From: Liolophura sinensis
Taxonomy: Eukaryota > Mollusca > Polyplacophora > Chitonida > Chitonidae
Direction of reading: 5' to 3'
Assembly: GCF_032854445.1 (NCBI RefSeq)
Contig: NC_088303.1
Span: 18,547,501-18,611,500, forward strand
Length of the DNA stretch: 64,000 bases
Translations under genes and position numbers: made by a program
Notes under the pieces: model-generated
What the model was told of the DNA's origin: nothing
Database searches by the model: none
Seen by the model: only the letters and a program-made list of their open reading frames with translations
Shown here: positions 1 through 64,000 of the stretch, in pieces
Position numbering within the stretch: position 1 is the first letter of the stretch
How the letters are laid out: each line of letters opens with the position of its first letter

Positions 1-3000
1 CTTCCTTACACCAGAGTGGAATAGACTGGCTAACATACAGGTACTGTTTGATTTACTGCTAATAGTTTAGTAGCAGACATTGTTCTCTTACAGCCTGCTC
101 TGCTGTAGTGGACATCCCATGTGAATTGAAGAGGGCAGTATGTCATTTCATCCGAGATAAGCAGTTTCCATCATTGCTCAGAGCTCAAACCTATTCAGGT
201 ATATACCCTGTGGAAGGCCAGATCATGGGCTACAATCAGGTCCCAACATTCTGGCATTTGTAGTTTTCATTCTACTGAGCAAACTCTGATTTCTTCAAAA
301 TGGTGGATAAAGGAAAGAAAAAGAACTTAATAATTTTTTCAGGACTGGGACACATACCATTGAACTCATACTACATGTAAAATGCCTGAAAACTTTCTTT
401 TCACCTTCTGTTCAGGATTTTTTTTTTCACCTTCTGTCCACGAGTTTAATTAAAAAATATTTAGCAAGAAAGATTTAAAATAAAATTAGTGAGAAAACGG
501 AAGAAAACTGTGACCTCCAAAAAGGATGACAGATCCTGCTTTGCATATGGAAGTAAAACTTTTTGGGGGATTTAAGTAGGCCTACTCACTCTTTAACAAC
601 ACCTGAAATTTCAAACTCATCTGATCAGCGTTTTTTTTTTTTTTTTTTCTCGGTAAAATTTCAATACAATTTCAGTAGGTGTCCTGACAGGACATTCTTA
701 TGTATGTCATCTTGATATAAGTTTGCTGGTGTTGCCTCAGGATTTTATTATGAAGTCAGATGAAGTTATATTTGTATGCCACACACAATAAACATGTATA
801 TTGACTTCGTTACTTTTGTGCAGGTGTGGCTGGAGGCAGCTATCCAGGTGTTCTTCTCATTAGGGCCGGCATGGGGAGGTCTCATCACCATGTCCAGTTA
901 CAACAAATTCAAACACAACTGTTTCAGGTGAATATCTTTTGAAGAATTTCTAAATGTGCATCATTTAAGTTTAAAGTCACACAAACATTGTCACTGTCCT
1001 AAAAATAATAAGTATTTTTGTAATTTTAGTCTTATTTTAGTGCTTTGTTGGAATGTTCTTGAGAATATTCACAAAACTGATTACTTTATGTCTATCAATA
1101 CCATAATTCATATCAGCGCATTACGTGTCTCTATTTATGGGAAAGTTTGGGACTGTCAGTCTGTCCGTCTGTCTATCCAAATATTGTCTGATTTTGATTA
1201 AAAAATATTGTACATGCAGGTTCATTTTTTGTATCCTCAGATGAAGTGTGAAAACAGGCTGTATTCATGCTTTCTTGATTCTCATTAGGTTTCTGTTTCC
1301 AGGCTTCATGTATTTGTCTGATTTTGGTAATTTTCTTTGCACAGATTCATCCTGCGGACCCCGATATGAAATATGTAAACCAGCTGGATCTATTCACGAG
1401 TTTTCCAGTATTAGTGTGGGATATACATCCTTTTAATTTGCTTGTTTCTTCAGGGACGCTGTTGTGACCACAGCTGCGGACTGTTTTACTGGTCTGTTTG
1501 GAGGCCTTGTCATTTCCTGTGTACTGGGCTTCATGGCTCATGAGGCTGGTAAAGACATTTCTGAGGTGGTTATATCAGGTGAGTGTTGTGACCACAGCTG
1601 CAGACTGTTTTACTGGTCTGTTTGGAGGCCTTGTCATTTCCTGTGTACTGGGCTTCATGGCTCATGAGGCTGGTAAAGACATTTCTGAGGTGATTATATC
1701 AGGTGAGTGTTGTGACCACAGCTGCAGACTGTTTTACTGGTCTGTTTGGAGGCCTTGTCATTTCCTGTGTACTGGGCTTCATGGCTCGTGAGGCTGGTAA
1801 ATACATTTCTGAGGTGGTTATATCAGGTGAGTGTTGTGACCACAGCTGCAGACTGTTTTACTGGTCTGTTTGGAGGCCTTGTCATTTCCTGTGTACTGGG
1901 CTTCATGGCTCGTGAGGCTGGTAAATACATTTCTGAGGTGGTTATATCAGGTGAGTGTCGTGACCACAGCTGCAGACTGTTTTACTGGTCTGCTTGGGGT
2001 CTACAAGAGGTTTTCTTTTCTTTTTTGATATTTTCTGTGGTTATTTACCAGTCTATTTTGTGTGCAGGGTTTGTATGCTTCATGGAAATCAGGAAATATC
2101 CTGGAATATTTGTCCAGGTTTGAAAAATCCTTAAAAGTGCTTAAATGCGCACCTACCCTCCTGAAAACTCAGCAATCGCCATATCAGAACAGTGCAGTGT
2201 TGAATGATTTGTTTTACAGGAAAGAAAGGCAGTGTTCTTTGGAACAATTCTTTAGTGGTTTCGTTTTCTTCGATATGGTGACATTGTTGCCTTTGCCATA
2301 AAGCGGTAGGCTGTTGAACTAATAACCCATACTTCAACGTTGTGGAGTGTAAGCAGTGCCAATTAAAAAAAGAGCAAGTATCATAACGTGGAATGGCCCT
2401 TCTATCATGTAGCTGTTCTCTCTTATAAAGGATATGATTGCTGCCATGTTACAGGAGTTAAATTAATGGAAGAATCGTCTTTTTTTTCTGCCACATGAAT
2501 GAGAGTGAACAGTTTGTGAAGTGTAAAAGGTCAACAATGCATCCTTTAAATACAGTGAATGGCCAATGAAATGCAAAAGAAAATATTTGGCTATCGACTA
2601 AAGCTTTTTGTCTTAGATTTTGAAAGTTAGCCAAAAATCCTTTGTCATGTCCTGAGGTGGCTAAGACGAAGCAAATTTTGGCTTTGGCAGGAATGTGTAC
2701 GAACCGTGTGTGTGAACAGTTCCTTACCTTTTGTATTGCTTCTCTGTACATTGTACATATATGTTGATGTTCTGTGCCCATAATTGTAGCTATTAAACTA
2801 TAATTGCATAAAGCCCATATGTAGATATCTGGGCACTTCATCCACAAATGTATGTCACAGTATAATAATGGATCAGCCATTTAATGCTCATTAAACACTG
2901 GTAACATTTAGCAGTGATGTACATATAAATGTTAGAGGTGTTCTTTTGTTTCAGATCCGGGTGTGGCATTAGTGGTGTACCCTGAAACCATCAGTAAGCT

Positions 3001-6000
3001 TCCACTCCCTCAACTCTGGGCCTTCCTCTTCTTCCTCACCCTGATATTTCTGGGATTGGATAGTGAGGTTAGGGACTTCTCACAGCTTGGTACATCCATT
3101 TTCATGTGTAAACGTGCACTTCTGAACAATTTGTTGTCTCGCAGAACACACGTACATATACATGAATTAGGTTTTGTTTGTCAGGTGTTCAGAGTGACAA
3201 TTTTCATAAAATATCTCCAGAGCTAATAGATAGCATGATTTTTACCAAAATTGGGTTTGAACCTTAATTACATGGCCGTTAAGAACTGGTCAGTCTTTGG
3301 GATGAGCCTGTCCACTCTACACATGTATGTGCTCAGCAGTTTTCTGACCAAAATCTTGTAAAATATGCAATTTCTGTAAAATAACTCCACTCTGTGAAGA
3401 GGCATTCCATTTTTAATTTCTTCTGCCTCTAAGGATTATTAAGAGAATATACGTGTAAATAAATTCTTATTCTTTTTGACTGAACAGCTCAGGGGTGATT
3501 GGGATATTTTCTTACAAGGGAAATGGGTCTGTCAGCAACCTACTGATGGTCGTGGGTTTTCACCGGACTCTGCCCAGTTTCCTCCCATCATAATGCTGGC
3601 TGCCGTCGTTTAATTGACATGTTCTTGAGTATGGCATAAAACACCAATCAAATAAATAAATAAATACGAGGGAAGTGTGTACTTCATGTGTACTTCATAA
3701 TTTCTGTGTTTCAAGTGTGAAAACTGATGGGGAAAAGATTACCAAGTTTCAGGTGGTTACTGCTGTCTTGTTTCAGTTTGGCATGTTTGAATCCTTGTGT
3801 AGTGGACTCTGCGATGAATTCCCTAGGGTTTTCCATGGCAAGAAGAGATTGGTCACAGGTGTTCTGGCTATTTTTGCATTTATCCTTGGATTACCATTTA
3901 CCACTCAGGTAAGTTTTCAGATGTGTGGGCACAGCATCAGCATTAAGTGTAGGTAGTGAATACTGGAGACTAATTCAGGCACCAGACATACATACATACA
4001 TGGTCATAGATAAGAAAGCTGTTTTATCTTCAATCTGACACAGAATTTGGCCTGTGGAGAGTTTCAGCTTACTCCATGAACATGGACAATAACAGGGTAA
4101 TGAGATAGGATCAGTTGTGGTTTGATTTTCTGCTATCAGCTTTTCGAAAAATCTTTTCATGCTTTTTATTTGCAGATTCTCTTCAAGTAAGCATCACTTC
4201 AGTGTGGCTGAAATACTACCAGTGTGGTTTTAAACCTTGATCATTCATGTTACTGAACAGTCTGGAAATTTAAACTTTGGGTCATTAAGTTCAGTTTTGT
4301 TTACAAAACTGTTTTTCCTGTCTTCTATTTCATTGATGTCTAATACAATGGTGAAAATCTCCCTCCTGGAGAGACCTTTACATTCTTTCTCTGGAGTTCC
4401 AACGTGAGCGCAAGTGCATGAATCTAACTTGGCTTACAGTTTTATTGTGTGTAAAACTATTCTTTTAAAATTTATTTACACTTTCTGCTAATTTGTTTTT
4501 TGAACTTGATACAAATGTGTAGACTTTCTTCCCTTGGGTATCACTTTCTTTTTAAAGTGATATTTTATGCTGTTTCATTACTTCATGCAAAGTTCTAAAC
4601 TTTGTTAACTTGTTTTCATTGCTGATATACAGGGTGGCATGTATGTGTATCAAATACTGGACTGGTATGCGGGAACTTTCTGTGTTCTCACCATAGCCTT
4701 GCTGGAGTGCATCATTGTTGGCTGGATATATGGTGAGTTAACATGATGGAATGATCTTTAGAGTGATCTCCCCTTACTTAAGGGCAAAGATAACACTTAC
4801 TTGAAATATATGTCCAATAAAAGGCCTTTAACCACTGTCAGTAAGCACAGTTCAGTCTGTTTTTTAGAATTTCTTCAACTTCTGTTGGGAGGGTCACTTT
4901 TGGCAACAGGTCAAGTTTGCATGTATCCTGTTCAGTCTATGTTGTCCTGTTTTATGTAAACATCGGTGCTGTATTTCTCACGGATGCTGGAACATGGAAT
5001 TGCATTTGAACCTTATCTGACCATCTTGGGACCAGTGACAACACATCATGGTTTTACCATTTAACACACACAGACTGGCAGATTTCACCATTCTACATGC
5101 ATATGCATATACTAGATATATGAATGTGTTTGACTGATGGTTAATTGAAAAAAACTATTTCTAGTAAAATGTATGGATGTGATGTCACTGATACCCTCTG
5201 CACACTGCCGTTTAATCAGATGTGTTAAAACCAGTTTATTGGTTGGAAAAAAGGGTAAGGAAATAAACTATTTTCCTGGATACTGTATTATGGTATTTGA
5301 TCTGATACTTCATTTTAGTGTTTTCTTTGTCTATAATATGACATAATGGTCTTTAGAGTGATCTCCCCTTACTTAGCATTTTGTGTGCGGGAACCCATTC
5401 TACAATAGGGTCGACCCTACTCAACCCGATGAACACTGTATCACACTGTAACTAGTAACTACCCCATGTGTTGTCCACCACCACCCCATTTCTCCCCACC
5501 CTACCCTTATACTTCTTTGATAACATTGGGATGGAATAGACCAACAAGAACATTGTATAATTCTGTAGTACAACAAAACCAGTAACTACCCCATGTGCTG
5601 TGTGTTTTTAGGTGCAGGCTACTTCTCTGAGGATATTAACCAGATGTCTGGTAAGAGACCGTCACTGTTTCTCAGGCTCTGCTGGGTGGTCATCACTCCC
5701 GCTCTCTTACTGGTGAGTACTTGGGATGAAGCTGAGGTCAGTCAGCTACACTGGCTAACATGCTCTCAGCATAGCAAGCAATGAGAGGAGCTTACACACT
5801 ATCATGGCTATTATTCTAGAGCATAGCATTAAACAACTATGAAGTAATTAAATAAATATACATGTAATTATAAAAATTTGTTTTGTTGTTTGTTTTTAAT
5901 ATTTTGGTGTATTTTAAAGAAGATTTCCCTTAAAAGAGTTTGGTTCAAGGGTGAAAGTAAATGAGCAAGATCGCAAAGGAAATCACTAGCTCCTGGAACA

Positions 6001-7262
6001 AGATCTAGTAGGAAGACCCTGTAAAACAGCTGGCTCAGCCAAGGAGCAGCTGATAAGACCTTGAAATGTCTTCTCTGGGCTCTGCCAGGTTTCCTCCCAC
6101 CATATGCTGTGGTATAATTGAAATATTTTTGAGTATGATGTAAAACACCTGTCAGATGAATCAAATGAATCATTTTCAGCTAATATTGTAAGTACTATTA
6201 CCATAAATGGTAAGTATATGCATGTTCTACAGTCTACAAATGCATTGAGGAACACACGGCCCATGTATTCTTTGGGAGTTACAATATAAAAATTTGAAGC
6301 TTACGCCAGATCTTTTTACAGGACACTTGGGTCTGACAGTCACCTGAACATTGTTATTACCCGTCTGACCCAGGACATTGTTTTTTTTCATCATGGCGGT
6401 TTAGTTTTACAGCATCTGATTGTTGTGTTCTGTTTCAGGGTGCTTTGATATTCACCGTGGTTGTGTACAAACCTCCCACGCTGGGGGAATACCATTACCC
6501 TGGCTGGGCCATCACTGTAGGCGTGCTTATCTCCCTTGTCTCTGTTATCCCAATACCCGCTGTCTTGATCTGGAATGTGGTTAAAGCACGTGGCAGCTTT
6601 TGTCAGGTTAGTCTTCAGTGTGTATTAATACCTACACCATGTGCCTTGATATCTATATTGTATCATTTATGAATAATGCTGTGAAAACTGTGTGTGGAAC
6701 CTTGATGACAATAATTGGCAGATGTCTTTTGTGGAATCATTTGTGGATCTGTGTGTTCGGTGAAGACAGCTTGTCCTTCGCCAGTATGGCAACAGCAAAT
6801 CTGTTTGACCAATGTCAAAAAGTCAGTAATTTGTAGTGGTTTGTAGGGTTTTTTAATTTCGTTCACACACAAAACTAACTTACATGGTAGAAGTGAAAAA
6901 TTCAGGAAAAACAAGAAGAAAAGCAAAAAGAAAAACCATAATACTATGAAATATATAATATCATAGTTGAATGTGAATTAAACAATGCTGAATATTGCGT
7001 TATTCAAACAAGCAATGGTTTTCTTGCTTGTTGTGCTTACCATATACCTTCTGACCTGATGTATTGTGGGTTTCAGCGGTTCCGACATTTACTACGGCCT
7101 GATGAGAGCTGGGGACCAATGGAAGAGAAGATGAGAGAGAATTACATAGAGAGGCGGACTCAGTTGAGGGACAGGGGCTGGATGTTCCGTTTGTTTGGTC
7201 TCCACCGGCGTGGGAATGCCCACGGGGTAGAGTCAGAACCAGCTCTGCATCCAGAATCATGA
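1..7262 (+). CDS. SLC6 neurotransmitter:sodium symporter, 3' part (partial)
   Basis: This is a plasma-membrane transporter that couples uptake of a small amine or amino acid to Na+ and Cl-. Exons: 1-40 (partial), 824-927, 1454-1578, 2955-3067, 3777-3908, 4633-4732, 5612-5712, 6439-6606 and 7077-7262. All junctions are GT-AG and the phases agree, giving about 355 residues to the TGA at 7260-7262. The first residues read [13 protein letters not shown]. Next come TM6 with its unwound [10 protein letters not shown], the SYNKF motif, TM7, EL4 ([11 protein letters not shown]) and TM8 with LGLDS, whose Asp-Ser pair is at the family's Na2 site. TM9-TM12 and a short basic cytoplasmic tail follow. TM1-TM5 lie left of the window. 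By eye, the TM10-TM11 stretch ([18 protein letters not shown]) resembles dopamine/noradrenaline transporters, but EL4 also resembles glycine-type members, so the substrate is not assigned. The third exon listed is tandemly repeated downstream (see 1461-1992). Confidence 0.95.
1461..1992 (+). repeat. 124-bp tandem array duplicating an SLC6 exon plus its splice donor
   Basis: Units begin at 1461, 1585, 1709, 1833 and 1957, exactly 124 bp apart; the fifth is truncated near 1992. Unit 1 is nearly the whole coding exon 1454-1578. Units 2-4 repeat about 118 bp of the exon plus the donor (ATATCAG|GTGAGTG). They lack the exon's real acceptor (TTTCTTCAG at 1445-1453). Because 124 is not a multiple of 3, read-through changes frame and meets TGA at 1665-1667. 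Only the first donor (1579) gives the conserved protein. Units 3 and 4 share substitutions (GCTCGTGAG, AAATAC) absent from units 1 and 2, which suggests stepwise duplication. An assembly artefact is less likely because the copies differ, but it is not excluded. Confidence 0.95.
3523..3664 (+). mobile_element. SINE family 1, 5'-truncated copy in an SLC6 intron
   Basis: The copy carries the family core (GTCAGCAACCT, CGTGGGTTTTC, TTTCCTCCCATCATAATGC), the 3' signature TTGAGTATGGCATAAAACAC and an AATAAATAAAT tail. The tRNA-like head is missing. It is in sense orientation to the transporter. Confidence 0.85.
4881..4991 (+). repeat. 111-bp dispersed repeat, copy A
   Basis: This sequence starts TCTGTTGGGAGGGTCACTTT and ends TTCTCACGGATGCTGGA. 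It recurs almost unchanged at 9031-9141, with only a few substitutions and no indel. Copy A lies in the intron 4733-5611 of the transporter gene. It has no recognisable coding capacity. Confidence 0.9.
6060..6171 (+). mobile_element. SINE family 1, 3' fragment in an SLC6 intron
   Basis: The fragment matches the core from TCTGGGCTCTGCC through TTTCCTCCCACCAT to a diverged tail (TTGAGTATGATGTAAAACAC). It is in sense orientation to the host gene. Confidence 0.75.
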
Positions 7263-7451
7263 CATAGAAGGAAATAGGCTTGATGTAGTTTGATATTTGT
7301 CATTATGTTGGTTTTTGTCTGTGTGTGTGTGAGTGTGTGTTTGGCTAGACACTGTATAAATGCAGAAATGAGGTGTGTCACTCTGCATGGCATGAATTGT
7401 CTGAGTAAGTCAAATGTAGTTATGTTGAATTCTACCTGTGACTATTAAACC

Positions 7452-7691
7452 GTGGCCGAGGTGGTTAGCCTTCCAGCACAACTCATTTGACCCAGGAGCC
7501 TGTGGTTGCTGTGACTTCAAGTCCAGCTCATGCTGGCTTCCTCTCCCGCCGTACGTGGGAAGTTCTGTCAGCAACCTGTAGAAGGGTATGGGGTTTGCAT
7601 GGGCTTTGCCCAGTTTCCTTCAACCATCATGCTGGCTACTGCGGTGAAATACTCTTGAGTGTGGCATAAAACACCAATCAAATAAATAAAT
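7452..7691 (+). mobile_element. SINE family 1, near full-length
   Basis: The head GTGGCCGAGGTGGTTAG and TGACTTCAAGTCC resemble the A and B boxes of a tRNA-derived Pol III promoter. The family core and the 3' end TTGAGTGTGGCATAAAACAC follow, then CAATCAAATAAATAAATA. Confidence 0.85.
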
Positions 7692-9030
7692 ATATTTAAA
7701 CAGGCGGTTGAGTATGGTGACAAGCAACAATGAAATAAGTGAACAGACTTTCTTTCAGTGAAGAGAAAAGGTAACCAGTCTAAAATATGTGTATGTTATT
7801 TCAGATAAGGTTTCAAAAGACAGTGAAGTGATGATCACTGTTTATACAATTAAACCAATTTACAGGCTGTGTACATTTGGATGAATCAAAACATCTGACC
7901 ATTGAAACAGTATTTGTATAAGTGAAGATGAGAATTTCGAATCATTATGTATCTAAAAGTGTTTATATAGTTTGTGGTGGTTTTTCTCTTATACATGCAA
8001 TACAGTCATGTACATATTACAACTGCTGTGTGCATTCACATAGACCACATGTAAGATAAGTTGGTCCAATGTATGTGCGCAGTAGTGACTATCTTTCTCA
8101 GTGTGTAGAGTCAGTTTTATAATCTCACCGGTTTGGTGCCACTTCAATGGACCAAGGTCTTTAAGTCAGCTCGTCTTCCAGTAATACTAGTGTTGTGAAC
8201 AGACACTTGCCAGTCCGTGCATGTCGCAAAAAATATACCTCATAAGCCAGTTTGATGTTTGCTTTTGTCTTTAAGATGATATATTGTTAATCTGACAATG
8301 GTTATGAGAACTTTCAAAACAAATGTGAAATAGCCTATTTTCATATTTTTTTGTACGTCAAACTGAATATGACCAATCACATGGCCCAACAGACTGACTC
8401 AGTAAAGTGCCAGCGGCCCTAGGAACAATGGGAACAGAGTATATGAATGTGTTGTAGCTATAAACTGAATGTCCATGACATGTTCAAACATATAAGGTAA
8501 AGTTGAGGAGATTTTATATTCAGTATGGCAAGTAGAATATTAACCTAATCAATTCTTACTTTGAAATCAAAGAATTTTCGTAAAACCAGCCTCAGTGTTA
8601 TAGACCATTATATACATGTAATTGATTTTCTGTCATAAATGCTTATATTACAGTTAACCCCAGGAAAAAAATGGAACATCGTTCAGCATTTAGCCCTTTG
8701 GCTTCAACCCACATATAGCATAGTGTATTCATGTAAGTGACTGAGTCAGTGACCGAGTCTGTGACCGAGGGTTTTAAATGCATATACTCTCTTGCCTGTA
8801 TATAGACCTTAGTTCGCCAAGGAACAGTTGTCCTAAGAAAAACTGGGCGACAACATTTACAAGAAAACCTGCGAAAAATTGGTTTCAGAAGTTGTATAAA
8901 AGTGGGCCCTGGTGGCTAGTTACGTGCATGCACTCGAACAAATACAAACGCTTGGAGAAGTCGGGTCACTGTTTTTCCACAGTATAGCTGATTACACCAC
9001 TCCCCAGTCTGCCAGATAGTATGTTCTGAT

Positions 9031-9141
9031 TCTGTTGGGAGGGTCACTTTTGCCAAGAGGTCAAGTTTGCATGTATCCTGTTAAGTATATGTTGTCCTGT
9101 TTTATGTAAACATCGGTGCTGTATTTCTCACGGATACTGGA
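9031..9141 (+). repeat. 111-bp dispersed repeat, copy B
   Basis: This is a direct-orientation match to 4881-4991 with the same length and only a few changes (for example GCCAAGAGG against GGCAACAGG). It lies about 1.8 kb downstream of the transporter stop. Confidence 0.9.
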
Positions 9142-9448
9142 TCGTTTCTTATGGTTTATAAAACCGGCCCCAGAATCAGTATTTACCACAGTGTTTATCT
9201 GTTAGAATCCGCAGCATTCGCCGGTCTATAGCGGATCTAATACTTTGTATTATGTTTAACAAATAAAAACTCAGGGGTTTACAAGAATAATGTGTGTATG
9301 TTTCTGATTAGTTGTACATCCGTAGGTTCAATGTTGGCATCGCAGTTTGACATTCATATTGTATTGTAAATGGTCCCGTCCCTGTGTTAGAAGCTCTCGT
9401 GGCGTTAAGCGTACAGAACTATATACATGTATCTAATTGGCGCTAACA

Positions 9449-9780
9449 GCTTCGGTGGGCTAATGGTCAGAGCGTCCGCCTCGAAGTCGTTACACCCGGG
9501 ATCAAAGCCGCGTCGGGTCACACCAAAAGCTTTAAAATGGTACTTGTTATTGACTCGCTTGACGCTCAGCACTGAGAACACTAGACAAGGACTGTTAGAC
9601 CCAGTGTCAGTATAATGTGACTGGGTGGGGGAGTCATGTCTGGTGTCTTAGGCATGGTACTTAAGTGGCATCAGCACTTTGGCAACATCGACTCGCCCTG
9701 CTAGAAGAAGACAGTATATGTACATCATATGGCTGATAAATTGTTAAGAACGACGTTAAACCCCAAGCATACATACATAG
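9449..9780 (+). mobile_element. SINE family 2, tRNA-derived, full-length
   Basis: The head has the form of a tRNA: GGGCTAATGGTCAGAGCG at the D-arm/A-box position and CCCGGGATCAAAGCC at the T-arm/B-box position. A body containing GGGTGGGGGAGTCATGTCTG follows. The 3' end is TTGTTAAGAACGACGTTAAA with a CATACATACATA tail. A diverged minus-strand copy lies at 23284-23630. Confidence 0.85.
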
Positions 9781-10315
9781 GTGTTCGTAGCGCAATCTGG
9801 GCATCGTGAAACTGCTACAGTGATGAAGACATTAAAATTTATATAAAAGTAACGTGCGCATAGGAATATAGCTTAATAACGCTCTCTGACACGCACACGC
9901 CATAACATACTGAAGGCATTACATCGCCATTTTAATAAGTACACGAAACACTGTCTTTGTTGAAACTCTAAATGAAATAAATTATCCTTACTGAAAAAAA
10001 TTGTTCTAGTAAGCGTTACATATGCAACGTTTGTTGAAATAATTATTCCAATAGGCGATAAACAAATCAACTCTTCATTAATTAGTTATTTCATTAAGCG
10101 GGGCAATGAAATATTATATCAGTATGGGTTACAATTGTAACACAGTCATATACTTCTCATTAAGTTCAATACATACATATTCTATCCTTGTAAGTTTCTT
10201 ATTAAATAATCATGGTAAGTGCAGGGGTTTTTTCTGTGCATTACCGTAACATTTCTGATAATTACCAGGGCTGTGGAATATGTTTTAGGTGGATGGGTGG
10301 TGCAGGAGCTGTATG

Positions 10316-10495
10316 TAGTGGCGTATAAAGCTGTGCTAGTGGCGTATAGGGCTGTGCTAGTGGCGTAGAAAGCTGTGCTTATGGCGTATAGAACTATGCT
10401 AGTGGCGTATAGAGCTTTGCTAGTGGCGTATAGTGCTGTGTTAATGGCGTATAGAGCTCTGCTCGTGACGTGTAGAGCTGTGCTCGTGGCAAAGA
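10316..10495 (+). repeat. 21-bp tandem repeat, about 8 units
   Basis: The unit is approximately GCTGTGCTAGTGGCGTATAGG, diverging toward the right end (CTCGTGACGTGTAGA). Because 21 is a multiple of 3, one frame reads a repeated seven-residue MLVAYRA-like pattern. There is no sign that this is a gene. Confidence 0.85.
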
Positions 10496-10619
10496 ATGTC
10501 GGTTTGAGGCAATGGTGGAAAGTTAATATTGGGTGGACGTGGCGCTGGAGGGGGACTGTATATCAGTTATGCTTTCATATCACTTCGAAGTTTGTTCTGA
10601 CTTCTATTTCAACCTGAAT

Positions 10620-13600
10620 TTTGGCCTTAGATGTATGAAATTGGATCCTTTCTGTTATATGGTCCTGCAGGAGCTAACACATGTTTGTCGATCAAGTCGC
10701 GTGCCAAATGTTTGACACCTGGAATTTGAATTCGAACTCCACTCCCAGTGGGCTATGCTTAGGTGATGCTCTTACGAATCATGCAGCATACTGGAATTTT
10801 CACCTTCGTGATTTGACCAAAAAACCTCGCTGTAGCCCCCGGACTATTATATTGAAAACTACAATGCCAAATATTAGTAGCTTATACAGTCAAGGAGAGA
10901 GATTTATTATTTTATGAAATTTTTTTTGAATTGGCATTACAATCGAAAATGTTACTTCAAAATTTTTTCACAAACTACAAGTTTCGATACAGAACACGGT
11001 TTGCCTCTTGCTAAATTGCATGCTTAAATGTTGAACAGTATCCTATCCCGTGTCCAGCCGGCGTCAGACTCATTTCAGTTTATGTCCCGATGTTTCTTCA
11101 GCTGTTAGATACCAAATTGTCATTTGCTTTCTCTTCAAACACTTTTAAGACAAAGCATAAATTACACGTTACTGTTTATCGCCTTAACAAACTCCCAATG
11201 CACATTTTTCAAATTGAGCTCTAGGATGGCTGAGAGATCGTAAGCTTTTTCCAAGACAACCTTTCTTATACCTATATGAGAACAGTTGTTAATAAGTAAT
11301 AAATCAAATCCCTATAAGTCAGAATCCCGTCGCAGCGTGCAGGTGATGTGAGTTTGTTTTGCAGTTGTTCGGATTCCACATAAGTTATAAGCCGCCGTCA
11401 GAAGTGAAGTAGACTAGTATTAAAATGGCACATTAAATATTGTGATTAACGTTTATCGTGAAGTAAAGAAAAGAAAAATGTGTACAGCAATAAAAAAAAT
11501 GCTGCAATGTGCCATTAATTAAACAGAGTGAAAGCATTAATCAAACCTTGTGATTCAGTTACTGTATTTCAGCTGTGTCTGTTTCTTGGAATGATATGAT
11601 ATCGTTTACCGAGTTATTTGGAAACATTTAACTGATCGTAAATATGACTAATAAACGTGTATTCATGAATAAATTCTGCTCCATTACAGAAAAGGTTGCC
11701 ATTCAACGTTTTGTTTATAGACACCTCCATTATGTGATCGACTTTCTTTTAGAAACATGAAATTACACACTACATGGGAATCATAGTGAATTCTGTATTT
11801 CTCTTCCTGCATAACAAAACCATCGTGCATATAGATGATATACATTCACCAAGTACCATGTATGGCGAATAGATTAGAAAATATTGCATTTATTTTGCTT
11901 GCATTTATCTTGCCAAGCAGCAGTTCTGAAACGCGTAGTTCTCAAACAGACGCACAGAAAAAATATGCTATGACCTGGATTTGAACCGTATAATTACTGG
12001 CACCTTTGACTGGTCTCAAATGTCTCCTTTGTCTCCCTTAATTCACTTTTTAATTTGCTAATATACTGCCCTCCACATTATAACCTTAATTATTGTTATC
12101 TGCATGGGCACAATTTATCCATAACTTGTATGTTTATATTGATTTGGTTAATCAATTGTGTCAACAAATTTGCAGTAAGCGATTTTTTAGGTCTAGGTCA
12201 AGTTGGCTGGGGAATGCGTTTGATCGGAATACAAGCACCCAGCAGACTGGCAATTTTACCGTCGGCCTCTGCCGGATTTCTCTGTCTCCTGCCATCTGTT
12301 ACGGTAATTCGATCACCTTTCGTCAATTTCCGATATCGATCTGAATATAAATTAGTAAACAGCTTTATTCCCCTACACACTGACCACCTCGACCTTCCAA
12401 TGCCCGTTTTAACACATTACGCCATTTAAATCCGGCAGTGATTTCCAGTCAGTTCATTCACCAGGTCCGCCTATATCGACCCAATCTCAGCCCAGCGGTT
12501 GTGGCATGTCGAGAATAAATTAAGCAACTATAAAGCCAGCCACAGAAAACGATCGGACAAATCCCAAGCAGACTTTTAGGTGATACTCTGACACTGTAGC
12601 TTGGATTCTCTTGGCGACACACCGAAATCCATGTAATTGACTTTCTTTTTCGTGCCAGTGTTTGACCAACCCCGTTATAGGCCTTTCACTGATTGATTTC
12701 GGGTTTCAGTCACATTTTAATTGAATTGCTGTTTAGCTCTAGCCGGAACGTTTTATACTGAAGGCGTACAGTTACATGGTTTTGCCTTAATTCAGAGAGG
12801 CTTTCGCTTTTACATTTATAGTTTGCGACAGCGTAGTTTGACTAAGGCATTCACCCTCCACTGGCAGAGCCAGTGTCTATATTTCAAGCATTATTCGCCT
12901 CTAGCTTCTAAAAGGGATAACTGTGACATTGCTGATGCCTTAGCATTTCACTGCCAGTGAATCTTTCATAATATACTTCCTTTTGACTTTTAAGCTCGGT
13001 GTACAGTGATTCACGTGACTGGGCCGAGCCTCGTACATACATGAGTGAAACGTAAGCCTGCTGTAGTGGTCTCCCAACGTTACCCCACACAAATGTTCAT
13101 CAGTGGTTACATTTCCACGCTGGACACTAGAACACTGACTGAGCTTGTCCCAGAGAGCTGCGCTCACGCGTCTATCCTGCACAGGACGAGTTAACATTTC
13201 CCCCAAGTACATTTAAGGACAAAACTGAGAACAAAAGCGGATTTACCACATTTTGTTGGAGCTGGGATAGACTGTTATAGAAGTGGGATATACTTTTTTT
13301 TTGCTGAAATAGCACAACGTCCAGCATGTCGGTAAGTACTGTGCGTGGAGAAGGAAGGAATGAATGAATGAATGAACTAGAGAATTTGGCTTAACCGCGG
13401 AGGAAAGTCACATATTCCGGAAATTCACATGCATGTACAGGCCAACATGTACATACATGTAACTCCAGTGGTTTTGGTAGTCAGTACATAGTATTCAAAT
13501 TGACCGCGTACGAAATTCTGTAACGCATCAAACAATCAAATATCTTTCCTTAATGCAGAAGTTTATTTTACTTCAGCTTTGAAAGGATATTCTCTCCAAG

Positions 13601-15240
13601 TCTATATAATTATACGTTTAAGGTTTTCTACAACTGTTCTTTTGAAGTACTATAACCTACATATCCTTTGTTCGGCATCTTCGTGTCCGTTGCTACTGTT
13701 ATATATATGATGCAAAAGGAGCATCTATCGATGAGAAATTGTTATATTTTGAGATGATTTCCAGATATTTGTGTTTATTTTACAGTGCATGACTGCTTTA
13801 TCACTTTTATTTCTAACATTTGCAAACTGAGGACATGTTTTGGATTTCGCACATACGTAAGCGATAATTTATTGATTGGTTTTGTATTAATTCATACACG
13901 TGTGATCTAATTACACTTGATGTCGCTCAGATGTCTTTATGAAGGTACATATCGCATAGTGCACGTGTGAAATGTAATATACAATTACTATCTGTAGGCC
14001 TACAATTTCTAGACGAATAAAACAGACAATTACGTGTAGTATGAATCGACCACATTTCCTGGTCAAGAAATACTAAACGGCTCGTGAGAGATTTAAAACA
14101 TTTACCCATTTATCCTATTTCATATACCCACATCCTAGTTTGTGGCTATTAAATACTGGATTCGGAAGACTGTTAATATTTTGATCTTATGAACTGTGAA
14201 TACATTTTCACTATACTAGTATATACTTATCATTAAAAACATTTCAAGATAGCTCCAAAAACCACACGTACCATAAGTATTGCAACGCGTGTATAATAAT
14301 AGAACTTGGTCAGCTCTAGCATTTCATCACAGGATGCCTAAAACCTTCCAAGCTGGAATGGTGACCCACATTTAGATCTACTTACCCTCTTGAAAACCCT
14401 ATTATAATCTTGCGAACTTATCGCTAAAAGGGCGGATACAGTAGGCCTATGGGCTTTAAAATGAAATGTTAGACTTCGTGCCATGAAATTACTAGTGACC
14501 AAAACTCTACTGACAAACTAGAGACGACTAGAAACGACACAAATATATATAATAGATATAACTTTGAAATCAATGGTCACAAGAGAAAAAAATAATAAGC
14601 ACTAATGAGACGGCACTGAGAGAGTGGAAAACATAGGCAAAATCTCTCCGAAAAAACCATCTCTGTTTACGAATTTATTCACGAGCTAGGCTGATAAACA
14701 CGAGGGGAACTACTCACAAAAACAGGTATTCTACTCCCCGCCTAACAGGTTATGTAGTGTCGGTGTTTACATGTCTGTTTGACCGTTAGTCAATAACGGA
14801 AGAAGTTATGCAGACGGAGAACTGGATGAAAGGAAAATTATTCATTCCTCCGTGGTCTCTCCACGTCGAACGGAGCGCATTTGGCTGACCCGATGGCGGT
14901 GTTTTTTAAGTTCAAAATGTCACCTTGACATGTGGACCACATCACTGTGCCAGTGTGACAACACGATTTTTAAGTTACAATGTTGCATTCTCGTGTTGGT
15001 GTGATTCCTAGCTACGCCATTTTAAAGTTTGTTACTTTCAGCAAGGTTGATTTAAATTAATCCATGTGTAAAAGAACGACTGAAACTTAAAACTAAAGTG
15101 CCCTGATTTGGCATTTGGCTTTAGTGGTAGAAAAGGTTGACGATTTACAGTATACACGCCATCTTAATTTTCAATTTTATGTCTCGCGGACTCCATACCA
15201 GACAAAGACTATACCATATGAAACAAATTTAAAACCTTGT
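10620..15240. other. Intergenic sequence without a recognised gene
   Basis: I see no splice-flanked conserved exon here. Open frames up to 124 codons (12055-12429) resemble nothing known to me and have no supporting splice sites. Short ATTTA-rich and ACATGTACATACATGTA-like palindromic stretches are common. Confidence 0.5.
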
Positions 15241-15332
15241 TTTCTCCCACCATAACGCTGGCCGCCGTCATATAGTTGCAATATTCTTCAGTACGACATA
15301 AAACACCAATCAAATAAATTTTAATAAATAAA
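15241..15332 (+). mobile_element. SINE family 1, 3' fragment
   Basis: The fragment contains TTTCTCCCACCATAACGC, GCCGCCGTCATATAG and a diverged TTCAGTACGACATAAAACAC, followed by an AAATAAA tail. Confidence 0.8.
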
Positions 15333-17039
15333 GGCCATTGGCTTATGCATTACTTATTTGCTATCATTTATTGTATTGTTCTGCCCTTTGTGTATGAAAT
15401 AAATCTCAGTGCTCATACTTCTAAAATCTTTGCCGCGGGCATCTGCATGTTCCTTGACCGATATGTTTTGTTGCGTGGAAGAATATTTTACATTGGGGCC
15501 TACGACGATTCTTTTCACAATTTTTAAACGGGAGCAGCAGATGAACTGGTTCTGATCATATAGAAAGAAGATAGCACATAAAAAAGTCCATGTCACTCAG
15601 GATGGGTTCCCTATTCCATTGAGATGTCTGCAGAGTTATGGTCATCCCAGTAAATTAGATAGTGGCTTCGACATTTCTTATAATAAGAAGCCACTCCCTG
15701 ATATACCCGCTGAGCAAGGATGACAGCTGAGTTAAGTTCGACTTCGTCAGTGTACGCGTTGTCTGGTTGACTATGGCTTATTCCCTCTGGATTTTCGAGG
15801 CAAAAGTAATCAACTCTACAAAAGAAAAAAAATGTGCTGTAAACACATTTTTCAATAAAAGAGAGGGCGAAAATGTTAAATCAGCATTTAAGCTCAGATC
15901 TACTTTGTAACATGGAAATCAACTATGTTTAGATCGGAACTGAATGGCACAGAACTGTTTCATTCTCTTCCCATGAATATACACGTAAGTAGCCTGCCAA
16001 ATCCCCATGCTCTGTCAGCATGAAATGGAACCAACTTTCACCAGCCATATACCTGCTGACAGTTCGCTTCTATTTTATATGTCATATTGTTGTAAATAGA
16101 TGCAATAAACACTAACAAAAATTGAAGACATTCCCAGTAATATTTAATGCAGTTTGTGTTATATTTAACATAATGGTCAGCTCCAATAACAGAATACATT
16201 CTAGCATCACTCAGATAACAGACTATCTGTTGAGTGTAGACGGCACCACCGAGAGATGGGCGCTATGGGCTTGCATAGCTCAGCGTTTGAATAAACCTCG
16301 CCAACGGGGGACACTTGTTATAGCGTGATTAAGTGGAATTAGGCATAAGGCAAAGAAATGGCTGCAGGAAGGAGACGATAAATCTCAGTAGCTGGTACCT
16401 AAGACATCATTGAGTAGATCACGTCTTGCGAGCGATGTGGAATGGACAGTTGTCCGACATAGGGTATGCACTTCAAGACTGAGGCCTGCTTGTACCGCCG
16501 TGACAGAATCACGTGACATGAAATGACGCTGTGTAGCTTAGATGATTTATCAGTCCAACTGGTGCTTCGGGGGTCTCGCAAGTTGATGCAGATATGGCGA
16601 GACAAAGCGGGAGCTCTCGCTATTTTAACATTATGAATTACAAAAAATGATTTAATATCATTTTCTTTGTAAGAGTATGAACTTGCAACATATCCATGTG
16701 TAAAGCTTGTATTGTTAGGTGTCACTGACTAAAGGCATTTTGCTAGCGAGTATGACTGATTCTACGGACAGCTGAATATAGGCGACAGGCTAAAAGAAAC
16801 AAATTATAGACTGAATATATATCTTTATGTCGACTCAACGGCGCCGTTGGCACCTATGGTAAAATCACGTCTTTTGGCCGCGGTAGATTGCGAGAGTCCA
16901 CTTCTTGTCTCACCTAAGTCTGCGTGAACCCCCGAGACTTGCCGATCGGGCTTATTCCTGTGCCATGTGACATCTTTGTGAACTCTTTGGCTGCTGTCAC
17001 ATATTGTTTTATGTGATTGTTTATGGAATGTGATGATAA

Positions 17040-17190
17040 CACCGTATATATAGAAAATTTTTACACCAGTGACGTATAATAAATTGCAGTTAACACCAAC
17101 TGCATGTTTTTTTTTACCTATTTCTGCTTAAGTCATGGGGCTCAAGGATGTGAAATTTGCCGCTTTTTAAGCATTTAGAACAAGAAAAAA
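17040..17190 (-). repeat. Dispersed repeat R4, minus-strand copy
   Basis: It contains ACACCAGTGACGTATAATAA, AATTGCAGTTAACACCAAC, TGCATG with a T-run, and TGCTTAAGTCATGG. The reverse-complement order matches 24050-24290 and 39383-39604, and the same-strand match is at 49855-50010. It has no coding capacity; the element class is unknown. Confidence 0.65.
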
Positions 17191-18290
17191 ATCCCCAAAC
17201 TAAGGTAAACTGACAAGAGATTTCACCGGTTACGTGTGCCCTTTTTCCACTTTGACACAGTGGTCGCTGCTCTGGTTTTACTCTGTATGCTTTAATTTTT
17301 TTGTCCATCGTCTTACACGTAACCTTGTGGGGTTTCCGTGAAGCAGACCATTCAAGATACCAGTGCTCCCAGCCTACAGATGTGTAGCGCTGCCTCACTG
17401 AAAAGCTATGCCATAATTCACCAGATTCGAAACCCCTCGTAGTCACAGTAAATACATGTACAGTGTATAGTAACACCGCGCCGACATCTGCTCGACTTAT
17501 CACCTAACGAATTAGGAGAAATATTGGTAAAATACTTCTCCAGATTCATTCAATATATATTAGTTTTGCATTAAACTTTCAAAGTCAATAAAAACAGACA
17601 TGCTAAACCTGCAATAAGGACACGAGCCGTGCAGCCCTGCAAGTGTTGAAACCTTTTGATTCGGCCAACATCAAGTATTCATTTCATTTTATTTGGAAAG
17701 ATAATACACACATGGGTTAGTTTAGATAGAAAGATTAATTGTAGACTTATCCGCCATCCTTTATGGCCACAATTGGGAGCATAACTAGCAGCTGTCAGTG
17801 TGTGAACTGTCTACTCAAGTCCGGACGGCCTTATGTTGTCCCCGAACCACGAACACAGATTGACTCGTGCCAGGAAATGAAGCCCCATCTAACTGAGCCG
17901 GGCTAAAGTCAGCCTCATGCATTATACTGATGGGGATCGATTTAGGCCGGAATAGGTCTAAAAACAATCGAGAAAATGTCGGGCTGATATTTCCTCTGAG
18001 CGGAAATATCGTACGGTGTAACACAGGCGGCAGTTGACCAAGCTCATTCACCAGGGGGAAGCCATGACGTCTAAAGCTTGTTAGAAGATAAGGAGGTGGG
18101 TGATGGGGTGGAGGGTGGAGGAGGGCTACACATGCTTGACGTCGTTAATTGCTGAACGTTACTGGTGCAATACGACATAGATTAATGAAATTAGACCTGT
18201 CATTCAAGCTGCTGTAGCTACTCGCCTTTGCTGCAGAATGATGCAGCAAAGGCGATGATGCACACTCGCGTTTCATTTGAAAATAGATCT

Positions 18291-18431
18291 TCCAGCAACC
18301 TAGTGGGACTTTAATGGGGTTCCTCCGGGCTCTGTTTGGTTTCTTCCCACCATAAGGCTGGCTGCCGTCGTATAAGTGAAATATTCTTGAGTACGGCGTA
18401 AAACGCCAATCAAATAAATCAATAAATAAAT
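18291..18431 (+). mobile_element. SINE family 1, 5'-truncated copy
   Basis: The core CCGGGCTCTGTTTGGTTTC, GCTGGCTGCCGTCGTATAAG and TTGAGTACGGCGTAAAACGC precede an AAATAAATCAATAAATAAA tail. Confidence 0.85.
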
Positions 18432-18897
18432 GAAGTCGATCATCACAACTGCTTGAAAAACGAAGCATACGACTGACCCTTTTTCTCGTGAAATAATACT
18501 TAATGATTCGCGAGTCAAAGGGATTTTGAAATTAACCCTTATCCCATTCTGTACATTGTATGGCTCATCCATCCAAGGGAATGCCTCATACAATATCATT
18601 ACTCGTCTTCTGTACCATATTCTGTGAAATGCGACAGTTACATTGCAGAATATTAATTTTTATAGAGGTCTTTTGTCAAAATATAGATCATTGATAGCAA
18701 CGCATCCTTACATGGAGTGATGACGATCCATACCGCAGTATTTAAAAAAAAATAAAACGAAGAAAAGAGAAGAGATTTATTGGTTGAAAAATGTGCGAAA
18801 TTAGTGCGAAACTGACGAATGAGGAAATGTCTGATCATTCATAATGGCACATGATCAGCACACTTTAAAGCTGAAGAGGCTAATCAGTTTAGCCTGT

Positions 18898-19061
18898 GGG
18901 GCCTCCGTGGCTCAGTTGGTTGGCGCGCTAGCGCAGCGTAATGACCCACGAGTCTCTCACCAATGCGGTCGCTGTGAGTTCAAGTCCATCTCACTATATA
19001 AGTGAAATATTCTTGAGTAAGGCGTAAAACACCAATCAAATAAATAAATAAATAAATAAAG
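18898..19061 (+). mobile_element. SINE family 1, intact head and tail with core deleted
   Basis: The tRNA-like head is well preserved: A-box-like TGGCTCAGTTGG at 18908-18919 and B-box-like AGTTCAAGTCC at 18977-18987. The head runs straight into the 3' end (TATAAGTGAAATATTCTTGA) and a long AAATA tail, so roughly 100 bp of core is absent. This copy defines both ends of the family. Confidence 0.9.
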
Positions 19062-19158
19062 TTTAGCCTGTATCTTTAACAGTTCACCCATTCTGAAAAT
19101 ATGACATATAGATTTAATAACGCTTCTAATGAAACTCAAAATTCACATCACCATCAAC

Positions 19159-19444
19159 TACACACAAAAACACTAGTGTGGTATGAACACAAACTTGTGT
19201 TCTTTCCAACACAAGTCTTTTGTCATATTTGAACAACTCTGTCTTGTGTTGAATTAACACAATGCCTTGTGTTGAAGGAAATGGACATAAAATGAGTTGG
19301 ATGTTACTTGTTGCAAAATACACAAGTTTTTGTTGTATTGCATAAATTACCTCATTTTTGTTCAACACAAGTTTTTATTGAAACATCACAATAAAGCAAC
19401 ACAAGTTGTTGTCTTAGATTTCACATCGGTGTTTTTTGTGTGTA
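19159..19444. mobile_element. MITE-like element with terminal inverted repeats
   Basis: The left end TACACACAAAAACACTAGTG is an imperfect inverted match to the right end, which reads GGTGTTTTTTGTGTGTA to 19444. Both ends carry TA, compatible with a TA target duplication. The 286-bp interior has no open frame but repeats CACAAGTT/AACTTGTG-type motifs in both orientations, so the transcript could fold extensively. The superfamily is not assigned. Confidence 0.65.
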
Positions 19445-19499
19445 TTTAAGCTAAGAAAACAACTCCTACACATACACATAACTTGACAAGAGTTGTTGG

Positions 19500-22190
19500 T
19501 CTAATTTGAAATATAGAAATACATTCTTCTGCGTAATTTCATAACCGCCAATTTTAACATGCCCATTTCCTGCTCTGTACTGAAATTCGTCAAACTTTTG
19601 TTCTTCTCATATTACCAGAAAACATAAAAGCTAGACAGAATACGCGTCTAGCAGCATGTTTTACAGTTAGAGTACATGTATTTTCCAGGCGATCTCTAGG
19701 CCGTTCACTCTCCACACCTTGCTGTCATTCTCGCTGTGAAATGTTTGGATCAGATTAGAAAATTGACTCGAATTTGTATGGATCTATTTCAACATTCATC
19801 AAGCAACATTGTGTTGATCATTTCGCTACTGTCGCATATAACTGGCCTTTGACTGGAATGCTAAATCTAGTTACTGGAGAAGTTTTCATGTGTACCACTG
19901 GAATTTTCATTCCACTGGGAGAGGACTTAAAGAGGCCTTCTGATTTGATTGGCTCTGGGGGAATCTCGATAGAATAGAACTGTTGCCCAGCAGGTGACTT
20001 CAATAGCTAAACACGTCTGTGTAGAATGTATGACTATTGAATACAAATGCATTTTGTAAAAAAAAAAAAATTCAAAATCACAAAATTCAAAACGCATGCT
20101 GTACATGTAATCACAGAAACAAAAAAAGCCTTAATACAAGGATATGTGTAACATTAAATCCACCTTTTCTCTTCAAGCATCGCATCAGCATTCATCCAAT
20201 CACAATGCGAGGCATCTCTATATATGTTATCTCGTTGGCAAAGTGGTTAAGCCCGGCGTTATAAGCATATGTTGCATATAGTTTAGGTAAATTCGTTATA
20301 CGCGAGGGGTGTATTGTCGTTCATCGAGTCAAACTGACATAGCCATATATATGTATGTTTTGCGTATACAGGCAATGAAATAAAACTAGCTTCTAATGTC
20401 AGACAGAGATGACTCAAGGTTTCTGTTTTCTGGTTTCCCACCCGCTTTCGGTGGTGAGACCTTTCAAGAATTTACACTTAGGCAGATACGGTTATTTTTT
20501 ATCCATAGGTTATAAAGTCACAAAAATTTATTATAAACAAATCGTTGTTCTGTTTTCTTAGAAACACTGTCGGTATCTTTGACCGTTGCGATTTGAATGT
20601 GAGAATATGACGTTTCTGAGGTTTAATCTTCATGGAAACTCAGTCCTTACATTGGAAAACAAGATCGTCATAGCTCTCAGTCTTATTTTCAGAAAGGCAG
20701 TCTAAATAGTGATGTGCTCCATGTGGATAAGTATCACCAAATACCATCGAGTACCTCCAAATATCACGTTCACTCTGCAACAGGATTTACCCCACATCTC
20801 TCCATACAACAGTGACCCTATCATTTTAGACGGCCATCTTGTCTCCACCAAATAAGTATTTATCATTGGAATGCGTCAATGAGTAAAAAATACTAATAAG
20901 TGAAAGTCACGTAAATGAAAAAAATACATATGGTATTATAGAGCCTGCATGCACCCAAACAAACGTGGTGTTGCTATATGGTTCGTATGGTTTATAGTTG
21001 ATAATTGTCAGATGTCGTGTAGAAGTCTGAGTCTTTTGAAGTTGTATACTGCAGAGTTTTCACCCAATACCTGAATGTCCCTGGGCCGAACAAGGCCGTC
21101 GACCTGTGGACTTCACACGGGAGTTCATTGTTCAGCGCTGATGAGATAATTAATATCACACTTGCAGCATGAATGAGACAGGTTGAAGCCAGAGTGGATT
21201 ACACGCCGACCGTCTGCCGTATGGAATTGCTGCGATATGGGGATTTCAAAAAGCCTTTAATGCCTAGCACATCGGCACAGTGTTAGCGGTCTGAAAAATC
21301 TGTTCTGTAGAAGAAAAACGATACGGATTGGCGTTGCATTTAGTACTACCAGTATTGATTGCCCTACGCTTCCGGGGGAGGAGGTGTATTTGTACTGATT
21401 GTGTGTGGCCTCCGTGAATACGTATTGACATGTTGCGACCTTTATTAGCCGCGACAAACAAAATCTCTTTGTTTTCTGCGGGGCGGGTCTGTATCTCGTG
21501 TTTGCGTTGCACGATTAACAAACATCGATAATTTGGAGCACGCGTTGCCAAAACTAATAATAATCATAATAATAATCGAAGCTGTCACGTTCCTTACATC
21601 GATACCTAGCGGGTGATAGTCTAAAGTTTATTTGAATCTTACAAGACTGATAAGTAAAAGTTTTAGTTTTCTAGCACACATACTTTTCAAGATAGGCCTA
21701 CCGGTCTTGTAAATATTGCAATAAAGTAATAACCTTGTCTTGTAACCATAATTTAAACTTGGTTGACAATAACATTCCAGCTACTGCTCGTCCCCCAAAA
21801 TTGTCAATGTATGAAATAAAGTATGGATAAAGACCAACAGTTTCGCCCTGGTTTCAGCTCTTACGCCTTACGCTTTTGAAAGTTATCAGTTGCAGATTTA
21901 CCTAATATATACTACCAGGTGATGACGCTGATGGGAATACAACGGTTTTACTCGATCGGAAAGTATACTTTGTATAGAGACGATAGTAGGAAGACAAAAC
22001 CAAACAAATTGTAACAATGAAGTACTTAACTGGATTTACACTTAAAACTGCTACACATCATGTGCTGCTGCAATGGATCTATTGCTTTCAACAAATGAAA
22101 AGAAATAAGAAAATGTTCAGAGATTCTGGTACTCAACCCCATATATACGTATAATCTACTGCTCATAGCCGCTGTGAGAAGAATACAAGG
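19500..22190. other. Intergenic sequence without a recognised gene
   Basis: No conserved exon or tandem array was seen. Open frames in this stretch are short (up to about 95 codons) and lack supporting splice sites. Confidence 0.45.
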
Positions 22191-22195
22191 TCTCG

Positions 22196-22340
22196 CTGCA
22201 AGCTGCGGATGGTCGTTGATTTCCCCAGGGCTCTGTTCGACTCCCTTACACCATAACCCTTGCCGCCTTTGTATAACTGAAATATTTTTCAGCACCGCGA
22301 AAACCTTAGAATAATAATAGAATAAATAAATATATAAATT
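22196..22340 (+). mobile_element. SINE family 1, diverged 5'-truncated copy
   Basis: GCGGATGGTCGTTGATTTCC, GGGCTCTGTTCGACTCCC and GCCGCCTTTGTATAACTGAA match the core. The tail is AATAAATAAATATATAAAT. It is more diverged than most copies. Confidence 0.7.
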
Positions 22341-23283
22341 TAATGATGGATGGAAAACAGCTTTCAGGGGAGTGCACTCTTGTCAGACAGACTGACTCGG
22401 TTGAGAACAAAACAGGGTCGACCCTACTCGCAATCTCCTTGCAGCACCTGTGGCGATTTATATGCTCACTTTACATCACTGCAACTGCCAGATAAGTTTG
22501 ACCTTTGGGGACTGTGCGACGCACGTAGGCTTGTTTCGGCGTAGCCTCGCCACTGATGTCCTCGCGTGGAACTGTTTAATCAGCATTAATCAAAAAAATT
22601 GAATTGGATGTTTTTTTCTGTTCGATCCAACAGACGTTGGATAGAATCATGTTGCGCATACTTTAGATAATTAGAATGCATGTGTAGAAAGAATTATTAG
22701 AAACTAAGGTTGAGAAAGAGTTCTAGTGTTTTCTGGCATCATTTTCTGCCTCATCGCGCAGTGATCTCAGCGTTGTTCAACATTTCTGTAGCGGTACAAA
22801 ATTTGCTGGTGTTGGCAGTGATGTAAAGCGAATGTAGAGTGTGACACATGCGCTGTAAGCAATAGGCCCTGCTCTCAGACATTAGTCTGCAAGACGAATC
22901 GGAGGCTAGAGACCACGTGATCTCCTTAGTAACAAACGGCGTGGGTGAAGAAAACGCCTCTCCCAACCTTATTGCGTAGGAAAATGTCTATTTTTGAAAC
23001 GCTGTCAGCGATTTTGTATCCGATGGATTTGTATAATTGTCAGCTTTCCAGATAGTCTGAGTATTTCTGCAGAGCTTTCGTGACGTTACTTTGTACAACT
23101 AGGCCTTACTGGTCCCTAGAGAAGTAGCAAAGAGTGACCTTTCCTCAATGGTTTAACATTTGACAGCCATTTTGTTTTAGACACGAAAGGGTAGTCACGT
23201 GACCCCCAACTTTCGACCCGCCTTACAGAATATCCGACACTTTTCACGGCCTTGTTTCCTCAAAAATGTATAGTTCCCTTGAC

Positions 23284-23630
23284 GTATGTATATATATATG
23301 CGTGAGCTTTTACGTCGTAGTTGACATTTTCTCAGTGATATGACGACGAGGAGTCATTAGATGCGTGTATCTAATGACTTTTGCACTATGTTGCCAAAGT
23401 GCTGCCGCCATTGAACTATCATGTCGAAGACACTAGACATGACACTTCAACAAGTCAGATTACACTGACACCAGGCCAACTGGTCATATTTTCTTTGCTC
23501 TAACCTTTCAGCGCGAAGCGAGTTATCAACGAGTACCATTTTAAAGTCTTTGGTATGATCCTCGCCGGTTTTGACCCGAGTCTAACAATTAGGTCAGGGA
23601 AGCGGTTTAACCTGGACACCAACAGATAAA
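23284..23630 (-). mobile_element. SINE family 2, minus-strand diverged copy
   Basis: On the minus strand it reads a tRNA-like CGCTTCCCTGACCTAA and GACTCGGGTCAAAACC. It then reads GACTTTAAAATGGTACTCGT, a body with GTGTCATGTCTAGTGTCTTC, and ends in TACGACGTAAAAGCTCACGC with a TA/CA tail. The order matches 9449-9780. Confidence 0.75.
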
Positions 23631-24049
23631 TTCTATGTTCATGCATGCACATGTAAAGGATATATTTACAGTACAGCCCAGAAACAACTTTAAAAAAAAT
23701 GCAAAACGCATATTTTTTGCCATGCAGAACGACTCTATTTCCAGCACGCATGTGATGCGATAAATGAGAAGAAAAGCGCAGTTGAGTTACATTTGACATA
23801 ATGTTGAATTCTTTGATAAGGAGAGGCATCGTTAGGCCTCCGAGACGGTCAGTTCCCTGAATGCGTGAGGTCAGAAAATCCATACTGTCAAATTCGAATC
23901 ATTCATGTTAAAAACAGTTTTTACCAATTTGTTTGTTGTGAATAAAAAAAGGAAGAGCATTTTGTATTTTGTATGTACAGGGTGTAAATTTATGTCGTCA
24001 TTGGAGTATTATAATACATTGTTTTAAGCTGAACCATCGGATGTTGTTG

Positions 24050-24290
24050 TTACAGTGTGATAGTTGCCAAATGGTCACACTATACTGGTGAAACACTGCC
24101 TCTCGTCAATTGTCCTGTTATAGGATTTTATTCTATCTGTTCTTGTAGAATCTTAAATAGTACCAAATTACATGCCCCCCTAGCACCGTGGCTTAAGCAG
24201 AATTAAGTACCAAATACATGCAGTAATGTAAATAGCAGTTACTTAGACGTCACTGGTCTAGAATTACTCCAAATTACTCCAAATACCCCC
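24050..24290 (+). repeat. Dispersed repeat R4, plus-strand copy
   Basis: It shares with 39383-39604 the ordered blocks AGGATTTTATTCTA, GCCCCCCTAGCA, GTGGCTTAAGCAGAATTA and GACGTCACTGGTCTAGAATT. It ends at a run of about 20 C residues (24285-24304). Confidence 0.7.
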
Positions 24291-24714
24291 CCCCCCCCCC
24301 CCCCAAATTAATGATTGATTTAATCAAAAGTTAGCTTATCCCGAGAACCCACTTCAGACATGTTTATATTTAGTGTTACGTGATCGTGATACGCGGTAGA
24401 AAATGCTCCTTGGGTTACCCTGGGTGGTGCTGCCCCCACCCTCCGGTTCTACCTACCCTGTACAACACCGTTATAAGGCCATAGATTTGTTGAATTGACA
24501 CATTTGATATCTCCCTTTTAGGTGATAAATGTTTTCATGGTCCTCTTACCCCATGCCTAAATAACGCCTATATGTATTCTGGCCATTGTGTTTTAATCTC
24601 CAAGAACTTTAAAGGTTTCTTCAAAGGATTTTTATCATAGCGATACCAAGGAATATGGCGATTAGTGACTTAGATTTTATTAGTTTGAACTAAAAAGAGC
24701 ATAACGTTACTAAT

Positions 24715-26165
24715 ATCAGGAAATATCGTGGGTAATGAGTGGCAATATCGTGATTATTGGCAGATGATAATGCGATTAATGGCAGAAAAAAACGTGATTA
24801 TTGACATTGAATAACGTGATTAATGACAGAGAATAAGGTGATTAACAAAAGATGATAACGTGGTTATTGACAGAGGAAAACGTGATTAATAACGTGATTA
24901 ATGACAGAGAATAACGTGATTATTGGAAGTGAATAACGTGATTAATGACAGAGTGAGTGAGTGAGTGAGTTCTTGGTGTTTAAGGTTGTACTTAACAATT
25001 TTTCAGTCATATGACGACGAAGGAGTCCTTGGAATGTATATATTGTGCCTCCTTGTTGCATGAGCTATTCCCATCGCTCTTTTATCTAGTGCTGCTTCAC
25101 TTAGACGACTTACCGAAGACAAGTAAACCGTCCCACCCTACCCAGGAGAGGAAGTTACAACTTCTTCTTTTTTTAAGGTCTTAGGTGTGACCTAACCCAG
25201 GATTGACCCTGGATCTACCGCTCCCGCTCTACAAACTGTGCTATCGAGGCCCGTCTGATTAATCACAGAGGATAATGTGATTAATGGCAGAGGATAATTT
25301 GATTAATGGTCAGAGAAAAACATGATTAATAACAAAAGGATATCGTGATTAATAACAAATGATATCGTGATTAATAAAATGAATATCGTGATTAATGACA
25401 GCGGACATCGTGATTAATGACAAATGATAACGTGGTTAATGGTAGAGAATATCGTGATTAATAAAAGGGAATATCGTGATTAATAATAAGGAATATTGTC
25501 ATTAATGACAGATAATAACGTGATTAATAGCATAGGATATCGTGATTAATCTCAAAAGGTATCGCGATTAATGGAATGGAATATCGGGATTAATAATACA
25601 GGATATTGTCATTAATGACAGAGAAAAACATGATTAATGATATCAATATCGTGAAGAGATTTTTAGAAGATATTGTGTCTTTGATGACAAAGGATGATAT
25701 GATTAATAGCCTGAACTATCGCTGTTAAGACAGAGCATGTGGTGAATAATAATGGGCGATATTGTGATTGATAACAGAGGATATTATGATTAATAATAGA
25801 GGATATCGTGATTAATAAAAGGGGAACATCGTGATTAATGGAAGAGGAAAACGTGATTAATAACAAAACATATAAACATATCATTAATAATAGAGGATAT
25901 TGTGATTGATAACAAAGGATATTGTGACTAATATAAAGGGAATATCATGATTACTGACAGAAGATATTGTGATTACTGACAGAGGATATCGTGATTATTG
26001 TCAGAAGATATTGTGACTATGATAACGTGACTAGTAACATGAAATATCGTGATTAATGTCGGGAAATATGCTGATTAATGACTGTGAATGTCGTAATTAT
26101 TGACAGAGGATAAAGTTATTTATAGCAGAAGAGCTTATTTTGATTAAGGACGGAAGATATTATGG
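24715..26165. repeat. AT-rich diverged tandem array, ATCGTGATTAAT motif
   Basis: Dozens of units of about 20-28 bp carry the core ATCGTGATTAAT or AACGTGATTAAT, separated by GACAGA, AACAAAGGAT or similar spacers. The units vary in length and sequence, so this is an old, degenerate minisatellite. A SINE-like element (24953-25254) interrupts it. No gene lies inside. Confidence 0.9.
24953..25254 (-). mobile_element. SINE family 3, tRNA-derived, inserted in an AT-rich array
   Basis: On the minus strand the head reads GGGCCTCGATAGCACAGTTT then GTAGAGCGGGAGC and CCAGGGTCAATCCTGGG, as in a tRNA with A and B boxes. The 3' end reads CGTCGTCATATGACTGAAAA, then ATTGTTAAGT, with an (ACTC)n tail. ATTAAT-type array units flank both sides. 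A 3' fragment of the same family lies at 43402-43470. Confidence 0.8.
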
Positions 26166-26321
26166 TCGTTAGACGATTGAGATGTTGAAGCCACTGAAAT
26201 GGAACTATACTTCATTATAGTGTCTTTATAAAGGAAGATGTTAACTATTTGCCAAAGTATGTAAATAGAGGGATGTACATGTGTACCACGTGATTCACCA
26301 TATACATACTCCAACGCACTT

Positions 26322-26551
26322 TGTTTATTTATCTGTCTATCTATTTATTTAAAGAAAAATCTTTCATTTACCTAACGGCTACCAGCATCATGGTGGGAGA
26401 TAAACCCAAGGCCATCCCCAGGTTGCTCTCATACTTCCTATGTAGGGCCGGAGACGACGCCAAAATGAGCTGGACTTGAACTCACGAGGGCCACAATGGT
26501 GAGAGCCTCTTTGGTCATTGCGCGGCGCTAACCACCACGACCACGGAGGTT
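26322..26551 (-). mobile_element. SINE family 1, minus-strand near full-length copy
   Basis: Reading the minus strand, a CCTCCGTGGTCGTGGTGGTT head and GAGTTCAAGTCCAGCTCATT lead into the diverged core and a TAAATAAATAG tail. It lies just right of the AT-rich array. Confidence 0.8.
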
Positions 26552-26629
26552 TCCTCTCTGTGTTTGTGTACTCTTGTGATACAAATTACGTGATTATCTT
26601 TTTTATGCGGCTATATTTTGTCATTTCAG

Positions 26630-26669
26630 ACTGGTATTTTGCAGAAGTATCCTCCATCTCAGATACAAG
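26630..26669 (+). other. Possible 40-nt upstream exon of the EF-hand gene
   Basis: The segment is flanked by a strong acceptor (TTTTGTCATTTCAG) and a consensus donor (AAG|GTAAGTCTG). If joined to an acceptor such as TTTAAACTAG at 28081 it would be 5' UTR, because an in-frame TAG (28080-28082) precedes the ATG at 28098. It has no homology evidence; it could be a chance splice-site pair. Confidence 0.3.
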
Positions 26670-28097
26670 GTAAGTCTGTTAACCTATAATGATTTTCCAG
26701 TCTTATTATCTGAAACAAAATTATTGATGTTGTTATTTTATACGAATATTTGAATAGAAGAAACAGTCAGGTCGGGAATTTAAGTAAGCCTTAGGAATTT
26801 CTGCTCGATAAGTGACACCTCAAGAAAAAGTTGTGCAGATGGAATGTCTTTTCTAAAAGCCGTTCCTAAGCCATATGTATCGTCTTTTATTTACACATAT
26901 AGGATATTTGAAGTAAATGTAGAACCTTGTGTTGTATGTATTATGCGTGTATGTATGTATTTGTGACAGATGGTTTAAATGTTTAGATATGTTTTCATCC
27001 GATCAAGGCCGAAAAGTCCTGTTCATCATGAGCTGATAACATAGTTACATCCGCTATCAAGAAATTCTTTCCACAGCAGTCCTTAAATTGAGTGCCACCC
27101 TGATGCATACCCATTCCCTCATGTACATGGTCTGAAATGTTTTCATCCCATCAAATCCGAAAAGTATTGTCCATAATGAGCTGATTTTAGTGTGAAAAAA
27201 TCATAGCGGACCATGTCTTTGGACGGATATGTTAGTACTGAATGAATTCAGTGGGGAAAGGGCCAAAGCCTACCAGGTTTAAATTTAACTGCAGCTTTCA
27301 CTTGTTTGGACGAAAACTATGTGGGTGCGAATCTGCGTGCGAAATATTCTCTTTACACCACTCCATAAACTGAGTGGGACTCAATTATAGAAATTCATGG
27401 TCAAAATCGGGCATGCACATTAGCTCAAGGCTCTAGTGACTCTAGTGGTCTTAAGATTAGCTGCTTTACTCCCGTGCGTTTTTAGGTCAAGTATCGACGC
27501 GGAGAACATTGAAAGATTTTCCTCTTGGAGTTTGGAGTTTCCTCAAAAACCTTAATCGATTCTTGTCTACTATTGGCCAGCGTTCATCAAGAGCATTTGA
27601 ACTGTTGCCGAACTGGCTTGAAGTCATTGCACCGAATCAAATTGCTAATTGTTTTTCTCTGAAGGAGAAACGATCACAGGCTAAAGCCAATTATGGGACC
27701 TGTCATCTCGACCTGGCTTCATCGCGTATATTGACCCGGATATGGTGCTTGGGTGATGGCCTTTCTGAAGACAGGAAGTTGAATCTTACAGTAGCTGTGG
27801 CGCACACAACTGTTTCTGATCAACAGTTGCCTTCAGTAAGATGTACATGCAGAACGATATGAGAGGACATCTGACCCATTTCGTATTATAAAAGAGGAAG
27901 ATTTAATGACGCTGTGGTTTGATCCTTAATAAGCCTGTTTCTGTTGTCACGTCTATACGCCATGTCAGGCGATGATGTAGGCTGGAGCAACTGATCAGAT
28001 TGGATAGAGCTTGTACATGTTCGTAGCTGACCACTTTGGGGGATTTAGCGGAAGAGATTGCATGCATATTGGTTTAAACTAGGACAGTGATTTCAAT

Positions 28098-31000
28098 ATG
28101 GCGTACAACAACCCTACTGTTGATTTTGTGGCAGAATTACGGGAAGCCTTTCGTCTGTTCGACAAGGATGGCGATGGTTCCATTACCACGGGCGAATTGG
28201 GCACGGTGATGAGGAACTTAGGCCAGTACCCGTCCAGTGACGAACTAGAACAGATGCTCACAGAAATCGATATTGATGGTAAGAAAACCTTTCTTAAGCT
28301 TTGAACAGAAATAGACCTTCCCAAACTTAGACTTCCCAGTGTGCTGGTTTGCAATGGTCATTTCGACACTGTCTATTTAGTGCAGGCGACGTATTGGTAT
28401 CTATCACTGCAGATAAAATCAATCAGCAGTGGTACGTTATCTCATGGCTTTAGCATTAATTCCAGATTATCAGCATTAAGTCCAGATGATCAGGTTATCG
28501 TTAATGAACAGGGATCATTTCCATATCTTCTGGATGGGGCAAAACCAAGCAGTAATAATAAGATTGATAATAATTTTGGTCCAGGGTATGACAGGTTATT
28601 GACCATTTGCATTCTACAGTAAAATAAGCCTTGTCCCTTTGCATTGTTTCATATTGCTGTTTATTAGATATGCTGACGACACGGCTTTTGAAATGTAACC
28701 TAATCCTGCTTAAGTTATGGTGCTATGTGTGAGGTAACTGAAACTGTCTAAGTATTTATATGAACATATTTATACCCTAACTGTGATGAAAAGAGGTCGG
28801 ATTTCACCGATTTCGGGTAACCATGTTGTCAACTATCACACTGTCATCATTGCTATGGTTTTACTCGCTATGTTGTAATATTTTATTGTATGCCTACATA
28901 AAATCTGCTGGTGGACCTATTATTTTTTTTTCATGCTATTGTTAATTAATTGTGACGACATCACAGTCATTTATCCTTTTTTAATATTTTGTTTACTGTT
29001 ATGAAGTCACCAGACTTTCAAAGCTGAAAAATCTAGGCGTCAGATCAGACGTTCGTATACAAGCCATCAACCAAAATAGACGTTCCGAATCAGTAATTGC
29101 GCGACTGATTTCTAAAACAACGTTGAACAAAATCCACCAAAGAACTAAGTCTATAAAGTACAAAGTTTTTATTGATAATGAAAAGCTTTAATTATATCTG
29201 TTGATACATCAAACGTGGCGATTTATTTCATCGTCCGGAATATACGGCCCATATTTCTTCGTGAAAACGAATTAAAGCAATAAAAATATGAAGCAAAGTG
29301 CCAGCGATCCTTGATACCGCGTCCATATTTACTGACAAGAGAACTTTACATGTTTTAAAATTAAAAAAGCACACAATTAGTATAACACCTCGATAAGCTG
29401 AAAAATCAATACAGTACCATGTATCGAAAAAAGTTAGCACCAACAAGTGTGTCCTGTTCCTTAGATATATCTACATAAATAATGATGTTCACATGGTATA
29501 TGGGATGTTTAAGATATGAAGATATTTTCTTTCTGTGGCCTGTTGGAAGATGTAGGAAATAAACAGACATAAACAAATAAGTATTTTTTTGCAAAACAAT
29601 GTCTGGTTTATCCAGCGACGTTTCGGAATAGCTGCTTGCTATTTCGATGCAGCTCTGTGTAATGTGTATAGATGCGAATTCTTCTACCGTGTCGGTTAGG
29701 CGTTTTGCATTACGTCAATGCAGCTTCCTCTGTTGTTACGTTAAAGCGTCTTGCATCGTGTCCGTGTGGCTTTTTGCACAAAACAAAACATAATTACTTA
29801 CAATGACTCATTGATGAACGCTGTTATCCACAATTCACTTTTCATCTATGTATAATATAGTTCTGGATTCACAGGGTATCTTAACTGCAAAATTAACGTC
29901 ACAAACTTCACATAATGGTATACCAAGGAGTAACATGATAAAATAAGTATTAATTGCAAACAAACGTACTAAAAGCTGCAATGATTAACACTCAGGGGAC
30001 GGGACATTCAGCTTTGAGGAGTTTGTACAGGTGATGGCAAACATGGGAGGGTTGAGCGAAAACACCGAGGAGAACGAAGAAGAAGAACTTAGACAGGCCT
30101 TTAAGGTAAGCTTCAATATAAGTTCTTCTTGACTCTCACAGAATTGTGGAGAAAACTTTCATTATAACATCACCGTAAAAATAATATTGTTGTCAAACCT
30201 GCTGCTGTCGATCCAGCTGAAGCTGGATTCGAACACACGACTTCGCTGGTCAAGGACTAGTCTTGGAGAATCCATTAGACGATTTGCCGACAGATGGCTT
30301 CCACTACCTGCTGATTTGCTCGTGCTAGAACTTTGACATTAGACACTCACAAAACATAAATAAAATGTTAATAATATTACACAGTTTCCTTATGATACAC
30401 AGAGCGCTTGGTTGTTATGACAACGGGGTTTCCAAGACAGCGGCCTGTCTCAATATCTATTAATAGGGGCCTAACATTTTGGACATTTTCCGCAACATGT
30501 GAAAGTGGCTTAGTTTACTTGTCCACCACATATATCATCTGCATTTTGCTGGACATCCGATCACCAGCCAAAACATGGAGCCCATAAGGTGGATGACAAT
30601 GTGTTTGCTTACTTGAAGTTTAACCATGGTTACACGATATCTCCGTGTTTCTGGTCGCACCGAGAGAAAAGCTGAGGTCAACTGACTCAAAAATCTGAAT
30701 TTCACAACTCAGATAATTCAATGAGAAGACTGAAACTTTTGTCTCAGTAAAATTTCAGTGTCGACATAATTATAATACTGTCAAAAAGGAACGCCCCAAG
30801 CCTAATAGACCAAACATGACGCCCCATCCAGTCTATCCAAAACTTAACCAGTGCTCGTCATACCGTGTGTCGAGACACGAAGTATCAAGATTGTTAATAT
30901 TACATTCTCGGAAATGATCAGTCTCAGAATTGAACTCGAATCTGATGCCTCGAGTCGGACTCAAGATGTTTGAACATAATGCGTATTGTAAAAATACTTC

Positions 31001-33188
31001 TGCACGGGGCGGGTCGATCGATCTGAATCATGAACTCATAGGATCAGTTCCGGTTAATACCATGATTGGAGATAATTGAGTGTGTATTTGCAGGTGTTCG
31101 ATAAAAGCGGTTGTGGTTATATCTGTGCGTCTGATTTGCGGGCTGTTCTTCAGTGTATGGGAGAAGATCTTACCGAGGAAGAGAGTAAGTATCTCTCTAT
31201 ACTGATTAACCCCACCCCCACCTCTCCACTAACACACATCCGCACACTGCACCACCACACAAACCCATCCCTCCATCTACACGGCAATTCCCACGAATAG
31301 CTGGACGACCAAGATCTCATGTTACGGCTTATATTATTTTATGCTGACAAATTCACTTTTTAGGACGCACGTGTTGAAAGTTATGGGATTTGGGCTGATT
31401 TATGGTGTTTCTTTCAAAATTTACATCAAGTACGCACGGAAATGCCGCGGTGTGTTACCCTGTTATGGATTTTCCCAATGTTTAAACTAAATTTATCTGC
31501 ACCGGCTGTAAAAGTCTAATGAAGTTAGAAACAGTCGTACTGTATCATGTGGCTTGTGAAATATGTCAGACAACCTTTAACAACATTAATTTACCGATCA
31601 CATCTCCACTTGTTCCAGAAGCACACATGTTTTCAGGAACGCCTCACGTTAAGCCTGGGTTACAATTTCCTTAGTTATTAAATGCCTTAATTTTAGAGTA
31701 AAACGTGCTAAATATATACTATTCATGTTTACTGTCGATCCAAATAGGCTAACATTGGGTAATGGTATGAATACAACAATTGTTTGGACCAAATCTTGTG
31801 TGAGGTTCCTTTTTTGTTTTTGGTGATCTGTCTCCCTTTTCTCTGTCCGGCGGTGTGCTATTTTGTTTATTGCGACGTGTGCATGTCATACCCCACATCT
31901 TAATCAAGTTTATATGTAAATAAACTCGAATGAGGCGATATCGTGTTTGCGGTGTCTCTAACATTACCTGTAATGTGACCTCATAAGAATTCCAGATTAA
32001 AAAAAAAAAACTGGCTTTGGTCGTTTTGGACTCGTTTTCTCTCCCGAAATAACTTTTATGTTATTTGTTACCTTTTTTAACTTCATCTGCCTATAGCCAG
32101 GACTGGTATGTGCGGAATAGGCTATGCACAGCTTTGGTCAATGTTTTCTAGATGGTCTACACCGTTTACCACATATACTAATACCTCGGTTTCAGTTGAC
32201 GAGATGATTGCAGAAGTGGACATTGATGGCGATGGGCGTATAGACTTTGAAGGTAAGAGCTATATAAAGCTACATTGTAATCTAGTCGAGATCTCGGCAA
32301 CACTTTTATTTATTTATTTTATTTGAGCGGATGGTCGTGGGTTTTCCCCGGGTTTTGTCCAGTTTCCTCCCACCCTAATGCTGGTCGTCGTAACATAAGT
32401 GAAGTATTCCGCGTACGGCGTAAAACACCAATCAAAAAAAAATAAATATTCGATTTATGTTTTAAGCCGCGCGCTTGAGGCTTGACAACCCAGTTAATAT
32501 CGCACTTCCAGCAGATGAACGACTATTCAGGGGATCACCCTGACCTAGTGGTTACTCGTCCTAGTGCAGCACAACAAACCAGAAGCCTCTACCAATGCGA
32601 TTGCTGTGAGTTCAAGTCCAGCTCATATTGGCTTTTTCTCTGGTGGTACGTGGGAAGCTCTGCCAGAAATCTGCTGGTGGTTTTAAGTTTTCTTCCAGCA
32701 TAATGCTGGCCGTCAAGTGAAATATTCTTCAGTATACGGTGTAAAACTGCAATCAAATAAATCATTTGGTAATCTCTGTAAACGTAACAGTTACATGGGT
32801 TTCATTTGTGCGGGGATTAATGTAAATTTGATAAAAACACAAAGTTTGCAAAGTGATAAAGTTGGCTATAGTGTCATTTAAGCAATTTATATAAATATTT
32901 AAATATTATCAAACAATATGAGATAGATATTCATAATAATGCATCCCTGAAGACTGACGTAAAATAGTACTAATATTCAAAGTATAACAGTTGTCCTTGG
33001 ATTTCGTTGTTTTCCTCAATCAAGAGTTCATTGCATGCATGTGTGAGGATAGAGAGAGGAGCCAGGGAGAGGAGGAAGAGGAGGATGAAGGAGGATCAGT
33101 GTTCTCAGTGGAGGATCAGATCTCGGAGAGAGCCGAAAGACCCCGGAAGAGCGAGTCGGGATCTTCTAGCGGCAGTGAGGCTAAGTGA
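28098..33188 (+). CDS. Calmodulin/troponin-C-like EF-hand protein with acidic tail
   Basis: Exons are 28098-28278, 29996-30105, 31094-31184, 32196-32252 and 33025-33188, all GT-AG and phase-consistent, giving about 200 residues. The ATG has A at -3 and G at +4, with an in-frame TAG 15 nt upstream. Four EF-hand loops are visible. EF1 (residues 22-33, [12 protein letters not shown]), EF2 (58-69, [12 protein letters not shown]) and EF4 (136-147, [12 protein letters not shown]) are canonical. EF3 (100-111, [12 protein letters not shown]) has Cys at loop position 5 and Asp at position 12, so calcium binding is probably weak. The linker before EF3 is very acidic (ENEEEE). Calmodulin ends soon after EF4; this protein adds about 48 residues rich in Glu, Arg and Ser. 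It is a likely cytosolic Ca2+ sensor; its target is unknown. It is not calmodulin itself. Confidence 0.92.
32327..32452 (+). mobile_element. SINE family 1, 5'-truncated copy in an EF-hand gene intron
   Basis: GCGGATGGTCGTGGGTTTTC, CCAGTTTCCTCCCACC and GTACGGCGTAAAACACCAAT precede an A-rich tail. It is in sense orientation and starts only 75 bp after the donor of exon 4. Confidence 0.85.
32538..32764 (+). mobile_element. SINE family 1, near full-length copy in an EF-hand gene intron
   Basis: The head CCCTGACCTAGTGGTTACTC and GAGTTCAAGTCCAGCTCATA are followed by the core and a diverged 3' end (CAGTATACGGTGTAAAAC). It is in sense orientation to the host gene. Confidence 0.85.
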
Positions 33189-35680
33189 CCAGGCACACAG
33201 ACTGATTTCACACCTGCACCTATTTATTTATTCGGAGGCATTTTGAGATAGAAATACATGTACTAAGTTCATTAACATTTTTTTCTGAATTATTGAAACC
33301 GGTATGAACTCAATTCGTTATCGATATCATTAAAACGAGATCGGTAAGTACACATGTATCGATAAGTCATGTATTCAGGAGTATATGATCGACGTCAGTG
33401 AATGCATAACATTGATATCTGCAAAACTTCTCATCCATGTGGTGATAAATTTATTGATGTCGAAAATACATGGATCTTAAAACGAAACTAAAACCTAGCC
33501 CATGCAATGACACCATTTCTTGTCGAAAACGAGACTTTTTGATCCCTGAAAATTTACTCGTGCGCCATTAGCTGCAAAACTTTTTGACTCTAGAAAATTG
33601 ATGCAAAGAATCAACATGTTTAATTTTTCGAAACTAAAGGCCTCAGAAGCAATTTAACCTGGAGCATGATAGGTCTACATGTACATGTTTTTTGACAGTG
33701 TGTGGACGATTGGGATCTTTTTTTTGTCGTCAGCATCAACATCAACCAGTCAGCGTCGATAGAAGTGTCATACAAGTATACATAAAATGGCGTTTTTTTA
33801 GGTCACGTGACATTGAACGAATTGTGTGCCCGAGTGCTGCTGGATGTGAAAAGTCGACAGCAATTATATGTTGTCTCTGCATGTGCGTTGAGCTCTTAAT
33901 GGCACACTGCTCGAAAGTAGATGGCTACTTTCAGTGCAAAAAGTTGGACTCGGTTTGTGTACAACGTTATCCCGTTTCTGATAACCTGCAAATCTTGCTC
34001 TCAAACATCATAGCCTTTACATGAACGTGGACAAATTTTACCGTGGTGTACGAAATGTCTTCTACATTTAATGGGCTCCTTGTTGGTCGAAAAGTCATTG
34101 ATTTATATATTTATAACCTTCAATTTATCTCAACTTCAGCTCGACGATTTCCTGCACGGCCATGTTTGGACTCATTTTGACATCGTTACCTCTGCTCTGC
34201 GAAAACCTCGAATTCTACCCCGTACAACTTACTTTAGCACGCTTCATGATTTTCCATAGAATTGCAATCGCTAAAGGCCAAGAAGTATGACTGCCCGGTA
34301 TAGAGCAACTGTTGACATTTGGTTTGGGAATAGGGTTTTACAATTCGACGTTCTCTGGGAGCGTGAAAACCAGACAAAAATGACCGTCGAGGTAAAATTC
34401 AAGCCGGAATTTTGATATTTATTTTCGGGTCTCTTTCTAACAAGGTATGTTAAAACAATGTGAAAGTTTCACTAAGAATACTCAGAGCGGCATAACTTTA
34501 ATGGATCGCTTTGGGGACTTCGTTGCGATCTCACCTTCTGCCATGTTAAAGCTAGTAGCCCACTGCTATATTGTTCATTGCACTAACCTGCTGCCTGTAA
34601 TGACAGTGCCACGTGCACAAGAGAACACGTGTTTCTACCATAGGCATTCTTTCGCCTCACAATTAACCTGCCGTGTCTTAATCGACGTGTTACCATACTT
34701 TCCTCTCCCGACGGTGACTGTCGAAACGTACTGCATATTATGAAGATGTTGATTATTGTCTTAATACGCCGCACCCACCTAAATACAGGTTAGACTTTGT
34801 TCGGTGGAGATTATATACGTAATGCAGTATGAAGCATAAGCGGAGATATGCATACACTAGATAAGCACACTGTCATCAGTCAGATCTGGTTTCCACTTTA
34901 TCCTTGATTGTCTGCTCAAAGTAAAATACCTGTTTCCAGTGCGTCCGTTTAGAGGTCAAACAACACGAATCTGAATTGTTCTAAAATACAAACGTGAGAA
35001 GTGAAATGAAATGGACTCAGTATGCGGAAGCAACAGTTTCATTGGACAAACATTGGTAGACTTGTTACTTCTGATCAGGTATTTATTTATGTAATCGGTG
35101 CTTATAACACCGTTCTCACTTAGATGACAGTGGTTAGGGTTATGGGTGGATGGAAACGGATTGCGCAGAATAAATGACCAACCTTCAACAGGCCCCTAAC
35201 AAGCCTCTTACATAAATGTGCAGATGAAAGAGCGAGAACCACAGGCGACAGTGGTCAAGGGCTTAATAATCGCAGCTTGCCAGCCCATTAAGAATCTGAA
35301 TCAGCGAACACCATCCACCCTCAACCCCTCATCCCGGATCAAGTCAGTACTGAGTGCAGCAACTAGATCTGGCATTAGGGGGCCCCGCCTTTCAGTATTA
35401 TGTACGCAGGTTTATTATTAGGCCTATGGATTTCTTCATTTGTATTTAAATGGTGTTTTACGCCGTCAAGAACACATAAGCCTGTGAAGCACATTATATT
35501 TTCAGGTTTGCTTGTACGAAGTAGTTATAGATAGGCTCTCTTATACACATGTATACATACAGCTATATTAGAATGAATATTGTGTTATTTAAGAGGTAAA
35601 TGTATTTTGTGATGAATGCTGAGAATAAACGCTGAGTAATAACACAATCTGAGCAAAGGTTTATATTTGTGTTATTTCAA
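33189..35680. other. Region after the EF-hand stop, no recognised gene
   Basis: This presumably includes the 3' UTR of the EF-hand gene, but no clear AATAAA was found close to the stop; one occurs at 35624-35629. Open frames up to 110 codons (33692-34024) are not recognisable and lack splice support. Confidence 0.4.
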
Positions 35681-36080
35681 TCGAGCGTTTCAATCGCAAG
35701 GACACACGACATATACGGGTTCAATTCCGGCCTTGGGCAGGCAGTTTGTACATTCCCCAGTTCTCACTACTCGTGGCGCCTGGTGAAAATAATTCGTTAG
35801 TGATGCTCCAATGACCGTTTGTGTAGTCCAACGTTCGCTGAAGACCACTCTTATTCCATCAACGTTGTGTGCATATCTGTGCGCCACACGTTGTGTGCAT
35901 ATCTGTGCGCCACACGTTGTGTGCATATCTGTGCGCCACACGTTGGAAATTTGGTCTGCTAAGCCCTCTGGTTCCCCAAACCAAAACAAAACTGGCCGCC
36001 ATCGCGTCAGTGAAAATTCTTGAGTGTGAATTGCCTTCAAGAACAAACAAACAAATAAATAAATAAACAAATAAATAAAT
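35681..36080 (+). mobile_element. SINE-like element with internal 26-bp VNTR
   Basis: The left part carries a B-box-like GGGTTCAATTCC. The right part has GGCCGCCATCGCGTCAGTGA then AAATTCTTGAGTGTGAATTG, with an ACAAACAAATAAATAAATAA tail, so it recalls family 1 at the 3' end. Three copies of GTTGTGTGCATATCTGTGCG plus CCACAC sit in the middle (about 35865-35945). Confidence 0.65.
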
Positions 36081-36674
36081 GTATAGACCATTTAACCAAT
36101 GAACGCTCTGTAGCTCAACTGTGGATTTATGTCAGGCAATTCAGACGATGTATGTCGAAAAATCTTAGACAGAGCTGTAGTAAGTGGAAAAGGGATATTG
36201 CTGAAAGACAATAAACGAACGGTTTAATAAATCTGTGATGTAGTAGGAGAAAAACGGATTATCGGAACCCATTTGCCATGTCAACAAGGTATTCAGAGAA
36301 ATGTAATTGCTAGATTGCCATGGTAATCAAATACCACAAGCCATTACAAATGTCCGTTATGATGCATAGATTCGCCCCGAAACTGTCACTTAAAAGACTC
36401 TAACTGAAACACAAACGTCAAGCCTCAGATCTGGGCTATTCACACCAACCTACTGGCCAGCCAGAATCCGCCAGTATATAAAATGTATTTTGCTTTCGCA
36501 CTCTGGCCCAAAATGTGCAGTATACACACATGTAATAGATAACCCATATACATGCAGACTGTAATTCTCTTCTGCTATCTTCAGATGCCATTTAATTCAG
36601 TTTGTATTCATTTCTGTTTGGCTTAACCTTCAAGAAAGCCCATAATAGGTAACACTGAAACTTCGCCTGTTTGT

Positions 36675-38395
36675 GTGCCTGATGGGATGTCCAGCAGGAC
36701 GGCAGGCTAACCAGCTGGCCGAGGCGCCTGATATGGTGTCCAGCAAGATAGCAGACTGAACATTAACTTGCCATAAGGTGTCTGATAGGGTGTCCAGCAA
36801 GATAGCAGGGTCTAAATTAGCCTGCCATGAAGTGTCTGATAGGGTGTCCAGATACGGCCAAGTTGTCTGATACGGTGTTCAGGCTTTGGACCAGCTGGTC
36901 GAGTTGTCTGTTACGGTGTCCAGTAATACGACAGGATCTTGACCAGCCGGCCGAGTTGCCCGATAGGGCGTCCAGCAATATGACAGACTATAGACAATCT
37001 GACCGAGTTGTCTGGTAGGGTGTCCAGCCATACGACAGGCTTTAGACCAGCTAGTCGACGAGTCTGATGGTGTGTCCAGCAAGATCACAGCTTTTATACC
37101 CGCTAGTCGACGTGTCTGATAGTGTGTCCAGCAAGATCACAGGCTTTAGACCAGCTGGCCTGGGTGTCTCATAGGGTGTCCAACAATACGGCAGGCTTTA
37201 GAGCAGCTAGCCGAGTTGTCTGGTAGGGTGTCCAGCAATACGACAGGTTTTAGACCAGCTGTTCGACGTGTCTGATAAGTGAGTCCATCAATACCACAGG
37301 CTTTAGACCTGGTGTGCGACGTGTCTAATAGTGTGTCCGGCAAGATCACAGGCCTTAGATCAGCCGACCGAGTTGCCTCCAGCAATATGAAAGGCTTTAA
37401 ACAAGCTGACCGAGTTGCCTCATAGGGTGTCCAGCAATACGGTCAGCTTTAGCTCAGCCGACTGATTTGTATGATAGAGTGTCCAGCAATACGACAGGCT
37501 TTAGACCAGCTGGCCGACGTGTCTGATTTATTTATTTACTTATTTGATTGGTGTTTTAAGCCGTACTCAAGAATATTTCACTTATACGACGGCGGCCAGT
37601 ATTATGGTGGGAGGAATCTGGGCAGAGCCCTGGGGAAACCCACGACCATCCGCAGACTGCTGGAAAACCTTCCCACGTACGGCCGGAGAGGAAGCCAGCA
37701 TGGACGTGTCTGATAGTGTGTGATAGTGTGATAGCAAGATCACAGATCAGTTGACCGAGTTGCCTGATAGTGTGTCCAGCAATACGATAGACTTTAGACC
37801 AGCTGACCGAGTTGCCTGACAGGGTGTCCAGCCATACGACAGGCGCTAAGTCAACTGGCCGAGTTGACCGATAGGGTGTCCAGCTATGCGACAGGCTTTA
37901 GACCTGCTGACCGAGTGGCCTGATAGGGTGTCCAGCAATACGACAGGCTTAGACCAGGTGGCCGAACTGTCTTATACGTGTTTCCAGCTATACCACAGGC
38001 TTTCTCCAACTGGTCGAATTGCCTGATAGGGTGTTCAGCCATACGACAGGCTTTAGTCCAGCTGGCCGAGTTGCCCGATAGAGTGTCCAGCTATGCGACA
38101 GGCTTTAGACCAGCTGACAGAGTTGCTTGATAGGGGTATAGGGTGTTCAGCAATACGACAGGCTTTAGGCCAGCTGGCCGCATTGTCTGGTAGGGTATCC
38201 AGCAATACGACATGCTTCTGACCAGCTGGCCGAGTTGCCCGATAGGTGTCAAACAATACGACAGACTTTAGATTAGCTGGACGAGTTGCCCGATAGGTGT
38301 CAAACAATACGACAGACTTTAGATTAACTGGCCGAGTTGAACGATAGGGTGTCCAGCAATATGACAGACTTTAGATCAGCTCTAGCTGCTTCGTG
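36675..38395. repeat. Minisatellite of about 52-58 bp units
   Basis: About 28-30 units carry the blocks GGGTGTCCAGCAATACGACA, GGCTTTAGACCAGCTGGCCG and AGTTGCCTGAT. Units vary by substitution and small indels. A SINE (37526-37702) interrupts the array. Apparent long open frames here come from the repeat and are not genes. Confidence 0.92.
37526..37702 (-). mobile_element. SINE family 1 inserted in a minisatellite
   Basis: On the plus strand it reads TTTATTTACTTATTTGATTG, GGTGTTTTAAGCCGTACTCA and CTTATACGACGGCGGCCAGT, then GGCCGGAGAGGAAGCCAGCA, where it is cut off before the tRNA head. GACGTGTCTGAT occurs on both sides and may mark the target duplication or simply be array sequence. Confidence 0.88.
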
Positions 38396-39382
38396 ACGTA
38401 TGTTTTATCTCACTTTATGTACAGTTCACTGCGATGATGGAGGAAAATTTTGTCGGTTTCGCTGGCTTGAGTCAGCGTCCCTTTCAGCGTTATTTGGGTC
38501 ATACGTGTGTCACATCGGTGTCTAACTGTAGCATATTATTCCTAGCGTCGGACTAATATTTGCTAAACAGGTTACAGTTTAAAATACTGCCGACTGGAAA
38601 ACTATACATACGCCAAAAGACGTGACGCCAAGTCACACATTCTCTGCCCTCTCCACTGACGATCTTTACACGGCCTACACCTTTCTGTTCGATACGAAGA
38701 CGAACAATGTTGTCAGTTTCAGTCCTAAGAATGCCGCGAGTCAGGAATGGACTAGAGTCTGTGGACAATCGACAAACATATTTGTTCACGTGTAACTTCA
38801 AAACTGGGAACATTTGGGAACCATATGACCGAACAAGAGATATATGTGGCTCTTACCAATAATCAGAATGCCTACAAATATACAGAAACTATTCTCGACA
38901 ATGTTGAGAAAATATCCGACAATTATAAATGTAGCCTACATTACACTGTATACAGTTTATAGGTTCAAAGACAAAGCCCGAAGCACAGTCTTCATAAATG
39001 TCCAACGGCCAAATGTCGCTATTTTCAGTAGCAATAGCACTCTCAAAGCCTTTTCAACGCTTCGGGAAATCGACCTCTAACCATCCGGCATCTGTTGTAT
39101 GTTTCATCTGTTTACTGTTCAGATGTTGAAATCAACAACTTATCCCTCTCTTTAAGTACGTGTACCCATTGACGTTACTAACAGATCTCTACGCTCGATA
39201 ACGGTATTAGCACCTATACCGATGAATCGCTCACTGAATAAATAGAAATTGTATACATATATCTTATGTAATGCAACAACATTAAGGCGTTGCTTAAATG
39301 AATTTTTCTAATATAATTAAAGACGCACAGCATAGAGAGTAAGACCAGGGCAGCGATGTGTGATGGCTGTGTAATGGCTGGC

Positions 39383-39604
39383 AAGTAGTCACACATAACC
39401 GGTGATGTACGGCCTCTTGTCAGTTTACCTTAGTCAGGGTTTTATTCTAACAGTTCGTGTATATGCATAAACAGTGGCAATTTACACGCCCCCTATCATC
39501 ATGGCTTAAGTAGAATTAGGTGAGAAAAAGAAAAGAAAAGAAATGCAGTGATTTGAATTGCCATCAATTAGACGTCACTGGTCTAGAATTACTCAAAATG
39601 CTGT
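39383..39604 (+). repeat. Dispersed repeat R4, plus-strand copy
   Basis: Blocks GGTTTTATTCTA, CGCCCCCTATCA, ATGGCTTAAGTAGAATTAGG and GACGTCACTGGTCTAGAATT follow the same order as at 24050-24290. It lies just beyond the likely 3' end of INTS8. Confidence 0.7.
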
Positions 39605-39664
39605 GTTGTCATCACATTTAACACACAATCCCATTAAACAATGGCAGAAATGAAGCTCATGACT

Positions 39665-40562
39665 CCTTTGTTCTTGGCAAAATAGTTTATTTATGGTCAG
39701 GAGTAACATCTGTTTTGTAGTGTACAAATTATCCAAAATGATTCAACGGTCACTTTCGCCATAAACGCAATAACTCACATTTAATCTAAGTCTTTATCTT
39801 AAATAAGCAATAAAAACAGTTTACAAAGTATTGGAGACAAACGCTAATTCATAACGATACATATATAAATATATACACAATAAGATACAAAACAGCCAAG
39901 TGAATCAGAACATTTAGGTCTCTGTTACATAATCAGCACATCTGTAATCAATAACACAGAATAAAACAGAAAAAGTAAATGCAACAAAAGAAACATATCA
40001 TTAAAGAATATTATTCATACTTTAGGATGCATGTACACAATATATGACACTCAAGTCAGTTAAGTCTGGTGGTAATAACAATAAAGCCGGGAGTTTACTT
40101 GGCAGATAGAGCCCCACACACTTCCCTATACCACCCAATGAAAAATTTCACTTAGCTCTCTGGAGCCTGTCCTAATGTTTGATTTACACTATATGCCCTT
40201 TCCGCCCACTACGTTCTAACTGCCTTTACTTAAGGTGTTGAATACAATGTCCAATGTCCTTGTTTTTGAGGCCCTCCAATTTCAGTAAATACGAACACCT
40301 GCTGCTCGGTAGCTAAAGTATTAACACTCCTCTACATCTTTCTGACAAAGCAAACGCACAATCAACCAAATGCACAATCAACACCACCAGTACTAGAGTG
40401 CAAGTTAGATGCTGTATCTTATAACAATTACATAACTTATACCTATATCCTCACATGCACACCCGTCACTTTAAATGCCATGAAAATAATTTCTGACTGG
40501 GTCAGGAAATGTCGTAGGGGCTAAGTACAAGCATTGCAAACGATGATCACAAATTTATCTCA
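39665..40562 (-). other. Probable INTS8 3' UTR
   Basis: This is the stretch downstream of the INTS8 stop on the minus strand. A minus-strand AATAAA (TTTATT at 39686-39691) could end the transcript at about 39665-39675. No other feature was recognised. The boundary is inferred from the motif only. Confidence 0.35.
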
Positions 40563-43500
40563 TCAGAGATACTGTTTGGAAAGAGACTGTAGGAAGCGGT
40601 TCTTGCGAACAAGAATGGCTTGTTGAAGGATGTCTTCAGGATTGTTACTATTGACGTCCAACTGATTCAGTGCCCTGAGCTGGAAATAAAATGAAATGTA
40701 AAACTGTCAACACAAAATCCACTGAGTCAAAATAACTTAGAATTAAGGCAATTGCCTGAATATTACTTGCACTTCACAATTCAATATACAGGTAAACTCC
40801 GATTAAATCTATAATACAACAACTACAAACATATTTAAACTTTTTTAATATACTCTGTAAACTGTACAACTGAACAAGTACACCACAAGCAAACTTGGTC
40901 GGGTACCTTGACCACCAGAACACTTACAGCTGCTTGCCGCTTGTCCATTTCACCTCGTTTAGTATGTAAATCTGACAATGGTTAAGGTAAATATGAAAAG
41001 TTCCATTCAAGAAATTTGGATTTAGGGGGTGGGGGGAAGAGCACTTCAGAGGAACAATAACCTTACCTAGAAATGACTCCACACTACATGCACATGTATG
41101 TATAGCTTACAAAATACCTTGTAAATTTTATATTCACTTGACTGGTTTTTTAAATTTTTGCAGTAATCGAAAACATTTTACTATTATGACGGCGGCCAGC
41201 AGTATGGTGATAGGAAACTGGGCAGAGAAACCCACAATCATCCACATGTTGTTTACAGATCATCTGGAGAAGAAAAGAAGCCCCTGAATTATTGTGCTGC
41301 TGTAGAACATTAACCACTCAGCTGTTAACATAGAGCATAAATCTAGGTGGCTATAAAATACAGCAGTAGTCAGGCTTACCGATGGAAGGATTTATTTGAT
41401 TGGTGTTTTACACAGAACTCAAGAATATTTCACTTAAATTCTGGCAGCTAGCATTTTGGTGGAAGGAAACTTTACAGAGCCTGAGGGAAACTCAATACAC
41501 CTTACACGGCACCTCAACAAGTACTTGACAAACCTGTTCACATCCTCAATTAATTCAGACTGAGTCGAATAAGAGCATGCTGCCTCATTTACAGTAAAGG
41601 CTTTAATGACTTCTGGAACAATCTGCTGTTTTAGTGAAGAGTAGAACACAAAAATACACTGCAATAATGATTAATTTGGCAAAAAGACCAACTCTCTTAA
41701 TATACTGAAAGGATACGTATCAGGAATTCCAAAATACTGATGTCCCAGATAAATGGATAATAGGTGTCCATGGCGTCGTACGTGTTCCTTTCTTGCAGAG
41801 CCTTGAAAGCCGTTGCATAATCCACTTCATCCAAGAACTGACAAAGAACAGCCACCTGAAACAATGATGATTTGATCTGATTTGATTCTCTTGTCTTTAT
41901 GGTTGTCTCTTGCTGCACTTAGGAATATTTCACTTCCCCGTGTATGAGTAGCAGTGGATTTCACTGGTGAAGCAGGCCCTACAAAACATCGCAGTAAACA
42001 ACTGATTTGGCCAAGTAAATGACATATTTTCTCTCGCAGAATTGGGTGCCATATTGGTGGAAGGCAAGTGATCTTCCAAAGAACTTCATATAAGACCACC
42101 TAAACATTCATCCACTTATTTCCCACAAAAATTCCACAGTGGTGACAGTGTCATTTAGCAGATTTCTTGTGCAAGGCTGGAATTTAAAAAAAAAAAATTA
42201 TTTATTTATTTGATTGGTGTTTTACGCCGTACTCAACAATATTTTATTTATGCGACGACGATCTTCATTATGGTGGGAGGAAACCAGGCACAGCCCAGGT
42301 GAAACCCAAAACCATGCACAGGTTTCATTCGTGGCTGGCTCCTAGGTCATTGTGCTGTGCTGGCGTGCTAACCCACTCGGCCAATGAGGTCTCCACAAAA
42401 ATTTAAATTGTTGCTTACTGGCCAGCATAAATTTTTCCTTTCAATGTCAGAGGCGGGTATAAAAACAAAATTTGAAAATGATTTAATTTGTGGAAAAAGT
42501 GGACTTTCCCAGCAATTATTTACTGTTGAAGACATATTTACATGACTGGAAAGTCTTGAAAAACAAGGAAATCACAACATGAAAATCAATCAAAATGTAA
42601 AGTTGAAATTTATTTTTTTCCATTTTTTTGTGCTGGATCACCCATAAAACACAAAATAAAGTTGGTATGGACCAATCATACAATGCAAAAATGAATGATA
42701 ATTTCCCCCCATATGATAAATGGCTACAGGTAGTCTTAGGTCTTTCAGATCATCTGTGACTCACCTGTGTGTGACACTGGAGGTAGGAGGAGCACTTGAT
42801 CATTCGCCTGTACACCTACAACCAAAGTCATACCATTTATTTACCTGACAGGTTTTTAAGGCCATACCTCAATCTTACATGGCAGACAGATTTGTAACAA
42901 ATTATACAGATGCTACACAGGTTTGTAACAAATCTTACAGTTGGTAGACAGGTTTGCAAAAATCTTTACACGATGGTAGAGTGGTTTGCCACAAATCTTT
43001 ACATGATGGTAGACAGGTTTGAAACAAATCTTACAGGTTGGAAGACAGGTTTGAAACAATCAGCACATTCTCTTACGCATGTTTGTACGAGGCCTAAAGA
43101 AAACAGGAAGCCTAAATTATTGCTGTCTTTAAAACCCTGAATCAATCAACTTTTCACCTTCATTTAATAGAGTTTGTCTTGAAGGGCTTCTTCAATATTT
43201 ATCTGTAATCTGCAATGTTTCTCACCTGTTCATCGTAAACCAGATTAATGTGAGTTTCGGTGAAGAAATCTGTGGCCACCACACCTGACTCTAGGTAAAA
43301 CTTCATCGCTGGGGCATGTTGTCCATGAGCTGAAACAAGAGGGAACAATTAAGAAATGATATTCCTATTGTGAGTGTCTATTGACTGTATTACAGTCACC
43401 CTAATGATTCCTTCGTCGTCATATGACTGTAAAATTGTTGAAACCCCAAGCACTCACTCACTCACTCAATTAGATGGACGGGGTTATTATTTTAGGTCAA

Positions 43501-46500
43501 AGGCATAAATAGAGGGTCTCCAACAAGTGACTGTAGGTATTTCTGCACAGGATGAAATATATACTAACAGAAGAGTTCAACATCAGACCTGCCTTTACGG
43601 ACCAAATTTTGAGAATTTTTTTTACATTACCATATGCAAGGTTAGCAGATAATTGTTTTAAGTTCCCAAAAATGATTGTGAAAGGAGACCTTGTAGAGTC
43701 ACATCAAAACCAGTGACAACAACAGGAGTACGTAGCTGAAATGTGCCTTAACATACCAGAAGAGAAAAAAAACTTTGGCAACAACATCATTCTTACGCAA
43801 CAAATAGAGAAATAAAGGAATTTCCAAAGTATCTATAAGTGGCTATACAGTCACCATATCTTGGACATTTGCACTCCATGCAGACAAAATAGTCACGCTG
43901 TATACAAAGTAGTATGGCGCGTGTATAGCTTTTGACTGGCTGATTTTTGTCAATCAACTGACGTGAGTCAATCAATTAGCTCTCAACTTTTGTTAACGAA
44001 AGGGAATACGATATTTATTCCCCGCCCCCCCCCCCCTTTAATCCCATGCTCTCGGTCACATTTACGGGATAAAAAATATTTTAACTTCGTCCACCTTATT
44101 GATTGACAGTGAAACTGCTGTTCACCTTACTGAAAGTAAAACATAGCAAGAAAGTTATTTCCTCTTCTATAACTCTCCTCAATAATGCTTAATGTTGGTG
44201 AATAGTAATAAAATAAGAAAAAAAACTTTCACACCCATATGAAGTAGTGTTACAAGATCCCTGCATAGTTATTCCAAATAGCACATGGCCTACAACGTCA
44301 CACACACCGGGTGAAAGCAGGGCCTATCAACAAGACGGTTACCAGCTTTATATGGTTATAGATTTCAGTTTGAATGAGTATCAAACTAATCACAAATTAG
44401 GATGTTGGAAATTAATCAGGAAACTGTTTCTGTGGCATATGGCTTGTGGAATTAATTCTACCCAAAATAACACTCCTTTTTATGAGTAGACTTCTCCGTT
44501 CCATGTACATCATCGGAGAAGCATTTTTGCACGTGAAAAGGAGACAACACTCTAATGCCAAACTCCAAATTATATATAGCTTGCCAGGAAAAGCTTTTTA
44601 ATCTTTACATGTACATGTAATGGTGGTAAATAATCTATATCTTGACTGCTCCAGGATAAATCTGCACCTACATGGAGATCTCACATGTTGATTTTCTCTT
44701 GAATATATCCATATACATGCACATGTATGTAAATTTATTTAATTTACTTATTTGACTAGTGTTTTGCATCATACTCAAGAATATTTCACTTATACGACGG
44801 CAGCCAGCATTATAGTGAGAGGAAACCGGGCACAGCCCGGAGGAAACATACAACCATCCGTCAGTTGCTGTCAAACCTTCCCACATAGGGCCGGAGAGGA
44901 AGCAAGCATGAACTGGACTTGAACTCACAGTGACTGCACTGGAGAGAGACTCCTGGGTCATTACGCTGCGATCAGTTGCTGTCAGACCTTCCCACATACG
45001 GCCGGAGAGGAAGCAAGCATGAACTGGACTTGAACTCACAGTGACTGCACTGGAGAGAGACTCCTGTGTCATTATGCTGCGCTAGCGTGATAACCAACTG
45101 AGCCATGGAGGTATGTAAATACATACAAGCCTGCATATGTACATGAGTGTGTGGGATACACAGTACACATATCTGTTAGCATATCGGCATGGCACACAGC
45201 ACAATTTTCATTTCTTAATCAAAACATATTTTGTTCAACAATGCGCTCCAATTTACCATCATTTATATACATATATGTATATATGCATATATATGCCATT
45301 TAAATTGATTAGGGATAGAAAAGGTCCAAACATTTTTCACTGTAAACTATATGCACACTGTTGATTAAGGAAATGACTACTGAAATAATATTGTGAACAA
45401 ATGCATGAATGATTGAAGTACCTAAATGAAGATCAGCCTGGGTTCGCAGCCAAGATGCTTCTGATGGGTGCATGGTTATCGCATGGCGCATCACCAACAC
45501 AACTGTATCTGCGACAGCCGACACGTTCACAGCGTTTGTGCTAGAAACAAACAATTCAAATACAATGGACAAATTCCAGAACATACACACATTAAAATAC
45601 AGCATAGTTACTTGTACAAAATTTTATCCTATAGTGACTACAGTGAAACTTGTGAAAACCAGAACCTGGGCATGTCTGAATCTCGTCAACACCCCAGGAT
45701 TAATGCAGTCCGCTTTATTATCAATTTAAAATACTTACAATTCGACCTTGAGATACCAGAATGTGCGAACTCTGTTTATTTGCCCCAATTTGTTCAACTG
45801 TGTTAAGTACACGTGGGTGTCTCTGTGATTAGCGCACCAGCATGGTTCAGTGACCCACGAGCCTCTCACCAATGCGGTTGTCGTGAGTTCACATCCAGCT
45901 CATGCTGGACTCCTCTTCAGCTGTATGTGGGAAGGTCTACCAGCAAAATGCGGATGGTTTGGGTTTCCCCCAGAGAAATGTTTAAATAAAGTTATATGGG
46001 CTGTACTTGATTTCTTGCCTTTATTTTGAAGAATAGATACCTACATTTTCATTGGTCCTGCAGATGAATAATTTTCACAGGTTTCAGTGTAGTCTCTTTA
46101 ATGTAATCAAAATCATTCAGTGTCCTTCTGCATGACTCACTCATTGCATTTCACATAAACTTTGATTTGTTAAAAATTTGGCTTTAAAAAGGTCTTAAAT
46201 GATACCTTTGATTCTAAAACTTAAGGGTGGATGAATCAATCAGAATCAAAAAGTGTCACTCGAAAAAAAACGCTAAGTCCTAGGTGGAATGAAGTAAATA
46301 AACATTTAATAAGTGTAAAGTAATAAAAGCAAGATTTGTCAAACAAATGAGACTGTGTAATGAGCTCTAGGAATATGAGCAAACGTAGCCATTCAATTAT
46401 TCACAAACAATTCATCTTTACAGATTGTGACTGGCTAAGACAGAACTGGATTGTCATACTTGCTGAGAGCTGTAGGCCAGAGTGGCAGGAAGTCACTCAT

Positions 46501-49500
46501 AATGTCATTGGAGATGTCGTCCTGCAACAGACAGCATTGTCACATGTACATACAGGTACACTCCCTCATATATGTGTACACTTGTCAATGTACATCTACA
46601 ACAGACAGCACTGTCACATGTACATACAGGTACACTCCCTCATATATGTGTACACGTGTCAATGTACATCTACAACAGACAGCATTGTCACATGTACATA
46701 CAGGTACACTCCCTCATATATGTGTACACATGACAGTGTACATCTACAACAGACAGCATTGTCACATGTACATACAGGTACACTCCCACATACATGTGTA
46801 CACGTGACAGTGTACATCTACAACAGACAGCATTGTCACATGTACATACAGGTACACTCCCTCATACATGTGTACACGTGACAGTGTACATCTACAACAG
46901 ACAGCATTGTCACATGTACATACAGGTACACTCCCTCATACATGTGTACACGTGACAGTGTACATCTACAACAGACAGCACTGTCACATGTACATACAGG
47001 TACGCTCCCTCATATATGTGTACACGTGACAGTGTACATCTACAACAGACAGCACTGTCACATGTACATACAGGTACACTCCCTCATATATGTGTACACG
47101 TGACAGTGTACATCTACAACAGACAGCACTGTCACATGTACATACAGGTACACTCCCTCATATATGTGTACACGTGACAGTGTACATCTACAACAGACAG
47201 CATTGTCACATGTACATACAGGTACACTCCCACATACATGTGTACACGTGACAGTGTACATCTACAACAGACAGCATTGTCACATGTACATACAGGTACA
47301 CTCCCACATATATGTGTACAGGTGACAGTGTACATCTACAACAGACAGCATTGTCACATGTACATACAGGCACACTCCCACATATATGTGTGCTCGTGAC
47401 AGTGTACATCTACAACAGACAGCACTGTCACATGCACATACAGGCACAACTCCACATACATGTATACACATGTCAATGTACATCTACAACAGACAGCATT
47501 GTTACATGCACATACAGGTACACTGCCACATACATGTGTACACCTGTCAATGTACATCTACAACAGGCACCACTATCACATGTACATAGAGGCACACTCC
47601 CACATACATGTGTACACCTGTCAATGTACATCTACAACAGGCATCATTGTCACATGTACAGAGAGGCACAGTCCCACATACATGTGAACAGGTGTCAATG
47701 TTCATCTACAACAGACAGCATTGTCACATGTACATAGAGGCACACTCCCACATACATGTGTACACCTGTCAATGTACATCTACAACAGGCACCACTGTCA
47801 CATGTACATAGAGGCACACTCCCACATATATGTGTACACCTGTCAATGTACAGCTACAACAGACAGCATTGTCACATGCACATACAGGTACACTCCCACA
47901 TACATACATACAACACAAAAGACCTGCATTCAAGTACAGCATGGGGCAGACACATCTACAAGATCTTTTTAGAGCTTCCTTTGAAACACCTCCAACACTT
48001 GATAAAAAGACAGTTATCATGCATTTCATGAAAATACTACAGCAGCCCCATTTATGTACGAGGCATTCAACTAAAAGTCCTTTAGTGTCCACATGTATAT
48101 GAATGTAGTCACATATAATAAATCCTATATCAGTAGGAGTATTTGGAATGCTAGAGATCATTTTTAATTTTTAAGCATTAGGTTGTATGGTCCATATCAA
48201 ATCTATTCAAGGCCAAGGAAAACAAAAAAATAAAAACAAAACACTAACTCGGCCAGCACAGTCTACAACACAAATGTCAGTAGTCTTGTGGTTGCATCTG
48301 ACAACTCTTATTGTGTCCTCTAGTGTCAACTGAGATATTTCCATATGTTAGGTTGTTAAGTTCTCCTTGGTTGGAAGTAAGGACGGGGTTCGGTCTGTTT
48401 GTAATTTTACAGATACCTTTCCATTCCGTGACCGAGCATTTTTAATTGTACATCTACATGGAGCTATTACACCTGTAGCAAATTACCACTGTATATACCC
48501 AAGAATACAATGATACCAACAAAAAGCAACCAACCACCACAGGCACAGCAATCAGCTGCCACTGATTCAGCAATCAACCATCAATGGTACAGCAATCAGC
48601 TGACACTGATTCAGCAATCAGCCATCACTGGTACAGCAATCAGCTGACACTGGTTTAACAATCAGCTTCACTGGTAGCTTCAGCAATAAGCTGGCACTGG
48701 TTCAGCCATAAGCTGGCACTGATTCAGCAATCAGTCACCACTGGTTTAACAATCAGCTTTACTGGTAGCTTCAGCTATTACATGTCACTGGTTCAGCAAT
48801 TAGGTCGCACTGGTTCAGCAATAAGCTGGCCCTGGTTCAGCAATCATTTGAGACTGACTCAGCAATGAGCCATCACTGATTCAGCAATCAGCCACCACTG
48901 GTTTAACAATCAGGTTCACTGGTAGCTTCAGCTATTAGCTGGCACTGGTTCAGCAATCAGCTGGCACTGGTTCAGCAATCAGCTGGCACTGGTTCAGCAA
49001 TCAGTTGACACTGGTTCAGCAATCAGCTGGCACTGGTTCAGCAATCAGCTGACACTGGTTCAGCAATCAGCTTCACTAGTAGGTTTGGCAATCGGACACC
49101 ATACATTGTATATACTTGAGTACGGCGTAAAACACCAATCAAACAAACAAATAAATCATTGGTTGAGGGTTGATGAGCTGTGGCAAATATAGTCAAATAT
49201 AGCTTTTTATAGTCAAATGAGCGGAGTCTGTCACCTAGATGTAGACAACAAAAAATAAAACAAATTTAACACTTTGTGTATCCATTGAGTTTACTTTCAT
49301 ATGTATGCCCTGAAGGCAGCTGACCCATCTGTGTATTGAGAAGGACACACACAAATTAATTTTGATGGGAATTTTAATCCAGCAGCAGGACTTTTCATTG
49401 CATCATTTTATTGACGGCAAATGTTCCTTTCCCAGCTCATCATGATGATGTCACACTAAAGACTGTATGACATTACAACGATGTAGACGTTACGCTATCT

Positions 49501-52500
49501 ATTCTTCACGTAACAATGACTCAATGTCCTGCTTTACACTAGCACCACCTCACAGGATTAAAAAACATGACGCTCCCCGTTAGGCCATAACAGAATTTAC
49601 AAATCATCCAAATCAGCCAGCAATGGTTTTTGTAGAAGACTTACCTTTAGGGCATTGTAGAACTTTGTCAGGCAGGAAATCAAAGTGGAGAGAATAACTT
49701 TATCCTGTAAGCAGAATACACACCTGTCAAATGGTTTATCAGAGAGATGAACACGTCAGGTACTATCCAAGGTACAATAAGGACTGAAGTTTTCACACAC
49801 ATATTTGCCATAATGGCATTGTTTTAATGCGATTTTACCTGTGTGTTAAATGTGTTGAATACACAGCATTTTGAGTAATTCTAGACCAGTGACATCTAAT
49901 AAATTGCAATTAACATCACTGCATGTTTTTTTTTTACCTAGTTTTGCTTAAGCCATGGTGCAAGGGGGCTTGTAAATTGCTACTATTTATGCATTTACAT
50001 GAACAATCTGTGAATGCTTGTACAAAGAAACAAAAAATTACAGCATTATGGTGGGAGGAATCCGAGCAGAGCACGGGGGAAACCCACGGCCATCCGCAGG
50101 TTGCTGGCACACCTTCCCACGTACGGCCGGAGAGGAGGTCAGCATGAGCTGGACTTGAACTCACAGCGACAGCATTGGTGAGAGACTCCTGGGTTATTAC
50201 GCTGCTCTAGCGCGCTAACCGACTGAGCCACGGAGGCTCGACCCAGAATGAATAACATAAAACTGAAACTTAATTTGAAGCTTGTCATGGTGATTCAATG
50301 TTTTATCATGGACTGACAGATGAGGTGAAAACATAAAGTCTACTCTTGGTAAAAGCCAGGGGAGTATTAAATTCAGCATTGAAACAGTCAACTGTGACCT
50401 GGAAACTGTATTCTCGGTATAAAACAAAACAATACTCACTTTGACTTTCTGAACAAAGGAGACGAACTGTTCCCGGCTTAAGACTCCCAACTGGGAGTCT
50501 CTGTGAAAGGCGCTGTCTCGACCACTGTTGCTTCTTTTGTGTTGGGTATTAGTGGAGAAAATCTGTAACACTGGAGAATATAATACAGGGCTTTAGATTA
50601 CTTTAATTCACCTTGTAAATCTGACCATCCTTAGATAACTGGGATCTCAGGATCAATACTATTCTCAATGACTAGGAAAAGCACACTTTTAATTATTCAT
50701 TAAGGCCACAAAAATTTTAATTTTTGTCTTACCAGCAGAATGATTTTTTTCTATGTCTATGTTTAAAAATAAAAGTGAAACGTCATCTAATTTGTGGAAT
50801 ATGTGGACTTTCCTAGCAATTGATCCAGTCAAAGACAATATTTATGTGATTTGGAAGCCCTGAAAAACAGACATTAAAGGAAAAGAACTCTAAAAATTGA
50901 AGTAGGCATCACTAAATAGACCACTTAAAACTATGCACAAATATACTTTCATTTATTTATTTAGATTTTTGTGCAAAGACATATAGGTGCTCAAACATTT
51001 GAATTCTAAGGTGGGCTTTATGGACCAAACTATCAGAGTTTAGGAACTGTGATGTCACAGGAAATTTTTCAATCTCTAATCACGAATCTACCTGTTGGAA
51101 TAACTCATGAGTGGAACATGACTGAAATCATGTTTTCAAAATTTCTTTCTGCTTTTGAACATCAAGAAAAAAGGTGATATGACGTCAGTGTCTCTAAATA
51201 CCGTCAGTGTGGCTCATTAAGCCCATCATAGAATTCAAATATCTGAATACCTTTCAACACTCTTAAAAAATCTGAAAAAATAGATGAAAATATTTTTACA
51301 CATAGTTTTCAGTTGTCCGTACGATGAACGTTTCTTCAAATTTTAGCTCTTTTTTTTACTTTATTTATTTATCTATTTGATTGGTGTTTTACGCTGTACT
51401 CAAGAATATTTCGTGGCAGTAGCCACCAAAGCCAACAAAAGACTCGATGGTGGACAAACAACATGGGTTCTTAAATTTTATTTATTTATTTGATTGGTGT
51501 TCTACACCGTACTCAAGAATATTTCACTTATACGACGGCGGCCAGCATTATGGTGGGTGGAAACCAGGCACAGCCTGGGGAAACCCATGACCATCTGCAG
51601 GTTGCTGACAGACCTTCCCACTTACGGCCAGAGAGGAAGCCAGCATGAGCTGGACTTGAATTCACAGCGACCACATTGGTGAGAGGCTCCTGGGTCATTA
51701 CGCTGCGCTAGCATGCTAACTGACTGAGTTTTTTTACTTTAAGATTGGACAAAAAGGTGGAATTTTTTCCATTTACATACATGTATTTCAATTTTTTAGT
51801 CAGTTTGCCCATAAAGCACAAAAACTGGTGCTACCTAAAAACAAACCAATAAAAAACATTAACAGTTCTCTATTTATTGTATTTTCTTGTACTGAGTTGT
51901 ATGTTCTGTTCAGACACTGAATGTTTCAAATAGCCTATATTTGTGTAGAGGACATCAAGCTGTGTTTGCAGTGATTCTAATCTGGATAGTGCAAGCCTCT
52001 CTGTTACAACTATTTTAAAAAAATTCTCATAAATTCTAAATGAGCAATTATATTGTTATGAATTTGCTGTTCATTGCAGTTGACTCAAATAAACAATGTA
52101 AAACCCAGAATTTGAGTTCAATCCCGATCAGGGTTTGGTTTTTCAAGCACTTGCAATTTATGTCTTCAGTCTTTATGTTGCTTAATAAACAGGAGCCTTA
52201 CAGCCTTACAGCATGTATAGAGAAACAGCCCTTAAATCAGTATATTTATCCATTCTGATCACAACAGATTTTTCAGTATCACTGTGCTGACCCAAACCTA
52301 ATGATGGCGATACATATCCTTCATCTACATGTACTGGTAAACTGACCTGCATCCCAAAGATCGCGAGCAGCTTTCCTGGCATTTTTGATGTTGGGTAAAT
52401 CTTTACATGTGCAGGAAATGAGACGACCAAACTGTAAAAAGATACAATCAAGTTCATGCTGAGTACTGAGTCAGGTAACAAGGATTTACATTTCCATTTT

Positions 52501-55500
52501 ACTAGATGGCTACATGTAGTACATGTACATACTGTATTTGAGATAAAAATTTGCTCCAAAAACACTATTTAGGTTAACTTATGAACTTGATCTATAACAG
52601 TCATGGACGAAATCTTAGGCATATATGGTTGTCTACAACCACAGCAAATTATATTTGAAAACAAATGAAATGAATGAACAAATGGTTGTAGGTCAATGTT
52701 CTTCAAGAAGGACTTCTTCTCTTTATATTTGATGAAAGATTTTATTTATTTATTTCACTGGGGTTTAAATGCCATACTTTAACTGATATAATTGTGGATA
52801 TGTTTATGAGTGCTACATGAAAGCAAACAATATGACTGTTAAAAAATCAGAGTAATTTGTATACAGTGGGAAAATTGTAAATATGACATTAATACAAATC
52901 ATACATAAAAATACAAAAAATACATTCATAAATGACAGACAAAAGAATACTGTCTAACAGCAGTACTAATGAATAAAAGTAGATGGTACGTGTGTGGACC
53001 ACAAGTCAAGGGGCAAAATGATGTTTTCAAGGTCAGGTATACATACATCCCTCCTAACCAGAACAATTGGTCTACAGACTGCCATTGGACTGCTAGATTG
53101 AACACCTGTCTGGGCAATCTTTAGCTTGAATCACTTGTGTGTCCTGAAACAGGCCAACAAATCTGTCACACATGAACTGTATGTCCATGTATATGGTGGA
53201 ACATTTCCTGACAGGGTCTGTGTGTGATGCTGGACTTGAAGAAAGGACTCACATGAACACCTGTGCATATCAAATGCACATCTGTGATCCACATTTAAAT
53301 GGGTTCCTTACTTATCTGAATGGATGTCGCTTCTCAAACACGTAAGTTCTCAAAGTAAGCAGTGTGAGTGCCATGCTCGATGTCAGATTCCTTTTCAGCA
53401 TGCACAAAAATGGCTGACCTGATAACATTGGGTTTAACAAGACCACGGAGACCATCCACAGAGGCTCCCCGCAAGGCAATACATGACATGAATGAACATT
53501 ATGTTGATTTTCCAACTGACCTCAATGAATCCGTTGCGAGTGTTCTCCAGATTACACATATATGACCAGTCCTGCATGTTCAGCAGAAATGCAATACAGT
53601 GCTCCAGCACTTCCTGGCTAGGCTGGATATCTGGTGATAAACAAATAAACAAATAAACAAAACTACATATAGATTCCTATCGTTCATGTGGCTATATCAC
53701 CAGGTTCAGGACTGACCCTCATGACAAGGTGGACTTGCTAATACATGAATGGTCAATCAATACATTATTTACATTAAAGGATGCATGAAATGATTCTGTG
53801 TATCTCTTAATATACAGTTCAGGATGGGTAATAATATAGAACAGTACAAAAAAAATTCTCAACCTCCTATTCGGGAGGCTTTAAATGGCTTTAAAGTACA
53901 ATTTCCAGAAGGCCCTAGGCCTGTGGTGATGACATCAACAATGACTGCTGTGAAAACAATTCTGTAGGAGGAACTAAATGAGGCGTTAAGGCAGCCCCAT
54001 GGAGCCATGCTGTCCCTAAGCACACTGAGTGATTTGAAATAGGCTACTCCAGGATTGAAAAGCAGGGGTCTAGTCAAAGGCCTACATTTACATCAACTGA
54101 CTTTTAATACTGGATAGTGTAACAAATGTAAATAATTCCACAAATGTAAACCCACAAATACAGAACTTTTAAAACTTAAGCATATGTTATGAAGTTAAAT
54201 CAACTTTATTCAGGGCTAGTGTCAACTTCCCTTACTGAAAGTATTAGGTGTAATGTGTATTGTAGTTGTAGCTAAATGTATGGAAATAATTCAACCATGG
54301 AAGAATATTTTACTCAGCAAAGTGAACTGAATCATGAAAACTTTCCCAACTGGCAACAGCGATCTGAAAAGCTTTCATTTTATCTCCAATTACATAGCAG
54401 CTCTGCACATGAAATTTCTGTGCATGACATGAAAAATCATTGTCAGCTTTTATCTTAAAATTTGCAACTCGTGTCTGTAATACATTAACACACTTTCTTT
54501 TGAGATTCTTTGTGTTCTGTTGGCATAATGCCTTAATCTTGACAAGACATTTTGACTGCTATTCAATAAACATGAGCATAGAATCCTGCTCTGTGTCGCC
54601 TATAGGCCACACGACAGCACTGTGACAGGACGCAGGATTGGTTTGAGACTTGGAACTACAAAAGTGGAACGTCACCTACTGGAGTTGGCCTGTGCAGCAT
54701 GTCACAACAGAGACAACAGTATGCCAGGCAACAGATTTGTAGAAAGAGATGGAGTAATGACAATGTATGTCTTGGGCATTTAGGTCAATAAACATGTTTA
54801 CAAATGCCCTTAAAGAGGACTGTGTCTGCTCTTACCCTGGTCCAGTCGTAATGCTGTGATGCAGGTCTTAGCCTTCTTGGCCACATCTTGTTGGGTGGAT
54901 CCCTCAGGGAATGTCTCGTTGAGAAAGAACTGCTGTAGGTCAGCCAGCACCATTTGCCATTTGATGTGTTTGGAGAGTTTGTAAGTTGAGTCTTGTGTGA
55001 GGAAAGAGTCCGCTTTGCTCAGCAGCTGGCGAGATCGGTCAAATATCTGTAACAGGTACATGTGTATACCTTAATAAGGAGTTAGCCAACACCTGAACCT
55101 GTCAAATATCTGTCACAGGAACGTGTATACCTTAATAAGGAGGTAGCCAACACCTGAGCCTGTCAAATATCTGTAACAGGTACATGTGTATACCTTAATA
55201 CGGAGTTAGCCACCTGAACCTGTCAAATATCTGTCACAGGAACGTGTATACCTTAATAAGGAGGTAGCCAACACCTGAGCCTGTGAAATATCTGTAACAG
55301 GTACATGTGTATACCTTAATAAGGAGTTAGCCAACACCTGAACCTGTCAAATATCTGTCACAGGAACGTGTATACCTTAATAAGGAGGTAGCCAACACCT
55401 GAGCCTGTCAAATATCTGTAACAGGTACACATGTATACCTTAATAAGGAGGCAGCCAACACCTGAACCTGTTAAATATCTGTCACAGGAACATGTGTATA

Positions 55501-58500
55501 CCTTAATAAGGAGGTAGTCAACACCTGTGCCTGTGAAATATCTGTCAAAGGTACATGTGTATACCTTAATAAGGAGGTAGCCAACAACTGAACCTGTCAA
55601 ATATCTGTAACAGGTACACATTTATACCTTAATAAGGAGGTAGCCAACACCTGAACCTGTTAAGTATCTGTCACAGGAACATGTGTATACCTTAATAAGG
55701 AGGTAGCCAACACCTGAGCCTGTCAAATATCTGTAACAGGTACATGTGTATACCTTAATAAGGAGGTAGCCAACACCTGAACCTGTCAAATATCTGTCAC
55801 AGGTACATGTGTATACCTTAATAAGGAGGTAGCCAACACCTGAAGATCTTTGTCGTTCTTCACAGCTTAGCTGTTCACAACATAGATTCTGTTCTCATGA
55901 ATTCTATAAACTGAAAATCGGTCATTCTAACTGTCCTGTCCGCAGCGTGTCAAAGCTGTACGTTAAACAAGTTTCCTTCAATCCTTAAGTAATTCCAAAT
56001 CTGCATCATTTAATTATTCCTAAATAATAAAGACCATAATGAAACAATTAACACAAAGGCAAAAATCAAATAAACAAATGATAAAAGTTGGTTGCTCTTG
56101 GCATCAGTGAACTAAAATGGCGCAGACTGTTAGATATACACCACCTGTCTGCTGGTTGGTTCGTCCGTTGGTCAAATTCTGAACATGCCATCTTTTAACC
56201 CAGGTTGTTACCTATCAAGGGGCTTGAGCGCAAAAAAACAATAACTATTTGCAGGTTTTCACAGCTACGACAAATATGCCCTTTCCTGACACTGGAATGA
56301 ACAGTGCCCTTTGTTCTGTTGTAAACATCAAAACTTTCACTCACCCTCAGCTCCATGCAGTGCCTGGCTTTGGCTATTAGGATGGAGATGTAATTCTTGT
56401 CCAGCCCTGCTGCTAGCGGTTCCAATCCCTGTTGAATCTCCCTGGGCAACTTCCACTAAAACAGTAAGCAGTAATTATGAGATGATGTAATATCAGCAAT
56501 TTTACTGTAGATGTTTTTAATAATCATTTATTTCATTGGCATTTTTCTTATTTGTTTTAATTAGTGCTTAGTTTGTTGCCCCTCCCACCCGCTCCCAATG
56601 CCCCTTTTATGTAATTGCTGACTTTTAAAATAAGCTGAACTGAATTTCAGTATGTTCATTAAGAAGAGATGATTAACAGAGGTATCTTGCCTTATCATTC
56701 AATGTCAGCAGGTTGGAGGCTTGTCTTCCCATCTTGTAGGACAATTCCTTGACCAAATGGCGGATGAGACTGGGATCATAGGCACAAATAAGTTGTCGCT
56801 CCAAGTCACCCCCTACAAGTCGGCTACTATCTGTATTAAATGAGAGAACAAAAAGTAACATACATGTAAACTGATGACAAATGTACATCGATTCTTAGCA
56901 AATATTCATTACAATTCACTATCAATTCTGCTCATTACACAAAAAAAAAAATCTCCCATGATGACGTGCTGCACATTGATATTTTCTTCATACAGAGTAC
57001 ATGAGCATGACTGAAAATGACTGACGCATGACAGCCTTGTGCGAAGACTACGACCCTAAACTATTCATCATCAAATGCATGAAATTTGAACCACAAGTCT
57101 GTCTCTCGTTTCAATCCTATGTATATACATATACATGTATTATATTTTATTATGTGTGTAAAAGTAAAATTAAGACAAAAAAAAAAGTTATACAACATAA
57201 CCGACTACCCTAATTTCCAGAAAGGGTCACATTAAGTGAAATAAAATTTTTTGGAAGAGTAATTTTTTGAAAAAACAAGCCAAATCTGAGGTGCCCTGTG
57301 GCCAGTGACAGAATATCCTCTTGATTGGCAATGCAAAGGGAGACAATCGATTATTCAAGATCTTCAGTCATTAGTCACTAAATCAGATTTATTGGATGCC
57401 ACTGTTGCTATAGTAAGGAAAATGCCCCTGGAGTAAATGCAATAAAAACAAATCTTTCAGCTTTATCACTGCTGAGAAATTGTTCTGTTTCTATGGAAAG
57501 TCCCAGCTGAGTCACAAACCTCTAGAGAGACTAGATCTGGGTGACCTTGACCCCACTGTGTAAGAGGTGTCATCCATGAAGGTGAAGTCGTCTTCCTCGT
57601 ATGAAGAAAACTCTGAGTATTCATCTTCATCAAAATAGGAGCGGAGGTCACTCTTCAGGAGAGTTTCGCTGAAGTCAGAGTCCCTGGGTAACGACTGCAA
57701 AATGTGCCTGCAACAAATTGACATGAAACATAAAAATCATCGACAAATGAGAAGAGAAAATTTAGTTTTACATCTTTTGCCTTAAAGGTGAACTTTAATC
57801 TTTGCAAATACAGACTTTTCTCACCATGACACAAGGTTCTGACCTCTTTACTGGTGAAAATAAAACATTTTTCCTTTATATAAATATGTGCATTTCTGTT
57901 GTCCAAGGTAAAACATAAATGCGCATCGCTGATCTGTCATTGTTTTTACAAATTTATGACACCTTCTTCATTCAAGTTTTATACAATATGACAGTTTGTC
58001 CATTGCCAGCTACATGGGGGAGGAACAAAAGAATGGCATGATGTTCCAAAATCAAGTGGAGACAAGCCTAAACTATACTGTCCAGATTTGTGTAGTTTGC
58101 GTCTTGCAATATCCCATATTTCTTATATTTCATGCCTATTTTACTTTAAAGAAGAAGCACATTAAAAATAAGTTTCAGGAAAGTTGACAACAACATTCTG
58201 GCTTTACATAGATCAAGTTTTCCAAAACTTTTTTGATCAAGTTTTCCAAATTTTCTTGTGAACTTTTTTTTTTACAGAAATTTATATGAATTTAAACCGT
58301 GGCAGGTGTGAATATTAACGACCAAAACTGAGGCCTCCATTTTGACAGGTCTCGAGAGTGAACCAATAATTCTGTCCAGTCAGAATAACTGAAGTGTTTA
58401 GTTTCCAGATCAAGTGGTGTTCAGCACATGCTACACACCTGATGGACATCCTTTGTTTTGAGCCAACATTTCCTGATATTCCATCCCACAGCATGCACTA

Positions 58501-61500
58501 TCTGTGTTACCTAAATGACCACAAATTTCACCCTAACCAACTTGCCCATTTTTCTGATTCTGAGAGTTCTATTCATTTTGGCAAGGTGTATTGAGGTTTG
58601 CTTGGAACATGGAATGATACAATACTGGAAAATTGTAAGTTTCAGCACCAAAAAATGATATTTTGTGACATTTATTTGCTTCTAAAAATGCACTTTTGTT
58701 GGGGAAATTTGAGATCATTTAAAGTATATAAACTGGGGTGATGAAGTACATGGACCTACCAGACAAAGCACTTCAGATTTGATCTTTGTCCATATGATGC
58801 TCCACTCATTGCATGTCGTAATACCTGAAAGAAGGATACACTTAAAAGCCTCAACCATGTTATGAAAGCAAGGAGAACCTAATGAAGACATTTATGTCAA
58901 TTGTTAACTCCAATCTTCCAAATCAAAATATTTATTTCCATGATCATCAGCTAAAAATCTGCAGGTGAAGGCTCACAGAACAACTCTGAGAATAAACCTC
59001 AGCTCCACTCCATTGCAGCCGTAAGGGCAATCAATCAAACAGCAACAATAGTCGTGTGAGAATATTAATGAGAAATTTTATTTAGTTGAATTTCTTTAGG
59101 AAATTAATTCATTTATTTATCTGATTGTGGTTTAACAACATTAAACAGTAAAACAACAATTTTTCACCTGTGTAACAATGGTGAGTTTTATGAGTGGAGA
59201 AACCTGGACTGTCAGCGTAAACCACTGACATTTGGCAAGTTACTGACAAAATTTGTTGTGGAAGAAAAATCCCTAGCTTGTATCTATAATCGTAAGTGAA
59301 ACAATTAGAATTTATTAAAAACCAACCCAGGTCAATTTCCTTGTGTGATTAAAATAATGTTGAACACTTACTTTCATGAGAAACTCGACGTTAGTGGGCT
59401 TTTTATTGAGATCTTCTGACAAATCAGACAAAACGGCTCGCCCCTCTAACACCTTCCTCACAATATTACAGATTCTAAGTTGGAATATTCCAGCCTTTTC
59501 CCTGTAACCATCAGTGATATAGTGTACACAATGGAGTGTGATTAGTACAAATAATTGACTGTTGTTTAAAATAAAACTAAAACTAAACCACATGCAAAAT
59601 GCATATGTGCATCCACGAAGTATTCCACATGAAGTTTATTTTGTGATGTTGCACTGCAGTTCAATGTTGGCAAAATCAGGGACATTGAAACAATAAAAAG
59701 CACCATCATGTTATCAGTTTTCAAAACCTGTAAATTAGCACAAAAATAAAATTTCTGTCCAAAAAGTATGGAAAAAAGGTATAAGAAAAAAAAAACCCAC
59801 CAAAACGGACACACACACAAATAACGCCCTCACTACACAGAACATGACAGAACTTGCAAAAAGGTTAAAGAAATACATTTACAGTAGCACCAAAAATGTG
59901 AGTTTCATCAGCTTTTTTTCATTAACTAGTGCTACGTCCATCATTCCAAAGACCCTTCCCCGTGCTCTCTAAAAAAAACATAACACTTTTGCCTTGATAC
60001 ACAATACAAACAAGTACACACCTGGGTTTTTTCTTGATGAACTCTTCCTCCACATCCAGCCTGTACTCCATGGGCAGCTCTTGTCTGAGGTTGTCCTCCA
60101 TCAGTATGTCTGTGATTCCCTGTGGCATATAGGATCAGAGATTGATTGATTTATTAGTCGATTGATTTATCTGGCTGAGGAGGAAGATTTGCACAATGCG
60201 ATTTCATCCATGCACTGTACCTGGCAAGTGACAATGGTCATGTCTACAAGAGGACACCAACTAGACCCCGAAGGATGGGACTATGTCTCGGAAAGCACCT
60301 GAGAAATTTCCAGATTTTTCCCAGTGCATGTAACATGAAAGTCATTACTGCTGCATAACAGTTATTCTTTCATAGACATCTTCTCACACATGTAGACTTT
60401 CATTTGTTTTAGAATTGTTTTTCTACCATGTTATTTCCATACGCTATGAATCATAATAATAACAAAATAAGTCTCATAAAAATAGTTGTAAGTCAAGTCA
60501 AAACAGATGATAATTATATTCAAATAGGAAGATAGCAAGCTAATGAATCAGTTTAATACAACAATTTTTGCTATACAAGAATGCACTGTTTGTGTATTTT
60601 TATCATGTTTAATTTCTAAAAACAATTGCAACCCTGACAATGGAACACGTATGAAGACTGGTGTGGAACTGGTGTGGTGTCCTGTAACAGTACAGATTAT
60701 TAATATTTCAAATGCTGACAACGACGGTGATTAAGCATGCAGACATGCAGTCTTCAAAAGTTGATCATTTCATATGTCTCCTGTCATTCAGCTTCAAAGC
60801 AAATTTGTTTAAATTCAGCCCAAGCTGTTCTGGAGGTATGGCACAGGTGGGGTTATTGTCTGTTACAATGTCGGCATACTGATGAACAAACGAACAAACA
60901 AATGGACATGGCCCAAAAGTTAACAAATCACAAATCCAGGTCATGAAGCTTCAAGACAAATGCAGTAATGGTCAAGCCATAAGTTCTGAAGACACACGTA
61001 TCACCATATTAATGAGTAAAGTGTAGACCATCAATCAATTAAATAAATTATAGAGGATGGCTGTGGGACATCAGACAGCACAATGACACGAAGTCCTCTC
61101 CAACATTGTTAGGCAGAGATGAAAAACTGAACACAATCACAAAGCCCACCACCAAGGCACGGCCTGAAATGTGGCATTTTTTAATCTGTCAAAAGGGTCT
61201 GAGAAGAAATGGGTGAGGGGAGATCTCAAATGACAACATTTTTATATTTTTGTGTTATTTGCGTACATTGAAATGGTGAAACTGACAGCTTTGAATATGA
61301 CCAAATTATGCACCTTGAGAGCCATACAGAGAGATACTATTATGTATCAGAGGACTGATGAAGCCAGAAGAGCTGGATTTGATCTCTCATCTAGTATTAC
61401 CTTGAAGAATTGTCTCTTGGATGCCTCTGCCTGTTCAATCAGTGACATTTGACCACTCACTTCCTGAGATACTGCCTGTAAGGTACTACATGCCGTGCTG

Positions 61501-63919
61501 TAACCCTTTAACCTAGACAACTCCAATCCTACAAATACTGGTGCTTTTATCTGAAACATATCAAGTATACATTTCAAAAAAAAAAAAAAAAAAAAAGGCA
61601 TCAATGATTCAGCATGTTCAGCAACAAAACAAATTCTGCCACAAAAGAAAAGCAACAACAAAAAAACAGGTATGTATGAAGTGCTTAAAATGTTTTCTTT
61701 AGTAGGGAAAAAAGTATTAAATATATATAAATGTTTAATTGTTTTGCATACTTACTGTTTCAAAAAGACATTTGGCTTGATTAAAATATTCATTTGCTTT
61801 TCTGTAATTCTCTTGATAAAAATAGAATGCTCCCAGGTCGTAATATATCTGAAATGGATGAATATCAGACAAGCAAATTATTAAGAGAGTGGCCTTCGTG
61901 CCTACTTTTCTTAGAGCTCCACTCTTTTAATAATGAAGAATTTCTACTTAACGGTTTTCACTTTCAGCAAACCAAAAAGTGCTTAAGATCTTGTACACAT
62001 GTTGCAAAATATTGACTTAATGAATCAATAGTTTTAATATATTTCACAGCCGCTACTTCTGCTTTTTAGTAGAAATCTTTGGCAAGTAGGGAATTAAATA
62101 ATTTCTTTTGAATATGCTGTATACACTTGTTCTATTCAATCCAGTGGTAACAGACTGCTAACATAGACAACAAACTATTGACAGAAACCAAGTGCTAACA
62201 GCAGGCCAGATAATGTGAATTATACATCCACACCCTCTAAGTTTCAATATGAACAGCTTAATACCAATATTAATAAAATGTTACAGAATTTTGACTATTT
62301 TCAGTCCAAGGGAAAAAACATCTCTGACCAATTTTCACCTGTTACTTTTGGCAAATCTTCAAAAGACCGATTCCTCCAAAACTTAAGATAAATATATCAA
62401 TGATTAATTTCTTGCAGGGATTTTTCCACATGACAGATTTTGCCTAACCTATTATTCGCTCTGCCAAGGTAGATTCTGCATAAGCGACACAACAAACTAT
62501 ATAAAGACAGGTATAAATAAAGTAGCAAAAATATAGTTTGGGGCCAGAAGAGAGCCATACCTGACATTTGAGCTCATCAAAGGGCACCATTATGCCCTTT
62601 TCCCAGTTATGAGTGACCTCCTGCGTCTTCTCATTGAGCATGCCCAGACTGTGGAGGGTGGGCACTCGTAAGGGGCGACCGCACTGGGCACATCGCTCGA
62701 GCACCTTCAGGGAGGCTGCCTGCTGCTCCTTACACTGAAAAGTAGATACAGTTAGTGCATTTATTTGATTCTTATTCTATGCCACAATTAGAATCTTTCA
62801 CATTTAGTGGTCAGTTTACAGCAGGAGGAAACCAGTGTTGCTGGGTAAAACCACCACCTTTTCACAAGTTACTGTTGAGCTTTCATAAGAGTGATGTACA
62901 AAAATGTACATGTACATCTTATCAGTGGTCCTTCAGAAAAATTAGACTGTGACACATAGGCCTCAATGAGAAATCATTGTCATCAAAGCCCTGCTTAAAT
63001 TTCATGGTAGGCTTGATGGTCCATATTGATAATGCTGGGATGCCAGCAATCTTTTACTGAGCTTTTGTACTTTAATTTTATCCTAAAAAACAATTTTGGA
63101 TTGAATAGGTAATTTTGGATTTTATTTTCAATGGTCTTTCCACTGATGCTTACATATTTTGGGGGGAAATTCTTTAACTTTAACGGTAGCTATATTCACT
63201 TACAGCCTTCACGATTGCCTCATTAGCAGCCATGGCTGCAATGTTCTGTTCTACAACAGCTGGTCTGTAACACAAAACACAACATTTAAATTCTTGATCA
63301 CCACTGTACCTCAAATAAAATATCTGGGAAATGTGACACCGGTCACAAGAAATATAACAACTTGCAGGAAGCTCTAGATAAGATACCTGCATCAGTCTTG
63401 GCTTTTTACATAATTTGGCAAATGTTTCCACAAAACTAAGACAATTTCTTCCCAGTGTGTTGATGTATAAAATAATGGTCGTTGTTCCTCGTTGGATGAT
63501 GTAATTTTTTTTATAAATGAATCTCAGCAATAAAAATTAATTTCAAATTTAATATTATGCATTTATAAAAGTAGAAAAAAAAACAAGAAAACACAAAATC
63601 GTATAAACAAATTTGCAAACACTGACTTGCACTTGTACAGTTTTGCGAAGGATAAATACTTTCTGCACACGTTCTATAACTTTTGTACACCTCTAATCTC
63701 AACCTTACTTTGGCAAGATTTATCCCCCTTTAGTCCCTTTCACAATAATTTTAGTTGCAGCAACATAAACTGGAACATCATTCAGATAAATGTACTCTTA
63801 ACCGATCATAATTATTTTACTAATAGAGCGAATTCATTAAACAAAGCACATACCCTTGGAAAAAGCCAGTTTTGGCAACTTTTGCAGGAAAACTGTCTCT
63901 GACTATCGACTTCAGACTC
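40563..63919 (-). CDS. INTS8: Integrator complex subunit 8 (INTS8), 5'-partial
   Basis: INTS8 is a TPR-like helical-repeat subunit of the nuclear Integrator complex, which processes snRNA 3' ends and attenuates Pol II transcripts. Exons, in order of transcription: 63919-63854, 63264-63204, 62734-62561, 61848-61756, 61550-61401, 60119-60022, 59501-59372, 58824-58760, 57707-57520, 56830-56691, 56455-56345, 55046-54836, 53630-53521, 52431-52347, 50570-50440, 49704-49645, 46521-46460, 45540-45422, 43329-43226, 42815-42765, 41855-41717, 40971-40928, 40679-40563. Phases agree at every join, giving about 835 residues, against about 995 for the human protein; the N-terminus lies off the window. Diagnostic stretches are CNIVRKVLEGRAV, STNTQHKRSNSGRDS, the near-identical VAVLCQFLDEVDYATAFKAL, YDAMDTYYPFIWDI and HTKRGEMDKRQ. 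One intron has a GC donor (after 56691). The segment between 53521 and 52431 probably lacks a short exon (see 53419-53464). Confidence 0.95.
41165..41320 (-). mobile_element. SINE family 1, diverged copy without tail
   Basis: GACGGCGGCCAGCAGTATGG and AACTGGGCAGAGAAACCCAC match the core. A remnant head region follows (ATTAACCACTCAGCTG). It lies in the INTS8 intron between 41717 and 40971, in sense orientation. Confidence 0.7.
41390..41520 (-). mobile_element. SINE family 1, 3' part, diverged
   Basis: TTTATTTGATTGGTGTTTTA, ACTCAAGAATATTTCACTTA and GCATTTTGGTGGAAGGAAAC match the family in minus orientation. It is in the same INTS8 intron as the copy at 41165. Confidence 0.75.
42198..42393 (-). 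mobile_element. SINE family 1, near full-length
   Basis: The tail TTATTTATTTATTTGATTGG, the core (GTACTCAACAATATT, TATGGTGGGAGGAAACC) and a tRNA-like head end (CACTCGGCCAATGAGG) are present. The B-box part is lost by an internal deletion. It is in sense orientation in INTS8. Confidence 0.85.
42883..43060. repeat. Short degenerate tandem repeat
   Basis: About six imperfect units of the type GACAGGTTTGTAACAAATCT, then TACA(C/G)(A/G)TGGTA, each about 29-33 bp. It lies in the INTS8 intron between 43226 and 42815. Confidence 0.7.
43402..43470 (+). mobile_element. SINE family 3, 3'-end fragment
   Basis: TGATTCCTTCGTCGTCATAT then GACTGTAAAATTGTTGAAAC and a CACTCACTCACTCACTC tail match the minus-strand reading of 24953-25030. 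Confidence 0.75.
44735..45112 (-). mobile_element. SINE family 1 with internal tandem duplication
   Basis: The whole element is present, from the TTATTTGACTAG tail to the head end TAACCAACTGAGCCATGGAG. A block of about 120 bp (ATCAGTTGCTGTCAGACCTT through to TCATTATGCTGCG) is duplicated head to tail, which makes the copy about 380 bp long. It lies in an INTS8 intron, in sense orientation. Confidence 0.88.
45812..45985 (+). mobile_element. SINE family 1, 3'-truncated copy
   Basis: GTGTCTCTGTGATTAGCGCA, CCTCTCACCAATGCGGTTGT, GAGTTCACATCCAGCTCATG and TGCGGATGGTTTGGGTTTCC follow the head-to-core order. It stops at CCCCCAGAGAAATG. It is antisense to INTS8. Confidence 0.8.
46522..47910. repeat. 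74-bp minisatellite ending at an INTS8 splice acceptor
   Basis: The motif CTACAACAGACAG recurs with exact 74-bp spacing: 18 periods from 46522 to 47854, so 18 full units plus a partial one. Other unit blocks are CACATGTACATACAGGTACA, CTCCCTCATATATGTGTACA and GTGACAGTGTACAT. On the minus strand each unit reads CTGTCTGTTGTAG, the same as the real acceptor CTGTCTGTTGCAG| of the exon starting at 46521. Units right of about 47500 differ more (GGCACCAC, TACATAGAGGCAC). Open frames across the array are repeat artefacts. Confidence 0.97.
48545..49085. repeat. 22-bp minisatellite
   Basis: About 24 units of CTGGCACTGGTTCAGCAATC plus AG, with interspersed variants (TTTAACAATCAGCTTCACTGG, GGTAGCTTCAGC). 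It lies in the INTS8 intron between 49645 and 46521, the same intron that holds the 74-bp array. Confidence 0.9.
49110..49157 (+). mobile_element. SINE family 1, 3'-end fragment
   Basis: ACTTGAGTACGGCGTAAAAC then ACCAATCAAACAAACAAATA is the family 3' end. It directly abuts the 22-bp array and is antisense to INTS8. Confidence 0.8.
49855..50010 (-). repeat. Dispersed repeat R4, minus-strand copy
   Basis: GAGTAATTCTAGACCAGTGA, AAATTGCAATTAACATCACT, TGCATG with a T-run and TTTTGCTTAAGCCATGG match the reverse complement of 39383-39604, and the same strand at 17040. Confidence 0.7.
50040..50237 (-). mobile_element. SINE family 1, head-complete, tail missing
   Basis: ACAGCATTATGGTGGGAGGA, CACGGCCATCCGCAGGTTGC, ACGTACGGCCGGAGAGGAGG and CTGGACTTGAACTCACAGCG run to the head end CTAACCGACTGAGCCACGGA. 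The 3' end is absent at the left, close to a copy of R4. It is in sense orientation in INTS8. Confidence 0.88.
51357..51425 (-). mobile_element. SINE family 1, 3'-end fragment
   Basis: TTTATTTATTTATCTATTTG then ATTGGTGTTTTACGCTGTAC and TCAAGAATATTTCG; it is truncated after that. It lies 50 bp from the full copy at 51476. Confidence 0.85.
51476..51728 (-). mobile_element. SINE family 1, full-length, well preserved
   Basis: This is one of the best copies in the window, from a TTATTTATTTATTTGATTGG tail through CTTATACGACGGCGGCCAGC, CATGAGCTGGACTTGAATTC and CTGCGCTAGCATGCTAACTG to the head end. It sits in the INTS8 intron between 52347 and 50570, in sense orientation. Confidence 0.92.
53419..53464 (-). 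other. INTS8: Candidate INTS8 exon with unresolved phase
   Basis: On the minus strand, GGGGAG|CCTCTG to TTATCAG|GTCAGCC would encode PLWMVSVVLLNPMLS. Joined to FGRLISCTC of the next exon, this aligns by eye with the LL..NP...(L/F)G.L region of other INTS8 proteins. The exon ends in phase 1, but the next exon (52431) must start in phase 0, and the intron from 53520 would be only 56 nt. A missed microexon, a sequence error or a real indel could explain it. Confidence 0.4.
55040..55845. repeat. 61-63-bp minisatellite built on an INTS8 splice acceptor
   Basis: About 13 units carry CCTGTCAAATATCTGT(A/C)AC, AGGTACATGTGTATACCTTA and ATAAGGAGGTAGCCAACACC. The array begins inside the exon 55046-54836. 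On the minus strand each unit reads a copy of its acceptor, TGTAACAG|ATATTTGAC or TGTGACAG|ATATTTGAC, about 40 nt of sequence, then a donor-like AAG|GTATAC. Confidence 0.95.
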
Positions 63920-64000
63920 CTGAAATACAAAACAATAACATCACTTTGAAATGAGCAAGCAGACAAGAATTTTCACATTTCATCTATTCTTAATTGATGA

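Follow-up and report, generated by a model that had tools for sequence, protein, structure and literature searches.

We found that a 124-bp tandem repeat spans the boundary between exon 6 and intron 6 of an SLC6 transporter gene in the chiton Liolophura sinensis. With a probability of roughly 0.8, we read it as a minisatellite of the "mirage" type that came to lie across the exon-intron junction by chance, with the first copy serving as exon and the remaining copies probably belonging to the intron. A donor-spanning minisatellite of recent origin is the best explanation for the structure at this exon. The array was located near the start of the window, the 64,000-nucleotide stretch of DNA that was analysed, where TRF reported a 124-bp array at 1460-1997 with 4.3 copies, 98% matches and a score of 1020, far above chance. 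The features referred to below, in window coordinates, are as follows.

824..927, + strand: exon 5 (gene model)
1434..1453, + strand: modelled acceptor before the array, TAATTTGCTTGTTTCTTCAG, 13/17 pyrimidines
1454..1578, + strand: exon 6, functional copy, 125 nt, with GT-AG junctions and an open frame
1460..1997, + strand: array of four full copies plus 42 bp (TRF and copy differences)
1579..1584, + strand: donor 1 (GTGAGT) at the end of copy 1; frame kept, 650 aa in the model
1665..1667, + strand: TGA met via donor 2, 3 or 4 (gene model)
1703..1708, + strand: donor 2, identical nine bases
1827..1832, + strand: donor 3, identical nine bases
1951..1956, + strand: donor 4, with the same nine bases as donors 1-3; the partial fifth copy comes next
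1956..1997, + strand: partial fifth copy, 42 bp, with 2-3 differences; it may represent the founder duplication
2955..3067, + strand: exon 7, which continues the frame from donor 1

The initial annotation had described an SLC6 coding exon repeated together with its donor at 1454-1992. TRF and the comparison of the copies revealed that the array is real, but both ends had to be moved; the repeat starts at 1460, 6 nt into exon 6, and extends for 538 bp to position 1997 within intron 6. The four full copies occupy 1460-1583, 1584-1707, 1708-1831 and 1832-1955. Copies 1 and 2 differ at two sites, copy 3 differs from each of them at three sites, and copy 4 has the same sequence as copy 3. Over its 42 bp, the partial copy shows two mismatches to copies 2-4 and three to copy 1. 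In total, four sites vary among the full copies and two more in the partial copy. A search of the assembly (609,464,459 bases in 632 contigs) with copy 1 gave five matches among the best candidates scored, all of them at the SLC6 locus.

The differences between copies bear on whether the assembler multiplied a single copy, which we consider extremely improbable. The assembly paper gives a HiFi coverage of only 14X and states that haplotigs were purged (PMC11068029), which would favour such an artefact. However, the same paper gives a mean HiFi read length of 8,347 bp, well in excess of the 538-bp array (PMC11068029); moreover, the copies are distinguishable at the six sites given above, and similar arrays occur elsewhere in the assembly. 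An assembly error is unlikely, and the copy number could differ between haplotypes.

The host gene was modelled by a script that linked exons on the basis of GT-AG junctions, the reading frame and a splice-site consensus. The model contained 12 exons, running from 3.4 kb upstream of the window (stretch L005) to window position 7262, and encoded 650 aa uninterrupted by stops. The phmmer search of the model protein gave 540 bits to 9km4 and to chains named GlyT2, such as 9wbr, over about residues 25-609. Chains 9km4 and 9km2 (named "Transporter"), to which the protein aligned over residues 26-609, scored level with the glycine transporter 2 chains as the best solved relatives. This match over nearly the full protein, together with a PF00209 match in exon 2, upheld the SLC6 identity that had been assigned to the gene. 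As judged from its sequence, the predicted product is an SLC6 transporter whose closest named solved relative, by score, is GlyT2. The junction 1578/2955 produced no gap in the alignment of the protein to 9km4 and 9km2. We take exon 6 to encode TM7 and the start of EL4. Three of the four variable sites change a residue in the exon frame, namely V to I in unit 2 and H to R and D to Y in units 3-4; the H and D of unit 1 are the residues of 9km2, while 9km4 has N at both positions. Since the variable sites are few, this comparison of the units is weak evidence. As a separate observation, the TM1 motif in exon 1 (L005 5577-5760) reads GYGVGIGDLLRFPY where 9km4 has GYAVGLGNVWRFPY, with Asn replaced by Asp and Trp by Leu. 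This Asn belongs to the first sodium site, and the two changes, seen in the predicted protein, suggest that ion coupling may be unusual.

The nine bases CAGGTGAGT (CAG/GTGAGT) were identical at all four donors, at 1579, 1703, 1827 and 1951. Because an exon end and its donor both lie within the repeat unit, the real donor is reproduced exactly in each full copy. With donor 1579, the gene model gave a product of 650 aa, while donors 1703, 1827 and 1951 each gave 413 aa ending at the TGA at 1665-1667. The additional length is 124 nt (+1) for donor 2, 248 nt (+2) for donor 3 and 372 nt (+0) for donor 4; donor 4 alone would regain the downstream frame, yet the stop in unit 2 precedes it, so that its product is also 413 aa. 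The gene model thus agreed with the earlier description in which only the first donor keeps the frame and a stop lies in unit 2, and that description is also right that a single acceptor is common to all units and that each complete unit carries an identical donor.

The real acceptor at 1434-1453 lies outside the repeat unit. The earlier statement that the donor but not the acceptor is repeated is correct for this real acceptor, but it does not prove that the units lack acceptors altogether. Each unit, read from GT to CAG, forms a 124-nt GT...AG cassette with 9/17 pyrimidines before its AG, and each repeat copy contains an internal AG (before 1628, 1752 and 1876) preceded by 12/17 pyrimidines; the 11 modelled acceptors of the SLC6 gene have 9-13 pyrimidines of 17. 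The anatomy of the unit permits a new intron between the AG/GT of neighbouring copies. The units could, in principle, be spliced out singly as GT...AG cassettes, with the donor restored each time, so that mis-splicing would heal and the array could ratchet silently. The unit ends in TATATCAG/GTGAGT, which places AG/GT at both ends with 124 nt from GT to AG; the pyrimidine count before the unit AG matches the lowest among the modelled acceptors of the SLC6 gene; and tandem duplications containing AGGT have been documented as a source of intron gain (PMC4974935). Nevertheless, 9/17 is a poor pyrimidine tract, and for this reason we rate excision of single units as very doubtful. The chiton unit resembles those duplications in being bounded by AG/GT as a potential GT-AG intron, but, as the process is described in that source, it differs in that our reading needs no new exon and the unit is a potential intron only (PMC4974935).

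Under the mirage reading, the array would have arisen in a few steps. First, a short duplication may have inserted 42 bp of exon 6 directly after the donor; alternatively, a full copy of earlier origin may have been truncated. Second, slippage or unequal exchange between the repeats would have multiplied the 124-bp interval, including the exon end and the donor. Duplication followed by expansion of the 124-bp interval, in this presumed order, would explain both the start 6 nt inside the exon and the 42-bp end. Third, the first copy would have remained exonic, because its donor is the one that yields the transporter, and the later copies would have become intronic; the frame effects come from the gene model, and the use of the donors is presumed. 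Splicing would mainly use the first donor, with the exon defined from its acceptor at 1453. Low-level splicing from the later donors to a nonsense isoform is plausible; it would end at the TGA at 1665, and nonsense-mediated decay should remove the products. The extra donors would need no function. Classic work on duplicated donors in vitro found that the intron-proximal site can win; if it won at exon 6, the gene would break, which counts against predominant use of the first donor. The fourth step has been partly demonstrated, in that tandem arrays abound in the genome and some of them lie at the donors of other conserved exons.

The initial annotation had instead proposed that the donors form a ladder that tunes transporter output, in which four equal donors compete and the share taken by the later, nonsense donors sets the amount of transporter. 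We consider this improbable; the ladder is unproven and is not the favoured reading. It would fit the four identical donors and the early stop that donors 2-4 share. Donor columns were also slightly better kept than other columns (identity higher by 0.031, positive in 9/12 arrays, Wilcoxon p 0.007), although these arrays had been chosen by a perfect motif, and the difference could reflect either selection or the way in which the arrays were picked. For this measure, 13 arrays were given and 12 were measured; the consensus of L023 contained no donor, and L019 was represented by 6 of its roughly 12 units. In contrast, the unit lengths showed no preference for keeping the frame; 7/27 array periods were multiples of 3, which is about chance (the periods were listed by hand, and L031 was entered as 60, where TRF gave 120 and 180). 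Furthermore, the GT was frequently lost in five of the 12 arrays, being kept in 54-84% of their copies (lost in 16-46%), and was kept in 91-100% of the copies in the other seven.

The human ABCA7 gene offers evidence on both sides. In its intron 18 VNTR, the first GT is the exon's own donor, and use of the next-unit donor is described as giving an out-of-frame transcript (PMC5954066). Longer arrays are reported to accompany increased skipping of the exon that follows and reduced expression, the latter speaking for a ladder, whereas retention of one unit through the next-unit donor is given as about 2% of transcripts, independent of array length, which speaks against it (PMC5954066). Given the association of length with lower expression and exon skipping, a quantitative effect of the chiton array on expression is possible, but it would probably not act by the proposed ladder route. 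The two arrays are alike in that the canonical donor, 1579 in the chiton, sits in the first repeat unit. They differ in that ABCA7 has a 25-bp unit in about 12 to 427 copies and is described as intronic, whereas the chiton unit is 124 bp, almost wholly exon and present in four copies.

The amphioxus mirages are tandem repeats of 10-160 bp over exon-intron boundaries, described in Adh3, the globins BflGb6 and BflGb9, TnC and PGBD5; many units carry splice signals, and copy number is described as differing between haplotypes while the host gene works (PMC3087553, PMC3902484). The RT-PCR results given in one of these reports include no interference with regular splicing, and the normal splicing described there argues against the ladder (PMC3087553). 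The chiton array is similar in that it spans an exon-intron boundary, its units carry donors and the outermost copy gives an intact product. It differs in that amphioxus is a cephalochordate in which splicing was seen by RT-PCR, while the chiton is a mollusc whose array was read in the genome; our study adds to the amphioxus work a donor-motif search for arrays elsewhere in the genome. Taken together, the amphioxus mirages and ABCA7, the closest systems in which splicing has been tested, suggest that the array is quiet.

We also compared the array with mutually exclusive exons. Tandem exon duplication with mutually exclusive splicing produces neighbouring, near-identical copies of a coding exon, and the chiton copies are likewise near-identical neighbours of a coding exon. 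However, the acceptor at 1434-1453 is unrepeated in the chiton (cryptic acceptors are possible), and the 124-nt unit length is not divisible by 3. Where splicing is mutually exclusive, the frame is preserved with either copy, whereas the stop at 1665 interrupts it for donors 2-4. Among the papers listed in the literature searches, none showed a donor-spanning array in a mollusc; the class of donor-spanning minisatellites is known, and the chiton array adds a mollusc case to it.

The genome was searched for three copies of CAGGTRAGT at steps of 109-139 bp, and the motif read backwards served as the control. The search gave 439 + 591 triple-donor matches compared with 75 + 60 for the reversed motif. 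As arrays on C1:1-53.6 Mb, these corresponded to 18 donor arrays and 4 reversed arrays among the matches listed. The donor motif itself was commoner than the reversed motif (69 versus 34 single loci in C1:1-2.79 Mb), so that the excess of 18 over 4 arrays was not significant once site frequency was allowed for (p 0.10). Similarly, the proportion of loci with at least three sites in C1:1-2.79 Mb (10/69 for the donor motif and 2/34 for the reversed motif) did not differ significantly (p 0.17).

To compare the sequences in front of the arrays, 26 donor arrays (L006-L031) were fetched, 19 from the triple-motif search and 7 clusters from another motif list, together with four reversed-motif arrays; the clusters at 1936177, 2063016 and 2759102, also within the first 2.8 Mb, lay outside this sample. 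Seventeen of the 26 were scanned. Four stretches contained no array start (L024, L026, L027 and L029), four were dropped for an open run of less than 20 aa before the first donor (L006, L008, L009 and L012), and L022 was dropped as a near-copy of L021. The 20 controls were three of the four reversed-motif arrays (L034 had only 17 aa) and 17 of the 20 flanks of ten arrays from the window. A Pfam-recognised exon preceded the first donor in 5/17 arrays and in 0/20 controls at E up to 0.001 (p 0.014); one control flank matched DUF7611 at E 0.055, under its cut-off. With SPT3 as the sixth, found by a PDB search, 6/17 arrays start at the donor of a recognised coding exon, as listed here.

L010: alpha-L-fucosidase (Pfam, E 5e-4, under the curated cut-off)
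L011: Fe-only hydrogenase large subunit, C-terminal domain (Pfam)
L014: Tsr1/BMS1 C-terminal (Pfam)
L016: GH31 (Pfam)
L018: SPT3 (PDB search, made for arrays and not for controls)
L019: [2Fe-2S]-binding domain Fer2_2 (Pfam)

In all six arrays, the exon match extended to within one residue of the first donor at most. The other 11 of the 17 scanned arrays had no accepted exon match; PDB was searched for 3/17 (L018, L023 and L030) and NCBIfam for 6/17. L023 gave nothing in PDB and a deoC match in NCBIfam at E 0.0058, under the cut-off, and L030 matched pentatricopeptide/cPPR chains in PDB; neither was counted. By eye, we took exons of DERA and KATNIP to be among the donor-array exons. The contrast of 5/17 with 0/20 indicates that arrays whose first copy is a real exon end occur at several conserved genes.

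A broader proposal is that chitons carry donor-spanning minisatellites at several conserved genes because the spliceosome reliably takes the 5'-most donor, which, helped by the silent excision of units, would let the arrays grow; we put this forward tentatively and regard it as rather unlikely in this full form. Taken singly, the SLC6 locus is a neat yet ordinary case; what gives such arrays broader interest is that they recur. As a class, they constitute a natural experiment in which near-identical donors with the same local surroundings are repeated, in some arrays dozens of times, at conserved genes and within one genome. The role of position by itself in donor choice, for which minigenes are the usual approach, could be tested by counting which copies are used; the assembly paper names public RNA-seq from five tissues (PMC11068029). 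Changes in copy number may also alter expression, as has been suggested for human ABCA7, or give rise to new introns.

Several individual arrays were noted in the course of this work. The array at L011 972-4747 (C1:5470572-5475616), which starts at the donor of the Fe-hydrogenase-like exon, has a 40-bp unit in about 94 copies and includes 68 perfect CAGGTRAGT motifs. L021 (C1:49737376) and L022 (C1:49776399) are inverted on opposite strands about 39 kb apart, and each consists of an exon-like stretch followed by a 26-bp donor array; their aligned upstream bases are alike at 967/987 positions (~98%), and the arrays have 12.6 and 13.6 copies with 26 gap columns in the array. One reversed-motif match, at C1:92961139-92961707, has units AAACAGGTGAGTGGAC and is itself a donor-like array. 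The 64-kb window contains long minisatellites at 36728-38381 (~52 bp), 46525-47905 (~74 bp), 48538-49082 (~22 bp) and 55038-55844 (~63 bp), and AGGTRAG was absent on both strands from the ten window arrays checked.

We also surveyed 60 SLC6 exon stretches (L036-L095) out of 109 PF00209 matches; they were mostly the best-scoring ones and were chosen regardless of arrays. Donors were picked by a script with a donor table, which yielded 59 donors, several of them weak picks, and none for L041. None of these 59 SLC6-family picks lay inside an array; a pick inside an array at L091 was wrong, with the real donor at 384. The idea that donors are hot spots for tandem duplication was dropped in view of this count and the non-significant excess of donor arrays. 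On these figures, donor-spanning arrays form a sparse class. TRF coverage was 3.8% in the 250 bp upstream, 0.3% in the exon match and 6.4-10.0% in the downstream 50-550 bp. On the simplest reading, introns often contain arrays, and an array at a junction is tolerated only where the outermost copy still serves. An SLC6 paralogue (L086 133-285) displayed the mirror arrangement on the acceptor side, with about three 53-bp copies of the intron end and exon start, the last of which is in frame. Additionally, a 41-bp array of 12 copies at L064 369-866 starts 9 nt into the intron behind the picked donor of an SLC6-family stretch.
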